Below, in pieces: positions 1-64,000 of a stretch of DNA of 64,000 nucleotides. Source of the DNA: Fibrobacter sp. UWR2. GTDB taxonomy: Bacteria; Fibrobacterota; Fibrobacteria; Fibrobacterales; Fibrobacteraceae. Both the position numbers and the translations under genes were made by a program. Within the stretch, counting starts at the first letter, position 1. Every line of letters starts with the position of its first letter. A model generated the notes under the pieces. The model was not told the origin of the DNA and did no database searches. It saw nothing but the letters and a program-made list of their open reading frames with translations. The stretch is from assembly GCF_002210285.1 (NCBI RefSeq), contig NZ_MWQE01000002.1:124001-188000 (forward strand), given 5' to 3'.

Positions 1-279
1 AAGCTCCTCGCATACGCCGACGAAATCCGTAACCCGGTGCTCATCATCCACGGCGAAAAGGCCCACAGCCGCTACTTCGGCGAAGGCGCATTCGAAAAGA
101 TGACCGGCAAGAAGGCGAACGTCCCCGCAAAACTCGACGCCACCAAGAACTGGAGCAAGACCGTTGGCAACAAGGAACTCCTCGTTATCCCCGGAGCCTC
201 CCACGTGGACCTCTACGACAATCTGGAAAAAATCCCCTTCGAAAAGCTAGGCGAATTTTTCAAAGCGAATTTGAAGTAA
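1..279 (+). CDS. alpha/beta-hydrolase lipoprotein, C-terminal part (cut by window edge)
   Basis: This is the last 92 codons of a gene that begins before the window. The frame is open from base 1 to the TAA at 277-279. It carries the end of an alpha/beta-hydrolase fold: the strand before the catalytic acid (PVLIIHGEKAHSRYF) and the late His region (IPGASHVDLYDN). It is nearly identical in DNA and protein to the last 279 bases of the complete hydrolase at 6608-7810, so the two are recent duplicates. Substrate unknown. The complete paralogue is a lipoprotein, so this one probably is too (inference). Confidence 0.85.
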   Translation, partial: KLLAYADEIRNPVLIIHGEKAHSRYFGEGAFEKMTGKKANVPAKLDATKNWSKTVGNKELLVIPGASHVDLYDNLEKIPFEKLGEFFKANLK

Positions 280-306
280 ATTTGCTGGAGACGAGACCTA
301 CAAGGA

Positions 307-336
307 TGTCATTCCCGGCTTGACCGGGAATCTCCT
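307..336. repeat. REP-like palindrome (TGTCAT-CCCGG...CCGGG-AATCTCC family)
   Basis: An inverted repeat, CCCGG-cttga-CCGGG, preceded by TGTCATT and followed by AATCTCC and TTTT. The same outline recurs at 33857-33883 and inside the 3' end of pyrG at 58293-58319. Lying between two genes and followed by a T-run, it may also act as terminator for the hydrolase fragment upstream. Confidence 0.6.
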
Positions 337-372
337 TTTAATTATCGGATTAAACTTTATTTAGAGTTTTTT

Positions 373-861
373 ATGAAGATACATATCCTTTACATCGTCG
401 TTTTATTGCTGTTCGCTGCATGCTCTGCTGATGCGGCTTCGTCTGTCAAGCCGACGCAACCTGAAGCCCAGACGCCGAAATCATCAGCCCAAACGGAGAC
501 TCCCGTGAAACTCAAGATCCATGTGAACGACACCACCTTCACGGCAACGCTCGAAGAAAATTCCTCGGCCAAGGCCTTCGCCGAATTCCTCGCGCAGGGC
601 GACATGACGCTCGACATGCACGACTACGGCAGTTTCGAGAAGGTGGCCGACCTGCCGCGCAGTTTTCCGCGCAACGACACGCAAATCGACACTGACGCGG
701 GCGACATCATTCTATATCAGGGCAACACCATCACTATCTATTACGACAAGAATTCCTGGAATTTTACGCGCCTTGCCCGCATCGACAACGTGAACAAGAA
801 ACGCCTACAGGAAATTCTCGGCAAGGGGAACGTGAAGGCGACTTTTTCTATCGAAAAGTAG
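373..861 (+). CDS. cyclophilin-like fold lipoprotein
   Basis: Encodes 162 residues. The N-terminus is a lipoprotein signal (hydrophobic stretch then LFAACSAD, with the lipobox Cys at about residue 17), then a Pro/Gln/Thr-rich tether to about residue 45. The rest is a cyclophilin-like barrel of the small bacterial family found with flavodoxins and oxidoreductases: TFTATLEENSSAKAFAEFL, GDIILYQGN, ITIYYDKNSWNFTRLARI. Catalysis is not established for this family. The mature domain is almost identical to that at 9895-10404; the signal and tether differ. Unlike that copy, there is no LysR-type box upstream. Confidence 0.8.
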   Translation: MKIHILYIVVLLLFAACSADAASSVKPTQPEAQTPKSSAQTETPVKLKIHVNDTTFTATLEENSSAKAFAEFLAQGDMTLDMHDYGSFEKVADLPRSFPRNDTQIDTDAGDIILYQGNTITIYYDKNSWNFTRLARIDNVNKKRLQEILGKGNVKATFSIEK

Positions 862-879
862 CAGAGACGCTATTGATAT

Positions 880-1085
880 CTAACGCCTTTCTTCATTTTC
901 GGCGATGGCCTTGATTGTAAAGCCTTTTCGGTGTTCATATAACTCTGCTTCTCCAATATGCCTTATTTCCCAAGTTGGGGAGGCTTCATACGAATATCCA
1001 ACGATTGTTGAAATAAAAATCCAAAGATTGTACTTTTTATGATGTTTTGTTGTTGCATTTTGTGGTGGAATAATATATATTTGTA
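880..1085 (-). pseudogene. possible gene remnant, no start codon
   Basis: On the minus strand the frame ending at the TAG at 880-882 is open back to about 1085. It reads like protein at its end: WIFISTIVGYSYEASPTW, then EIRHIGEAELYEHRKG and FTIKAIAENEERR. There is no ATG, GTG or TTG with a ribosome site, and the RelB promoter overlaps the upstream end. It is probably the decayed 3' end of an unidentified gene, or chance. Confidence 0.25.
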
Positions 1086-1102
1086 GTTATAAGGATTATA
1101 TT

Positions 1103-1396
1103 ATGGCTACAACTGTAATGCAAATTCGGGTTGATGAAGACCTTAAGAACGATGCCGCAAAGATTTTGGAAAACCTGGGCATGGACGTGCCGACCGCAAT
1201 CCGCGTGTTCTTCAAGCGGGTGGTCGCCGAGCGGGGAATCCCCTTCGAAGTCCGCGAACCCCGCGCAACCTACGATGCGAATCCTGGCTGGAAGGCTTTT
1301 CAGGCATTGAGAAGACAAGCTGCTGAAAGCGGTGCCGCCGGAATGTCCGAAGCGGAAATCGAAGCCGAAATCGCCGCCGCCCGTTCGGGAAAATAA
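1103..1396 (+). CDS. RelB/DinJ-family antitoxin
   Basis: A 97-residue protein with the N-terminal ribbon-helix-helix of the RelB/DinJ family (TTVMQIRVDEDLKNDAAKIL, then ENLGMDVPTAIRVFFKRVV) and an acidic C-terminal tail expected to wrap the toxin. Start is ATG 1103 behind AAGG. The AT-rich promoter (TATATATT near 1074) lies beside short inverted repeats, as expected for an autorepressed pair. The next gene begins 9 nt after the stop and is a PIN toxin. RelB/DinJ proteins usually partner RelE or YafQ folds, so this is a hybrid pairing. Confidence 0.85.
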   Translation: MATTVMQIRVDEDLKNDAAKILENLGMDVPTAIRVFFKRVVAERGIPFEVREPRATYDANPGWKAFQALRRQAAESGAAGMSEAEIEAEIAAARSGK

Positions 1397-1405
1397 TCTA
1401 TTGAG

Positions 1406-1894
1406 GTGGCTGTGGTTTACACGGTGATTGATACGAACGTTATTGTTTCGGCGCTTATTTCGAAGAACGAAAAATCGCCGGTTGTCGAAATCGTAAAACG
1501 AGCCTACGCAGGGAAGTTTCGCGTTTTGGTGAACAACGCGATATTGGCCGAATATGGGAAAGTTCTAAGACGACCTAAGTTTGGTCTTGCTCTTCAGCAG
1601 ATAGTCGAAACTTTGGATTTGTTGGCTGAAATTTCTGTAAATGTTGATGTTCCCATGAGCGGTACTATTCTGCCTGACCCAAAAGATGTCGTATTCTATG
1701 ATGTGGCCTTGGCCCATCAAGATAAGCATGCCTCTCTTGTGACGGGGAATATGAAGCATTTCCCGAATTGCTTTTTTGCCGTGACCCCGAGGGAGTTCTT
1801 GGATAGGCTTGAATTGGAAGAACTTTTGGATGGAAACTTTGCCGGATTTGGGCAGACTCTAAACGACTGCCGCGGCTGGACAAGGTATTGCTAG
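1406..1894 (+). CDS. PIN-domain toxin (COG1569-type ribonuclease)
   Basis: 162 residues, start GTG at 1406, nine bases after the antitoxin stop. The PIN fold shows acidic metal-site residues at VIDTNVIV (Asp near residue 9), ILAEYGKVL (Glu) and LPDPKDVVFYDVAL (Asp cluster). PIN toxins are Mg-dependent ribonucleases, often cutting tRNA or mRNA. The last ~25 residues beyond the PIN core look unconserved. It forms a type II toxin-antitoxin operon with the RelB-like gene upstream. Confidence 0.82.
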   Translation: MAVVYTVIDTNVIVSALISKNEKSPVVEIVKRAYAGKFRVLVNNAILAEYGKVLRRPKFGLALQQIVETLDLLAEISVNVDVPMSGTILPDPKDVVFYDVALAHQDKHASLVTGNMKHFPNCFFAVTPREFLDRLELEELLDGNFAGFGQTLNDCRGWTRYC

Positions 1895-2014
1895 AAATTT
1901 TTTTATAATTTTAAGAAGTTTCTTTACGCAAGAGCTTTCGCTCAAGGGAGGGCACTCCCACACGCTCAATTTTTATTACATTCAGCGTAGAATTGAACGT
2001 GGAAAATTTTTGAT

Positions 2015-2800
2015 ATGAAACAGTTTATTGTTGACGCGTTTACGGACAAACCTTTTGCAGGGAACCCTGCGGCGGTCTGCATTCTAGAGCGGTTCCCGAG
2101 CGAAGAACTGATGAAGAACATCGCCCGCGAAAACAACCTTTCGGAAACTGCCTTTGCCGTCAAGGAAGGCGACGCCTATCATTTGCGCTGGTTCACACCG
2201 GCAAGGGAAATCGACCTCTGTGGCCACGCCACGCTCGCGACAGCATTTGTCGTCCTCAACTTCTACGAAAAATGCGCTGCAGCCGTGACGTTCAACACCG
2301 TGAGTGGCGCTTTGTATGTACGCAAGAACGGAGACCTTTACGAAATGGAGTTCCCTGCCTACGACATCAAGCCGATTCCCGTCACCGACGAGATGACTGC
2401 AGCCCTTGGCGTGCGGCCCCTGGAGGCCTTCATGGGGCGGGACTTGCTTTGCGTCATGGATTCCACGGAGTTCGTCAAAAAGTATTCGCCAGCTACAGAC
2501 AAAATTATATCATTGCCCGGGACTCTTTTGCACATTACGGCAAGGGGCGATGCGAAAGCGGATTGCGTTTCCAGGTCATTCGCGCCCAAAATCGCCATTA
2601 ACGAGGACCCCGTTTGCGGTTCGGGTCACTGCCATATCGCGCCCTATTGGATGCAAAAACTGCGGAAAACGGAAATTGTCGCCTACCAGGCTTCAGCGCG
2701 GGGCGGGACGCTTTACTGCAAGGCGAAAGGCAAGAACCTACTCATCTCCGGCAAAGCGGTTCTCTTCTCCGAAGCCGAAATCAACGAATCGGCGTTTTAA
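2015..2800 (+). CDS. PhzF-family isomerase/epimerase
   Basis: A 261-residue cytosolic protein of the PhzF/diaminopimelate-epimerase-like fold, built from two similar halves. The family signature is complete: FAGNPAAVC near residue 14, the catalytic Glu44 in NNLSETAF, LCGHATLATA near 70, and DPVCGSGHC in the C-terminal half. Homologues shift double bonds or epimerise small carboxylic acids; PhzF itself acts in phenazine synthesis, but no other phenazine gene is present. It converges with the AraC regulator gene, with 21 bp between them. Substrate unknown. Confidence 0.88.
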   Translation: MKQFIVDAFTDKPFAGNPAAVCILERFPSEELMKNIARENNLSETAFAVKEGDAYHLRWFTPAREIDLCGHATLATAFVVLNFYEKCAAAVTFNTVSGALYVRKNGDLYEMEFPAYDIKPIPVTDEMTAALGVRPLEAFMGRDLLCVMDSTEFVKKYSPATDKIISLPGTLLHITARGDAKADCVSRSFAPKIAINEDPVCGSGHCHIAPYWMQKLRKTEIVAYQASARGGTLYCKAKGKNLLISGKAVLFSEAEINESAF

Positions 2801-2821
2801 GTTGCTATGGTGGGAAAAATT

Positions 2822-3667
2822 TTACAATTTCCGCCTGAATTCGGCTGGGTTTACGCCTAGTACCCGCTTTGTGTAGCGACTAAAGTAAGACACACTTGAA
2901 AATTCCATACGGTAGGCGATTTGTGAAACGGAGAGTTTCTCGTTTTTCAAAAGTTTTGAAATGATTGGCCCTGTGTAACGGTTGATTAAATATGTGACGG
3001 ATTTGCCTGTAAGCCTACGGACGGTTTCTGAAAGGTATTTTGGCGAAACATTCAAGCATTTTGCATAGTACGTCACGTCGCGGTGCGTCAAGGTGTCCCC
3101 GCGTTCAAGAATTTGGGTAAGATTCTTGACAACGGAGGCCGCACCTTGCGGGATGCCACTTTTGATGTCTTCTTCTAAATCCCTTCGCCTATGAGCTTCG
3201 AACAAGTCGTAATTCATTTGCAGGCTTGCCGCCCCCAGAGATTCCTTGTAATAAAAGTTTTCTTTGTCTTGAAGCCTATGGAAAATGTTCAAAAAATCAA
3301 GCCTAATGCGTGAGACTTCTCTTTTTTTCCCGTGAATGATAGGCTCGTTATGTAAGCTGTGCTCGCCTTTAATTCCATAGTGATTTTCGGGGAGTTGCGA
3401 ATTGATGAACCGCAAATCCCCAAGAACAAGCGAAACTTTCAGATGCTTGCCTGCCTTAACATCTGTAATGCGTTCGATATGCGGGGCTATCACTATATCG
3501 TTTTTCTTGACTGCATAAAGCGTTCCGTTGTATATGAATCCGCCTGTGCCATTTAAACACACCAAATGCAAACACCAATTTTTTAAATCGGGTCGGATGA
3601 TGTCCGAAAAATTTTCGGAAAAAATGAATGGTGGTTGTTGTGAAAACCTAGAATTCTTTTGCAGCAT
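2822..3667 (-). CDS. AraC-family transcriptional regulator
   Basis: 281 residues. The N-terminal two thirds look like a cupin-type sensing domain (GGFIYNGTLYAVKKNDIVIA); the last ~100 residues are the double helix-turn-helix (LSVSQIAYRMEFSSVSYFSR, then YTKRVLGVNPAEFRRKL). The gene is divergent from the flavodoxin at 3805. Between them lie two 14-bp direct half-sites with 21-bp period, repeated at the acetyltransferase promoter (5194-5228), so this protein probably activates both. Its start codon follows TATATT by only 6 nt, with no room for a Shine-Dalgarno, so the transcript may be leaderless. Confidence 0.88.
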   Translation of the reverse strand: MLQKNSRFSQQPPFIFSENFSDIIRPDLKNWCLHLVCLNGTGGFIYNGTLYAVKKNDIVIAPHIERITDVKAGKHLKVSLVLGDLRFINSQLPENHYGIKGEHSLHNEPIIHGKKREVSRIRLDFLNIFHRLQDKENFYYKESLGAASLQMNYDLFEAHRRRDLEEDIKSGIPQGAASVVKNLTQILERGDTLTHRDVTYYAKCLNVSPKYLSETVRRLTGKSVTYLINRYTGPIISKLLKNEKLSVSQIAYRMEFSSVSYFSRYTKRVLGVNPAEFRRKL

Positions 3668-3691
3668 AAATCAAATATAAAAATGATTTAC

Positions 3692-3726
3692 GCAATATGT
3701 GAAACAATTCCAGCAAAAAGTGAAAG
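3692..3726 (+). promoter_or_regulatory. AraC-type operator, copy 1
   Basis: Two direct half-sites, GCAATATGTGAAAC (3692-3705) and GCAAAAAGTGAAAG (3713-3726), repeat with a 21-bp period. The second half-site ends 20 bp before the TATAAT at 3747-3752, so it overlaps the -35 position as class II activators do. The same arrangement occurs at 5194-5228. Confidence 0.75.
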
Positions 3727-3804
3727 TTTTTGTTCAAAAAGAAAGGTATAATTATAACTACAAATAAAAACGCAAATCAGCTAGCGAAAAATCGCGGAGA
3801 AATT

Positions 3805-4335
3805 ATGTCTAAGACTTTGATTCTTTTCTATTCACGCCCGGGAGCAAACTATGTCTCTGGAAACATCGTAAACCTCGAAAAAGGGAACTGCCTTGTGGTG
3901 GCAGAAAAAATTGCCGCAACCCTTCGACAAACCCAAGGTGCAGATTCCGTGGATATGTTCCAAGTGAAGCCGCAAAAAGAGTATTCGTCGAATTACACCA
4001 AATGCACCGAAGAGGCTAAAGCGGAGCTCAAAGCGGACGCACGCCCCGCATACATAGGGGATATTGATGTTTCGCCTTACGACAACATTATCGTGGGCTA
4101 CCCCATTTGGTGGGGGACATTTCCCATGCCGCTTTGGACGTTCCTTGAAAATCACGATTTTTCGGGAAAGAAGATTATCCCATTCAGCACGCACGAGGGA
4201 AGCGGCCTTGGACATAGCGTAAAAGACATCCAAAAGCTTTGTCCAAAAGCAAACGTTATGGCTGGCATCGCAATTCACGGGAGTAGTGCCGCATATTGTG
4301 AAAGCGAAATCCAAAGAATTGTGGAAAGTATTTAA
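3805..4335 (+). CDS. flavodoxin
   Basis: 176 residues from ATG 3805 (GGAG 8 bp upstream; an in-frame extension to 3730 lacks a ribosome site). It is a cytosolic flavodoxin_4-type protein: the first strand and phosphate loop are LILFYSRPGANYVSGN, the FMN-edge Trp loop is VGYPIWWGTFPMPLWTFLE, and THEGSGLGHSVKDI follows. Such short flavodoxins carry electrons on FMN or reduce quinones. Unlike its paralogues at 5919 and 42363, it has no signal peptide. Probably first gene of an AraC-activated unit with the gene at 4378. Confidence 0.88.
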   Translation: MSKTLILFYSRPGANYVSGNIVNLEKGNCLVVAEKIAATLRQTQGADSVDMFQVKPQKEYSSNYTKCTEEAKAELKADARPAYIGDIDVSPYDNIIVGYPIWWGTFPMPLWTFLENHDFSGKKIIPFSTHEGSGLGHSVKDIQKLCPKANVMAGIAIHGSSAAYCESEIQRIVESI

Positions 4336-4377
4336 CTGTTTTGGTATCAAAGAAAGCAACATACCGAGGGAAGAAAT

Positions 4378-5184
4378 TTGGATTACAAGTTAAAATTACT
4401 TTGTTTGTTAATTATGTTGTTTACAGTAATTGTAGGTGCTAAGGAGAGTAAAATGCAAGTCCAAATTGAAATCGGAAATGATAAATACAATGCTTTTTTT
4501 GAAAACAGCGGAATTGCCCAAGCGGTAGCAGCACTATTTCCAAAGTCAGTCAAAATGGAAGAGTATGCGGCAAACAATGAATATTATGCACGGCTCGATT
4601 CTAAAATTTCATCAAAGGCTTCAGAAGTAGACAAGATTTTCGCGGGCGATATTATGCTTTATAATAGTATTTCGCTCGTTATATTCTATGCAGATGCAGA
4701 ACACACTTCGGGCTATGTTAAACTGGGGCATATTGAAAATCCTACAGGCTTAAAAAAGTCGCTCGGTGCAGCTGGCGGAAAATTGCGTTTTTCGCTTGCG
4801 AATGGAGCGGCAAAAACCGATGAGGTGACAGAACTCCAAAACCTTTACCGCGAAATGTGGAAAATCCTCATAGCAAAAGACGCTTCAGGCATAAAACACA
4901 CCCATGCAGAAAATTTCGTCTTGATGCACATGACAGGGAGTCGCATGAACCGTGCAGAATTTATTGCTGCCGTTCAAGACGGAACATTAAATTATTACAC
5001 GGCTGATCACGACGAAATAAACGTGAAAATTGACGGAAACCATGCGACTCTTGTCGGGAAATCCCGCGTGAACGCAGCGGTTTATGGCGGTGGCCGCCAT
5101 ACCTGGCGTTTACAGCAAAATATGACTTTAGAAAAAATAAACGGCGTGTGGCTTTTTACGCATTCAAAAGCGAGTACATATTAA
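4378..5184 (+). CDS. exported cyclophilin-like domain fused to SnoaL/NTF2-like domain
   Basis: 268 residues from TTG 4378, which has GAGGG 7 bp upstream and adds a full signal peptide (LKLLCLLIMLFTVIVGA). The first half matches the cyclophilin-like lipoproteins at 373 and 9895 (DKIFAGDIMLYNSISLVIFY). The second half, from about residue 145, is a DUF4440/SnoaL-like cone (LYREMWKILIAKDASGIKHT, then GVWLFTHSKAST at the end). The fusion links two small-ligand folds. It follows the flavodoxin by 42 bp and is probably cotranscribed. Codon use is AT-richer than in the neighbours. Confidence 0.72.
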   Translation: MDYKLKLLCLLIMLFTVIVGAKESKMQVQIEIGNDKYNAFFENSGIAQAVAALFPKSVKMEEYAANNEYYARLDSKISSKASEVDKIFAGDIMLYNSISLVIFYADAEHTSGYVKLGHIENPTGLKKSLGAAGGKLRFSLANGAAKTDEVTELQNLYREMWKILIAKDASGIKHTHAENFVLMHMTGSRMNRAEFIAAVQDGTLNYYTADHDEINVKIDGNHATLVGKSRVNAAVYGGGRHTWRLQQNMTLEKINGVWLFTHSKASTY

Positions 5185-5193
5185 AGACTTTAC

Positions 5194-5228
5194 GCAATTT
5201 GTGAAACAAATTAGGCAAAAAGTGAAAG
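5194..5228 (+). promoter_or_regulatory. AraC-type operator, copy 2
   Basis: Half-sites GCAATTTGTGAAAC (5194-5207) and GCAAAAAGTGAAAG (5215-5228) have a 21-bp period. The second ends 20 bp before the TATATT at 5249-5254, the same geometry as at 3692-3726. It serves the acetyltransferase-flavodoxin unit. Confidence 0.75.
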
Positions 5229-5277
5229 TTTTTCATGATTTTGTAATGTATATTCGTGTAAAACAATAGGTGATTAT

Positions 5278-5883
5278 ATGGAACAGAATGAAACCAAAAC
5301 TTACCCGCAAGGCTATGTTTATGAACTGATGGACAAAGGCGGCCCTACATTTGCAACAGAGCCGTATTTCAAGGAAGCAAGTGCCGAAATGATTCGTGCA
5401 CGCACGCTTTGTGCACGTGCAAATGCAACGTTCCCAGACGATCCAAGTTATGTAAAATACCTGGAGGAATTATTCGGACGATCTTTAGAGGACATTCGCA
5501 TTTTAACACCGTTTATTTGCGACTTTGGAAACCGCGTGAAATTCGGGAAGAACGTGTTCATCAATCATTCTGCTATTTTATCTGCAAGCGGTGGCATTGA
5601 GTTTGAAGACGGCGTATCTGTTGCACCAGGTTGCCGTATTGCTACAATCAACCACGATTTTAACGAACGCCACACGAAATACACCTACGGAAAAGTGACC
5701 ATCAAAAAGAACGCATGGCTTGGCATGGGGGTAACTGTATGCCCGGGAGTGACCATTGGCGCGTATGCAGTAGTTGCGGCAGGTGCAGTGGTAACGCACG
5801 ATGTTCCTGATTATGCGGTCGTTGGAGGCGTGCCAGCAAAGGTCATCAAAATGCAAAATCCAAGTGAACAGAAGGAATTGTAA
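5278..5883 (+). CDS. sugar O-acetyltransferase, maltose acetyltransferase type
   Basis: 201 residues, left-handed beta-helix acetyltransferase. A short helical N-terminal cap precedes hexapeptide repeats. Visible landmarks are FGRSLEDIRILTPFICDFGN, the active-site His in VFINHSAIL, and VCPGVTIGAYAVVAAGAVVT near the end. The family moves acetyl from acetyl-CoA onto sugars or thio-sugars in the cytosol. The promoter carries the AraC-type direct repeat shared with the flavodoxin at 3805, and the next flavodoxin starts 35 bp downstream, suggesting one regulated unit. Confidence 0.87.
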   Translation: MEQNETKTYPQGYVYELMDKGGPTFATEPYFKEASAEMIRARTLCARANATFPDDPSYVKYLEELFGRSLEDIRILTPFICDFGNRVKFGKNVFINHSAILSASGGIEFEDGVSVAPGCRIATINHDFNERHTKYTYGKVTIKKNAWLGMGVTVCPGVTIGAYAVVAAGAVVTHDVPDYAVVGGVPAKVIKMQNPSEQKEL

Positions 5884-5918
5884 AGGAGATTTTGAACTCT
5901 ATGTTTATATTACATACT

Positions 5919-6479
5919 ATGAGAAAACTTACCTTGATTCTTTTAACACTTCTTCTGGGAGTCTCCATGGCTGCAGAAAAGAAAATCCTCGTCGTTTACT
6001 ATTCCCGCGCCGGCGAAAACTATTCCGTCGGGACAATCACCAAGGGCAATACCGAAATCATTGCTGAGATGATTGCGAAAAAGACGGGCGGCACGCTCTT
6101 GCATGTGGAACCCGCGAAGGAATATCCGAAGAAATACGACGACTGCATCAACGTGGCCAAGAAGGAACTTGCGCAGGACGCGCGCCCGGCCATCAAGCCG
6201 GTGAACGTGAATCCCGAAGATTACGACGAAATCTACGTCGGCTATCCGGTTTGGTGGGGCGAGATGCCCATGCCGATGTTCACTTTCTTCGAGAAGTATA
6301 ACCTGAAGGGCAAGACGATTCACCCGTTCGTGACGCACGAAGGTAGCGGGCTTTCTGGCGTGCAACGTCTCAAGAAGGTGACCGGCGCGAACGTGACAGC
6401 GGGCCTCGCCATTTACGGACACGTGGCACAGAACGAACGCGAAAAGGCCCAGAAAGAAGTGGACAAGTGGGTGAAGTAG
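5919..6479 (+). CDS. exported flavodoxin
   Basis: 186 residues from ATG 5919, chosen because the near-identical paralogue at 42363 starts at the same residue. ATG 5901 (AGGAG 12 bp upstream) and TTG 5892 are in-frame alternatives. A signal peptide (LTLILLTLLLGVSMAAEK) precedes a complete flavodoxin: VVYYSRAGENYSVG for the FMN phosphate, VGYPVWWGEMPMPMFTF, and VTHEGSGLSG. Periplasmic flavodoxins are rare; it would need an envelope electron donor. It lies 35 bp after the acetyltransferase and probably shares its promoter. Confidence 0.87.
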   Translation: MRKLTLILLTLLLGVSMAAEKKILVVYYSRAGENYSVGTITKGNTEIIAEMIAKKTGGTLLHVEPAKEYPKKYDDCINVAKKELAQDARPAIKPVNVNPEDYDEIYVGYPVWWGEMPMPMFTFFEKYNLKGKTIHPFVTHEGSGLSGVQRLKKVTGANVTAGLAIYGHVAQNEREKAQKEVDKWVK

Positions 6480-6607
6480 ACTGATCGCGCCTCACCGTGT
6501 GAGGCGAACCTATGGTTTTCACTCTTCGGCGATGTCAAGAAGAATTCCGCGCTCCTAAAAAAAGCGTTCGCCATGGGAAAGAAAGTTTAACAACAAGGAG
6601 AAAAATC

Positions 6608-7810
6608 ATGAAATCCAAATTCTTAAAAGCAGCGTTCGCCGTGGTTTCCGCATGCACCCTGATGGCATGTACCCCCGAAAAAGCCCCTTCGACAAGCTCA
6701 GGGACCTCGTCGACAACAAAGCAGGCTACAGAAACTGCCTCCGCGGCACAACAGACAAAGGACGAAAATATGAACAAGCTCACGCTTACCGCCGAATGGG
6801 ACAAGGTTTTCCCCAAGAGCGACAAGGTCGAACATTCCAAGGTCACTTTCAAGAACCACTTTGGCATTGAACTCGCTGCCGACATGTTCGTGCCCAAGGA
6901 CACGAGCCTCAAGGTGAACGGCAAGTGGGCCGCGATTGCAGTCTCGGGCCCGTTCGGCGCCGTCAAGGAACAGTCCAGCGGCCTTTACGCCCAGCAGATG
7001 GCGGAACGCGGATTCCTGACCATCGCATTCGACCCGAGCTTCACCGGCGAATCGGGCGGCGAGCCGCGCTACATGAACAGCCCGGACATCAACACCGAAG
7101 ACTTCATGGCGTCTGTAGATTTTCTCTCGACCCGCGACAATGTTGACCCGGAACGCATCGGCATCATCGGCATTTGCGGCTGGGGCGGCATGGCGATTAA
7201 CGCTGCCGGCATCGATACCCGCGTCAAGGCGACCGTTGCATCCACCATGTACGACATGAGCCGCGTAACCGCGAACGGCTACTTCGATTCCGCAAACAAC
7301 GCCGACGCCCGTAACGAAGCCCGCAAGGCTCTGATGGCCCAGCGCACCAAGGATTTCAAGAACGGCACATACGACCTGGCCGGCGGTGTTATTGACCCGC
7401 TCCCGGACGACGCTCCTTACTTTGTCAAGGATTACTACGCTTACTACAAGACCCCGCGCGGCTACCACAAGCGATCCCTCAACAGCAACAAGGGCTGGGC
7501 CGCCTCCGCAGGCACCTCGCTCATGAACACGAAACTCCTCGCATACGCCGACGAAATCCGTAATCCCGTGCTCATCATCCACGGCGAAAAGGCCCACAGC
7601 CGCTACTTCGGCGAAGGCGCATTCGAAAAGATGACCGGCAAGAAGGCGAACGTCCCCGCAAAACTCGACGCCACCAAGAACTGGAGCAAGACCGTTGGCA
7701 ACAAGGAACTCCTCGTTATCCCCGGAGCCTCCCACGTGGACCTCTACGACAACCTGGAAAAAATCCCCTTCGAAAAGCTGAACGAATTCTTCAAGACGAA
7801 CTTGAAGTAA
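6608..7810 (+). CDS. alpha/beta-hydrolase lipoprotein (dienelactone-hydrolase/acetyl-esterase-like)
   Basis: 400 residues from ATG 6608 with AAGGAG upstream. A lipoprotein signal ends at LMACTPEK. A Ser/Thr tether follows, part of it encoded by the 22-bp dispersed repeat at 6685-6706. The hydrolase domain (about 60-400) resembles the DUF1100/CocE-like group. The usual G-x-S-x-G elbow reads GICGWGG, so Cys occupies the nucleophile position as in dienelactone hydrolase. A late His is in GASHVD. Substrate unknown. The last 93 codons duplicate the gene cut at the window start. Confidence 0.82.
   Translation: MKSKFLKAAFAVVSACTLMACTPEKAPSTSSGTSSTTKQATETASAAQQTKDENMNKLTLTAEWDKVFPKSDKVEHSKVTFKNHFGIELAADMFVPKDTSLKVNGKWAAIAVSGPFGAVKEQSSGLYAQQMAERGFLTIAFDPSFTGESGGEPRYMNSPDINTEDFMASVDFLSTRDNVDPERIGIIGICGWGGMAINAAGIDTRVKATVASTMYDMSRVTANGYFDSANNADARNEARKALMAQRTKDFKNGTYDLAGGVIDPLPDDAPYFVKDYYAYYKTPRGYHKRSLNSNKGWAASAGTSLMNTKLLAYADEIRNPVLIIHGEKAHSRYFGEGAFEKMTGKKANVPAKLDATKNWSKTVGNKELLVIPGASHVDLYDNLEKIPFEKLNEFFKTNLK
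6685..6706. repeat. 22-bp dispersed repeat inside the hydrolase tether
   Basis: A 22-bp element beginning CCCTTCGACA and ending CTCAGGGACC, also found (with changes) at 36569-36590 on the minus strand, 40946-40967 and 44779-44800. Here it encodes part of the Ser/Thr-rich tether (PSTSSGTS). Confidence 0.65.
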
Positions 7811-7847
7811 GCAAAAGTCATCTAACCGCGACAATTATCGCTGCTGT

Positions 7848-7880
7848 CCAAGGTCACAATTGTGACCTTGGTTGCTTTTT
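7848..7880 (+). terminator. rho-independent terminator
   Basis: A perfect 24-bp palindrome, CCAAGGTCACAA / TTGTGACCTTGG, at 7848-7871, followed by TTGCTTTTT. It lies 37 bp after the hydrolase stop and before the convergent membrane-protein gene. Confidence 0.85.
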
Positions 7881-7895
7881 GAGATTATTTACGGC

Positions 7896-8399
7896 TCAGT
7901 TAGAAACTGCGACTTCCCGGCGGGCGTCGCGGTACTTGTGCAAGCCAAACATCACGCGGCGGGCAATCGGCTGCGCGATCAAGATTTCTACCGCAAGCGA
8001 AATGGCAAAGTTGCGAGGCCACTTGTAAAAGAAATTCACCAGCGGCTCCATTGTAATTTCGCGGTTTCCGACCCAGGTACCTACAATCGTCAAGATGATG
8101 GACATCAGGAAAACCGTGCACATGATGTTGAGTGTAATCACTGCGTGGAAGCTGTCGCCTTTCTGCGTAAGCTTTGAAGTTAGGAACGCCGCAGGCTTGT
8201 ACGTGACAAGTACCGTCGCGATGACGCACGGCCAGAGTATCGGCATAATCGGGAATACGTGCGCCCAGCTTTCCATGCTAAAGCCCATCTCGAAACAGGT
8301 GATGAGCGGCGCGATGATGTTCATCGAGATAATCGAAAGCGTCACGAGAAAAAGGGTGAATTCGCGTTTGCCGCGCGGGAGTTTCATGTAAAAGTCCAT
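7896..8399 (-). CDS. DUF2798-type integral membrane protein
   Basis: 167 residues from ATG 8399 with AGAGG 7 bp upstream. Four hydrophobic helices are visible, in two repeats: FTLFLVTLSIISMNIIAPLI plus the following VFPIMPILWPCVIATVLV, and NIMCTVFLMSIILTIVG plus NFAISLAVEILIAQPIARRV. This matches the small two-repeat DUF2798 family, whose function is unknown. A good TATAAT on the minus strand lies at 8475-8480, divergent from the MFS pump. Confidence 0.7.
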   Translation of the reverse strand: MDFYMKLPRGKREFTLFLVTLSIISMNIIAPLITCFEMGFSMESWAHVFPIMPILWPCVIATVLVTYKPAAFLTSKLTQKGDSFHAVITLNIMCTVFLMSIILTIVGTWVGNREITMEPLVNFFYKWPRNFAISLAVEILIAQPIARRVMFGLHKYRDARREVAVSN

Positions 8400-8589
8400 T
8401 TTAACCTCTTTTGTTGCGGGCCCTGCGCAATAAAAAAGGCGCAAAACCCTGATGTTTGAGTTTCACGCTGAACCATTATACGCAATGAAATTTCGTGCCC
8501 ATAAATAAAAATATTTTTTGCCTTTGTCAAGAACTTGCCAACGGAAAAATTTTTTCTTAAATTCGCTTGCGAAATCAACGTGTAGCGGT

Positions 8590-8629
8590 CCCGCATAAGT
8601 CCAGTTGTAAGGCTTTGCGGGCTTTTTTT
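8590..8629 (+). terminator. terminator-like hairpin in the leader of the MFS gene
   Basis: CCCGCA (8590-8595) pairs with TGCGGG (8616-8621), followed by CTTTTTTT. It lies 36 bp upstream of the MFS start and downstream of any promoter in this divergent gap, so it could be an attenuator of the pump gene rather than the end of another transcript. Confidence 0.5.
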
Positions 8630-8664
8630 ATGGCGATTCCGTGCGGTTTCGCCAAGAGGAATTT

Positions 8665-9855
8665 ATGAGCGGAAAACAGAAATTCACTTTCCTTATGCTG
8701 TTGCTTGGGCTGCTTTCGGCATTTGGCCCCTTCGTGACAGACCTTTACTTGCCGGCCCTCCCGAGCCTTGCCGATTACTTTGCGGCAAGCCCCTCGATGG
8801 CACAGCTGAGCCTCACCATGAGCATGCTCGGGCTTTCGGTGGGGCAACTCTTTGTAGGCCCACTGAGCGACAAGTACGGCCGCAAAAAGTTGTTGCTAGT
8901 TTGTCTGTTGCTTTTTGTTTGCGGGACTATCGCTTGCATTGTCGCGCCGAACATCGTAACCTTCAACGTGTTTCGTTTGTTGCAGGGCATGGCGGCGTCC
9001 GGCGGTATCGTGATAGCACGTTCCATTTCGGCAGATTCCTACCGTGGTCCCGTTCTCACGAAGTTCCTTGCCATGGTGAGCGCTGTGAACGGAGTCGCCC
9101 CGATTATAGCCCCGGTGCTAGGCGGATTCTTGCTGAATTTCATGAGCTGGAAGGGAACTTTTGCGGTGTTGCTTCTGTATGGCGCATTGCTGCTCTTTAT
9201 GTCAGGGAAATTCCAGGAATCGCTCCCGGTAAAACGCCGCAGCAAAAAATCCGTCTTTGCAAGCTTTAGCTTGTATGCAAAAGTATTCAAGAACCGCGCC
9301 TACGTATCGTATTTCTTGGTATGCACATTCCCAATGGTTATCTTGTTCGGGTATATCGCGTCTTCGCCCTTTATCTACCAAAAAATCTACGGCCTTTCGC
9401 CTGTCGGCTTTAGCCTGTGCTTTGCGCTGAACGCCGTTTTCACGGCCATCGGTTGCGCGTTGTCGGGTAAAGTCGGCAACGAATTCAAGGCCCTTAAAAT
9501 CGCGGGTACGGGAATGTTCGTTTTCGCAATTGCTGTTGCTGCCGCACTCATGACGCACGCTTTACTTCCGCTTCTGCAGGTCGCCTTCATGGGGCTTACG
9601 TTCATGTTCGGCATGAGTCAGCCCCCGGCAAACGCATTGGCATTGAATGCGGAACGCGCAAATGCGGGCACCGCAGCCGCGGCCATCGGGGCATCGGGCT
9701 TCTTGATGGGCGGAATCGTCTCTCCGCTGGTCGGCATGGGCGACATCGCCACAAGTGTCTCGATCGTCCTAGTTGTGGGTGCCGTTTTGACGCTTATTTC
9801 TGTTCTCGCCATCAGTTCACTATGCGCAAAAGGCATAGTGAGTCATAGCAAATAA
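8665..9855 (+). CDS. Bcr/CflA-family MFS drug efflux transporter
   Basis: 396 residues from ATG 8665 (AGAGG 6 bp upstream). Twelve membrane helices are expected. Family motifs: the first-helix TDLYLPALPSLADYF, the loop 2-3 motix-A form GPLSDKYGRKKLLL, and the helix 5 motif NGVAPIIAPVLGGFLL of drug/H+ antiporters. Bcr/CflA members export bicyclomycin, chloramphenicol or sulfonamides; the substrate here is unknown. The 3' end of the gene contains a LysR-type box that serves the next gene (9821-9837). Confidence 0.88.
   Translation: MSGKQKFTFLMLLLGLLSAFGPFVTDLYLPALPSLADYFAASPSMAQLSLTMSMLGLSVGQLFVGPLSDKYGRKKLLLVCLLLFVCGTIACIVAPNIVTFNVFRLLQGMAASGGIVIARSISADSYRGPVLTKFLAMVSAVNGVAPIIAPVLGGFLLNFMSWKGTFAVLLLYGALLLFMSGKFQESLPVKRRSKKSVFASFSLYAKVFKNRAYVSYFLVCTFPMVILFGYIASSPFIYQKIYGLSPVGFSLCFALNAVFTAIGCALSGKVGNEFKALKIAGTGMFVFAIAVAAALMTHALLPLLQVAFMGLTFMFGMSQPPANALALNAERANAGTAAAAIGASGFLMGGIVSPLVGMGDIATSVSIVLVVGAVLTLISVLAISSLCAKGIVSHSK
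9821..9837 (+). promoter_or_regulatory. LysR-type box upstream of the cyclophilin-like lipoprotein
   Basis: TATGCG-caaaa-GGCATA, with the downstream extension GTGAGTCATAG. It ends 45 bp before the TATATT at 9883-9888. It lies inside the last codons of the MFS gene. Same motif and spacing as at 34118, 42250 and 43903. Confidence 0.7.
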
Positions 9856-9894
9856 GTATTTTGAATCGCTCGAGCAATTATTTATATTGTGTAT

Positions 9895-10404
9895 ATGCGA
9901 AACTTTATCTTTATAGCGTTATTCTTTCTGGTAGCTTGCAGCGACGCGGCGAGCCATTCGTCGCAACCTGAAACTCAGACGCCGAAATCGTCCGCCAGTA
10001 AAACGCCCGGCGCAGTGCCAGCAAGTTCATCCGCTCAAACGGAGGCTCCCGTGAAACTCAAAATCCATGTAAACGACACCACCTTCACGGCAACGCTCGA
10101 AGAAAATTCCTCCGCCAAGGCCTTCGCCGAATTCCTCACGCAGGGCGACCTCACGCTCGACATGCGCGACTACGGCAGCTTCGAGAAGGTGGCTGACCTG
10201 CCGCGCAGTTTCCCGCGCAACGACAAGCAAATCGACACCGACGCAGGCGACATCATCCTTTACCAGGGCAATTCCATCACCATCTACTACGACAAGAATT
10301 CCTGGAACTTTACGCGTCTAGCCCGCATCGACAATGTGAACAAGAAACGCCTCCAGCAGATCCTCGGCAAAGGGAACGTGAAGGCGACATTTTCGGTGGA
10401 ATAA
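9895..10404 (+). CDS. cyclophilin-like fold lipoprotein
   Basis: 169 residues from ATG 9895. Lipoprotein signal IALFFLVACSDA, a longer Pro/Ser/Thr tether than its paralogue, then the same cyclophilin-like domain as at 373-861 (TFTATLEENSSAKAFAEFL; GDIILYQGNSITIYYD). TATATT ends 6 nt before the ATG, so transcription should begin at or next to the start codon and the mRNA may be leaderless. The LysR-type box at 9821-9837 places it in the regulon of the LysR gene at 34639-35442. Confidence 0.8.
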   Translation: MRNFIFIALFFLVACSDAASHSSQPETQTPKSSASKTPGAVPASSSAQTEAPVKLKIHVNDTTFTATLEENSSAKAFAEFLTQGDLTLDMRDYGSFEKVADLPRSFPRNDKQIDTDAGDIILYQGNSITIYYDKNSWNFTRLARIDNVNKKRLQQILGKGNVKATFSVE

Positions 10405-10467
10405 ACAGCGAAAGTTCTAACTAACCCTTGTTTTTTTTGTAACCAAATTTTTACTTTAAATTTCTAG

Positions 10468-10529
10468 TTGTTCTATTGACATTACAACAGCAATTGGATA
10501 TATTTTGTGTTGTAACAATTAAAGAACAA
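10468..10529. promoter_or_regulatory. promoter inside a long dyad operator (probably Rrf2)
   Basis: Near-consensus sigma-70 promoter TTGACA (10476-10481), 17 bp, TATATT (10499-10504). It sits inside a dyad with arms TTGTTCT-N7-TTACAACA (10468-10489) and TGTTGTAA-N7-AGAACAA (10508-10529). The 15 fixed positions match perfectly and the loop is 18 bp. A dimer or tetramer binding here would cover the promoter. The Rrf2 gene downstream is the obvious candidate. Confidence 0.75.
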
Positions 10530-10571
10530 CGAAAAAAAATAAAAAACGGGCTTGGCCCAAGGAGATTTAAA

Positions 10572-11369
10572 ATGGAAAAGAACAACTTCAAGACCGTAAA
10601 TCTTGGCAAGGGCGTCGTGGAAATCTACGATTTCGGCGCGGTCAAGCTGCATGCCTACAAGACAAACGACCTGATAACCGACGAATGTTTCTTGCTGGAA
10701 AAGGGCGGCAAGATGTTCATGGTCGAAGCCCCCTGTTTTTTCGACAACATTAGGGAACTGGAAGCCTACATCAAGGGCCTTTCGGTAGAATTCGTGGGAA
10801 CGGTGATTGCCTACCATGGCGCGGGCGCGACCTTCATGAAGGATGCTCCCGTGTACAGCACCCGCCATGCCGACGAATACAACCATAACGGAGGCGGTGC
10901 GGCCCTGGTCAAGAATTTCACGGCGGCTTTTGGCGATGCTTTTGACAACTCCATTTACGCGACGACAGAATTTATCGAAGGTGAGACTTTGAATCTCGCG
11001 GGCATCGACATGCGCATTGTCGCGACCCAGGAGGCATTCGATATCGAATTTCCCGAAATCAACGTTGTCTACACCCACATGATGGGCCACGACGTCCATT
11101 CCATCGTGGCAGGGAGCAAGCACGCCGATGCCATCATCGCACAACTTACGGACTACATCGACCGCGGGATTTCCCTGATTCTCACGTCGCACTACACGGT
11201 GGAAAACCTGGAAGATGCCCGTGCTAAAATCCAGTACCTGAAGGTGATGAAGAATATCGCCCTCAAGAACGTGAACCCGGCGGCATTCAAGAGCGCCATG
11301 AAGCAGGAATTTACGAACTACTCCGGCGAAAATTACCTGGACATGACGGCGGGAATGTTCTACAAATAG
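10572..11369 (+). CDS. metallo-beta-lactamase-fold protein with degenerate metal site
   Basis: 265 residues from ATG 10572 (AAGGAG 9 bp upstream). Fold signs: TDECFLLEKGGKMFMVEAPC (early strands), and late His-bearing strands VYTHMMGHDVHSI and LILTSHYTVEN. The zinc motif HxHxDH that should follow the fourth strand reads AYHGAGATFM, so most ligands at that site are gone. It may bind one metal or none. First gene of the Rrf2 / macrodomain / SirTM operon, 46 bp before the regulator. Function unknown. Confidence 0.62.
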   Translation: MEKNNFKTVNLGKGVVEIYDFGAVKLHAYKTNDLITDECFLLEKGGKMFMVEAPCFFDNIRELEAYIKGLSVEFVGTVIAYHGAGATFMKDAPVYSTRHADEYNHNGGGAALVKNFTAAFGDAFDNSIYATTEFIEGETLNLAGIDMRIVATQEAFDIEFPEINVVYTHMMGHDVHSIVAGSKHADAIIAQLTDYIDRGISLILTSHYTVENLEDARAKIQYLKVMKNIALKNVNPAAFKSAMKQEFTNYSGENYLDMTAGMFYK

Positions 11370-11415
11370 ACCAAGGTGCGTGTGAACGCAGGCAACAATT
11401 GTTAAATTGCGGATT

Positions 11416-11955
11416 ATGAAAGTCAGCGTTCGTTTTACGGCAGCGGTCCACACCTTGCTTTGCATCCACTTCTTCGAGGGGGCGGAGCGGGTGACCTCGG
11501 AATTCATATCGGGCAGCACCGGCGTGAATGCGGTCATCATCCGCAAGGTTCTTTTGCAGTTGCAAAAGGCGGGCCTGGTAGAGACGGCTCCCGGCGTAGG
11601 GGGCTCTCACCTTGCACGTCCTGCAGACAAGATAACGCTCCTGGATGTCTACAAGGCCATCAACGATAACGACGAAGAACGGATCGTCTTCAGTTTCCAC
11701 CCGGAACCGAATCCGCTGTGCCCCGTAGGCAGGAACATCCATCGCCTGTTGGACCCAGCCCTGAATTCGGCGCAGACGGCTCTGGAAAGGGAGCTGGAAA
11801 AGACGACATTGAACGGACTCGCCGCACAACTCAAGACCGCCCCTGAACCGTCCGGGAGGAAACATGAACCAAGCAGAGCGCAGACTATTCCTGATAAAGT
11901 ATCTATTGGCGGAAAGTCCCAGGTACAGCGGCACGACCATCCCCGCGGACGCTGA
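11416..11955 (+). CDS. Rrf2-family regulator (YwnA-like)
   Basis: 179 residues from ATG 11416. Winged helix-turn-helix of the Rrf2 family: SVRFTAAVHTLLCIHFFEG, then VIIRKVLLQLQKAGLVET, then the wing GVGGSHLARP. No three-Cys Fe-S cluster is visible; a single Cys in NPLCPVG may be a sensor. Most family members have 130-160 residues; the last ~30 residues here are low-quality sequence read through the 92-bp overlap with the macrodomain gene. TAAATT lies 7 nt upstream of the ATG. Confidence 0.83.
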   Translation: MKVSVRFTAAVHTLLCIHFFEGAERVTSEFISGSTGVNAVIIRKVLLQLQKAGLVETAPGVGGSHLARPADKITLLDVYKAINDNDEERIVFSFHPEPNPLCPVGRNIHRLLDPALNSAQTALERELEKTTLNGLAAQLKTAPEPSGRKHEPSRAQTIPDKVSIGGKSQVQRHDHPRGR

Positions 11956-12685
11956 AGGGCAGAAATTCCTGTTGCGCGCCTTGATGAACGTGCGGGAGGC
12001 CGCCCCCGCAAGCGATGAATTCTACAGGATTCAGGACGAATACCTGCAGGAATCCATCCGTGACCGCGGAATAACGGATGTCGCGGACATCGAAAGTGTT
12101 GGCAGGCGGTTCAGTGCGGGTGCGCCGGACTTGTTTGGCGATTCCCTGTTTTTGTGGCGCGGCGACATCACCACCCTCAGGGTAGATGCAATCGTAAACG
12201 CGGCAAACAGCGGCATGACGGGATGCTGGCAGCCTTGCCACAGCTGTATTGACAACTGCATCCACACTTTCGCGGGAGTTCGTCTCCGTAGCGCTTGCGA
12301 CGCCCTGATGAAACGGCAAGGGCACCCCGAACCTACGGGACAGGCGAAAATCACGCCGGCCTACAACCTGCCCTGCAAATACGTGCTGCACACGGTGGGG
12401 CCAATCGTGGGCTACGGCCTTACGGAACGGGACTGCGAGTTGCTGGAATCGTGCTATAGAAACTGCCTCGATGTTGCGGCCCAGAACGGTGTGGAATCTA
12501 TAGCCTTCTGCTGTATTTCTACAGGTGTATTCCGTTTCCCGCCGGAACGTGCCGCCCAAATCGCGGTGGATACGGTGCTGGAATGGAAACGCCGTACGCA
12601 AAACCCCATGAAGGTTGTCTTTAACATTTTCAGCGAAAAGGACGAGGCTATCTATGCGCGGATTTTCGAAAAATTCAATGGATGA
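11864..12685 (+). CDS. zinc-type macrodomain protein (protein ADP-ribose hydrolase)
   Basis: 273 residues from ATG 11864 (GGGAGG 6 bp upstream), starting inside the Rrf2 gene. An N-terminal helical part (1-90) precedes a macrodomain: LWRGDITTLRVDAIVNAANS, then the zinc-macrodomain signature GCWQPCHSCIDNCIHTFAG with its Cys/His ligands, then ISTGVFRFPPERAA for the diphosphate loop. Zn-macrodomains remove ADP-ribose from proteins modified by SirTM sirtuins, and the next gene is one. The stop overlaps that gene by 8 bp. Confidence 0.88.
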   Translation: MNQAERRLFLIKYLLAESPRYSGTTIPADAEGQKFLLRALMNVREAAPASDEFYRIQDEYLQESIRDRGITDVADIESVGRRFSAGAPDLFGDSLFLWRGDITTLRVDAIVNAANSGMTGCWQPCHSCIDNCIHTFAGVRLRSACDALMKRQGHPEPTGQAKITPAYNLPCKYVLHTVGPIVGYGLTERDCELLESCYRNCLDVAAQNGVESIAFCCISTGVFRFPPERAAQIAVDTVLEWKRRTQNPMKVVFNIFSEKDEAIYARIFEKFNG

Positions 12686-13553
12686 TTTTTCTGCCGAAGT
12701 ATCGAGACTGAAAAAGGCGCTGGCAAGGGCGGATGCCGTCGTCGTGGGCGCGGGCGCCGGACTTTCGACATCGGCGGGATTTACCTATTCCGGGGAACGC
12801 TTTGTCAAGTACTTCGCCGACTTTTCTGTAAAGTACGGCTTTTCGGACATGTATTCCGGCGGCTTTTTCCCTTACGGCACACCCGAAGAAAAGTGGGCTT
12901 TCTGGAGCCGCTATGTCACGATAAACCGCTACATGGCCGCCCCGAAACCCGTCTACGAAAATCTCCTGAAAATCCTACGGGATAAGGATTACTTTGTCCT
13001 TACCACCAACGTGGACCATTGTTTCCAGAAAGCGGGCTTTGACAAGGAACGGCTCTTTTACACCCAGGGCGATTACGGGCTTTTCCAATGCAGCAAGCCG
13101 TGCCACCCCTGCACCTACGACAACGAAAAGCAGATTCGTGCCATGTTCGACGCCCAGGGATTTTCAAAAGAGACGGGCTTGTTCGGCGCCATGACCGTCC
13201 CTGCGAAACTGTTGCCCAGGTGTCCCATTTGCGGCCGCCCCATGTCCATGAACCTGCGTTCCGATTCCACCTTCGTAGAAGACGACGGCTGGCACCGTGC
13301 CGCAAAACGTTACCGCGAATTTCTCGACAGATGTAACGCCATGCGCGGCGGAAACGTGTTGTTCCTGGAACTGGGCGTAGGCATGAACACCCCCGGAATC
13401 ATCAAGTACCCGTTCTGGCAAATGACCGCCCTGAATTCGAACGCCACCTACGCCTGCATCAACTACGGACAGGCCTACGCTCCCGACGACATCGGAACCC
13501 GCTCGGTAAGCATCGACAGCGATATCGGCGAGGTGGTGACGAAACTTCTTTGA
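12678..13553 (+). CDS. SirTM-like sirtuin (protein mono-ADP-ribosyltransferase)
   Basis: 291 residues from ATG 12678, overlapping the macrodomain stop (ATGGATGA). Rossmann start DAVVVGAGAGLSTSAGFTYS, with the usual IPDFR replaced; VLTTNVDHCFQKAG; and a zinc ribbon C-PC-P (QCSKPCHPC plus RCPICGRPM). The catalytic region reads FYTQGDYGLFQCSKPC, with no His at the usual deacylase position, as in class M sirtuins that ADP-ribosylate lipoylated GcvH-like proteins. No GcvH-L or LplA gene is nearby. Confidence 0.86.
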   Translation: MDDFSAEVSRLKKALARADAVVVGAGAGLSTSAGFTYSGERFVKYFADFSVKYGFSDMYSGGFFPYGTPEEKWAFWSRYVTINRYMAAPKPVYENLLKILRDKDYFVLTTNVDHCFQKAGFDKERLFYTQGDYGLFQCSKPCHPCTYDNEKQIRAMFDAQGFSKETGLFGAMTVPAKLLPRCPICGRPMSMNLRSDSTFVEDDGWHRAAKRYREFLDRCNAMRGGNVLFLELGVGMNTPGIIKYPFWQMTALNSNATYACINYGQAYAPDDIGTRSVSIDSDIGEVVTKLL

Positions 13554-13569
13554 TGAAGGATTTGACGAA

Positions 13570-14034
13570 TCACTCGAATAATTTCATTTCAAAGGAGATG
13601 TCGCCGCGGTCGTAGGGGAATTTTTCCTTGTCGACGGGGATTTCTGCAAAGCCGAATTTTTCATATAAGTGAATTGCGTGTGTGCATCTTCGGTTGGAAA
13701 CGAGAACGATGCTTTTCGCCTGTTTTTCGCGGGCGTACTCGATACAAGCCTTGAGGCAGGCGCTGCCCGCACCGGTTCCCGTGTACATGCCCTTGGCGGC
13801 GAATTTCATGATTTCCCATTCCCCTGCACTGCGTAGGGCGACCATGCAGCATGCCATTACGTTGTCGCTGTCGTCAACGGCGAAAAAGATTTCCGCACCT
13901 GCCGCAATGGCGGTCTCAACACTTGAAAGTTCGCGTTCGTCTTCGGGTTCCACCTTGAACATGGATGAAATCCACGCCAGGTTCATTTCGACAAAGTCTT
14001 TGCAGTACTTTGGGTTGTAAGGAACAATTTTCAT
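13570..14034 (-). CDS. GNAT-family N-acetyltransferase
   Basis: 154 residues from ATG 14034; an upstream in-frame start at 14103 would run through the promoter. GNAT fold: GEWEIMKFAAKGMYTGTGAGSA around the acetyl-CoA loop (Gln/Arg-x-x-Gly-x-Gly form GTGAGSA), then VLVSNRRCTHAIHLYEKFGF, typical of motif B. Substrate unknown. TATATT ends 6 nt before the ATG with no Shine-Dalgarno, another candidate leaderless gene. It converges on the SirTM gene. Confidence 0.83.
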   Translation of the reverse strand: MKIVPYNPKYCKDFVEMNLAWISSMFKVEPEDERELSSVETAIAAGAEIFFAVDDSDNVMACCMVALRSAGEWEIMKFAAKGMYTGTGAGSACLKACIEYAREKQAKSIVLVSNRRCTHAIHLYEKFGFAEIPVDKEKFPYDRGDISFEMKLFE

Positions 14035-14151
14035 GTTGACAATATATAAATTTCCGGACCGTAAAATCGTTAATTCTAGCCGTAATTTTGCTATTGCGTC
14101 CATGCGGAGTTTTGCTTAATTTATAGACAAAACGATAAAAGGAAACGCTCT

Positions 14152-14769
14152 ATGAAAAAACTCGCAAGAATTTTCATTCCCGTCTTAACGCTCGCGCTTG
14201 CCCTGCTCTCCTTGGTGGGCTGTGCCGAGCGCAACAGGACTGACCAGAACGCCGATGCGGATTTCTCGAAAAAAGGCGATGTGCTGGTGGTGTATTTCAC
14301 CTGGTCTGGGCACCTGCGGAGCATGGCGCACTGGATTGCCGACGAAGTCGGAGCTGATTACGCCCGCATCTTGCGCAAGGAAGAATACCCTGTTAGCTAC
14401 AACGAAACAGTCGATGTCGCCAAAAAGGAAAAGGACGGAAATATTTATCCCGAGATAAACCTTTCCTTGAGCGACGAAGAAATGAAACGTTACAAGACGG
14501 TGTTTGTCGGCTTTCCGGTCTGGTGGTACGACGTGCCGATGCCCGTGATGACATTCCTGAAGCAGGCGAACTTGCAAGGCAAAAACGTCTATGCGTTCTT
14601 CTCTCACGAAGGGTCGTCCGATGGTGCAGGGAGCCTTCCTACACTCGAAAAGTTGATGCAGGCGAAGGGTGCTGCATTCGACAAGAAAACCGCCCTTTCT
14701 GTGCGCGGAAGCAAGGTCAAGGATTCCGAAACCGTTGTCCGCGAATGGGTGAAGGCGCTCTCGAAATAA
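14152..14769 (+). CDS. flavodoxin lipoprotein
   Basis: 205 residues from ATG 14152 (AAGGAA 8 bp upstream). Lipoprotein signal ALALLSLVGCAER, a short tether, then flavodoxin: VVYFTWSGHLRSMAHWIADE (phosphate loop with Trp-Ser-Gly), VGFPVWWYDVPMPVMTFLKQ, and FSHEGSSDGAG. It is the most divergent of the flavodoxin paralogues in the window. The PAP2 gene follows 16 bp later in the same direction, so the two are probably cotranscribed. Confidence 0.85.
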   Translation: MKKLARIFIPVLTLALALLSLVGCAERNRTDQNADADFSKKGDVLVVYFTWSGHLRSMAHWIADEVGADYARILRKEEYPVSYNETVDVAKKEKDGNIYPEINLSLSDEEMKRYKTVFVGFPVWWYDVPMPVMTFLKQANLQGKNVYAFFSHEGSSDGAGSLPTLEKLMQAKGAAFDKKTALSVRGSKVKDSETVVREWVKALSK

Positions 14770-14785
14770 TAAACGAGGTCAAATC

Positions 14786-15655
14786 TTGATTTTTCGTCTA
14801 GACAAAATAGCGCTTCGTTGGATGGTGGTTTTGGCTTTTGCCTGTGCCACGGGTTCCGCTGCTGTCGAAGCAGATTCCGCAGTAACCTCGGCGAGTGTCG
14901 ATAGAGTTCAAAAACTTTCCCCGTTCGATTACCTGGGTCACAACATGTTGCTGAGTGCGTTCGGCTGGCCGCTCGGGTTCCACATGCTCGGTGGAGCGCT
15001 TACGTACAAGTTCTCGATGGAAAACAACGACCTGATGGTGGCCCGATTTGCGGCCCGTCAGGACCAGCTCGCGTATGGCATCGCGTTCACTCCCGGCATG
15101 ATGATGGGGACGTTCTTCCCGATACTCGTCCCCGGTTATATGTACTTCATTAGCGACAATCGCGCGCTGAACAACACCGGTGCCGTCGCCGTGCAGGCTA
15201 CCGCCGTGGCTTTCCTCTACAACAACATCCTCAAGGCGATTTCGGGCCGTGAACACCCTGACGCAGAACTCAACAGCGGCGAGCGTTCCCGCGATTTCAA
15301 GTGGGGGTTCTTCAGGCGCGGAGTCTTTTACGGCTGGCCCTCGGGACATTCCATGACAAACGCGGCCATGGCCATGAGCATCGCAAGCTACAACCGCGAC
15401 AAGCCTCTCGTCGTGGCGGGCTGCGCCCTGTATGCGGGCTACATCGCGACAAGCATGGTGCTCGGCGCAAAAGGGGAGGCCCACTGGTTCTCCGACGCCG
15501 TCGCGGGCTCCCTGATGGGAGCCTCCATCGGCTGGTACATTGGCAGCGTGTTCTACAAGGAAAAAGTCGGCGAAAAGCAGACCCCGCCCAAGGTCACCAT
15601 CGCCCCGCTATTCTTTGACGACACCAAAGGCGCCGTGCTCAGCGTGAGAATATAA
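14786..15655 (+). CDS. PAP2-superfamily membrane phosphatase
   Basis: 289 residues from TTG 14786 (ACGAGG 7 bp upstream), which yields a signal-like N-terminus (WMVVLAFACATGSAAVEA); ATG 14822 is the alternative. PAP2 motifs: LKAISGREHP (form of K-x6-RP), GWPSGHSMTNAAMA, and GEAHWFSDAVAGSLMG. Several hydrophobic segments lie between. The family dephosphorylates lipid phosphates such as phosphatidylglycerol phosphate or undecaprenyl diphosphate at the outer face of the membrane. Substrate not assignable. Confidence 0.84.
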   Translation: MIFRLDKIALRWMVVLAFACATGSAAVEADSAVTSASVDRVQKLSPFDYLGHNMLLSAFGWPLGFHMLGGALTYKFSMENNDLMVARFAARQDQLAYGIAFTPGMMMGTFFPILVPGYMYFISDNRALNNTGAVAVQATAVAFLYNNILKAISGREHPDAELNSGERSRDFKWGFFRRGVFYGWPSGHSMTNAAMAMSIASYNRDKPLVVAGCALYAGYIATSMVLGAKGEAHWFSDAVAGSLMGASIGWYIGSVFYKEKVGEKQTPPKVTIAPLFFDDTKGAVLSVRI

Positions 15656-15666
15656 GCCAAACGCCT

Positions 15667-15701
15667 GGTACACAACCTTGTGGACCACAACCTTGTGTAC
15701 C
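15667..15701. repeat. near-perfect palindrome after the PAP2 gene
   Basis: GGTACACAACCTTGTGG is followed by its near reverse complement ending TTGTGTACC; only the two central bases of each arm fail to pair. No T-run follows, so it is not an ordinary terminator. Possibly a REP-type element. Confidence 0.5.
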
Positions 15702-15771
15702 GATGGAAGAGGAAAAAATGCATAAACCACTTGACAATCGCGTTCTGATAATTTTATTGGAAAATGTCTCT

Positions 15772-15790
15772 TGCGTCGCCAGCCCCGAAA
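15772..15790. repeat. 19-bp direct repeat, left of AbiE pair
   Basis: TGCGTCGCCAGCCCCGAAA. An identical copy is at 17375-17393. The two copies bracket the AbiE operon; this one ends 2 bp from the AbiEii stop codon. Confidence 0.6.
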
Positions 15791-15792
15791 TG

Positions 15793-16632
15793 TTAGAAAA
15801 TACAATCAAGAATCTCTTTGCAAGATTCAATTGTCGCTTCAAATGGAACATCTTTTGCAAACGAAGTTTTTTTTGCATAGTTCTTCCATCGAGTTTGAAG
15901 AATGTCGCTCTTTGAAATTTCTTCTAGAAGCAAAAGAGCTTCTTCTTTTTTAAAAGGCGTTTTGCGGTATTGGCAAGTTGTTTCAAAAGATTTCTTCAAG
16001 TCAGGAATATTGATGTTATTCCTTTGCAATTGATTGATGATATAGATGTCGTAATAATCTTTGCAGCGGCTATTGAGCAGGCCTCGGAAAAGAATGGTTT
16101 GAAGTTTTTCAGCAACAACCGTTTCTAGGTTGTAGGCTCGGAACGCAATGGTTTCATGGCTGAAGAGGCTTTGGTAAGAGTATTCGATATCTTTTGGTGT
16201 AATTGGATCGCCCGTGGCAACATCGACATGGAAACTTTGTCTGACATTCTCTAGGCGTCCCGTCAAAAGGATGGAAAATCCGCCGTAGGCGTCTTCATCA
16301 CGTATTGGAGAAATATCACTTATTTCAAAAGAGATAGAATCGTCTGCATCGATTGCGATGATGTCAGTGAAAATTTTCCTCAATCTATTCTCGTCCATAG
16401 TTTCCCTTCTCAAAAGGAAATCAATGTCGGCGGTGTAGCGGTTCTTTACGCCGAGCAATGTAGCGAGATAGAAACCGCCCTTGAAAACAAACTTGTTGGC
16501 GTATGTTGACTTGGCCAATCTTGAAATGAATGCATCAAAGAAGAACGATACTAGCAAGACGTTGGCGTGAACGTTCATTTCTTTGGAGAGGTTGTTGATT
16601 CTCGCTTGCAGGGAATTCTTATTAATCTTCAT
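15793..16632 (-). CDS. AbiEii/AbiGii-type nucleotidyltransferase toxin
   Basis: 279 residues. Nucleotidyltransferase fold of the AbiEii family: KFVFKGGFYLATLL (the GG/S motif), YTADIDFLLRR with the two catalytic Asp, then ISFEISDISPI and the helical C-terminal half (ETVVAEKLQTILFRGLLNSR, CKDYYDIYII). Related toxins transfer nucleotides to tRNA ends or other targets and stop growth during phage infection. It overlaps the AbiEi gene by 11 bp. Sits at the left edge of the defence island. Confidence 0.86.
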   Translation of the reverse strand: MKINKNSLQARINNLSKEMNVHANVLLVSFFFDAFISRLAKSTYANKFVFKGGFYLATLLGVKNRYTADIDFLLRRETMDENRLRKIFTDIIAIDADDSISFEISDISPIRDEDAYGGFSILLTGRLENVRQSFHVDVATGDPITPKDIEYSYQSLFSHETIAFRAYNLETVVAEKLQTILFRGLLNSRCKDYYDIYIINQLQRNNINIPDLKKSFETTCQYRKTPFKKEEALLLLEEISKSDILQTRWKNYAKKTSFAKDVPFEATIESCKEILDCIF

Positions 16633-17230
16633 TCAGTACCACCGTCATAAGTTCCGCCACTTTGTTCTCTATTTTCAATATTTGGGCGTAATGGAGTAGG
16701 TTGCGGGTATTCTTGTCTTTTGATTTTGCGTAAAGCCTGAGCGCTTTGCCGTAAATTTCTGCATCGATCTTTCGGCTGTTCTTGATGATGTCGCAAAGCG
16801 TTCGTTCCGTATCGTAGCATTCCACCAGATGTCCAAGCGAAGTCTTGATTTTGCAAATTCCAAGCCTGTAGGTTTCATCGCGAGAATCTGTGTGGATTGC
16901 GACGGAAGGGTTCGGAGAAAATGGCCTATAATTCTTGGGCCCGGTTACCTCGAAATAATCGGGTAGGCGGTCTGTTAGCCCATGCAAGAATAGTGCGGAA
17001 ACGTGTGAAAAGATGAATCTGGGATACTTGTATTGAAAAACAAGGTAATCGTCCCTGATCCATTGCTCCTGGGCGTAAAAACCCTTATCTATCTTGACAA
17101 GGCCCTGCTTTCGCACGAAATCGGTCAAGAACCACGAAGGAATCTTGTGGGTGTCGACTTGCTTTCGCGTGATGTAGCCGCTGTTCGCGTTCAGCATTTT
17201 TTCCAGTTTCTTCTCGTTTGTTTCTTGCAT
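16622..17230 (-). CDS. AbiEi-type antitoxin/repressor
   Basis: 202 residues. The N-terminal winged helix (NSGYITRKQVDTHKIPSWFL, then LVKIDKGFYA) and the following AbiEi domain (YDTERTLCDIIKNSRKIDAE) match the AbiEi_4 antitoxin group, which represses its own promoter and blocks the toxin without a tight complex (type IV). It is first of the two genes. The promoter TATATT lies 9 nt upstream of the ATG on the minus strand. Confidence 0.86.
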   Translation of the reverse strand: MQETNEKKLEKMLNANSGYITRKQVDTHKIPSWFLTDFVRKQGLVKIDKGFYAQEQWIRDDYLVFQYKYPRFIFSHVSALFLHGLTDRLPDYFEVTGPKNYRPFSPNPSVAIHTDSRDETYRLGICKIKTSLGHLVECYDTERTLCDIIKNSRKIDAEIYGKALRLYAKSKDKNTRNLLHYAQILKIENKVAELMTVVLNED

Positions 17231-17281
17231 TTTAAACCAAATATATAATAAAATGGTTGAAAAAGCAAGTTTTTATTTCTT

Positions 17282-17434
17282 TTACCCGCTACAGAACATT
17301 AAAGACGCCAAAATCCCCACGAAAATCAGAAACGGCAGCACTTTCAACAGCAAGGTAATGGCGCAGGCATCCCCTGCGTCGCCAGCCCCGAAAAGGGCCA
17401 AAATCCCCAATACTATAAGGAATGTCGTCAGCAT
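17282..17434 (-). CDS. small membrane protein, 50 residues
   Basis: Too short for a usual ORF cutoff. ATG at 17434 has GCGAGG 5 bp upstream. The protein is almost wholly hydrophobic with two membrane-spanning stretches, MLTTFLIVLGILALFGAG and TLLLKVLPFLIFVGILASLM, and ends CSG. No family is recognised. It contains the right-hand copy of the 19-bp repeat that brackets the AbiE genes. It could be a genuine small protein or a chance hydrophobic frame. Confidence 0.4.
   Translation of the reverse strand: MLTTFLIVLGILALFGAGDAGDACAITLLLKVLPFLIFVGILASLMFCSG
17375..17393. repeat. 19-bp direct repeat, right of AbiE pair
   Basis: Exact second copy of the element at 15772-15790. It lies inside the 50-residue ORF at 17282-17434. 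Confidence 0.6.
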
Positions 17435-17566
17435 AGAACCTCGCGAAAAAAGCAATTTTAGCCAAAATTCGCCTTTTTTCGTTAATTGTGCTCATTTTAC
17501 CCCCTTTTTAAGGCTAAGACATTCTTTGTCATGTACTTTTATTTAAATTAAAAGCACATAGGGTTT

Positions 17567-17690
17567 TTACTCTTGTTCCTGTAATCGAAATCGCCAAAAT
17601 TTCAAATCCAATAGGAACAGGGTGAACGCTCGCGCACATTTGTGCGCGAGCTGTTTGCACTTGTCATTGGAAAGGCTTTGGCGAGCCTCG
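17567..17690. ncRNA. conserved structured element, copy A (possible ncRNA)
   Basis: A stretch starting CTCTTGTTC, with a GTTCCT/AGGAAC pairing, then GTGAACGCTCGCGCA and the perfect hairpin CTCGCGCA-cattt-GTGCGCGAG. It shares order and words (CTCTTGTTC, GAAATC, AATTTC, GAACGCTC.CGCA, GTTTGC) with 36788-36895. Both copies precede accessory genes. Strand and nature are unknown; a minus-strand peptide frame is also partly shared. The rest of the gap to 17911 holds a CGAGGTT/AACCTCG hairpin near 17815 and the promoter of the methylase operon. Confidence 0.4.
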
Positions 17691-17911
17691 ATTACGACAT
17701 GCAGATGGCTCGCGCTTTTCTTTTTCCAAAAAATCGCGAAATCTGCTATCGGCACTAGAGTGAAATCTAGTCGAGGTTTTATTGATTGGGCCGACGTTTG
17801 TATTGCGATATCAGGTCGAGGTTTGTCTAACCTCGCGTTTAGGTTCGTTTATGCATAAATTCTTCGGTCTCCGTTCCCACAACATTTTCTATTACGCATA
17901 TTGGAGTTCTC

Positions 17912-19948
17912 ATGGCAAAACGTTCCCCAGAACAAGAAACGGCTGAAGAAATCGTTCTAAACGAAGACCAGCTTATTTGCATCTTGACCAATAAAATTGT
18001 CAAGGCGACCGAAAAAGAACGGAACTTGCAATATATGATTCAGATGATGTCAGAAGAATATGGCTTTGACATGTCTGACTTGCAAAGGGACTTCCAGATA
18101 GCGTTTGAAAACGACGAAGGCAAGAAACGCCGTGTCAAAATAGACTTGGCGGTCTTTGAAAACGGTCGTGAGCATGATCAGGCAAATTTGATTCGTGCAG
18201 TTGTTGTTGCAAAAGATTCTAAGGTGAAAACAAATGACGCCAAGGCAGGCGTGCATATTGTTCTGGATGATGTACTTTCCTATACGAATTGTGACTTTGG
18301 GTGCTGGACGAATGGCGAGGATTTGGCGTTTGTCTCGAAGGCCGAGGATGCTTTCGGTCAAGTTGAAATTGAGGACATTTCCGATTTCCCGGCAGCTGGT
18401 CAAACTTTGGAAGATTTGGAAAAGGCGGGTGACCACGCGATGCCGCGAAAACCCGCCAACGAATCTTTAGTGAAGGCTTTCAAGCGTTGCCACGATTACA
18501 TCTATGGTAACGAAGGAATGAAGAAGACTGCTTTCTGGGAATTGCTGAATTTGATATTCTGCAAACTCTATGATGAAAAGAGACGCTTTACAGATGCTCG
18601 TGAAGGGAAATCTTATCGTCGCCAATTTTGGGTGGGTGTCAAGGAACAGAATACGCCTGAAGGTCAGAAGGCTGTTGCCGATAGAATTAAGGGGATATTC
18701 CGCAAATTGAAAGAAGATGGCTTGTATAGCGATGTCTTTGATGGAAACGAGTCTATCAACTTGTCTGATCGTGGCTTGGCCTTTGTTGCGGCGGAACTTT
18801 CCAAGTATTCTTTTTTGGACGCTACTGTTGATGTGAAGGGAACTGCTTACGAAACCATCGTTTCGAATACATTAAAGCAGGAAGCGGGACAGTTCTTTAC
18901 TCCAAGAAACATCATCAAGTGCATGGTGGAAATGTTGGACCCTGACGAAAATACTCGCGTTCTTGACCCTGCATGCGGTTCTGGAGGGTTTATTGTGATG
19001 GTGTTAGACCATGTTCGCCACAAAATTGCGAAAAACATTTGGCCGGAATTAGATGATGTTCGCTTGGAAGCGAAATGCAATTCGGAAAAGGTTGAAGAGA
19101 AAGTTCGCGAATATGCGCAGAACATGATTTTCGGTTTCGACTTTGACCCCGATTTGAAGAAAGCGGCAAGGATGAACATGGTGATGGCTGGCGATGGTCA
19201 CGCCAATGTGTTCAATATTAATTCTCTTGACTATCCGAAAGGTTCAAAACCCGATGTTCCTAAGGTTGCAGAAAAAGTTAACGAAAGTATTGCTGTAAGT
19301 AAGGATAAAAAGTTCAAGTTTGAAACGGCTGACGATAACGCTCAGGGTAAATTCGATATGATTTTCACAAATCCGCCTTTTGGTTCAAAGGTGGAAGTTG
19401 ATAAGGAAATAGCGGATCGCTATTACTTAGGCCGTGAATTGGGGAGTAACGCTCCCGAAGTTCTTTTTATCGAAGCTTGTTATAATTTCTTGAAACCGGG
19501 TGGAAAGATGGCGATTGTCTTGCCGGATGGCATTCTTGGCAATCCGAATATGGAAGAAACGCGAATTTGGATTTTGAAGCATTTCAAGTTGTTAGCGTCT
19601 GTAGATTTGCCGGTGGAGACATTCTTGCCGCAGGTCGGTGTGCAGGCTTCGCTGTTGTTCTTGCAAAAGAAAACTGCCAAGGAACAATTGATTCCTATCG
19701 ATGATGAAGATTACGATGTGTTTATGGCAATTGTGGAACATGTCGGCAAGGACCGTCGCGGTGTTCCTATTTACAAGAGGGATGATGACGGAGCAGAACT
19801 GCTTTTTGACAATGTAAAGAAATGGCTGACTCGCGACGAACGCGGTCGAGAAGTAGTCCGTGAGCGTAAGGAAAGAATCAAAAAAATTGATGACGACCTT
19901 CCTGAAGTTGTAAATGCGTATGCAAAATTTAAGGAAGCGCATAAATGA
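17912..19948 (+). CDS. N6-adenine DNA methyltransferase, HsdM-like (MADS MAD2-like)
   Basis: 678 residues. An N-terminal type I-like helical/PDDEXK-like region (about 1-170) precedes the HsdM core. AdoMet motif I is DPACGSGGF at residues 352-360 and the catalytic motif IV NPPFG is at 487-491. QEAGQFFTPRNIIKCMVEML, the usual type I lead-in, is also present. It methylates adenine in sites chosen by the S subunit next door, whose start overlaps its stop (ATGA). First gene of the seven-gene defence set; no HsdR is present. From memory, the arrangement matches methylation-associated defence systems. Confidence 0.88.
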   Translation: MAKRSPEQETAEEIVLNEDQLICILTNKIVKATEKERNLQYMIQMMSEEYGFDMSDLQRDFQIAFENDEGKKRRVKIDLAVFENGREHDQANLIRAVVVAKDSKVKTNDAKAGVHIVLDDVLSYTNCDFGCWTNGEDLAFVSKAEDAFGQVEIEDISDFPAAGQTLEDLEKAGDHAMPRKPANESLVKAFKRCHDYIYGNEGMKKTAFWELLNLIFCKLYDEKRRFTDAREGKSYRRQFWVGVKEQNTPEGQKAVADRIKGIFRKLKEDGLYSDVFDGNESINLSDRGLAFVAAELSKYSFLDATVDVKGTAYETIVSNTLKQEAGQFFTPRNIIKCMVEMLDPDENTRVLDPACGSGGFIVMVLDHVRHKIAKNIWPELDDVRLEAKCNSEKVEEKVREYAQNMIFGFDFDPDLKKAARMNMVMAGDGHANVFNINSLDYPKGSKPDVPKVAEKVNESIAVSKDKKFKFETADDNAQGKFDMIFTNPPFGSKVEVDKEIADRYYLGRELGSNAPEVLFIEACYNFLKPGGKMAIVLPDGILGNPNMEETRIWILKHFKLLASVDLPVETFLPQVGVQASLLFLQKKTAKEQLIPIDDEDYDVFMAIVEHVGKDRRGVPIYKRDDDGAELLFDNVKKWLTRDERGREVVRERKERIKKIDDDLPEVVNAYAKFKEAHK

Positions 19949-21306
19949 AAATTTCCAAGATAAAAACACGAGTATTCAAATCGAATGGCTTTCGTATCGA
20001 TGCCTCTTTCCATTTGAGTGATGGTGTTGTTGTTCGCAGAAAGATTGCTGCTTCGCCATATAAAATTATGAAAGTTGGCGATGCTGCTAACCAAATATTC
20101 TACGGCAATAGAGCGAAACGTGTATATGTCCAAAAACGTGAAAATGGGATTCCGTTTTTGAGTAGTTCTGATATTTTACAGGCCGATCTTGAAAATGTCA
20201 AACTAGCGTCAAAGAAATACACTCCGTGTATTGAACAGATGCGACTGCAAGAAGGGTGGATTCTGATATCTCGTTCTGGAACTATAGGTAATACGGCCTG
20301 GGCTACTAAGCAACATGCTCAGAAGCTAGCTTCTGAGCATGTTATTAGGATAGATCCTAATAACATCCTCAGGGCGGGTTTTGTCTATGCGTATCTATCG
20401 AGTTCTTATGGACATTCCTTGTTGACGCAGGGAACCTTTGGTGCGGTTATTCAGCATATAGAGCCTGATTTTGTTGCATCTTTGCCTATACCACAGTTTC
20501 CTGCAAAGTTTCAAGAAAAAGTAGATAATTTAATTAAGGAAAGTGCCCGTCTCCGCGAAGAAGCGAATAGATTCTTAAACGAGGCTGTATCTGAATTTGA
20601 AAAGTGCTTAAATCCTGAATGTTATAAGAGAGAATTTTGCACATCTACTGTTTCTACAAAGCAGATCTTGAAAAAATTTAATCGATTAGATTCACATTAT
20701 CAAATTGCACAAAAGGAATTTGTTAAAAGACGTAAAAGAGGTCTGAGATACGAAAAAATAGGCCCGAAGGCTGAAAAAATATTTGTAGGCAATCGGGGAA
20801 AAAGACTTTATTCTAAAGAGGGGGTTCCTTTTTTGTCTTCGTCTGATATGATGTTGTTTAACGCTTTGCGTTACTCCAAAAATATTAGCGTAAATACCCC
20901 TTCACTAAAAATGATGCAAGTTCATAAGAATGAAATATTAATTTCTCGATCTGGAACCGTTGGAAATAGTGTTTTAATTGGTGATTTGTTAAATAAGAAG
21001 GCCGTTTCAGAACATGCATTGCGATTGCTGCTAGATGAACAAAAGATAAAACCATCGTATGTTTTTGCTTATTTGAATACTGAAGAAGGTCGAGAATTGT
21101 TGCAATCTCTTGCTTATGGTTCGGTAATCGTTACTTTGGGTGAAGATTTTGTTGCTGATATTGATTTGCCCATTTTAGATGAACAAATTCAAAGAAAAAT
21201 TATCCAAAAAATTAACGAATATGTTTGGGCTAGTGATTCTGCAGCTGAAAAAGAATCTTTGGCTATTTCTCTAGTTGAAAAAGAAATTGATGGTTGGAAA
21301 GTATAA
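19945..21306 (+). CDS. type I-like specificity subunit HsdS (MADS MAD5-like)
   Basis: 453 residues. Two target-recognition domains, each starting with a related module: GNRAKRVYVQKRENGIPFLS then SSSDIL, and GNRGKRLYSKEGVPFLSSSD. Each carries LISRSGT(I/V)GN and ends in a coiled-coil spacer (VDNLIKESARLREEANRFLN; KIINEYVWASDSAAEKE). So it would read a two-part sequence. The likeness of the two halves suggests an internal duplication. Starts inside the methylase stop and is followed 23 bp later by the kinase gene. Confidence 0.87.
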   Translation: MKISKIKTRVFKSNGFRIDASFHLSDGVVVRRKIAASPYKIMKVGDAANQIFYGNRAKRVYVQKRENGIPFLSSSDILQADLENVKLASKKYTPCIEQMRLQEGWILISRSGTIGNTAWATKQHAQKLASEHVIRIDPNNILRAGFVYAYLSSSYGHSLLTQGTFGAVIQHIEPDFVASLPIPQFPAKFQEKVDNLIKESARLREEANRFLNEAVSEFEKCLNPECYKREFCTSTVSTKQILKKFNRLDSHYQIAQKEFVKRRKRGLRYEKIGPKAEKIFVGNRGKRLYSKEGVPFLSSSDMMLFNALRYSKNISVNTPSLKMMQVHKNEILISRSGTVGNSVLIGDLLNKKAVSEHALRLLLDEQKIKPSYVFAYLNTEEGRELLQSLAYGSVIVTLGEDFVADIDLPILDEQIQRKIIQKINEYVWASDSAAEKESLAISLVEKEIDGWKV

Positions 21307-21329
21307 CTTCTGTTAGAAAAGGTTTTTAT

Positions 21330-24300
21330 ATGGCTCAAGTAAAATTCCCTGTTCATAGCGATGGTTTTGTCAATGCAGGCGAAAAACGCCTAATTGATTA
21401 TTTGCAGAACAATCTTCCTGCCGATTATTGGATTGTTCCTAACGGAGAATATGCCAATAAAAATCCACAGGGTCTTGTGGCTAGCAGCGAATACGACTGC
21501 ATCGTTGTTGCTCCTCATGCCATTTACCATATTGAAAATAAGGATTGGGGTGGCAATCTTCAAGGTGATGATTATGCGTGGTTTGTAAATGGGGCCGAAC
21601 GAAAAAATCCGTTTGTGGCTGCAGAACGTAAAACACGCATCTTGGCTTCTATGTTAAGGTCTCATAACCATTTGTGGGGCGGGGCCTTCGTACAGACTGC
21701 GGTAACGCTGAGTTTTCCGGGCCAGTCAAAAACAGGTATTGACCATTACAGCAAATCGTATGACCAGATTTTTTTGCTAGAAAAACCGCTTATTGATTTT
21801 ATTAAAGATAACGCAAAAGTCCGTAAGGCTCCAGATGCTATAAAAGCATATCAGAAAGACATTGTCGATTTTTTAACTGGTAGTGCATCGGTTGCACAAT
21901 ATCGTCGAAGAAGAAAAGTCCTTCTGGACTATCAAATCATCGAGGTTTTGCAAGAGACAGATTCGTTTACGGAATACTTGTGTAAGGCAAAGTTCTTTGC
22001 AGATAGAAAGTATAAAATTAGAGAGTATCCGCTGGATTACGCGGAAAAGTCCAAACAAGAACTTGATACTATTCGCAGAAAGGCCGAAAATGCCAAGTAT
22101 GTTCATGAAAAACTTGGTTTCCGCGGAAACATTATTCCGTGTGAAAGTATTCTAAGCGAAGACGGTTGTTTTTATTATGAAAAAAGCCTGTACATGGAAG
22201 AATCTACGTTACGGGCTCATATAAAAAAGAAGACTTTGACCGACTTGGAAAAAATCCAGATTGTTCTCGATATTGCAAACGCCCTAAAAGAAGCGCATTC
22301 TGAAGGAATTTACCATCGTGATGTTTGCCCAGAGAATATCTATGTAACAAACTCTGGGGCAGCCCTTGCGAATTTCAGACTTTCGTGGTTTACCGAACAT
22401 CAGACAATGGGTTACACTGTCGCAACCGAACTTGTGCCGACGAAAGATTCTCCCTATGTTTCTCCTGAACAAGATGACAATGATGTCAGTGCATCTAGCG
22501 ACTTGTTCTCTTTAGGAGTAGTCTTTTACGAACTGATGACGGGTAAGTTGCCATTTAATGATTCACAGTCTTTCAGGGTGCATGGTGGAAAACTAGATGA
22601 ATCGCTGATGCCATCCAAGGTAATTTCTCAATTGCCACCATGGTTCGATGAACTGGTGCGAAAGACTGTTGTTGTTGATGTCAATAATCGTTTTGCCTCC
22701 GCTGAGGAAATGATTGAGTTTATCAACATCAACTTAAAGCCTGCTGCCCAGGAATCTATTCGCAAAAAACAGGCCGAGTCTCCCATTGCTAATCAAACGC
22801 AAAAGAAAATTGAGGATTTGAAACCCGGTGATCAGGTGACTCCGGAGATTGTCTTGTATGAACCGCTGGGGAAAGGTGGTTTTGGCCGTGTTTTTAAGGC
22901 AAAGCAGACGTTACAGAACAAATTTTACGCCATCAAAATTTTTGACAGAGATTCTTCTGCACAAGAAACGATAAATGAGTACCAGACACTCAATAAATTG
23001 TCTCACGATAATATCGTAAAGTTCATTTACAACGGAATAACCACTCAGGGTTTCTTCTATACGTTAATGGAACTACTTGAGGGCGACAACTTGAATAAGT
23101 TTGTCGAAGGTGATTTGAAGATGACCATGAACGAACTGTATAAAATGGTTTGTCAAATCCTTTACGCTCTCAAGTACATGCAGGAACAAAATCCGCCGAT
23201 GTACCATCGTGATGTCAAACCCAATAATATCATTTGGGATAAGTCCTCTCGATATGTGCTGATAGACTTTAACATATCATCCCAAATAGACGATAAGGCT
23301 TTTGCAGGAACATATCCTTATCTGGCTCCAGACTTGATTCAGGGGAGTTCTGTTATCAACTGGGATTGCTCTGCAGATACTTTTGCTCTTGGAGTATCAA
23401 TTTATCAGTTAATTGCTCATGCATATCCCTGGCAGGGAAAAAATAATCAGCCTATCGTTGGCGTAGAGCCTGCAGATATTGCGCAATATGCAGAAAGACT
23501 TTCTCCAGAATTTGCAGCATTTGTCATGCGTTCTATCAAGACTGACAAAGCGGAAAGATTTGCGAATGCCGCAGAAATGCTTGCCGCTCTTGAAAAAATT
23601 GGGCTGAACGGAATGCTTAAGGAAACGGAAAAAATAATCCGTTTAGATTCCGATGGCAAAAGAACCGATTATGTAGATTATCTTAATACCCTTTATAGCC
23701 AGAGTAGTCATGGCAATAGTGGTGTTGTCGCCAAATCAAAAACGACTAATAGTTTTGATGATTTGACCTATATCGAGACAAAGTTGGATAAACGCCTCAT
23801 TGACGATATCACGAACTTGAAATACAAACTGGTTGTAATTACCGGTAATGCAGGTGATGGTAAGACTGCATTTATCAAGCAAATAGAAAGCCGTAATGCT
23901 CCCGTGCAGGCTAAAACCGTCGGTAATGGCAGCACGTTCACCATCAATGGCGTGAAGTTTGAAACCAACTATGATGGCTCACAGGATGAAGATACAAAGC
24001 TGAACAATGATGTTTTGAATTCTTTCTTTGAGCCGTTCTTTGATTTGGATGATTATACCAAGGCTTCGGAAGGTCGCATTATTGCTATTAATGAAGGCAG
24101 GCTTGTAGATTTCCTCAGCCAACAACCAAGATTAAAGAAGTTTGAAACAAACATTGAGGAATTCTTCTTCAACGAAGGCCATGTAGAGTTGCTCCCCGGA
24201 TTAATTGTAATTAATCTCAATTTGAGGTCGATTACAGCAAGAGAAGGCGATTCTCAGAGTTTGTTGGGCCAGCAAATTCAAAAGATGGTTGCAAGCGAAT

Positions 24301-25463
24301 TGTGGACAAAATGCGAAGGTTGCCCTGTTGCAGAAAAATGCTTTATCAAGTATAATGCAGACACTTTCAGGGATAGTAGTGTTGGTCTTGAAGTGACGAA
24401 CCGTCTGGAATGGTTGCTACGCACAATAGTCTATAAACGCGAATTGCATGTGACAATGCGTGATTTACGTTCAATGATTGCTTATATGCTTACACGTGAT
24501 TATTCGTGTGAACAAGTGAAAAAGCTTATCGATATTGTGCAAACGGAAGGATTGCGGAGCTATTATTGGCAATACTATTATTTCAATATTACAGCACCGG
24601 CAATAAAGCCGAATGTCGCCTCCTTTGATTTACCGACATTGGATTCTAATGACCGTTTAATTCGCATGCTGCGAGAAACGGATATTGCCGAAGTGGCTTG
24701 GCCTGCAGTTGACCGCGATTTGTATTATAAGGAGAAAACTTCGGAAAATTACTTACTGTTTAGTGATAGGAAACAGAACCTCATTGATGACTTTAATGCG
24801 GTAGGGATGAAACCGATTTGGCAAATGGATGATGAAAATGAACGTAATGAAATTGAATGCGTACAGAAGGTTTTTGTTCGACATCAATATTTTGAAGGCA
24901 ACCTCAAATTCAAACGTCGCTTGCCGTATCGCTACATTACAGATTTTTACGAATCTCTACGTGATGAAAGTGCTGACAAGTTGGCTGAATCTAAACTGAA
25001 TTTGGCAAAGGCTATTTCCATTAGCGAAGGTTGCGAAAATGCGGAATTGTCAAAGGCTCATCTTCTTTTGGCCAGCTCGCAGTCGAATGATCCGATATCA
25101 AAAAGTTATCGAAGATTCCCGATTGATGAATTTGAATTGTATGTGAATAAAACAGACCATTTGACACAATATGTTGAATATGAAAGTGACAGTTTTATTT
25201 TTAGGCATAAAGCTGAGAAACATATTCAATTGACGGTTTCACTTGATTTGTACGAAATGCTCAAGTTTATCCAGAATGGTTTTAGCCCGTCTGTAAACGA
25301 CTTGCAAGGGCGATTTATTGAATTGCAGGTGTTCAAGAATCTGTTGCAGAGTAAGACTTACAAGGAAATTATTGTCACCAAGAATAATCAGAAGTTTACC
25401 ATTATTCGTCTTGACGAGAATAAACATATTGTGTTCGAATCCTTAAAGCAGGAGAATAACTAG
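21330..25463 (+). CDS. NERD nuclease - pseudokinase - Ser/Thr kinase - P-loop ATPase protein (MADS MAD6-like)
   Basis: 1377 residues from ATG 21330 (AAAGG upstream). Domains: NERD nuclease-like, about 10-190, with Glu-x-Lys in YHIENKDWGG (near 68); kinase-like 1, about 250-465, with YHRDVCPENI near 328 but ANFRLS where DFG belongs; kinase 2, about 505-760, with GKGGFGRVF near 513, YAIKIF, YHRDVKPNNI near 625, and IDFNIS; then a P-loop ATPase with GNAGDGKTAF near 838 and CEGCPVAEKC near 996, DptF-like. The order recalls PglW of BREX-2 plus an ATPase. Likely sensor or signalling part of the defence system. Confidence 0.82.
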   Translation: MAQVKFPVHSDGFVNAGEKRLIDYLQNNLPADYWIVPNGEYANKNPQGLVASSEYDCIVVAPHAIYHIENKDWGGNLQGDDYAWFVNGAERKNPFVAAERKTRILASMLRSHNHLWGGAFVQTAVTLSFPGQSKTGIDHYSKSYDQIFLLEKPLIDFIKDNAKVRKAPDAIKAYQKDIVDFLTGSASVAQYRRRRKVLLDYQIIEVLQETDSFTEYLCKAKFFADRKYKIREYPLDYAEKSKQELDTIRRKAENAKYVHEKLGFRGNIIPCESILSEDGCFYYEKSLYMEESTLRAHIKKKTLTDLEKIQIVLDIANALKEAHSEGIYHRDVCPENIYVTNSGAALANFRLSWFTEHQTMGYTVATELVPTKDSPYVSPEQDDNDVSASSDLFSLGVVFYELMTGKLPFNDSQSFRVHGGKLDESLMPSKVISQLPPWFDELVRKTVVVDVNNRFASAEEMIEFININLKPAAQESIRKKQAESPIANQTQKKIEDLKPGDQVTPEIVLYEPLGKGGFGRVFKAKQTLQNKFYAIKIFDRDSSAQETINEYQTLNKLSHDNIVKFIYNGITTQGFFYTLMELLEGDNLNKFVEGDLKMTMNELYKMVCQILYALKYMQEQNPPMYHRDVKPNNIIWDKSSRYVLIDFNISSQIDDKAFAGTYPYLAPDLIQGSSVINWDCSADTFALGVSIYQLIAHAYPWQGKNNQPIVGVEPADIAQYAERLSPEFAAFVMRSIKTDKAERFANAAEMLAALEKIGLNGMLKETEKIIRLDSDGKRTDYVDYLNTLYSQSSHGNSGVVAKSKTTNSFDDLTYIETKLDKRLIDDITNLKYKLVVITGNAGDGKTAFIKQIESRNAPVQAKTVGNGSTFTINGVKFETNYDGSQDEDTKLNNDVLNSFFEPFFDLDDYTKASEGRIIAINEGRLVDFLSQQPRLKKFETNIEEFFFNEGHVELLPGLIVINLNLRSITAREGDSQSLLGQQIQKMVASELWTKCEGCPVAEKCFIKYNADTFRDSSVGLEVTNRLEWLLRTIVYKRELHVTMRDLRSMIAYMLTRDYSCEQVKKLIDIVQTEGLRSYYWQYYYFNITAPAIKPNVASFDLPTLDSNDRLIRMLRETDIAEVAWPAVDRDLYYKEKTSENYLLFSDRKQNLIDDFNAVGMKPIWQMDDENERNEIECVQKVFVRHQYFEGNLKFKRRLPYRYITDFYESLRDESADKLAESKLNLAKAISISEGCENAELSKAHLLLASSQSNDPISKSYRRFPIDEFELYVNKTDHLTQYVEYESDSFIFRHKAEKHIQLTVSLDLYEMLKFIQNGFSPSVNDLQGRFIELQVFKNLLQSKTYKEIIVTKNNQKFTIIRLDENKHIVFESLKQENN

Positions 25464-25464
25464 T

Positions 25465-27021
25465 ATGATGTTGAAATTGAAAAAAGGTACAGTGATATTC
25501 CGTAATCCTCAAATTTTTGCTGTTGATACTAAGTTGGTTGTTCTAGAGCGTGTTTTGACAAAATTGTTCATGCTTATTTATACAGATGGAGTTTCTCTAA
25601 CGCTGAAGGTTAAAAAGGAGCATGATGTAAAAACATTAACTGAATATGTTGAATTGCTGGAAAAAGATGGGTTAGTTTCTAATGCCGAAAAAAATTTTGA
25701 CGCAGTTGAAGACTGGCTACGTAGCAATCTACTTGAAATGGTTTTCCGAGGCAACGTCATTAAGGAAAAAGTATGTAGTCTTAAACCAATGCATTTGCTG
25801 AGTTTTAGAATTCAAAATCTAAAGTATTGCCGCGACTATAATACATCGGACCAGTTGTATCTTATGTTACGAAGCTGTCCAGAGGTTCTTGCAGGGTTAA
25901 AGCAGTATCTTTGTAAAGGGTGGGATGTAAATAGTAATTCTCTTGTAAAATCTGCGGATCTTGACGTGGACACCGCAGGGATTCTTTATCTAGTTAAAGA
26001 ACTGAAGGAAACAAAAACTCTTAATACAAAGGACACTCCTGAGCCATTGCTGAAAAAGCAATCTGATTTATTCAATGATGATGTTCGCCGTCTTCTTGTT
26101 TATCAAGAAAAATTACCAAGATCCGTATTTATTGAATACTTCAAGATTCTTTGTGGATTTCATCTCGCTTTATATACGATGAAACTTGTCTACCTTTTGC
26201 CCCAAATGGTCGATCAGGGGAAAATCGATGTCGAAGATGATTGGTCGATGATTGTTGATGTGACGGATAATTTGAATAGTAAGATTTCAAAATATGCTAA
26301 GGATGATTTTGAAAAGAACGAAAATAATTATCGTCGGTATATTAGAGCGACATACTCCATAGATGTTGTTCAAAATTGGCTTTCGAGAAATAATACAAAG
26401 GTGACTATCGCTCAGGTTCTTCAAAAGATTAAAGATGGGTTGAGCGAAGAATATTTTAATATCCGATTACAGGATGTGTTGAGCGATTTGCCTGATGTAA
26501 GCGAAAAGGAATTTGATAAAAAAGACTATGAAGAACAATTCAAATATTTTAAGGATTACTCTTCTTTCCAGAAATTTGTTTATTTATTAGAGTCTTCGAA
26601 TTTAGGTTTTTCTCAATACAAATATCTTAGACAGTTTATTGATGCTGCAACAATGAAAAATTCGCCATCAAAATTACTTGCGGATGGCCGTTCCAGAAAA
26701 TATCCGAGACGTGGAGCCTTAGGTTCAAAACTGCTGGAAACGCTGGTTCAAATTTTGGTTCTGGAACCTATTGATGGTGGAAATTATCAGTCCAAATCGT
26801 TGTCTATTGATGAATTGGCTCAACTGATCCGTTCTCGGTATGGCTTGATTATCAATGGCGTTGGCGATTCTCGATTCAAGAATGCAGACGTGGAAACATG
26901 TTCAGCATTTAAGGAAAATATGGATGCGTTCAAGAATAAGTTGCGGCAAATCGGTTTCTATACAGATTTGAGCGATGCTTGCTTATTGCAAAAAATTCGT
27001 CCCCGTTACAATTTTAACTAA
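25465..27021 (+). CDS. DptG-like defence protein (MADS MAD7-like), function unknown
   Basis: 518 residues, starting 1 bp after the kinase stop, with AGGAG in the end of that gene. Mostly helical, no enzyme motif seen. The C-terminal block (RYGLIINGVGDSRFKNADVE, FKNKLRQIGFYTDLSDA, then KIRPRYNF) looks like the conserved end of DptG/MAD7 proteins as I remember them. It lies between the kinase and the giant ATPase and is presumably a structural partner. AT-rich codon use like the rest of the island. Confidence 0.62.
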   Translation: MMLKLKKGTVIFRNPQIFAVDTKLVVLERVLTKLFMLIYTDGVSLTLKVKKEHDVKTLTEYVELLEKDGLVSNAEKNFDAVEDWLRSNLLEMVFRGNVIKEKVCSLKPMHLLSFRIQNLKYCRDYNTSDQLYLMLRSCPEVLAGLKQYLCKGWDVNSNSLVKSADLDVDTAGILYLVKELKETKTLNTKDTPEPLLKKQSDLFNDDVRRLLVYQEKLPRSVFIEYFKILCGFHLALYTMKLVYLLPQMVDQGKIDVEDDWSMIVDVTDNLNSKISKYAKDDFEKNENNYRRYIRATYSIDVVQNWLSRNNTKVTIAQVLQKIKDGLSEEYFNIRLQDVLSDLPDVSEKEFDKKDYEEQFKYFKDYSSFQKFVYLLESSNLGFSQYKYLRQFIDAATMKNSPSKLLADGRSRKYPRRGALGSKLLETLVQILVLEPIDGGNYQSKSLSIDELAQLIRSRYGLIINGVGDSRFKNADVETCSAFKENMDAFKNKLRQIGFYTDLSDACLLQKIRPRYNFN

Positions 27022-27030
27022 GGTGTTGTC

Positions 27031-30000
27031 ATGAGTATTCAGGAATTGTATTACGACAAGTTTCTCGGATTCGTTGTTTCTCGTTATGAGAAGACTATTA
27101 AAGAAGTTAAGCCGGGACACCGAATGAAAATTACAGGTTTGTCGCTTGACAAACTTCAGCGGCTGATTACGCCTTTGCGAGAGATAAACCCCTCCGTTAA
27201 GATGTTTATTCTTTCGGATTCACTTTCGGGTGATGATTATGTCCATGCTTCGAAATTGATTGAACTCAGAAATGAAAGCCCCGATGCAATTCTTGCCTTA
27301 ATTCCATCGGATAGTTCAACATCTGCTGAAGATTCCTATGGTGCGGCATTTCAGGAATTGTCTGTGTCGGATTTGCAAAAAGACTTTTTGGACTTCTTGC
27401 TTGCTAAAATTCCCCAAGATAAAACACATTTGTTCCAGATTTTTTTCAACGCTTTTGCTGAATTTAAACTATTTGCATCGGATGATTTAAGCAATTTAGT
27501 GAACTATTTGCTTTTTGTTAATTCCGAAAATTATTCTCTTGAATCGTGGGGCAATGGTCTCCAATTCATGGGAATGATTCCCGATTCAGATTTGGCGAAA
27601 AATGAACAGGATTTGAAGCGTTATTTCAAATTGAATTTTGAAATGTGCACATCTCTGCTTTGTGATTTTTCTTTAACAGAACTGGATCGCGTCAATAAGC
27701 TTCCTTTAAGCCCTGATTCCATTCAAAATGAAGTTATTGATTTCTTGACAAAAGAAAAAGATGTTCGTGATAGCATTGAACTTTGCAAAAGAATTTATGA
27801 GAAATATCCTAAACTTAATTTCTCTAGATGGAAAAACTATCTCACAGTTGCTGTAAACAAGAAAAATGTTAAGGTCTATGCTGATTTGGTGCCAGGGAAA
27901 AAAGATGGTGAAGAATTAATAAAAGACCCTACTGGAAATTTGGTGCTGAACATTAAGGATGGAAAGAAAAAAGGGAAAATCTCTTTTACAGTTGTTGTTG
28001 ATCCGGCTCCAGCGCAAAACCCAGATATTATGGCGTTTGAAATATGCTTGATAAGGCGTGAAGACTTTACGTTGGTGGATACGCTAAAGAAAGCGAAACT
28101 TGGTGCCAATCGAAAAAGTGCCAAACGCAAAATGTCCGTTAATATTGAAAACGAAGCATACGAATCCGGTGATTATATGCTTCGTGTCAATGCTATTGAC
28201 GAAAACGATGTTGTTCTTAATGTTGACAATGATTTTAAGGACGAAGAAAAACAAAGTAAATGGGAGGAAGAAAAGGCTGAAAATCCGGAAAAGTCCAAAG
28301 AACAATTTCGATTGGATAATCAGGCTGCCTATTGTAATGAAACCGTTGTGTTTACAATAAACAATGCCGTATCTTCTGACGAACTTGAAGAGTCTGAAGA
28401 AGTTGAAAAAAGAGCGAAGGTCAATACATTTTTGCAGGGGTTCATCCGTCAACGAGTATCGCTGTTAGTGAGCGATAAAGAAATTGAACTGGATGAATAC
28501 GATGAACCCAAAAATGGTTGGCAGCATGGTTCCTTGAATGACATTTTCCAGTTTGATTTGTCGTCTAAATTTGCGTTCCAAATACAGTTGCCAAAGAAAC
28601 TTATTGCCCTAGAAACATCCTTCTTAAAAAATCGAGATGCGTTTGGATATATCAATGCTACAGTCGGTGCGAATATAACTGATGTAAATTTGCAAAGTTT
28701 ACGATTTAGCGCTTTGTCTCAAGATAAAATTCCAGTCGAATTAAAAAAATTAAGGTCTGAATTGTTTGAGGTTATTTCGCAGTCGGCAAAAGAAGATTCT
28801 GGCTTGCTTGAAACATTTGATATTGCAAATAACCAAGACTTGATTATAAATTATTTGGCGGAATATAATTCCTGGTTGGCTGATTTGTCGGCTCAGAATC
28901 TTTCGGAAAGTGACTCTGTTGCCGTTCAGTTTATTGATATGGTTAAATTGGAGGTGGAACTTCCTAACGGGACTTACACCGATGTTTGCCTTATTTCGCC
29001 TTTGCATCCACTTCGTTTGGGTTGGATGGTAAATCTATGGGGTTTGTTCCAAAATTGGGAAAACAGTACAAAAGAGTTTGATGCATACCGGAAATCTTGG
29101 ACAAAAAAGCTGGACCAGCTTTTCTATGGCAAACTGAAAATGGATGTAGCTCCATTAATCTTGGCTGATGAAAAGTTGCAAGACCCGTATCAATATATTG
29201 GTGAAATAACATTTGGATGGGGAATTTATTCTCGCCCCGCAATAAGCAAGGATAAGTCTTTGTCTTCTGATGCAAGGCAAATAAAGGCTTATACATCGTC
29301 CTTGCTCAATATCTCCAGCGATAAGATTATTGACAGCGATGTTAGTGCTGAATTGGTGGAAAAATACATCAACCGATTTGCCAAATCGCATCCTTATGCG
29401 AAAAAATTGGTTCTGAACTTGTTCAATGCGGGTGATGCGATTTCTTTTGTAAATGCCTTGAAGTCAATTGAATTGAAAAACTCTGCATTGACTTATGAAA
29501 TAAGAATCTTTTCAGAGTCGAATTTGATAAAATCTGGAAGCGCTCTTCGAGAACTTATAAATCCGGAATCCAATGTCGCCGAAGGTGCGGAGGCCTTTTC
29601 GCAAGCATCGCGTAATCGACTTTTTCCAAAAATACGTTTCTCCTTGAATGATACGCAGCAATTTATTCAAGACCCGAACCATTATCAAGCCCATATTTCG
29701 TTCTTGATAAATCCGTTCCAGATTCAATCATCTTTGGTGCGACCCAATAAATTAGATCGATCTTTCTACTTGAATTCCTTGATTTGCCGTAGCGTAATTG
29801 CGTATGAGGAAAATGGTGGCGACTCCACGTGGTATCGCTATATATCTGAAAAAATCTTGCCGAATCCTGTAGAGGAATTTGCTAACACAGAAGTTGATTT
29901 GTTGAAAAACATTCAAAATTTGGTGGGTAAGATAATGTCTAATACCATAGACAGTTCGTTGCCTACGACAACATTAGTTTTGAAGGAATCCGACCGTGTT

Positions 30001-32544
30001 CTCCTTAATTTGGTTCACGATGTTTCTGATTGGGTGGTGACATTCGATAAGAACATGGGGCCTGAATTCTTCGACCTTCCGGCAAATTCGGGAGAAAATC
30101 AAAAGATTCCTTATTTGCTGGACTATATTCCAGGACAAGAATCCGCAGGAACATCAGCTTTCTTGACTTCTAAGCCCACAAGTGAAATTGAGGGGCTAAT
30201 GAAGCCAATGTTTAGCGAGTATGGAATTGATTTGTCTGGCAATGAACAGTTCTTGGAATTACTTGAAGATGTAAGAACTGTTAGCAGTTCTCTCATAATG
30301 CAAGCAGGAACGACGAAAAATAAGGCTTTTGAAGTTTTAGGGACGACCCTGACAAAGCGGTTCTTGAAGAAGAAAGGTTTGTTAAACGAGGCTTTTATTA
30401 TCCCTATCGATTTGCATCAAGAACTGTTTGCGGATCTTGATACGGGCGATCGTGAACGTGCTGACAATTTGCTTGTAAATATTGATGTTGAATCCAAGGA
30501 AATTGTATTTACCGTTGTTGAAATAAAGTGCAGAAAATCTCTGAGTGAAAGCGAAGAAAATGACTTGAAATGTAAAATACAGGCTCAACTTATCAATACT
30601 GTGTCTGCTTTGCAACAACGATTTGGTAAACCGTTAGATGGTAGTCCAGAGAGATTGGATAGAGAACTCCAGATTTTGGAATTAGTTGATTTGTTGAGTT
30701 TCTATATCAAGAGGTCTCAGCGCTATGCACAATTAGACCCGATTGTTGCTGAAGAATATTTGGTATTCTTGTCAGAATTGGAAAAGTTGGATTATAACCT
30801 AAAGTTCAAGCAAATTGGTGTGATATATAACTTTAGCCAACATGAACGCCAAAAGAAATGTTTTGAAGGCGATAGTTGCATTTTTACGATGGGCGAATCT
30901 GTTATTGGAGAAATTCTGGGCGACAATGCAACACTGAATACAGAACGATTGAAGCAACTTGATAACGATAAGGAATTCTGTGATGCGTTTGAACCGAATC
31001 GTAAAGAAAATATTGTACGGATTAGAACTTTGCGAGATGGTGGCATTTTGCCTGAAGACCGTCAAGAAGAACCTGAATCTGATGATGTTGAAATTGCCAA
31101 TGAAAAAGATGAGAATGCTAGTACGGCGGTAATTGAAGCTCCTACAGATTTCATTCCGAAAGAAATAGAATCAGCGACTTTAGAGGAAGAACCGATTCAA
31201 CCAGAATCCCTTTCAAAGGAAACTCAGGAAAAACCTGCTGCGGAATCAAAATCTGTGGCTGATTTTTCGCCTAAGGAAAAAGCATCTAGTGATGAGAACA
31301 TTCAGGAGAATGTAGATAGTAATTATGAACCTCCTGTTTGTGATGTATTGATTGGTAAAACAGATGCGGATACTCCACAATATGGCATTATTGGAAAAAC
31401 TGTAGATAACAAACGATTAATCGGTATTGATTTGAATGAATGCAATACTGTCAGTTTGTTCGGTGTTCAAGGGGCTGGGAAGAGTTATACAATTGGAACT
31501 GTTGCAGAAATGACTTTGAAACAGTTTAGTAAAGTGAATAAGTTGCCTGCACCTCTTGCTAGTGTCATTTTCCATTATAGCGAGAGCATGGATTATGCCC
31601 CTGAGTTCACATCAATGGTTTATCCAAATGATGACGAAAGACAGCTTGCTCGTTTGAAACAAGAATATGGTGCCGAAGCAGGATCTGTAAAAGATGTAAT
31701 ACTTCTTACGCCTGAAAGCCAAGTCGAAAAAAGAAAGAGCGAATACCCTGGCATAGAAATTGCGCCAATTGGGTTTGCTGCCTCGGAATTGAATGTCGCT
31801 GATTGGATGTTCCTGCTTGGAGCTATAGGCAACGAGTCCACATATGTGAAAGAACTAAAGCAGATAATGAAGGCATGTCGCCATGATATGACGCTAACAA
31901 ACATTAGGATGGGCGTTAATCAGAACGCATTCCTGTCAAGTTCTCAGAAGAATTTGGCTTTGCAAAAACTGAAGTTTGCCGAAGACTATATTTTGAACGA
32001 TAGTTTGCTTAAACAATATATGCGTCCTGGTCGCTTGATTATTGTGGATCTGCGTGATGAATTCATTGAGAAGAATGAAGCGCTAGGATTATTCGTTGTG
32101 ATGCTCAATATATTTGCAAGTGTCAAGGCCGTTGATGGTAAACAGTTTAACAAATTCATTGTTTTTGATGAAGCCCATAAATACATGAATGACAAGGACC
32201 TTGTCGCCTCTATTACTACGGCAATTCGTGAAATGAGACATAAAGGTGTGTCCATTATGATTGCTAGCCAAGATCCGATGAGTTTGCCAAGTGAAATTAT
32301 TGAACTTAGTTCTATTGTGATAATGCACAAGTTTAGTTCGCCTGCGTGGGTAAAACATGTCCAAAAGGCGATTACGGCTTTACAAACATTGACGCCTGCA
32401 GCGATGTCTTCACTCTCATCTGGTGAAGCATATTTGTGGGCAAACAAAGCTACGGATAGGGCATTTACGCAAAGGCCCGTGAAAATATCGATCCGCCCCC
32501 GTGTTACTAAGCATGGTGGCGATACGATAAATGCGGTAAAGTAA
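27031..32544 (+). CDS. DptH-like protein with HerA/FtsK-type ATPase (MADS MAD8-like)
   Basis: 1837 residues. The N-terminal ~1100 residues show a beta-sandwich-like stretch near 290-450 and the DptH-like SPLHPLRLGWMVNLW near 655. Near 1163 a strand pair ADNLLVNID / FTVVEIKCR has the D...E-x-K layout of PD-(D/E)xK nucleases. An acidic, disordered linker follows (about 1340-1440). The C-terminal ATPase has Walker A GVQGAGKSYT near 1478, Walker B FIVFDEAHKYM near 1710, and SIMIASQDP. A DNA translocase coupled to cleavage is the likely role (inference). Confidence 0.75.
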   Translation: MSIQELYYDKFLGFVVSRYEKTIKEVKPGHRMKITGLSLDKLQRLITPLREINPSVKMFILSDSLSGDDYVHASKLIELRNESPDAILALIPSDSSTSAEDSYGAAFQELSVSDLQKDFLDFLLAKIPQDKTHLFQIFFNAFAEFKLFASDDLSNLVNYLLFVNSENYSLESWGNGLQFMGMIPDSDLAKNEQDLKRYFKLNFEMCTSLLCDFSLTELDRVNKLPLSPDSIQNEVIDFLTKEKDVRDSIELCKRIYEKYPKLNFSRWKNYLTVAVNKKNVKVYADLVPGKKDGEELIKDPTGNLVLNIKDGKKKGKISFTVVVDPAPAQNPDIMAFEICLIRREDFTLVDTLKKAKLGANRKSAKRKMSVNIENEAYESGDYMLRVNAIDENDVVLNVDNDFKDEEKQSKWEEEKAENPEKSKEQFRLDNQAAYCNETVVFTINNAVSSDELEESEEVEKRAKVNTFLQGFIRQRVSLLVSDKEIELDEYDEPKNGWQHGSLNDIFQFDLSSKFAFQIQLPKKLIALETSFLKNRDAFGYINATVGANITDVNLQSLRFSALSQDKIPVELKKLRSELFEVISQSAKEDSGLLETFDIANNQDLIINYLAEYNSWLADLSAQNLSESDSVAVQFIDMVKLEVELPNGTYTDVCLISPLHPLRLGWMVNLWGLFQNWENSTKEFDAYRKSWTKKLDQLFYGKLKMDVAPLILADEKLQDPYQYIGEITFGWGIYSRPAISKDKSLSSDARQIKAYTSSLLNISSDKIIDSDVSAELVEKYINRFAKSHPYAKKLVLNLFNAGDAISFVNALKSIELKNSALTYEIRIFSESNLIKSGSALRELINPESNVAEGAEAFSQASRNRLFPKIRFSLNDTQQFIQDPNHYQAHISFLINPFQIQSSLVRPNKLDRSFYLNSLICRSVIAYEENGGDSTWYRYISEKILPNPVEEFANTEVDLLKNIQNLVGKIMSNTIDSSLPTTTLVLKESDRVLLNLVHDVSDWVVTFDKNMGPEFFDLPANSGENQKIPYLLDYIPGQESAGTSAFLTSKPTSEIEGLMKPMFSEYGIDLSGNEQFLELLEDVRTVSSSLIMQAGTTKNKAFEVLGTTLTKRFLKKKGLLNEAFIIPIDLHQELFADLDTGDRERADNLLVNIDVESKEIVFTVVEIKCRKSLSESEENDLKCKIQAQLINTVSALQQRFGKPLDGSPERLDRELQILELVDLLSFYIKRSQRYAQLDPIVAEEYLVFLSELEKLDYNLKFKQIGVIYNFSQHERQKKCFEGDSCIFTMGESVIGEILGDNATLNTERLKQLDNDKEFCDAFEPNRKENIVRIRTLRDGGILPEDRQEEPESDDVEIANEKDENASTAVIEAPTDFIPKEIESATLEEEPIQPESLSKETQEKPAAESKSVADFSPKEKASSDENIQENVDSNYEPPVCDVLIGKTDADTPQYGIIGKTVDNKRLIGIDLNECNTVSLFGVQGAGKSYTIGTVAEMTLKQFSKVNKLPAPLASVIFHYSESMDYAPEFTSMVYPNDDERQLARLKQEYGAEAGSVKDVILLTPESQVEKRKSEYPGIEIAPIGFAASELNVADWMFLLGAIGNESTYVKELKQIMKACRHDMTLTNIRMGVNQNAFLSSSQKNLALQKLKFAEDYILNDSLLKQYMRPGRLIIVDLRDEFIEKNEALGLFVVMLNIFASVKAVDGKQFNKFIVFDEAHKYMNDKDLVASITTAIREMRHKGVSIMIASQDPMSLPSEIIELSSIVIMHKFSSPAWVKHVQKAITALQTLTPAAMSSLSSGEAYLWANKATDRAFTQRPVKISIRPRVTKHGGDTINAVK

Positions 32545-32570
32545 AGAATTTATGAAAAAAGAGAAAGCCT

Positions 32571-33110
32571 ATGTCTAAATCCCTAGAAAAATTTAATGTA
32601 TCCATCCAAGATTCAAAGAATCTTTTAGATATGTTTGACAAACAGAGTAAATCAAATCCTGAAAATGCTGAGGTGTTGAAACGTGCCGGACTTGTCATGG
32701 CTTTTACGGCATGGGAAACATACGTGGAGGATCGCTTGACGGAGTCCTTGTCGCTGCAGATGAAGTTGATAAAAGGATGCTCGTTAGGAGATTTTTTCCA
32801 AAAGAAATTAGATGAAGAATTAAAACGATTCAATACGCCGACATCCGACAAAACAAAGAAATTATACAAGGATTTCTTGGGAATTGAAGATGTAACGGAA
32901 GGCTGGAAATGGAGTAATTATGAGCCCGCCAAATCGCGAGAACAATTGAACAAATGGATTGCCTTGCGTGGTGAGATTGTGCACCATGCAAAAGGTGTTT
33001 CGACAAATCCGCAACCTCACATTGTAAAGAAAGATGATTTGTCCAAATGCATTACCTTTTTAGAAGGACTTGTAAAAACTTTTGATGCATATGTAGAAAA
33101 GGTCCTTTGA
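32571..33110 (+). CDS. HEPN-domain protein (RiboL-PSP-HEPN/MAE_28990-like)
   Basis: 179 residues, 26 bp after the ATPase gene and in the same unit. It has an all-helical HEPN outline: MAFTAWETYVEDRLTESLS near residue 45, and the RNase signature Arg-x4-His in LRGEIVHHAKG near residue 133. HEPN proteins of this kind are ribonucleases used as toxins or phage-defence effectors. It may be the RNA-cutting effector, or an optional extra of the island. The stop is 5 bp before the next start. Confidence 0.72.
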   Translation: MSKSLEKFNVSIQDSKNLLDMFDKQSKSNPENAEVLKRAGLVMAFTAWETYVEDRLTESLSLQMKLIKGCSLGDFFQKKLDEELKRFNTPTSDKTKKLYKDFLGIEDVTEGWKWSNYEPAKSREQLNKWIALRGEIVHHAKGVSTNPQPHIVKKDDLSKCITFLEGLVKTFDAYVEKVL

Positions 33111-33115
33111 TATAT

Positions 33116-33796
33116 ATGGATAAAGAAAAACTTATAAAGGCAATCAATCAAAAAGGGTTGCGTAATAGTCTCATTTCTATTTATTACAACATAGGAAGAA
33201 CGTTGCCGTTCCGTGCGCAGCGCTTTCCTGATGGTCGGGTTTCCGATTGGTATCGGTCGCAGTTTGTTGAAGTCCATGAGGTAAAGCCTGGTGGTAAAGG
33301 CGGAAAGTACGGTTACGCCTATGGATTCTATTTCAGGAATGGAGAACGCGCGGATGCTACGGAAAACAACCCCGAGCAGAGTTGGTGCAAAACGAGTGAT
33401 ACCGAGCCGCAGGGGATTCCGTGTGCCGCTTGTGGTTCATGGGTGCTTCTAGATATTCTGGGAGAAGCGACATCGGAGCCTACAAAAATTTATGGCGTAA
33501 ACGATGTCTTGGAAGTCGGCAAGCATAAGGGAAAGACTTTGGCTGAAGTTATCCGCTCTGATTGGGGGTGGGTAAAGTGGGCTAAAGAAAATGCGGAACA
33601 CATCTTTTTTGATATGGATGAAGTGGTGGAGGAAAGGAATAAAAGCATTAAGCCCCTTCATCCAGAAGATGTGTTGACCTATGGTAAGTATAAAGGGCAA
33701 AGTATTAGAGATATAGCCGATCTCGATATGAATTATCTAAAATGGCTTGCTGCTAATAACGATGACTTTGTCTTTGATTTCACAGAATTGTCCTAA
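33116..33796 (+). CDS. protein with two ExoX-C-like modules
   Basis: 226 residues from ATG 33116 (TTG 33107 is the alternative). The N-terminal half is unknown, with CAACGSW in the middle. The C-terminal half has two repeats of the ExoX-C-like module found at the end of DnaQ-type exonucleases: VLEVGKHKGKTLAEVI with WVKWAKEN, and VLTYGKYKGQSIRDIADLD with YLKWLAAN. No exonuclease domain is present. Such modules probably bind nucleic acid. Last gene of the defence unit. Confidence 0.65.
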   Translation: MDKEKLIKAINQKGLRNSLISIYYNIGRTLPFRAQRFPDGRVSDWYRSQFVEVHEVKPGGKGGKYGYAYGFYFRNGERADATENNPEQSWCKTSDTEPQGIPCAACGSWVLLDILGEATSEPTKIYGVNDVLEVGKHKGKTLAEVIRSDWGWVKWAKENAEHIFFDMDEVVEERNKSIKPLHPEDVLTYGKYKGQSIRDIADLDMNYLKWLAANNDDFVFDFTELS

Positions 33797-34110
33797 AAGT
33801 GCGATATTTGCTTTTTGCGTTAGGGATAGTGACCCCTTGGGGCGGAGACTTGCAATGGAGATCCCCGCCTTCGCGGGGATGACAAGTGTAAGGCTCCGTT
33901 TTATGAGGTTGGGCGGGAACGGAGTGAACCGGGCAACCCATAAAATATAGCCCGGCCCACGCAAGTGGGAAACGCCCCCAAAAAGGCGATATTAAACGGT
34001 TGGCTATTTGACTTTTTGCCTCTATTTATATATTTTATAGGAAACTGGTCCCATTAAGGTGAAAGCAGGCTTCATGCCATGCGTTTCGACAGAAACCATA
34101 AAAGCGCGTG
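33797..34110. repeat. intergenic repeat-rich stretch with REP palindrome
   Basis: No gene seen. It opens with CTTTTTGCGTTAGGG, also found after the terminator at 40848, then CCCCTTGGGG, and the REP palindrome ATCCCCGCcttcGCGGGGAT at 33861-33880. A further GC-rich compound inverted repeat around CCGGGCAACCCA follows to about 33985. The stretch marks the right border of the defence island. A TATATATTTTATAGG sequence near 34025 could be a promoter. Confidence 0.5.
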
Positions 34111-34117
34111 TTTTCAC

Positions 34118-34134
34118 TATGCGTCCTGCGCATA
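34118..34134 (+). promoter_or_regulatory. LysR-type box upstream of the ABM gene
   Basis: TATGCG-tcctg-CGCATA, a T-N11-A palindrome, followed by CTGAGCATGAAAA. It ends 44 bp before the TATATT at 34179-34184, placing its centre near -65, where LysR activators bind. Confidence 0.78.
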
Positions 34135-34211
34135 CTGAGCATGAAAATTAAGCATTTTGTGCATGCTCCGAAATTATTTATATTATGTTTAAAGCATTTC
34201 GGAGTGGCAAA

Positions 34212-34613
34212 ATGAAACTCAAGTTTTTAACACTATTTTCAATCCTTGCGCTCGCTGCGAGCGTTTTTGCGGAGAGTGCCATGAGCAACATTACGGTAAA
34301 CCTGCGCTATACGGGCAAGAACGGGGCGGCAAAGAAGTTCGCCGAAGAGATGGTCTCTAGCGGGACGGTGGCGAAAATCCGTGCCGAGAAGGGAAACATC
34401 CGCTACGAATATTTCCAGTCGCTGGACGATCCCGAGACCATCTTGCTGATTGACGCGTGGGAAAGCCAGGCCGCCATCGATGTGCACCATGCTTCGCCCA
34501 TGATGAAGACGATTGCGAAACTCCGCGACAAGTACGACTTGAAAATGACTGTCGAACGCTACACGCCCGACAACACCATGCCCAAGACCGACGAAAAATT
34601 CATCAGGAAATAA
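34212..34613 (+). CDS. exported antibiotic-biosynthesis-monooxygenase (ABM) domain protein
   Basis: 133 residues from ATG 34212 (CGGAGTGG upstream; the in-frame ATG 34185 overlaps the promoter). Signal peptide LTLFSILALAASVFAES, then one ABM domain: ITVNLRYTGKNGAAKKFAEE, YEYFQSLDDPETILLIDAWE, and AIDVHHASPMMKTIAKL. ABM proteins of the YgiN type act on quinols; a periplasmic one is unusual. Controlled by the LysR-type box at 34118-34134. Convergent with the lysR gene, 25 bp away. Confidence 0.84.
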   Translation: MKLKFLTLFSILALAASVFAESAMSNITVNLRYTGKNGAAKKFAEEMVSSGTVAKIRAEKGNIRYEYFQSLDDPETILLIDAWESQAAIDVHHASPMMKTIAKLRDKYDLKMTVERYTPDNTMPKTDEKFIRK

Positions 34614-34638
34614 GTCGCGACAATGCAATGCCCGCGCA

Positions 34639-35442
34639 CTATTTCATTAACTTAACCTTGAAAAATTCCACGTTCATTTCGCGGTCGGCGAGCGGCACAA
34701 TCTTGCGGTCCTTGGGAATGTCGTAATCGAACTTTTGGTCCGAAACGAACGTCAACAGCGAAGACTGCTCGATGAGCTTTGAAAAGCCCTTCACACTGTC
34801 GTGCTTGATGAAGGTGGCGTCGGGAATCTTCTTGCGCTTGACCTGCTCCCAGAAGCCTACGTTACTGCGCTGGATGATGGTTTCGCCCTTGAGTTCCCGG
34901 AGCCGGATGGACTTGCGCTTCGCAAGCGGGTGCTTTTTCGGGAGCGCAATCGAGAGCCGCTCCTGCATGTATTTTTCGGCGCGGTATTTCTTTGCACGGG
35001 GGGCCTTAAGCGTGATGCCGATATCCGCCGTGCCCTCGTTCAAGGCCTTCAGCACGCCCGCCTCATTGTCGATAATCTCGTAGGTGACCTGCGCACCGGG
35101 GTATTTTTCCTGCAGTTCCTGCACCATCCGCATGGCGGGGAGGATGGCCACCGACGCGATAGAGAACGTGCGCGTGGCACCCTGCGGGCTTACCTTTTCC
35201 ATCATCTCGCCTTGCAAATCCATGATGCGCTTAGCGTATTCGGCGACTGTGCGTCCCTTCTCGTTCAGCTCAATGCGGTTCTTTTTGCGCTCGAAGAGCG
35301 GAGCACCGATTTCGTCTTCCAGCTTCTTGAACGCGCGGCTCACCGCCGGCTGCGAAGTGTAGAGCTTGTCCGCAACGGCCGAAAGCGTGCCATATTCCAG
35401 GAACCCGGCCAGCAATCGCAAAATGTAGGTCTCGACAAACAT
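34639..35442 (-). CDS. LysR-family transcriptional regulator
   Basis: 267 residues, short for the family (about 300). N-terminal winged helix: LRLLAGFLEYGTLSAVADKL, TSQPAVSRAFKKLEDEIG and APLFERKKNRIELNEKGR. The rest is a substrate-binding fold (FSIASVAILPAMRMVQEL) that looks truncated in its second half. A box matching its presumed regulon sites lies 10 bp upstream of its own -10 (35480-35496), so it probably represses itself. Regulon candidates here: genes at 9895, 34212, 42363 and 43997. Confidence 0.87.
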   Translation of the reverse strand: MFVETYILRLLAGFLEYGTLSAVADKLYTSQPAVSRAFKKLEDEIGAPLFERKKNRIELNEKGRTVAEYAKRIMDLQGEMMEKVSPQGATRTFSIASVAILPAMRMVQELQEKYPGAQVTYEIIDNEAGVLKALNEGTADIGITLKAPRAKKYRAEKYMQERLSIALPKKHPLAKRKSIRLRELKGETIIQRSNVGFWEQVKRKKIPDATFIKHDSVKGFSKLIEQSSLLTFVSDQKFDYDIPKDRKIVPLADREMNVEFFKVKLMK

Positions 35443-35479
35443 AAAAAGCCCCTTTTGGGGGAGAATATAATAAATCTGC

Positions 35480-35496
35480 TATGCGTCAAGTGAATA
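35480..35496. promoter_or_regulatory. LysR-type box at the lysR promoter
   Basis: TATGCG-tcaag-TGAATA followed by GTGGGGCTATTTT, a weaker match to the regulon motif. The lysR -10 (TATATT on the minus strand, 35464-35469) is 10 bp away, so binding would cover the -35 region and repress. Confidence 0.6.
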
Positions 35497-35508
35497 GTGG
35501 GGCTATTT

Positions 35509-36447
35509 TCACCAGTTCTCGTAGCGGTGTCCCGTATTTAAGGAGGCTATTTGCTTCATTTCGTCGTCTGTCAACTCGAAGTCGAAAATCGATATGTTTT
35601 CTGCGATGTGGTCAGGGTTCTTGGAGCCAGGAATGGCAATGTAGCCCGATTGCACATGCCAGCGCAACACCACCTGTGCAGCCGATTTCCCGTGAGCTTT
35701 CGCTATCTTTGCGACAACCTTGTTCCCCAAGACGTCTTCGGTGTGGCCGCGCCCGCCCAGCGGGTAATAAGATTCCACCACAGCGCCGTATCGTTTTGCG
35801 TATTCCTTGAATTCCGTGTTCTGGTAAAACACATGGTTCTCGTTTTGCACCACGGCAGGCTTGATTTCGAAATCGGCAAAAAAGCGCTTCGCCGTCTTTT
35901 CGGTGTAGTAATTCGAAATGCCGATGGAACGGATCTTCTTCGCCTTCACAGCACGTTCCATAGCCTTGTAAACAGCCTTGTCCTCGGCGTCGCTCCCGTG
36001 CTGGTGCAACAGCATCAAATCAATATATTCGAGCCCCAACCTTTCGAGTGAGTCGTCGATGTCTTCGTCCAGGGAACTGCTCCACGGCACCAGTTTCGAT
36101 GTCACGAACAAATCTTCGCGCTTCACGAGCCCTTCGTCAATCGCCCGGCGGATTCCCTTGCCCACGGCTTCTTCGTTGTCGTAATATTTTGCCGTATCAA
36201 TCAATCGATACCCGTTCTTGATGGCGACATAGACTGCGTCTTCAGCCACCTTGCCGCGCAAAGTCCAAGTGCCAAGCCCGAGAACCGGCATATCGAAACC
36301 CGAATTCAACTTGACCGTTGGGGCCGCCCCTTTGCTATTCTGCACGATCGAATCTCCTTTGTCCGAAACCTTCGGCACCGCCTGCGACGCAGCATCGCTC
36401 GAACACGCCACGAACAGGAAAACGAACAAGAAACTGAACCACCTCAT
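35509..36447 (-). CDS. aldo-keto reductase lipoprotein
   Basis: 312 residues. Lipoprotein signal FLFVFLFVACSSDA, a short tether, then a complete aldo-keto reductase barrel. The catalytic tetrad is visible as Asp and Tyr in RLIDTAKYYDNEEAVG, Lys in VTSKLVPW, and His in LMLLHQHGSD. The NADPH loop IPGSKNPDHIAEN is present near the end. Reductases of this type reduce aldehydes, methylglyoxal or quinones; one anchored outside the cytosol has no obvious NADPH supply. TATTTT lies 6 nt upstream of the ATG. Confidence 0.86.
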   Translation of the reverse strand: MRWFSFLFVFLFVACSSDAASQAVPKVSDKGDSIVQNSKGAAPTVKLNSGFDMPVLGLGTWTLRGKVAEDAVYVAIKNGYRLIDTAKYYDNEEAVGKGIRRAIDEGLVKREDLFVTSKLVPWSSSLDEDIDDSLERLGLEYIDLMLLHQHGSDAEDKAVYKAMERAVKAKKIRSIGISNYYTEKTAKRFFADFEIKPAVVQNENHVFYQNTEFKEYAKRYGAVVESYYPLGGRGHTEDVLGNKVVAKIAKAHGKSAAQVVLRWHVQSGYIAIPGSKNPDHIAENISIFDFELTDDEMKQIASLNTGHRYENW

Positions 36448-36460
36448 GCCCTAAAAATAA

Positions 36461-36787
36461 ACAAATCTCGCAACAAACCCAAATACTTATTTCGCATAAA
36501 AGATATGCTTTGAAGGCATGGGTGGGGGAAGTCTCCCCCTCGCTCTCCTTCGTTGGCTCCGTGACAAAGGTCCCTGAGCCTGCCGAAGGGCCGCTACCCC
36601 CTCTCCTAAGGGGCTCTGCCCCCTAAAACCCCCGCAAGGCGTGCGTAAAACAACCGTGCAAAAGTCCTATTTTCTTTACAAATCGGGCAAATAACGCCGT
36701 TTTTATCACAAAAAGGCACCCTTTTGTAAATTTATTGTTCCGTAAGGGCGATTTTAAGTTATTTTTAGATTGGACATATTAGAGAGT
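36461..36787. other. intergenic stretch with dispersed repeats, no gene
   Basis: Contains a CT/GC-rich block (36530-36650) with several short inverted repeats such as GGGGGAAGTCTCCCCC, and, at 36569-36590 on the minus strand, the 22-bp dispersed repeat also found at 6685, 40946 and 44779. After 36650 it becomes AT-rich, with short palindromes. No open frame of merit on either strand. Confidence 0.5.
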
Positions 36788-36895
36788 TTAGCTCTTGTTC
36801 TCTAAGTGAAATCTAGACAATTTCCATTGACTGAGAACGAGGCGAACGCTCACGCAGATATGCCGTTTTGCGGCGTATCTCGGTTTGCTGTACCA
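36788..36895. ncRNA. conserved structured element, copy B (possible ncRNA)
   Basis: Starts CTCTTGTTC, has GTTCTC/GAGAAC pairing, then GCGAACGCTCACGCA and the hairpin GATATGCCG-TTTT-GCGGCGTATC, ending GGTTTGCTG. It matches copy A at 17567-17690 in order and in the outer words, while the hairpin itself differs, which is what a conserved RNA structure would show. It precedes the gene of unknown function at 37103. The following 200 bp hold more hairpins (CCAGCCCTCAAGGCTGG near 36894). Confidence 0.4.
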
Positions 36896-37102
36896 GCCCT
36901 CAAGGCTGGACTTTGGTCGTATAGGCCAAAAGCAACAGCCCTTTTGGGGCGTGGGTCGTTTGCGTTTATCAGTCAGAGGCAGTCTAGAGCCCCACTTAGG
37001 TAAATGCAACGATCTGCGCCTTTTCTTGTATCCACACAAAATTTGGCGAAATTCTTTGCTGAGCTGGGGCAAACTCCATAGGTGTATATGATGGAGGCTG
37101 CG

Positions 37103-37864
37103 ATGGTTAAGAAAGCCGCGCATGGATTTGAACTTGATAAAAATGACTTTGTAATGCTTACGAAGTCAAATGCCGAATTAGCTCAAAAAAAAGTGGATGG
37201 TTCACCTAAAGAAGTGAATGAGAAAAAAGCTTCAAAAATACAAAAAACTCTCCGTGCAATTGGAGAAAATAGTTCTATCCAAAATGAGTTGTGTCAACTT
37301 ATTCAAGAAAAAGCAAAGGTAAACTTCTCCGGTGGTTTCTTAGAAATCATCAGAAGGATTAATATTACGAATTCCACAAGGTTGAGTGAGGAAGAACAAG
37401 AGGAATTTGCGGAGTACATTAGATGCAATAAAGAAAAAATATTGAAGCGAATAAAAAAAGGTGAAGTTGGTGTTGTTAATGACATAGCAGAGGCAGGTAC
37501 CAAAACAAGTAAAAAACGATATAATTTTAGTTTCGCCTCAAAATTTTGCACTTATATATCTCGTTATCATTTTAATGAATATGACAAATTTATGCCTTAT
37601 GATAATGTTTTACAAAGTGTTTTGCCTTATTATGCTTGGGTATATTGCAAAATCAAAAAAGTTGAGGATTTTAAGAAAAAAGGGAATTATCAAGGATATA
37701 TTGATTTGGCTCGTAAAATCATCGAACAGAGTCAAGTCTTGTATGGCTCAGAGGAACGGTTAACGCTGAAAGAATTTGATCGATTACTCTGGTATAAATA
37801 CAAAGGTCTGTTAGGAGAAGATTTAATAGGTAATCCGAATTCACTTCTAATCAAGGAGACTTAA
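37103..37864 (+). CDS. hypothetical protein, accessory
   Basis: 253 residues from ATG 37103, which has GGAGG 5 bp upstream; GTG 37082 and ATGs 37088/37091 are weaker starts. Soluble, Lys-rich and mainly helical. Landmarks: FELDKNDFVMLTKSNAELA, IRRINITNSTRLSEEEQEEF, FSFASKFCTYISRYHFNEYD and YGSEERLTLKEFDRLLWYKY. No family is recognised. It is AT-rich, ends 2 bp before the surface-protein gene, and carries that gene's ribosome site in its last codons, so the two are translated from one mRNA. Confidence 0.6.
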   Translation: MVKKAAHGFELDKNDFVMLTKSNAELAQKKVDGSPKEVNEKKASKIQKTLRAIGENSSIQNELCQLIQEKAKVNFSGGFLEIIRRINITNSTRLSEEEQEEFAEYIRCNKEKILKRIKKGEVGVVNDIAEAGTKTSKKRYNFSFASKFCTYISRYHFNEYDKFMPYDNVLQSVLPYYAWVYCKIKKVEDFKKKGNYQGYIDLARKIIEQSQVLYGSEERLTLKEFDRLLWYKYKGLLGEDLIGNPNSLLIKET

Positions 37865-37866
37865 TC

Positions 37867-40806
37867 ATGAAAATCACTAAACTCTATTTAATTATTGTCT
37901 CCTTGGTTGCGTTGCTTGCGGGTAATGCGATTGCGGCGGCATGGACAGGTTCTATGTCTGAACCAGAGAATATGAAAAAGATTGACGGCAAGTCTTTCTA
38001 TGTCATCACAACTGCAGATGAACTCGCCTGGTTTGCTGCTCAAGTGAATGGTGGAAGATCAACCATAAACGCTGTTCTTGGAAATGATATTGTTTTTGGA
38101 AAGGATAAAAATACCACAAGTACTGTGCAATGGACTCCAATTGGAAAGGATATTTCCCATAGATTCGATGGGATTTTTGATGGGGCAAATTATACAATTT
38201 ATGGAATGTATTCGATAGGTATCTCTTTGGCAAGTTTTATTGGTGTATTGAATACAAATGGTATTGTACGAAATTTAAAAACAAATGCTGGATACTTCAG
38301 CGGAATATTTCGTATAGGAGGCGTGGTTGCTCACAACAACGGGACGATTCAAAATGTTGAAAACAACAATAAACTTGAAGCTTCCTATAAGAAAGGGGAT
38401 TCGACTGCTTTTTTTATAGGAGGGATTGCTGCGCATAATCAAGGGATGATTATTAGTTGTTCCAATAAGGCATCTGTTAATAATACTGCGTTAGAAGCAC
38501 GTTCAGGCGGTATCGCCGGATACAATACAGGAAAAATAGAAAATTCGGGCAATAGTGGAAGTATTTCCGGAACAACCGTTTATGCGGGAGTAAAAGATGG
38601 AAATAAACATAAAATCTATTCTGGAGGTATTGTTGGCTACAATACTGGTTCAATAAATAAAACAAGAAATGTTGGTTCAATCTCTGCTAAAGGATATTAT
38701 ACCTATAAAGAATCGTCTCTTTCTGCGACACCTTCAGGCTCGCAATATGTTGATTACACGGTATATGTCCATAGTGAAACTTATTCGGGGGGGATTTGCG
38801 GTTATGGATCAAATACGATCAGTAATGCGATCAATAGTGGAAATATCACCAATGGTAATAGCGCTGCTGATAATGGCCATACTGATGGAATTGTTGCTTC
38901 GGGCAAAGCAAAAAATTCCATTGATTTGCAAACATTAAAATATTGGCTCAATGAAACCGAAGTCCAAGGAACCGCGGAGAACATGCAGAAAGACCAATTC
39001 GCCTGGATCTTGAATACGACGAACGGAACAGAATCCAACAGCGGCATATGGACTCGTACAACGGGCTATCCTGACTTCGCAAAAGATTCTAATCTTCCGA
39101 TATATAGGGTCGTGTTTAACGACGATGGTGCAACATCAAATCGCTACACCAATTACAAGGGACTTGCAACATTCCCTGAAAATCCAGAACCTGCCGAAGG
39201 CCTCGTATTTAAGGGGTGGTACAATTCAGAAGACATTAGAGTCAAACCAACAACGGTATTTTCGTCTGACCAAACTGTCAATGCTGTTTACATGAACGCG
39301 ACAGACATCTACTGGACAATTAATTTCTTCAATACAGATGCAAATTCAACATTGTTGGAGACAAAACAATATCAACATGGCAGCATTGTCGCTTACGAGG
39401 GCGAAACACCCACAAAAGAAACGACAGCAAAATACACCTACACATTTAAAGGTTGGAACGTAGAGCCGACAAACGCAGTTGAAGACTTTGACTACTATGC
39501 GGTTTATGATTCAATCATTCGTTCCTACACGATTACTTTTAAAGACTACGATGGTTCGGAAATTAGTAGCGGTGCGTTTGAATATGGCTCAATTCCCAGT
39601 TGCAGTAAAACGCCCTCGCGAATTGCAACGGCTGAATGGATATATACACATAAAGGATGGAAACCCGCTCTTGATTATGTAACCGAAGCAACCGCATATA
39701 CAGCCACTTATGATTCTACTAAAGTGGAATACAAAGTTACCTTTATGAACGGTGTCGATATCATTGACGAACAGATGGTCCCTTATGGTGAGGCCGCCAT
39801 TGCTCCGACGAATGTGACACGTGAAGGGTATAAGTTTACTGGATGGAATACATCATTCTCAAACATTACAGAGAATTTGACTGTAAAGGCTCTATTTGAA
39901 GAACTGGCAACTTACATTGTTAAGGTTCTAGATGGAGACGGAACAAAAATTGATAGCGTAAAAATTGTGGAAGGCGAATCTTACACACTGCCAACAGCTC
40001 CACAAAAAGACGGTTACACCTTTGATGCCTATTATAACGGGAAAACCATGCTAGGTGTTGTCGGTGAAGTTATCCCCGTCACCGCGAATATCACAATTAC
40101 AGCCATATATACAAAAGATCCGGAAAGCAGTTCTAGCTCTGTTGTAAAATCAAGTTCCAGTAGTGCAAAGTCGAGTTCTAGCAGCATTCCGAAATCTTCA
40201 AGTTCTATCAAGAGCAGTAGTTCTGCAAAGAGTTCAAGCAGTGCTGTCAAGTCAAGTTCCAGTCAAACCCACTCGTCTTCTAGTAGTTTACCCAAAGAAG
40301 TTGTCATATCAGGAAAATTAGAACAAACACTCGGAGTGTATGACTGGATGGACTTAATAATATTTAGTGGTGTCCAAAATTATTCTCGAGAGAGTTACAA
40401 CATTCCCTTCCTTGAAATAACAAAATCAGGAACTGATTTGACTATTCGTGGGACAGTTCCTGGAACCTACAGGGATCTTGTATGCAATGGGGACAAAAAA
40501 ACAGATTCTTTGAAAGTTAATGGGCGAATATATAAGATAGAGCTGACAATAAAAAATCCAAACAAACCCTGCAATTCTGCACTTACACTTGTGTCTGCAA
40601 AAAAGCAATTCTCTGTAAAGACTTACAATCGTAATCTCCTAATTTCGGGGGCAAAGGTTGGAGAGTCTTACGCAATATTCGACTTGCAGGGACGTATTCT
40701 TAAAAAAGGTCGTGTTGAATCTGTGAATTTCAATATTCCAGTTACGCTGGCCGGAAATTATGTCGCAAAAATCGGACACATAACGCAGCTTGTCCAAATA
40801 AGATAG
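37867..40806 (+). CDS. surface protein with GLUG-like and InlB B-type repeats, poly-Ser linker, T9SS-like C-terminus
   Basis: 979 residues. Signal peptide LYLIIVSLVALLAGNAIAAA. Residues about 35-360 have GLUG-like repeats (YSGGIVGYNTGSINKTRNVG). About 400-745 has some five Listeria-Bacteroides (InlB B) repeats of the form VxF-GxxxDxxxVxYGxxA-P-GYxFxGW. About 753-810 is a Ser-Lys linker (KSSSSSAKSSSSS) typical of Fibrobacter. The last ~75 residues resemble a type IX secretion sorting domain (YAIFDLQGRILKKGRVES, AGNYVAKIGH). Probably adhesion or matrix; ligand unknown. Confidence 0.8.
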   Translation: MKITKLYLIIVSLVALLAGNAIAAAWTGSMSEPENMKKIDGKSFYVITTADELAWFAAQVNGGRSTINAVLGNDIVFGKDKNTTSTVQWTPIGKDISHRFDGIFDGANYTIYGMYSIGISLASFIGVLNTNGIVRNLKTNAGYFSGIFRIGGVVAHNNGTIQNVENNNKLEASYKKGDSTAFFIGGIAAHNQGMIISCSNKASVNNTALEARSGGIAGYNTGKIENSGNSGSISGTTVYAGVKDGNKHKIYSGGIVGYNTGSINKTRNVGSISAKGYYTYKESSLSATPSGSQYVDYTVYVHSETYSGGICGYGSNTISNAINSGNITNGNSAADNGHTDGIVASGKAKNSIDLQTLKYWLNETEVQGTAENMQKDQFAWILNTTNGTESNSGIWTRTTGYPDFAKDSNLPIYRVVFNDDGATSNRYTNYKGLATFPENPEPAEGLVFKGWYNSEDIRVKPTTVFSSDQTVNAVYMNATDIYWTINFFNTDANSTLLETKQYQHGSIVAYEGETPTKETTAKYTYTFKGWNVEPTNAVEDFDYYAVYDSIIRSYTITFKDYDGSEISSGAFEYGSIPSCSKTPSRIATAEWIYTHKGWKPALDYVTEATAYTATYDSTKVEYKVTFMNGVDIIDEQMVPYGEAAIAPTNVTREGYKFTGWNTSFSNITENLTVKALFEELATYIVKVLDGDGTKIDSVKIVEGESYTLPTAPQKDGYTFDAYYNGKTMLGVVGEVIPVTANITITAIYTKDPESSSSSVVKSSSSSAKSSSSSIPKSSSSIKSSSSAKSSSSAVKSSSSQTHSSSSSLPKEVVISGKLEQTLGVYDWMDLIIFSGVQNYSRESYNIPFLEITKSGTDLTIRGTVPGTYRDLVCNGDKKTDSLKVNGRIYKIELTIKNPNKPCNSALTLVSAKKQFSVKTYNRNLLISGAKVGESYAIFDLQGRILKKGRVESVNFNIPVTLAGNYVAKIGHITQLVQIR

Positions 40807-40826
40807 TTTCCTAGGTTTGCAATTTT

Positions 40827-40852
40827 GGGTGGGCGATACGCCCACCCTTTTT
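40827..40852 (+). terminator. rho-independent terminator of the surface-protein gene
   Basis: Perfect stem GGGTGGGCG-ata-CGCCCACCC followed by TTTTT, 20 bp after the stop codon. Confidence 0.88.
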
Positions 40853-41006
40853 GCGTTAGGGGACGTCGCACCGCCTCGCGGTGGCGAGACGCACAAGCGG
40901 CTCGATGAGCCGAGGAACGAGGCGAGCAGCACTCGCCACGGCCCCCCGTTCGGCAGGTTCAGGGACCAGGCCGGGGAGCGCCCAAAATTTCAGTTTTTTA
41001 CAAAAT
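40848..41006. repeat. GC-rich repeat block, no gene
   Basis: Begins TTTTTGCGTTAGGG like the block at 33815. It holds short inverted repeats (CACCGCctcGCGGTG, GGCTCgatGAGCC) and a copy of the 22-bp dispersed repeat at 40946-40967. It looks like a composite extragenic repeat. Confidence 0.5.
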
Positions 41007-41021
41007 GTCATAATATGACAT
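41007..41021. promoter_or_regulatory. 15-bp palindromic operator, copy 1
   Basis: TGTCATAATATGACA, a perfect palindrome, 11 bp before the TATATT that precedes the DUF1016 gene, so it overlaps the -35 position. TGTCATAAAATGACA at 43855-43869 has the same arms. Confidence 0.6.
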
Positions 41022-41050
41022 TGTAAGAATGTATATTTGCGCAGTGAGCA

Positions 41051-41096
41051 ATAAAAGACCCGCAATTCCAAGCTTGTTTGCGGGCAGGAGCGAAAA
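41051..41096. repeat. ~45-bp direct repeat, left flank of DUF1016 gene
   Basis: Begins ATAAAAGACCCGCAATTCC. Contains a hairpin, CCCGCAA / TTGCGGG, with CAAGCTTG in its loop, and ends at the start codon. The right copy is at 42135-42180; the differences are nearly all transitions. Confidence 0.7.
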
Positions 41097-42133
41097 TGAA
41101 GAAAAAGACCGGAAAAGGAATAGAGATAGCCCAAGCCCAAAGCAATGGGTACAAGAATCTTGTAACGCAAATAGGCTCATTACTGGTTGAAAGCCGTAAA
41201 CAGGTGTTTCAAGCAGTGAACACCACTCTCGTAAATACCTATTGGCAAATTGGTCGTCATATTGTAGAATATGAACAAGATGGCAATGCAAAAGCCCAAT
41301 ATGGGGCAGAACTGTTGGATAACCTCGCTAAGGACTTGACAGCGCAATTTGGAAAAGGGTTCAGCCGATCAAACCTATTCCAAGTGAGGCTATTTTACCT
41401 AAAATTCCCAAAAATCCAGACACTGTCTGGAAAATTGAGTTGGAGTCATTATACAGAAATCATCAAGGCAAACTCTAACTTGGAAATTGGTTTTTACACA
41501 AAGCAATGCGAAAACGAGAACTGGAGCGTCAGGGAACTCAAGCGTCAGATGAAAAGTCTGCTGTTCCATAGGATTGCCTTGAGCAAGGACAAGAAGAGCG
41601 TGCTGGAAATAAGCAAGCAAGGAATCCAAACGCAAAAGCCCGAAGACATCATAAAGGACCCTTACGTTTTGGAATTTCTTGGGGTAAACGAAGACCAGAA
41701 ATACCTTGAAGGAGATATCGAGGAGAAGGTTGTCGCCAACTTGCAAACATTCTTGTTGGAGTTCGGCAAAGGCTTCGCTTTTATCGGACGGCAGTACAAG
41801 ATGCAGATTGGTGCCAGACAGTTCAAAGTTGATTTGGTGTTCTACAATTACAATCTCAAGTGCTTTGTTCTTATTGATTTAAAACGCGGCGAAATCGAGC
41901 ATTACGATGTGGGGCAAATGAACATGTACCTGAATTTCTTCAAAAAAGAGGTCTGCGCCCAAGATGACAATCCGCCTATCGGAATCGTACTCGGTGCCTA
42001 CAAGGACCAGTTGTTGATGGAATACGCGATGCAGGGAATAGAAAACAATTTATTCGTAAGCAAGTACCAACTTTATCTTCCCAAGCGCGAAGAATTGCAG
42101 AGCGAACTTGAAAAACTGCTTTCGGGAAAGTGA
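41096..42133 (+). CDS. DUF1016/YhcG-type PD-(D/E)xK nuclease-domain protein
   Basis: 345 residues from ATG 41096 (AGGAG 7 bp upstream, inside the left direct repeat). N-terminal DUF1016 helical domain: VNTTLVNTYWQIGRHIVEYE, then LAKDLTAQFGKGFSRSNLFQ and LSWSHYTEII. C-terminal nuclease fold: GARQFKVDLVFYNYNLKCFV then LIDLKRGEIEHYDVGQMNMY, giving D...D-x-K in place of the usual E-x-K. Members are common in defence islands and near type I systems. It stands alone between two direct repeats, like a mobile cassette. Confidence 0.87.
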   Translation: MKKKTGKGIEIAQAQSNGYKNLVTQIGSLLVESRKQVFQAVNTTLVNTYWQIGRHIVEYEQDGNAKAQYGAELLDNLAKDLTAQFGKGFSRSNLFQVRLFYLKFPKIQTLSGKLSWSHYTEIIKANSNLEIGFYTKQCENENWSVRELKRQMKSLLFHRIALSKDKKSVLEISKQGIQTQKPEDIIKDPYVLEFLGVNEDQKYLEGDIEEKVVANLQTFLLEFGKGFAFIGRQYKMQIGARQFKVDLVFYNYNLKCFVLIDLKRGEIEHYDVGQMNMYLNFFKKEVCAQDDNPPIGIVLGAYKDQLLMEYAMQGIENNLFVSKYQLYLPKREELQSELEKLLSGK

Positions 42134-42134
42134 C

Positions 42135-42180
42135 ATAAAGACTCGCAATTTCAAGTTTGTTTGCGGACAGAAACGAACAA
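42135..42180. repeat. ~45-bp direct repeat, right flank of DUF1016 gene
   Basis: Begins ATAAAGACTCGCAATTTC 1 bp after the DUF1016 stop; same order as the copy at 41051-41096. The hairpin is weakened by C-to-T and G-to-A changes. Confidence 0.7.
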
Positions 42181-42249
42181 TACTTGCTGATTTTTGCCGA
42201 ATTTAGTCTAATAATGGATTTTCTTTCAAGTGCAGGTGGCCGCTTCTAC

Positions 42250-42266
42250 TATGCGCAACACGCATA
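42250..42266 (+). promoter_or_regulatory. LysR-type box upstream of the flavodoxin
   Basis: TATGCG-caaca-CGCATA followed by GTGGGCATAAAAA, ending 44 bp before the TATATT at 42311-42316. Confidence 0.78.
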
Positions 42267-42362
42267 GTGGGCATAAAAATTACGCATTACGCGGCCGTCC
42301 TGAAATTATTTATATTAAAGGCAACCGGTTCAAAGGAATTTTTTACAGAAAAGGCGGATCCC

Positions 42363-42923
42363 ATGAAAAAAATCACCTTGATTCTTTTATCACTTCTTCT
42401 AGGAGTCTCTATGGCAGCAGAAAAGAAAATCCTCGTCGTTTACTATTCCCGTGCTGACGAAAACTATTCCGTCGGGAACATTTCCAAGGGCAATACTGAA
42501 ATCATTGCCGAGATGATTGCGAAAAAGACGGGCGGCACGCTCTTGCACGTGGAACCCGCGAAGGAATACCCCAAGGGCTACGACGACTGCATCAACGTGG
42601 CCAAGAAGGAACTTGCGCAGGACGCGCGTCCGGCAATCAAGCCGGTGAACGTGAACCCCGAAGAATTCGACGAAATTTACGTCGGCTACCCGGTGTGGTG
42701 GGGCGAGATGCCCATGCCCATGTTCACCTTCTTCGAAAAGTATAACCTGAAGGGCAAGACGATTCACCCGTTCGTGACCCACGAAGGCAGCGGCCTTTCG
42801 GGTGTTGCCCGCCTCAAGAAGGTGACCGGCGCGAATGTGACCCCCGGCCTTGCCATCTACGGACACGTGGCCCAGAACGAACGCGACAAGGCCCAGAAAG
42901 AAGTGGACAAGTGGGTGAAGTAA
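42363..42923 (+). CDS. exported flavodoxin
   Basis: 186 residues from ATG 42363 (AAGGCGGA upstream). Signal peptide LILLSLLLGVSMAAEK, then flavodoxin: VVYYSRADENYSVGN, VGYPVWWGEMPMPMFTF, VTHEGSGLSG. It is nearly identical to the protein at 5919-6479, a recent duplicate. One difference is Asp for Gly in the phosphate-loop region (SRADENY against SRAGENY). This copy belongs to the LysR regulon, while the other lies behind an AraC site. Confidence 0.88.
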   Translation: MKKITLILLSLLLGVSMAAEKKILVVYYSRADENYSVGNISKGNTEIIAEMIAKKTGGTLLHVEPAKEYPKGYDDCINVAKKELAQDARPAIKPVNVNPEEFDEIYVGYPVWWGEMPMPMFTFFEKYNLKGKTIHPFVTHEGSGLSGVARLKKVTGANVTPGLAIYGHVAQNERDKAQKEVDKWVK

Positions 42924-42935
42924 TCGGCTAGCGCC

Positions 42936-43544
42936 TTAGTTAGAATCGCTAGTCTGCTTTCTTTTCAGTTCAATTAAATCGAAATACATCAGACGGCTGT
43001 TCAATGGCCTGTCAGGACCGAGGCAACGAAATTCGCGTTCCTGTTCTTCGGTGCTGAACAGGAACTTGAACTCATTGTTCTGGTAGAACTTGAGGTTTCG
43101 TTCGTTATTGTAGGAATCTACCAGCAGAAAACGGCAACCGGTCTTGTTGAGCGGATCGACGAACCAGGCCTTTATAAAACTGAGAACGTCGCTTCCCAAA
43201 TGCTTGCTTTGGAATTTTTGGCTAATTCCGAGACGACCGATCATGACTGCCGGATAACTGCTGTATATTTTTTCGCGGGGGATGTTTTTCTCAATCTTTC
43301 TTTTGCGAGATCCGGGAATTTTCTTGATGCTGTCATTGGAAAGAGTGAAAACCGCCACCAGTTGTGCCGGGTCATCAACAAGGGAGAAACAATAATTCTT
43401 GCAAAGCAATTCGTCGCTCTGCAAAAAAGCGTCTTTTGTGAAGAAATCGTCCAAGTCGTTGTCCCCGCACTTGAATGATTTGCATAGGGCGGCCTTGCCT
43501 TGAGTGTAGAACCCAAAGCGGCAATTCTGTTGGAGAAAGTTCAT
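42936..43544 (-). CDS. GNAT-family toxin of a toxin-antitoxin pair
   Basis: 202 residues. GNAT fold in the TacT/AtaT-like layout: GDNDLDDFFTKDAFLQSDEL near residue 27, VAVFTLSNDSIK, then VMIGRLGISQKFQSKHLGSD for the acetyl-CoA loop, and RFLLVDSYNNERNLKFYQNN. Toxins of this group acetylate charged tRNAs. The start overlaps the stop of a 55-residue gene by one base (TAATG). That small partner is the probable antitoxin. It converges with the flavodoxin gene. Confidence 0.75.
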   Translation of the reverse strand: MNFLQQNCRFGFYTQGKAALCKSFKCGDNDLDDFFTKDAFLQSDELLCKNYCFSLVDDPAQLVAVFTLSNDSIKKIPGSRKRKIEKNIPREKIYSSYPAVMIGRLGISQKFQSKHLGSDVLSFIKAWFVDPLNKTGCRFLLVDSYNNERNLKFYQNNEFKFLFSTEEQEREFRCLGPDRPLNSRLMYFDLIELKRKQTSDSN

Positions 43545-43711
43545 TACTTAAATTCTCTAAAATCGGCCTTGGAGAGGATGTCCCTGGCCTGTTCAATTTG
43601 CTTGGAGAAATCGATGGAACCGCGACGCTTTTCGCTTTCTTCCATCATGAGGTCAAACCTGTCCGACGCTTCGCCGGTCAGTATCGGTACTGATGCGATT
43701 GCTAGTGCCAT
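43544..43711 (-). CDS. antitoxin of the GNAT pair, 55 residues
   Basis: Short gene read from the minus strand: ATG 43711 with GGAGG 7 bp upstream, stop at 43544-43546 overlapping the toxin ATG by one base. The protein starts MALAIASVPILTGEASDRFD and ends FSKQIEQARDILSKADFREF; it has a strand-like N-terminus and an amphipathic, charged C-terminal helix fit to cap a toxin. No DNA-binding fold is evident. A TATATT on the minus strand lies at 43744-43749, beside TTGA-CTATAG-TTCAA. Confidence 0.65.
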   Translation of the reverse strand: MALAIASVPILTGEASDRFDLMMEESEKRRGSIDFSKQIEQARDILSKADFREFK

Positions 43712-43854
43712 GATGACCTCCATTGTTGAATTGAACTATAGTCAATATACATTTTTCCTCGTGCTGGTGCAAGTGGTGAAACTGGAGTCAATTGGCTTAT
43801 TTGAGGAAAATGAAGCCTTTTGACCATACAAGAGCAAAAATATATTTTTAGAGT

Positions 43855-43869
43855 GTCATAAAATGACAA
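43855..43869. promoter_or_regulatory. 15-bp palindromic operator, copy 2
   Basis: TGTCATAAAATGACA. Read on the minus strand it is 9 bp from a TATATT at 43839-43844, like copy 1 at 41007, so it may control a minus-strand transcript into the GNAT toxin-antitoxin pair. No other gene lies in the 43712-43996 gap. Confidence 0.5.
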
Positions 43870-43902
43870 AATGGAAAAGAAACGGAATTTTGTCGTTTTC
43901 AC

Positions 43903-43919
43903 TATGCGTTTCGCGCATA
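43903..43919 (+). promoter_or_regulatory. LysR-type box upstream of the decarboxylase-cupin gene
   Basis: TATGCG-tttcg-CGCATA followed by CTGAGCATGAAAA, ending 44 bp before the TATATT at 43964-43969. Confidence 0.78.
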
Positions 43920-43996
43920 CTGAGCATGAAAAAATGGTATTTTGCGGGGTTTGCGCATTTATTTATATTAAAGGCGTAGAAAAAAAGGAATAAACC

Positions 43997-45253
43997 ATGA
44001 AACTAGGGACGATTATGACGATGCTTGGTATGGGTGCGGTGCTTGCCGCGTGTGATTGCTGCCCGCAGGGCGAGGCAAAGGCGCTTTCGCAGGACAAGGA
44101 ACTGCGTGCCGTGATGGACAACTTCACGCAGAACGAGGTTCCGGCGGCGACTCCGCTTGTGGAAAAGCGCGAGGTGGAGTTGATTCGCCTGGTGTCGCTT
44201 GTGACGCAGCAGTCGGGCGCTCTTTTGCAAGAAGAAGTGGCGACAGCGCTTGCGCAGGGGCTTGCTCCCGAAGAAATTCTCGAGGCGATTTACCAGTGCG
44301 CTCCCTACACCGGGTTCCCGCGGACAGTGGATGCGGTTGAAATTGCCCGCAACGTGTTCAAGGCGAAGAACGTGAAGGTGGACGAAAACCGTGCGACGGT
44401 GACGGCGCAGTCCCGTCTGGAGGCGGGTGCAGATGCGCAGGGAACGCTGTTCGGCCAGACTTTCCGCGACATGGCGAAGAACGGCAAGAGCGGTATGCCG
44501 ACTATCAACTACTTCCTTGCGAGCAACTGCTTTGGCGATTACTACACCCGCAAGGGGCTCGACCTGAATACCCGCGAACTCTTGACGATGGCGATTCTCG
44601 TGAACCTGGGAACGGAGCCGCAGCTCAAGGCGCATATCGGCGCGAACCTGAAGATTCGCACGGCCGAATATGTGGAACAGGCGATTTACAACTGCCTGCC
44701 GTATTGCGGTTATCCGCGCACGCTGAATGCGTTGCGACTGCTTAAGGAAGCAGTGGCTGAGACGGCAAGCCAACAAGGCCCTTCGGCAAGCTCAGGGACC
44801 TTGAACGCGGCTGGTGCTGTAAACGCGGCGGTCGCAAAAACCATGCCGGGCAAGGACTGGAGTGTGTTCCCGGTGGGCAAGCCGAACGACGCCTACGCCA
44901 AGTATTTCATGGGCAAGAGCTATCTCGACATGATCAGCAAGGAACAGGTGGGTGTCGGGAACGTGACTTTTGAACCGGCATGCCGCAACAACTGGCATAT
45001 CCATCATGCAAAGAAGGGCGGTGGCCAAATTCTCATCGCGACGGCGGGCCGCGGCTACTATCAGGAATGGGGCAAGCCGGCGGTGGAACTGAAGCCCGGC
45101 GACGTGGTGAACATTCCGGCTGGTGTCAAGCATTGGCACGGGGCGGCTCCGGATTCCTGGTTCCAACATTTGGCAATTGAAGTCCCTGGTGAAGGCAGTC
45201 GCAACGAATGGCTTGAGCCCGTGAGCGACGAAGACTACGGGAAGTTGAAATAA
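43997..45253 (+). CDS. carboxymuconolactone decarboxylase-like lipoprotein fused to a cupin
   Basis: 418 residues. Lipoprotein signal MLGMGAVLAACDCC. Two carboxymuconolactone-decarboxylase (AhpD-like) units follow: about 45-120 (EVELIRLVSLVTQQSGALLQ, APYTGFPRTVDAVEIARNVF) and 150-255 (TRELLTMAILVNLGTEPQLK, LPYCGYPRTLNALRLL). The 22-bp dispersed repeat at 44779-44800 encodes part of the linker. The C-terminal cupin (about 320-405) has NNWHIHHAKKGGGQ and PAGVKHWHGAAPD metal ligands. The single Cys per unit argues against AhpD chemistry. LysR-box controlled. Confidence 0.84.
   Translation: MKLGTIMTMLGMGAVLAACDCCPQGEAKALSQDKELRAVMDNFTQNEVPAATPLVEKREVELIRLVSLVTQQSGALLQEEVATALAQGLAPEEILEAIYQCAPYTGFPRTVDAVEIARNVFKAKNVKVDENRATVTAQSRLEAGADAQGTLFGQTFRDMAKNGKSGMPTINYFLASNCFGDYYTRKGLDLNTRELLTMAILVNLGTEPQLKAHIGANLKIRTAEYVEQAIYNCLPYCGYPRTLNALRLLKEAVAETASQQGPSASSGTLNAAGAVNAAVAKTMPGKDWSVFPVGKPNDAYAKYFMGKSYLDMISKEQVGVGNVTFEPACRNNWHIHHAKKGGGQILIATAGRGYYQEWGKPAVELKPGDVVNIPAGVKHWHGAAPDSWFQHLAIEVPGEGSRNEWLEPVSDEDYGKLK
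44779..44800. repeat. 22-bp dispersed repeat inside a domain linker
   Basis: Element of the same family as at 6685-6706, starting CCCTTCGGCA and ending CTCAGGGACC, read here as PSASSGT between the decarboxylase and cupin domains. Both coding copies are in the same frame of the element. Confidence 0.65.
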
Positions 45254-45751
45254 TGTTTGCCAGAATTCTCGCTTGTGCATTTATTGGCCTTATGACGGTA
45301 GGAACTTTTGCGGCGGCACCTGTGCCCGATGGCTTCGTGCTTATCAAGGGCGGAACTTGAACTCGTGAAGCCCTATTCCGACGACTACAATACCGTCTTG
45401 AAGCAGGCGCAGAACGACCAGCACAAACAGGCGCGCCCTGCCCTCAAGAAAAAGCCCGACGCAAAGAAGTGGGCCGACTACGAAACGATTATCATCGGTT
45501 ACCCCAACTGGTGGGCGAGTATCCCGATGCCTATTGCGACTTTGCTCGAAAGTTACGACTTTACGGGCAAGCGGATTCTGCCGTTCTGCTCCCACGGTGG
45601 CGGGCGCTTTGGCCAGAGCATCACCGCGATTGCGAAACTCGCGCCCAACGCAAAAATCGGCGAAGGCCTTTCGGTGCATTATTCCGGCGGTTCAAGCCTC
45701 TCGAAAGATGTGGCCAAGTGGCTCGAGAAAAACGGCGTGAAGACGAAATAA
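45253..45751 (+). pseudogene. broken exported gene: SUMF1-like N-terminus joined out of frame to a flavodoxin C-terminus
   Basis: ATG 45253 overlaps the upstream stop and opens a 35-codon frame with a signal peptide (ILACAFIGLMTVGTFAAAPV) that runs into DGFVLIKGGT, the usual opening of formylglycine-generating-enzyme-like proteins, then hits TGA at 45358. From about 45357 another frame gives a flavodoxin from its second helix on: VKPYSDDYNTVLKQAQ, IIGYPNWWASIPMPIATLL, FCSHGGGRFGQS. The FMN phosphate loop is missing. A deletion joining two neighbouring genes explains it. Confidence 0.72.
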
Positions 45752-45766
45752 TGTATATTCCCTGAT

Positions 45767-46429
45767 ATGCCTATTTCCGCCAAAATCCGTATGATGCTTG
45801 ATATCGCGATGACGGTCGCGACGTTCGTGCTGATGGGCGGCAATTACTTCTTTGAATCGACGGCCGTTCACGAGATTCTGGGCGTGGTGCTGCTTGTTCT
45901 GTGGGCGGTGCACATCACGCTGAACCGGCGATTCTTCCTTTCGCTGTTCAAGGGCCGCTACAACGCATTCCGCATTTTGCAGGCGGTCGTGAATTGTGGT
46001 ATTCTTTTATGTGCAATTTTCCTGATGGTGAGCGGTATTATGCTTTCGAACCATGTGTTCGCATTCCTCGGGATTGAATCGGGTGCAAGCTTTGCCCGCA
46101 CGGCGCACCTGCTCGCAAGCCACTGGTATTACGTGTTCATGTCGCTCCACATCGGGCTGCATGTGAGCCTGATTGCAAACCGCTTGGGACTTGCGGGTGC
46201 ATTCAAGTCAAAGACTGCCCTAACTGCAACTCGCGTGGTTGCAATTCTTGTGGCAGGCTACGGAATTTACGCCTTCGCCATTCGCGGGCTTTGGAAATAC
46301 ATGTTCCTGCAGCAGCCCTTCTTCTTCTTTGACGCGGAACGCGGCTACGCCCTCTTTTTCGCGGACTATATCGCCATCGTCGTGCTGTTTGCCGTCGCGG
46401 TGCATTATACGGCGAAACTTACCAAATGA
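45767..46429 (+). CDS. DUF4405-type membrane protein (cytochrome b-like)
   Basis: 220 residues, about five to six helices. His residues lie at places fit for heme: VHEILGVVLLVLWAVHITLN (two His) and HLLASHWYYVFMSLHIGLHV (four His). This matches DUF4405 proteins, which resemble membrane cytochrome b subunits. Next to envelope flavodoxins it could carry quinol electrons outward (inference). TATATT ends 7 nt before the ATG and no Shine-Dalgarno is present. Confidence 0.8.
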   Translation: MPISAKIRMMLDIAMTVATFVLMGGNYFFESTAVHEILGVVLLVLWAVHITLNRRFFLSLFKGRYNAFRILQAVVNCGILLCAIFLMVSGIMLSNHVFAFLGIESGASFARTAHLLASHWYYVFMSLHIGLHVSLIANRLGLAGAFKSKTALTATRVVAILVAGYGIYAFAIRGLWKYMFLQQPFFFFDAERGYALFFADYIAIVVLFAVAVHYTAKLTK

Positions 46430-46448
46430 TTTTTCGGAAAGTCGTTAC

Positions 46449-47171
46449 TTAATTGCGATTCTTGAAGCGTCTTGCTGCCAACAAGCCCGTTTCAAAGAGC
46501 AGATACGTCGGTGCGCCCAGAAGTAGTTGGCTTATTATGTCGGGTGGAGTAAGGAGTGCGGCGAACAACAGGATTGCCACCACCACGTAGGGGCGCTTGC
46601 TGCAGACGGTTTCGTAATTCACGATGCCCGCACGGATTAACGCGTAGGTCACCAGCGGGAACTGGAACATGCATCCGAACGCAAGCGAAAGCCAGAGCGC
46701 GAGTGTTACCAGGTTAGAGACGCCAAATACGGGTTGCAGAGTCGTGCTTGCAAAGCTCATGCCGAACTGCACAATCAGCGGGAAGCAGACGACAAGGCAG
46801 AAGGCGACGCCTGCGATAAACAGCCCGCTGGTCATGGCCACGATGGAGCGGATGAATCGTTTCTCGTTATCGTATAGAGCAGGAAGCACGAACTGCCACA
46901 TGTTCCAGGCGATGTAGGGCGAAAACAGCACGCAGTCCAGCAGAGCAGAAATCTTGAGCTGCAGCAGGAACACTTCCATCGGGGAAAAGTAATGGAGTGT
47001 GACGTCGCCCTGCAGGGCAATTTGCTTACAGAACCAGTCCAGAACGTAGGGTGAAACTAGGAACAGGGGCACGATGCCGATGGCAAGGGCGACAATAGAA
47101 CGCAAAAGCGCCCGTCGGAGCGCTTCCAGGTGCGAAATCAGCGTAGCCTCTTGATCCTGCTTGGAGGTCAT
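46449..47171 (-). CDS. tatC: Sec-independent translocase subunit TatC
   Basis: 240 residues, six membrane helices. Family landmarks: EATLISHLEALRRALLRSIV at the N-terminus with the receptor Glu, FSPMEVFLLQLKISALLDCV, SPYIAWNMWQFVLPALYDNE, and FQFPLVTYALIRAGIVNYET. It binds twin-arginine signal peptides in the inner membrane. The ATG overlaps the tatA stop by one base, so the two are translated together. Confidence 0.93.
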   Translation of the reverse strand: MTSKQDQEATLISHLEALRRALLRSIVALAIGIVPLFLVSPYVLDWFCKQIALQGDVTLHYFSPMEVFLLQLKISALLDCVLFSPYIAWNMWQFVLPALYDNEKRFIRSIVAMTSGLFIAGVAFCLVVCFPLIVQFGMSFASTTLQPVFGVSNLVTLALWLSLAFGCMFQFPLVTYALIRAGIVNYETVCSKRPYVVVAILLFAALLTPPDIISQLLLGAPTYLLFETGLLAARRFKNRN

Positions 47172-47395
47172 CAGCCTTTCTTTTCTTCTTCGGTTGCTGA
47201 GCGTGCCGAAGCATCGGCGGCTTTTTCCACCGTCTTCTGTAGGTCTTCAGCTTCTTCCTTCAGGGCGTCTTTCGCCTTCTTGTACTCGTTCTGGGCCTTG
47301 CCCAGGGAACGTGCAAGTTCAGGAATGCGCTTTGCCCCGAACAAAAGGAGCACCACGACCACAATCAGGATTATTTCTGGAATTCCGATGGACAT
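47171..47395 (-). CDS. tatA: twin-arginine translocase subunit TatA
   Basis: 74 residues: one membrane helix (EIILIVVVVLLLFGAKRIPE with the FGAK hinge), an amphipathic helix (LARSLGKAQNEYKKAKDALK), and a charged tail. With TatC it forms a minimal TatAC system; no TatB is seen. It polymerises to make the pore for folded proteins. Promoter on the minus strand: TATATT near 47420. Confidence 0.92.
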   Translation of the reverse strand: MSIGIPEIILIVVVVLLLFGAKRIPELARSLGKAQNEYKKAKDALKEEAEDLQKTVEKAADASARSATEEEKKG

Positions 47396-47469
47396 TTTTT
47401 ACCTGCCTTTTCGTAGAAATATAACATAATTTCTTTGTATATTTAAGGCAAAAGACAAAGGAGCTTATC

Positions 47470-48051
47470 ATGAAGGTCGTTTTATTCAATGGAAGCCGTC
47501 GCGAAAAGGGTTGCACTTATACGGCGCTGAGCCTCGTGGCCGGCGAACTCAAGGCCGCTGGCATCGAGACGGAAATCTTCTTCGTGGGTGGCCGCGTGCT
47601 CAAGGGCGAAACCGATGCCGTTGTTCACGAAGCCAAGGAAATCCTTAAAACGGCCGACGCCGTCGTTTACGGATCTCCGGTGTACTACGCATCCCCGAGT
47701 GGCGAAATGCTGATGTTCCTGGACAGGCTTTACGGCATTGCCGAAGCGGAACTGCTCTTTAAGCCTGCCGCAACGGTTGCCTCTGCCCGCCGTGCAGGGA
47801 CGAGCGCTACGCTTGATGCACTGAACAAGTATCCTGCATTTGCGCAGCAGCCCATGGTGGCATCGCGCTACTGGAATATGGTCCACGGTTCTAGCCCCGA
47901 AGATGTGCTGAAGGACGAAGAAGGCGTGCAGATTATGAAGGAACTGGGCCGCAACATGGCATGGATCCTGAAGAGCATCGAAGCGGGCAAGAAGGCGGGT
48001 GTAGAACAGCCCGTTGCCGAAAAGAAAATCTTCACGAACTTTATCCGCTAG
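47470..48051 (+). CDS. NADPH-dependent FMN reductase-like oxidoreductase
   Basis: 193 residues from ATG 47470 (AAAGGAG 8 bp upstream). Flavodoxin-like fold of the iron-sulfur flavoprotein/FMN-reductase group: VVLFNGSRREKGCTYTALSL for the FMN phosphate, VVYGSPVYYASPSGEMLMFL, and a C-terminal half with VASARRAGTSATLDALNKY. The four-Cys Fe-S motif of iron-sulfur flavoproteins is absent. Cytosolic quinone or flavin reductase is likely; substrate unknown. Confidence 0.85.
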   Translation: MKVVLFNGSRREKGCTYTALSLVAGELKAAGIETEIFFVGGRVLKGETDAVVHEAKEILKTADAVVYGSPVYYASPSGEMLMFLDRLYGIAEAELLFKPAATVASARRAGTSATLDALNKYPAFAQQPMVASRYWNMVHGSSPEDVLKDEEGVQIMKELGRNMAWILKSIEAGKKAGVEQPVAEKKIFTNFIR

Positions 48052-48080
48052 ATATAGTTTTTTCTATATTTGGCCGCAAA

Positions 48081-49412
48081 ATGAAAGACCTTTTAGATTT
48101 TGATAGCGAGCATTTGTGGCATCCATATGCGGCGCTGAAAAATACTCCCGCAAGATTTCTTGCCAAGACAGCTCACGGAACAACGATTGAAACGGCAGAC
48201 GGCTTGAAACTGATTGACGCCGTGTCTAGCTGGTGGTGCATGGCGCACGGACACAACGCCCCTGAAATTGTCGAGGCAATTCAGAAGCAAAGCGAAAAGA
48301 TGTGCCACGTGATGTTCGGCGGTTTTACGCATGAACCCGCGATTGAGTTGGGCGAAAAGTTAGTGAATTTTTTGCCCGAAGGCTTGAATAAAATTTTCTT
48401 TGCGGATTCGGGAAGCATTTCTGTGGAATGTGCCGCCAAGATGGCGGTGCAATACCAGTATTCCCTCGGACATCCGGAGCGCTGCAAGTTGGTTGCCTTG
48501 AAGGGCGGTTACCATGGAGATACCGCAGGGGCGATGGCGCTCAGCGACCCGGACGGAATGCATGCGCTTTTCCGCGGAATCATGCCGCACCATTACTTTG
48601 CGGAACGTCCGAACTGCCGCTTTGACGAGACTTGGAACCAGGCGGATTTCGCTTCGATGGAACGCGTTGTCGAAGAACATAAGGGTGAAATCGCAGCCGT
48701 GATTTGCGAACCCGTTTTCCAGGGTGGAAACGGCATGTGGCTTTACAATGCGGGTTACCTGAAGGCACTTCGCGAACTTTGCGACCGTTACGGCATCTTG
48801 CTTATTCTGGATGAAATCGCCTCTGGCTTTTACCGGACTGGCCCGCGATTTGCGATGATGCATACTGCCGAAAATAACGGCGCTGACTTTATAAAGCCGG
48901 ACATCATGTGTATCGGCAAGGCGCTCACGGGCGGAAGCATTACGATGGCGGCCTGCGTCGCGTCCGAGAAGGTTGCCGAAACAATCACGAACAGCAAAAT
49001 CCTGGCATTCATGCACGGCCCTACCTACATGGCGAACCCGCTGGCTTGTGCTGCGGGAATTGCTTCGCTTTCGCTGTTCGAAAGTCGCAATTATGAAACG
49101 AGCGTTGCTAGGATTGAAAAACGTCTTAAACAGAATCTGGAACCGCTCCGTTCGCTTGAAAATGCAGCGGACGTGCGTGTTCTCGGTGCTATCGGAGTCT
49201 TGGAACTGAAGGCGAAACCTTCCGCAGACGATATTCTGCGCGTGATTCATGAAACCGGCGTGTGGCTCAGGCCTTTCTGCAATTACGTGTATACGATGCC
49301 TCCGTTCATTACGACCGATTCTGAAGTTGACCGCATCTGCGAAGCCATCAAGATGATTGGCGAATGTGAACCCGCGCCTGTCGTAGAAGGCGAAGACGAA
49401 TTTCATGAGTGA
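48081..49412 (+). CDS. bioA: adenosylmethionine-8-amino-7-oxononanoate transaminase
   Basis: 443 residues from ATG 48081; a longer in-frame start at 47961 would overlap the previous gene. Fold-type I PLP enzyme: DSEHLWHPYAALKN (BioA N-terminus), AVSSWWCMAHGHNAPEIVEA, LILDEIASGFYRTG with the PLP Asp, and CIGKALTGGSITMAA with the Lys. It makes 7,8-diaminopelargonate from KAPA with AdoMet as amino donor. First gene of bioA-W-F-D; the start is 10 nt after TATATT and lacks a Shine-Dalgarno. Confidence 0.93.
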   Translation: MKDLLDFDSEHLWHPYAALKNTPARFLAKTAHGTTIETADGLKLIDAVSSWWCMAHGHNAPEIVEAIQKQSEKMCHVMFGGFTHEPAIELGEKLVNFLPEGLNKIFFADSGSISVECAAKMAVQYQYSLGHPERCKLVALKGGYHGDTAGAMALSDPDGMHALFRGIMPHHYFAERPNCRFDETWNQADFASMERVVEEHKGEIAAVICEPVFQGGNGMWLYNAGYLKALRELCDRYGILLILDEIASGFYRTGPRFAMMHTAENNGADFIKPDIMCIGKALTGGSITMAACVASEKVAETITNSKILAFMHGPTYMANPLACAAGIASLSLFESRNYETSVARIEKRLKQNLEPLRSLENAADVRVLGAIGVLELKAKPSADDILRVIHETGVWLRPFCNYVYTMPPFITTDSEVDRICEAIKMIGECEPAPVVEGEDEFHE

Positions 49413-50163
49413 TATGGATTATTACAGCTTGAAAATGCGTGCCTCGCAGCAAGTGGGCGAGGGCGAACAGAAACACGAACAGCATATTTCCGGCGCAGAA
49501 CGCATTGTAAATCGGGATTCTGTTGAGGCTGTTTGTACGGCGATGGTGCGTCGGGCCATGACGCATTCCAAGGGCGACCCGGATTTTATCAACGTGAAAA
49601 TCGAGAAGGTTCACGAAAGCGATATCCAGATTTTAAAGGCCTTGCCGGTGACGCGCATAGATGTGGAAACCTGGCAGGAAGGGCTTGAAAAGGCTTTTGG
49701 ACTGATTGCTCCGCTGATGGGTTCTGGCTGCGGGCTTCGCGAAAAATTGCAAGAGCTCTTGCGCGAAACTTTCCCGATGCGTGGGGCGATGCTGTACGAT
49801 ATCGCGACGGGTGAGCGCCTGGAACCGGACCACGAACGTGGCGTGCGCGCGACTTATATGGATGCACTCCATTCGAGCGAAGTGGATGGTTGCAAGAATC
49901 ACTTTAACGAAGCGATTGTGCTGGCGACCAAGGTGGCGAATGCTCCCGGAATGGTTGCAGAATTTTGCGTGAGCGACGACCCGAATTACGTGACGGGCTA
50001 TGTGGCGAGCAAGGAACTTGGCTATGTGCGCATCATGAAGATGAAGGAAATGGGCGATGAAAACGGAGGCCGCATTTTCTTGTTTGATTCGCGCAAGGTA
50101 AGTGCCGAAGAATGTATTGAGTACTTGCAGAAGAAGAAAATTTTGGTGGATGTCGGGGCATGA
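49405..50163 (+). CDS. bioW: 6-carboxyhexanoate-CoA ligase (pimeloyl-CoA synthetase)
   Basis: 252 residues. BioW landmarks: YYSLKMRASQQVGEGEQKHE, HISGAERIVNRDSVEAVCTA, RGAMLYDIATGERLEPDHER, and RGVRATYMDAL. It activates free pimelate to pimeloyl-CoA with ATP in the cytosol, replacing the BioC-BioH route. It overlaps bioA by 8 bp and bioF by 4 bp (ATGA), so the operon is tightly coupled. No bioB, bioC or bioH is in the window. Confidence 0.92.
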   Translation: MSDMDYYSLKMRASQQVGEGEQKHEQHISGAERIVNRDSVEAVCTAMVRRAMTHSKGDPDFINVKIEKVHESDIQILKALPVTRIDVETWQEGLEKAFGLIAPLMGSGCGLREKLQELLRETFPMRGAMLYDIATGERLEPDHERGVRATYMDALHSSEVDGCKNHFNEAIVLATKVANAPGMVAEFCVSDDPNYVTGYVASKELGYVRIMKMKEMGDENGGRIFLFDSRKVSAEECIEYLQKKKILVDVGA

Positions 50164-51362
50164 ATCGCATTCTTGACATTTTTACGAAAGACGCTTTGGA
50201 TGCAGCTCGGGCGAATAATACCTACCGCACCATGCGTTTGATGGAAACGCCGGAATCGTCATGCGTGAAAATCCGCATGCCCAATGGCGCTTCGCAGGAA
50301 CAGATCCTGCTGGCTTCCAATTCTTACCTGGACTTGGCGAACGTCGACGAACTCAAGCAGGCGATGGCCCAGGCGGTTTTAGAGTGGGGGACTGGTAGCG
50401 GCGGCGCTCGGCTTACGACGGGCAACAAGACGCCCCATCAGGAACTGGAAGAATTTATCGCAAAATTCAAGGGCGAAGAATCCGCTATCACCTTCAATAC
50501 GGGCTACATGGCGAATGTCGGTACGATTTCGGCGTTGTGCGGCAAGAACGACTTTATCTTTAGCGATGAATTGAACCACGCGAGCATTATTGACGGAATT
50601 CGGTTGTCGCGAGCTAAGTGCTTTGTTTACAGGCATAACGACATGGCGGATTTGGATCGGGTTATTAAAGAGGCCGCGGCGACACTAGATGCGCGGCCCT
50701 TCCGTGGGCTTATTGTGACCGACGCTGTTTTCAGCATGGATGGCGATCTTGCAAATTTGCCGGAACTCCTACGCCTCGCGAAAGAAAATGATTGTCTCTT
50801 GATGATTGACGAGGCGCATGCCACGGGCGTGCTCGGCAAGACCGGGCGCGGGCTTGCCGAACACTACGGCTGTGCTCACGCCGATGTAACTATTGGCACT
50901 TTGAGCAAAGCCGTCGCCGCCGAGGGCGGCTTCGTGGCGGGCAAGCAACAGCTGATTGATTTCCTCCGCAACAAAGCCCGCAGCTTTATCTTTACGACTG
51001 CGATGGCCCCTGCTGTTGCCGCCGCAGCCTGCAACAACTTGCACTACATCGATGCACACCCTGAACGCGTGCAGAACTTGCGCGATAACGTGAAATTTTT
51101 CTGCGAAGCCTTGCAGCATGAAGGCGTGAAAGTTGAACAGTCTCCTTCGGCGATTGTCCCGATTGTCATTGGCGACGAGGCCCGCGCTTTGGAAATTTCT
51201 GCAAAACTCCAGAATGCGGGAATACTCATTCCTGCGATTCGTTATCCGACGGTTGCCAAGGGCCAAGCCCGCCTGCGCGCAAGCTTGATGGCCACACACA
51301 CGCACGAGCAACTTCAAGCCGCCGCAACAGTAATTGCGCAAGCAGTAAAGGAGTGTGTATGA
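50160..51362 (+). CDS. bioF: 8-amino-7-oxononanoate synthase
   Basis: 400 residues, alpha-oxoamine synthase family. Landmarks: LLASNSYLDLANVDELKQAM, GSGGARLTTGNKTPHQELEE, DEAHATGVLGKTGRGLAEHY, and the PLP lysine in TIGTLSKAVAAEGG. It condenses pimeloyl-CoA, the BioW product, with L-alanine to give KAPA. Overlaps bioW by 4 bp and bioD by 4 bp. Confidence 0.93.
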   Translation: MNRILDIFTKDALDAARANNTYRTMRLMETPESSCVKIRMPNGASQEQILLASNSYLDLANVDELKQAMAQAVLEWGTGSGGARLTTGNKTPHQELEEFIAKFKGEESAITFNTGYMANVGTISALCGKNDFIFSDELNHASIIDGIRLSRAKCFVYRHNDMADLDRVIKEAAATLDARPFRGLIVTDAVFSMDGDLANLPELLRLAKENDCLLMIDEAHATGVLGKTGRGLAEHYGCAHADVTIGTLSKAVAAEGGFVAGKQQLIDFLRNKARSFIFTTAMAPAVAAAACNNLHYIDAHPERVQNLRDNVKFFCEALQHEGVKVEQSPSAIVPIVIGDEARALEISAKLQNAGILIPAIRYPTVAKGQARLRASLMATHTHEQLQAAATVIAQAVKECV

Positions 51363-52024
51363 GTAAAGGATATTTCGTCACAGCCACCGGAACCGATGTC
51401 GGCAAGACCTTCATCACCGCCCTTCTCGTAAAAAAGTGGCGCGATTCCGGCATTGATGCGGGCTATTATAAGGCTGCCCTTAGCGGCGCAGAACTCCGTG
51501 ACGGCAAATGGGTTGCAGGTGATGCCGATTACGTGAAACGCATCGCAAATCTTCCCGATGCGCAAGAACAGCTCGTGAGTTATGTCTATAAAGAAGCTGT
51601 CTCTCCGCATCTCGCTGCCCGCAAAGAAGGCAATCCCGTAGAACTCGCGAAAGTCAAAGATGATTTTGATGCGGCCCGCAATCGCCACGAATTCATTTTC
51701 GCCGAAGGCAGCGGCGGCATTATTTGCCCCATCCGCTACGATGACCAGAAAATATTCCTCGTCGACATCATGAAAACGTTGGACCTTCCGCTGGTTATTG
51801 TTACGACGGCGGCTCTCGGCTCCATTAACGCTTGCGTGCTTACGGTAGAATACGCTCGCAGCCGCGGCCTCGATGTCTGCGGGCTCATCGTTAACCGCTA
51901 CGGCTCTAGCGGAAACTTGGAAATGGAAGACGACAACATCCGCATGATGCAAGACCTGACGGGGCTTGAAATCCTTGCAAAAGTAAAAAACGGCGACACC
52001 GATCTAGGTGTGCAACCGTTTTAA
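51359..52024 (+). CDS. bioD: dethiobiotin synthase
   Basis: 221 residues from ATG 51359 (AAGGAG 5 bp upstream). P-loop enzyme: FVTATGTDVGKTFITALLVK at the N-terminus, YKAALSG for the substrate loop, and FAEGSGGIICPI in the middle. It closes the ureido ring of dethiobiotin from diaminopelargonate, CO2 and ATP. Last gene of the operon; its start overlaps the bioF stop (ATGA). No clear terminator before the convergent CDF gene. Confidence 0.93.
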   Translation: MSKGYFVTATGTDVGKTFITALLVKKWRDSGIDAGYYKAALSGAELRDGKWVAGDADYVKRIANLPDAQEQLVSYVYKEAVSPHLAARKEGNPVELAKVKDDFDAARNRHEFIFAEGSGGIICPIRYDDQKIFLVDIMKTLDLPLVIVTTAALGSINACVLTVEYARSRGLDVCGLIVNRYGSSGNLEMEDDNIRMMQDLTGLEILAKVKNGDTDLGVQPF

Positions 52025-52050
52025 AAACTAAAGAAACAAATCAGTCGGCG

Positions 52051-53163
52051 CTACGATGCGTCGATATCGGCGGCGATATGTAAATCGTAGTCGGGGTAGG
52101 CTTCGCTGATTTCCTTGTGCAGGATGTCCAGACCTTCTTGAGGGTTGATTTCGAAGTTCATGACCACGTCAAAACGCATGGTGCGGTCTTCAAGGTTCAC
52201 ATAAAAGCCGTGGAGTTGCAATGCCCAAGGGTGCTCCTTTACCAACTTCAACACGTTGCTGCGAATTTTGGCAGCTTCGTCATTCTTGGTGTTGTGTGAA
52301 TACACGCCTACGCCCGTGAGAATCACGCCGGTTTCTTTGAGTACGCGTGCCTGTACCCTGCGGGTCAGTACGTCGACTTCTTCGACGGTCATGGTGTCGG
52401 GGAGTTCCATGTGCACGGAACCGAGAAACTTGTCTGGGCCGTAATTGTTGAGAATGACGTCGTAAGCGCCGCGGACTTGCGGTTCTTCGGTGAGTAGCGC
52501 CTTGATTTTCTTGACCAGGTCGCCATCGGCGCGCTTGCCCAGAATGTCGTCCAGGGTTTCGATCAGCATGCCGATGCCCGACTTGATGATGAATCCTGAA
52601 ATCACGAGGCCCACGTAGGCTTCAAGCGAAATGCCCGTGAGGATGAAGACGATGGCCGATGCCAGCACCGAAAGGGAGAGGATGGCGTCGAACAGCGCGT
52701 CTGCGCCCGAGGCGACGAGTGCACCCGAATTTACGCGTTTGCCCTGGCGCTTCACGAATTTGCCGAGCACGAGTTTTACCACCACCGCCGAGGCGATAAT
52801 CACCAGCGAAACTGTGGAGTAGTCTGCTGCTTCGGGGTGGATGATTTTCTTGACCGATTCCACCGCCGAGGTACCGCCGGCGTAGAGCACGATTGCCGCG
52901 ACCACCATCGCGCTCAGGTATTCGATTCGCCCGTAACCGAGCGGATGTTTTTTGTCGGGCAACTTGTTCGAAAGCTTTGCGCCCACAATCGTAATGACCG
53001 AGGAGAGTGCGTCGGAAAGGTTGTTCACCGCATCGAGCGTCACGGCGATGGAGTTTGTAGCAAAGCCGACGAACGCCTTGAACGCCGACAGCACGATGTT
53101 TGCTGCAATGCCGATAATACTTGTCCGAACAATGACCTTTTGGCGATTTTCCGTTTCGTTCAT
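52051..53163 (-). CDS. cation diffusion facilitator (CDF) transporter
   Basis: 370 residues from ATG 53163; the longer frame to 53331 covers an older gene remnant and has no ribosome site. Six helices with the CDF metal site NSIAVTLDAVNNLSDALSSV (Asp pair at helix 2) and SGADALFDAILSLSVLASA (helix 5), KKHPLGYGRIEYLSAMVVAA, then a cytosolic dimerisation domain (about 215-300) and a further alpha/beta tail to 370. It exports Zn, Fe or Mn by proton exchange; metal not assignable. Confidence 0.88.
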   Translation of the reverse strand: MNETENRQKVIVRTSIIGIAANIVLSAFKAFVGFATNSIAVTLDAVNNLSDALSSVITIVGAKLSNKLPDKKHPLGYGRIEYLSAMVVAAIVLYAGGTSAVESVKKIIHPEAADYSTVSLVIIASAVVVKLVLGKFVKRQGKRVNSGALVASGADALFDAILSLSVLASAIVFILTGISLEAYVGLVISGFIIKSGIGMLIETLDDILGKRADGDLVKKIKALLTEEPQVRGAYDVILNNYGPDKFLGSVHMELPDTMTVEEVDVLTRRVQARVLKETGVILTGVGVYSHNTKNDEAAKIRSNVLKLVKEHPWALQLHGFYVNLEDRTMRFDVVMNFEINPQEGLDILHKEISEAYPDYDLHIAADIDAS

Positions 53164-53229
53164 AAAATTGAATCCTTTTTTAGCGGAATGACTTGGGCGA
53201 TAAGCCAATCGTTCGCTTAAAGAAAATAG

Positions 53230-53318
53230 AAATAAAAGACATCTGGGACCATAAGGATCCGGGTCAGCAGCAGTCCTGGGTGCCGCAAGCCACATGGGAG
53301 TTTTTCGAGAAGTTCTAG
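53230..53318 (+). pseudogene. 3' remnant of an esterase-like gene
   Basis: A plus-strand frame ending at TAG 53316-53318 reads DIWDHKDPGQQQSWVPQA then TWEFFEKF. This looks like the C-terminus of a secreted alpha/beta-hydrolase esterase of the kind often placed next to xylanases (TWEFFEKF recalls their last helix). No start or upstream body remains; the CDF gene lies there on the other strand. Between this and 53433 only the GH30 promoter (TATAGT near 53402) is seen. Confidence 0.4.
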
Positions 53319-53432
53319 CGGATAAATACATCTTTCTGTTGTCAATTTATCAAAACGAATTCGAATAAAGCCCGATATTAAGCGAATTTTTCAACTTATT
53401 TTATAGTAAGTAAAGTTCGTATGGGAGGCTTT

Positions 53433-54929
53433 ATGTCGTTTTCATTTAAGGGATTTCCCTTTTTTGCAGGTTTTGTCGCGTTTTTGGGCACCCTCGCCAG
53501 TGCGGCAACGATTAACGTAGATATCGGCAAGGAATACCAGCGCATCAGCGGCTTTGGGGCTGCCTCGGCATGGGCCGGTTCCATCACCGACAAGAATGCC
53601 GCCTTTCTTTGGGACTCCACCAGTGGCGCCGGGCTTACGCTGCACCGCATCCGTATCGCCCCGGACGGCACCACATCTGAAACGAGTATCGCAAAAAAGG
53701 CGAGTGAATACGGCGTCAAAGTCTGGGCAGCCCCGTGGACATCTAGATACACCATAAATTACGACGGTGACAAAAAGCACCTGGATTTCAATCACGCTCA
53801 GGACTGGGCCAACACCATCTTGAAGTTTACGCAAGACATGCGGAAGGCTGGCGTTAATCTATATGCAATTTCGTCGCAAAACGAGCCCGACGGCACCGGC
53901 GACAACCACTACGAACCCGATGAATTGGCGCGTTGGGTCGGCGACTACCTTGGCCCCACCCTCGATACCACGGGCATCAAAATCATTGGCACCGAAGCTA
54001 TTAACTGGTACGGATTCCCCAATTACAAAAAAGCCTTCTTCAACAATCCCGCCGCCCTGAAATACACCGATATTTTTGGGACGCACGAATACGGCGGAGA
54101 CCCGGCGGCTTATCCCGAAATCCACGAAGCCGGCAAGGAATTCTGGGAAACCGAAGTCTATGATCTTGGAAGTAACAAGGAAGACGTGGGCATGGGAAGT
54201 GCTCTCCGCGTTGCAGGCGTAATCCATGACGCCCTGACTATTGCGAACATGAACGCCTGGCATTTCTGGTGGATTTATTCCTGCAGCGAAGCCAGTTGCG
54301 GCAACGGAGCCCTCTGGCCGCAAGGACAAGGCAACCCCGACAATGTGGAGCCTACCAAGCGACTCTGGGTCATGGGGAACTTCAGCCGCTTCGCGCGACC
54401 CGGCTCCTGGAGAATCGACGCCACCAAGAATCCCGAAAGAGATGTAAAGGTCACCGCCTACCGCGACTCCCTCAAGACGAAAATCGCAGTCGTCATTCTC
54501 AATTCCAAGAATGAGGAGTTCAAGGCGGACTTTGATTTCGGAAACACAAAAATTGGAAGTTTCAAACCCTACGTCACCGACGACAATAGCAACCTCAAAG
54601 AAGGAACCGAAGTCAAGGTTGATGGTACAAAGTGCAGTTTCAGCGTCCCGACCCGCAGTGCAACGACCATCGAATTCGTTCTGTGGCAGGAGCCAAAGGT
54701 TGAACCGCCTTCAGACTCTACCGATGCAATTGCCTTCGGAACGCATGCTGCGCCCCAAAACCTTCAAAGTACATATAAAGTATTTAGCCCGCTCGGCGCG
54801 TTCATCGGCGAATTCCAAGCCGGACATATCGGCGATCTCCGCAACGCCATGACAAACGCAGGCTTAAGACGCGGTGTGTATATGGTCAAATGCGGCAATG
54901 CGAAAATGCAACATATGATTTTGAAATAG
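53433..54929 (+). CDS. secreted GH30 glucuronoxylanase with T9SS-like C-terminal domain
   Basis: 498 residues from ATG 53433 (GGGAGG 5 bp upstream). Signal peptide FFAGFVAFLGTLASAATI. GH30 barrel: RISGFGAASAWAGSITDKNA, acid/base Glu150 in SSQNEPDGTG, nucleophile Glu241 in FWETEVYDLG, with the side beta-domain to about 425. RIRIAPDGTT and WWIYSC-like substrate-site parts fit xylan endo-cleavage guided by glucuronic acid (GH30_8, by memory). The last 70 residues (YKVFSPLGAFIGEFQAGHIG, RRGVYMVK) resemble a type IX sorting module. Confidence 0.87.
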   Translation: MSFSFKGFPFFAGFVAFLGTLASAATINVDIGKEYQRISGFGAASAWAGSITDKNAAFLWDSTSGAGLTLHRIRIAPDGTTSETSIAKKASEYGVKVWAAPWTSRYTINYDGDKKHLDFNHAQDWANTILKFTQDMRKAGVNLYAISSQNEPDGTGDNHYEPDELARWVGDYLGPTLDTTGIKIIGTEAINWYGFPNYKKAFFNNPAALKYTDIFGTHEYGGDPAAYPEIHEAGKEFWETEVYDLGSNKEDVGMGSALRVAGVIHDALTIANMNAWHFWWIYSCSEASCGNGALWPQGQGNPDNVEPTKRLWVMGNFSRFARPGSWRIDATKNPERDVKVTAYRDSLKTKIAVVILNSKNEEFKADFDFGNTKIGSFKPYVTDDNSNLKEGTEVKVDGTKCSFSVPTRSATTIEFVLWQEPKVEPPSDSTDAIAFGTHAAPQNLQSTYKVFSPLGAFIGEFQAGHIGDLRNAMTNAGLRRGVYMVKCGNAKMQHMILK

Positions 54930-54961
54930 CCCAGTTCAAGATATAAGGTTAGTTAAAGCAA

Positions 54962-54993
54962 AAAACGCAGGCTCGATTGAGTCTGCGCTTTTG
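54962..54993. terminator. bidirectional terminator between GH30 and carB
   Basis: Stem CGCAG-g-CTC-gatt-GAG-t-CTGCG with AAAAA before and CTTTT after. It lies 33 bp past the GH30 stop and 18 bp past the carB stop on the other strand. Confidence 0.75.
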
Positions 54994-55010
54994 GTATTAA
55001 AGGGCGTGGT

Positions 55011-61116
<6,106 letters not shown>

Positions 61117-61120
<4 letters not shown>

Positions 61121-61308
61121 ATATTGCTCGCTGTGTAATGAAAATCCGGATAAAAATAAAGGCAAAAGCCAGAAGCTTTTGCCAAACGATTGAAAACTTT
61201 AAAGACAGAAATGAAAATCAGATGCCCGGGGAGAGTCGCCTGGTTGCGTTGCGAGATTGCTGCAACGGCTGCGCTCAGGTGTGCCTCAATGGATTCCGAT
61301 ATTTTCAT
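61117..61308 (-). CDS. putative leader peptide of the carA-pyrG-carB operon, 63 residues
   Basis: ATG 61308 follows TATATT (61318-61323 on the minus strand) by 9 nt, so the transcript begins almost at this codon. The frame (MKISESIEAHLSAAVAAISQ, RNQATLPGHL, then a Phe-rich end) runs through a U-rich stretch and an intrinsic terminator and stops at TGA overlapping the carA ATG. This is the layout of the E. coli pyrBI leader, where translation close behind polymerase prevents termination when UTP is low. Function is inferred from layout only. Confidence 0.6.
61150..61183 (-). terminator. attenuator hairpin in the carA leader
   Basis: On the minus strand: GGCAAAAGC-ttctg-GCTTTTGCC followed by TTTATTTTTAT, 30 nt before the carA ATG and inside the leader-peptide frame. 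The upstream 50 nt are U-rich (ATTTTCATTTCTGTCTTT), fit for UTP-dependent pausing. Confidence 0.75.
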
Positions 61309-61482
61309 CGGACTCAAAATATAGTAAATCTTTTTCCCGTACGGGGAGAGTATTTTCAAATATTTTTTCAGATGCACGCGATATTTCACTTTTTGTAAAA
61401 GTCGTTTTTTTAAAAGCAATCCGCCGGCACAAGGCCGACGAATTGCATTTTGAGGTTCGGAGTACAGTTAACGGGGGAGTTG

Positions 61483-63603
<2,121 letters not shown>

Positions 63604-63807
63604 GGCAATCTCCTAGTTTGAAATTTTTCGTTATGCCATATGCAAAATGCATGCCAAAAACAAAAAATTGGCGAAATCCTTGCAAAAGCGGCAAATGTTG
63701 GCTTATTACAAAAAATTGAGGATTTCCAAAAAATGAAAAAACGTTTTGTGCTTTACGGATTATGTAAATCATCTGGAGGTGAATTTGACAATCATTTGCA
63801 AATTGAC

Positions 63808-63839
63808 TATATTTGAATTTGCGAATGAATTGCAAATTC
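63808..63839. promoter_or_regulatory. promoter and Fur-family operator
   Basis: TATATT at 63808-63813 is followed at once by the inverted repeat GAATTTGC (63815-63822), 9 bp, GCAAATTC (63832-63839). A further TTTGCAAA palindrome lies at 63793-63802, upstream of the -10. Both fit a repressor that blocks its own promoter; the gene downstream is a Fur-family regulator. Confidence 0.65.
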
Positions 63840-63877
63840 GTTTTTTGGCGAGACTCGCCACGGATCTGGAGACTGGT

Positions 63878-64000
63878 GTGGAATACAAGACACAAACACG
63901 GCAGATGATAATGGATTATATGGCCGAAAATCCCGATAGGATTTTCATGGCTTCCGAAATTGCCAAAAGTCTGTCCGAGGTTTCGCTGAGTACCATCTAC
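63878..64000 (+). CDS. Fur-family regulator, N-terminal part (cut by window edge)
   Basis: The first 41 codons from GTG 63878 (GGAG 6-8 bp upstream). TRQMIMDYMAENPDRIFMAS then EIAKSLSEVSLSTIY is the Fur/Zur/PerR winged-helix start, including the recognition-helix SLSTIY. The metal sites lie beyond the window, so Fur, Zur and PerR cannot be told apart. Divergent from the glutamine synthetase gene, with an inverted-repeat operator in its promoter. Confidence 0.8.
   Translation, partial: MEYKTQTRQMIMDYMAENPDRIFMASEIAKSLSEVSLSTIY

Follow-up and report, generated by a model that had tools for sequence, protein, structure and literature searches.

A dyad upstream of a four-gene operon of Fibrobacter sp. 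UWR2 is very probably an operator pair for the regulator encoded in the operon itself, a SifR/YwnA-type single-cysteine Rrf2 repressor. The regulator would thus control its own gene together with those of a metallo-beta-lactamase (MBL)-fold protein, a Zn-macrodomain hydrolase and a SirTM-class sirtuin (MBL-rrf2-macro-sirTM). The dyad was studied in a window of 64,000 nucleotides, which is the whole stretch of DNA that was analysed. Rrf2 binding, repression, cooperativity and the inducer are what we infer; direct support comes from the sequence, the geometry, conservation across phyla, co-occurrence with Rrf2, orthologous target genes and cysteine conservation.

The dyad sits in a 167-bp intergenic stretch (10405-10571) upstream of a 265-codon gene (Table 1). 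Its arms, which read GTTGTTCT-N7-TTACAAC and in mirror GTTGTAA-N7-AGAACAAC, are complementary at 16 of 22 positions about a centre at 10498.5, directly before the -10 hexamer. The original prediction had placed the dyad at 10468-10529, centred on the start of the -10 and enclosing a near-perfect sigma-70 promoter. The sequence is present as described, with one more base at each end (10467-10530), the centre is where it was said to be, and the promoter TTGACA-N17-TATATT has 11 of 12 consensus matches. Transcription would start at about 10511, at the start of C. Within each arm, two half-sites form an imperfect palindrome, and the 18-bp cores are TGTTC-N8-TTACA in B (10469-10486) and TGTAA-N8-GAACA in C (10511-10528). 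The two centres are 42 bp apart and the boxes flank the -10. Box A is probably a third, auxiliary operator, restricted to Fibrobacter. Four half-sites had been proposed, to be occupied by two dimers of the Rrf2 protein encoded at 11416-11955, a view that the present results support; the half-sites are conserved in two phyla, but the words had to be corrected and are best written as an outer TGTTCT and an inner TGTAA, pairing as TGTWM-N8-KWACA. A 21-bp palindrome in each arm, TGTTSTAWTGWCAWTASAACA, was also considered. It fits B, but relatives differ at its outer A (10489), and the genome yielded no further copy above the level of a backwards control, so that it was dropped for the 18-bp TGTWM-N8-KWACA core.

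Table 1. Features of the promoter region and of the operon (window coordinates)
Feature	Position	Strand	Description
Box A	10438..10455	none	TGTAA-N8-TTACT; centre 31 bp upstream of that of B
Operator B (putative)	10467..10488	none	GT-TGTTC-N8-TTACA-AC, 22 bp
-35 hexamer	10476..10481	+	TTGACA, inside the N8 of B
-10 hexamer	10499..10504	+	TATATT, middle of the dyad
Operator C (putative)	10509..10530	none	GT-TGTAA-N8-GAACA-AC, 22 bp, about +1 to +20
GC hairpin	10548..10558	+	GGGC-TTG-GCCC, abuts Shine-Dalgarno AAGGAG (10559-10564)
Metallo-beta-lactamase-fold protein	10572..11369	+	First gene; AlphaFold model, Foldseek
Rrf2 regulator, YwnA/SifR-like	11416..11955	+	Second gene of the operon; proposed repressor
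Zn-macrodomain protein-ADP-ribose hydrolase	11864..12685	+	NF003163 above cut-off, 6.3e-106
SirTM-class sirtuin (protein ADP-ribosyltransferase class)	12681..13553	+	5a3a/5a3b/5a3c SIR2 family protein, 7.2e-61

When the 167-bp intergenic stretch was shuffled by dinucleotides, 7 of 300 shuffles equalled or exceeded the score of the dyad, any ungapped dyad across the whole stretch being scored. Symmetry statistics were therefore dropped as proof, and the earlier claim of a match far beyond chance, which is too strong for symmetry alone, must rest on specificity and conservation. As a specific word the dyad does stand out. Allowing up to three mismatches, the full pattern matches 20 of the 111 Fibrobacteraceae genomes and 19 of the 274 from the Treponema family, each of them at a single place; a backwards-control pattern had no match in either set. 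The palindromic B word, with the same tolerance, occurs once in the window and in none of 100 shuffles. The shuffling result is what speaks for reading the dyad as an RNA stem-loop or as symmetry that arose by chance in AT-rich promoter DNA. That reading is already contradicted and can be practically dismissed: the cores of the half-sites, unlike the flanks, have been retained in both phyla, and no Rfam family scored above threshold, the only match being a chance one below it. RNA structure across the dyad was ruled out, as transcription from this promoter is predicted to start downstream of the left arm, so that its transcript cannot pair the two arms.

The dyad precedes the MBL-rrf2-macro-sirTM operon in 21 of the 111 Fibrobacteraceae genomes, which are the 20 with the strict pattern and one with a 41-bp spacing (G034). 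Boxes A, B and C are present in all 21 aligned rows, drawn from 20 Fibrobacter genomes with two rows from G083. The B-C spacing is 42 bp in every row except one (41 bp). That between A and B is 31 bp, or 31.5 bp in L048, where box A is TGTAA-N9-TTACA. Other letter changes in box A are CGTAA in L043 and TTATT in L044, and its last base is T, A or C. Sought at the same place in Treponema dyads, box A was not conserved.

With the Rrf2 protein alone as the query, 16 Treponema loci were retrieved at 67-79% identity. The dyad is present in 15 of them, and the contig of the sixteenth begins inside the Rrf2 gene. Aligned across the two phyla, 38 distinct dyads with 42-bp spacing show at least 95% identity in every column of GTTCTATTGACATTACA, of TGTAA / AGAACA and of positions 10470-10486 within B. 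Most of the B-C spacer, most of the N8 of C (its first seven bases) and both flanks are variable. The alignment was anchored by the pattern with three mismatches allowed, which makes conservation conditional for pattern-derived loci; this bias does not affect the 15 Treponema loci retrieved through the protein. The order of half-sites, TGTTCT outside and TGTAA inside, is fixed among the aligned dyads. The spacing in 30 Treponema dyads was 42 bp in 19, 41 bp in 10 and 43 bp in one, so that some departure from exact phasing is tolerated. The original prediction had named loss of the arms in related genomes as part of its refutation, and had proposed a search for the dyad before other YwnA-like genes. 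The arms hold across two phyla, and the dyad was found before such genes or their operons. Judged from sequence, the dyad is real, and its conservation is the proof.

The loci share descent and the operon was apparently transferred from Treponema, so that counts of dyad and Rrf2 are not independent: in the 111 Fibrobacteraceae genomes, the dyad was accompanied by a close Rrf2 in 17 and occurred alone in four, Rrf2 occurred alone in none, and neither was found in 90, among which G097, bearing a more distant Rrf2, was scored. The contigs of the four genomes with the dyad only (G022, G071, G083, G088) end just past it. Within the Treponema family, in counts that are equally not independent, 29 of 274 genomes have an Rrf2 at 63% identity or above, and 17 of the 29 have the strict dyad; 11 of the other 12 have it at another spacing, and G171 is truncated. 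The strict dyad is found without such an Rrf2 in G226 and G432. In both, the operon of the dyad runs off the contig end, and G432 has an Rrf2 at 41% identity. Two close copies of Rrf2 are present in G222, and no dyad was found in the 11 kb of sequence examined for the copy adjoining a SirTM fragment.

The gene after the dyad may be YwnB-like, MBL-fold, SirTM or macro; in Treponema it is often closely homologous to pneumococcal YwnB (PDB 4R01, 1.7e-68). The dyad of G296 and G301 lies before a ywnB-like gene with Rrf2 on a separate contig, an arrangement that is a regulon in trans. Linked genes can be mere passengers, the binding of Rrf2 is deduced, and the half-sites differ from the SifR/HypR consensus, all of which would suit an operator for another, unlinked regulator, with the Rrf2 gene simply co-regulated. 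This is quite unlikely, however. Rrf2 tracks the dyad in the 111 and 274 genomes while MBL, macro, SirTM and YwnB come and go; these half-sites also lie a short way upstream of Rrf2 in divergent clades whose gene order differs; and both the TGTAA half-sites and the ywnB target agree with the characterised SifR (PMC9218516).

More distant Rrf2 loci were examined in 21 of 29 Treponema loci with an Rrf2 at 50-60% identity, leaving out G271, G413, G299, G380, G234, G232, G362 and G386. A TGTWM-N8-KWACA or TGTAA-N9-TTACA site is located at most 200 bp upstream of Rrf2 in 16 of the 21, and none is found within that distance in the other five (L179, L189, L192, L193, L194). Of these sites, 21 are of the N8 and 4 of the N9 form; the remaining 58,693 bp contain not one. 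No match anywhere in these loci was obtained with six control patterns, two with the half-sites reversed (N8 and N9) and four with spacers of N6, N7, N10 or N11. In several of the loci, the Rrf2 and MBL genes point away from each other, and the region between holds two sites about 60 bp apart. In G097, from another genus of Fibrobacteraceae, a 45% identical Rrf2 is encoded beside a cupin gene (L134, L026). The cupin promoter, TTGACA-N17-TATATT, has CGTAA-N9-TTACA over the -35 and TGTAA-N9-TTACA downstream, in the same two places as B and C. Sites of the SifR/HypR form in these places link the N8 sites of the window to the known N9 operators. The strict TGTAA-N9-TTACA form was found near relatives in L187, L188, L190, L191 and G097; no comparable operator site, of either form, was found in the examined loci of G165 (Rrf2 38% identical) or G098 (MBL homologue 28%).

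The regulator belongs to Pfam Rrf2 (PF02082, 1.6e-28, 99.9 bits against a cut-off of 30), and its closest PDB entries are 1ylf (4.6e-25) and YwnA, 1xd7 (7.4e-21). It has two cysteines only, Cys16 and Cys102. All 68 distinct relatives have the latter, which lies in the CPV motif named for SifR in PMC9218516. The former is retained in 63 of 68, so that a second thiol could play a part. The trio of Fe-S-ligating cysteines described for IscR is absent. An Rrf2 domain, a CPV cysteine without Fe-S ligands and homology to YwnA place the protein in the YwnA/SifR class. According to PMC9218516, SifR of Streptococcus pneumoniae is a homodimer that leaves DNA once quinones modify Cys102, and binds directly to ywnB, a proven target, through TGTAA-N9-TTACA.

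In the proposed mechanism, one reduced Rrf2 dimer on B would cover the -35, and a second on C would cover the start site and the initial 20 bases of the transcript. The two would jointly exclude RNA polymerase and turn the promoter off; with the -35 and the start site hidden, an otherwise strong promoter would be silent. As 42 bp correspond to four turns of 10.5 bp, both dimers would lie on one face of the DNA, and cooperation between B and C is plausible. In Fibrobacter only, a third dimer may occupy box A, close to three turns (31 bp) upstream. If the protein works like SifR, modification of Cys102 by an electrophile or oxidant would make Rrf2 leave the DNA, freeing the promoter for induction of the MBL-fold, rrf2, Zn-macro hydrolase and SirTM genes. 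Counting against the proposal are the departure of B and C from the published TGTAA-N9-TTACA (N8, and one TGTTC half each), the five siteless loci among the 21 distant ones, and the spacing of 41 or 43 bp in 11 of 30 Treponema dyads.

Operators that straddle the promoter, almost symmetrically about the -10, are more than a simple blocker needs, and the order of inner and outer half-sites is fixed. Rrf2 could therefore be pictured as an activator or a polymerase trap, with the dimer on B contacting the polymerase or remodelling the promoter and that on C tuning escape. This is unlikely, since a promoter with 11 of 12 consensus matches and the optimal 17-bp spacing has no need of activation, B covers the -35 itself, and SifR and HypR are repressors. 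Within the repressor proposal, a more specific possibility is tentatively suggested by the half-site order, which is mirror-symmetric about the -10 over roughly four turns and kept in two phyla: two Rrf2 dimers might assemble on a single DNA face, around the -10, into a bipartite repression complex, whether or not a polymerase is trapped between them.

The AlphaFold model of the first gene product (mean pLDDT 73) matches MBL-fold structures in Foldseek. The protein had no match at 0.001 in Pfam and NCBIfam, and the metallo-beta-lactamase motif HxHxDH is not obvious in its sequence. The Zn-macro ADP-ribosyl hydrolase and the SirTM are encoded by adjacent genes, as in SirTM/Zn-macro operons; entries 5a3a, 5a3b and 5a3c are presumably the SirTM structures of PMC4518038. 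Flavodoxin-like ORFs, so labelled by eye, are located near the operon (5892-6479 and 14152-14769), the second of which is also nearby in L056 and L059.

In 17 of 27 distinct leaders (including L064, L065, L069, L070, L071, L075, L076, L078, L126, L128 and L167), the dyad is followed by a short GC hairpin that abuts the Shine-Dalgarno sequence of the first gene, compared with 3 of 79 other ORFs of at least 100 codons preceded by a Shine-Dalgarno in the same loci, counts that ignore kinship and controls that include genes inside operons. The letters of the stem differ widely among loci, as if pairing alone were kept.

The distribution of the Rrf2-macro-SirTM operon is patchy, with a close Rrf2 in 17 of the 111 Fibrobacteraceae genomes; Treponema loci L063-L078 were compared. 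In a tree of Rrf2 proteins, those of Fibrobacter nest inside Treponema beside G167 and G171 (17-row group, 95/91, in a bootstrap not fully settled). This nesting suggests, at the level of sequence, a horizontal transfer of the operon from Treponema to Fibrobacter, between phyla and together with its promoter.

Regulator and operator, both conserved, would tie the operon to a quinone/thiol sensor and to a homologue of the YwnB quinone reductase, which provides a direct and testable trigger, and the operator code allows regulons to be predicted in other genomes. Should the bipartite complex be true, protein ADP-ribosylation by SirTM/Zn-macro would be under a thiol-electrophile sensor, in a system that would have spread between rumen spirochaetes and Fibrobacter with its regulatory sequence intact.

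Neither operators of Rrf2 proteins nor thiol-sensing repressors of this family are new. Among the publications listed on Rrf2 operators and regulons (Treponema, Fibrobacter, YwnA, HypR-merA) and on SirTM-macrodomain operons, judged by titles and the openings of abstracts, no Rrf2 operator pair mirrored about the -10 was found, nor N8 mixed half-sites, nor a link between an Rrf2 operator and SirTM/Zn-macro operons. One close system is SifR of the YwnA cluster in Streptococcus pneumoniae (PMC9218516), with which the following are in common: Cys102 in a CPV motif, TGTAA-type half-sites, a ywnB-type target gene and, as proposed here, a thiol switch. The regulon of SifR is described there as iron and quinone genes with 19-bp TGTAA-N9-TTACA sites, a form that boxes B and C do not have; the window instead has, ahead of a SirTM/Zn-macro operon, a pair of 18-bp N8 cores that mirror each other about the -10 and each contain a single TGTTC half-site. 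The HypR-merA operator of Staphylococcus aureus has the related core TGTAA-N9-TTACA and belongs to an autoregulated operon, with a redox-sensing Rrf2 as proposed for the window. HypR uses Cys33 and Cys99', as stated in papers citing the HypR work, and the window protein is far below the cut-off of the HypR family NF041852 (35.7 against 180 bits). The SirTM/Zn-macro operons of PMC4518038 and PMC11490716 share the adjacent Zn-macro and SirTM genes and the link to oxidative stress. In contrast with those operons, the four genes in the window include neither GcvH-L nor LplA2; what is found instead is an Rrf2 regulator with putative operators, along with a gene of the MBL-fold or YwnB-like type.
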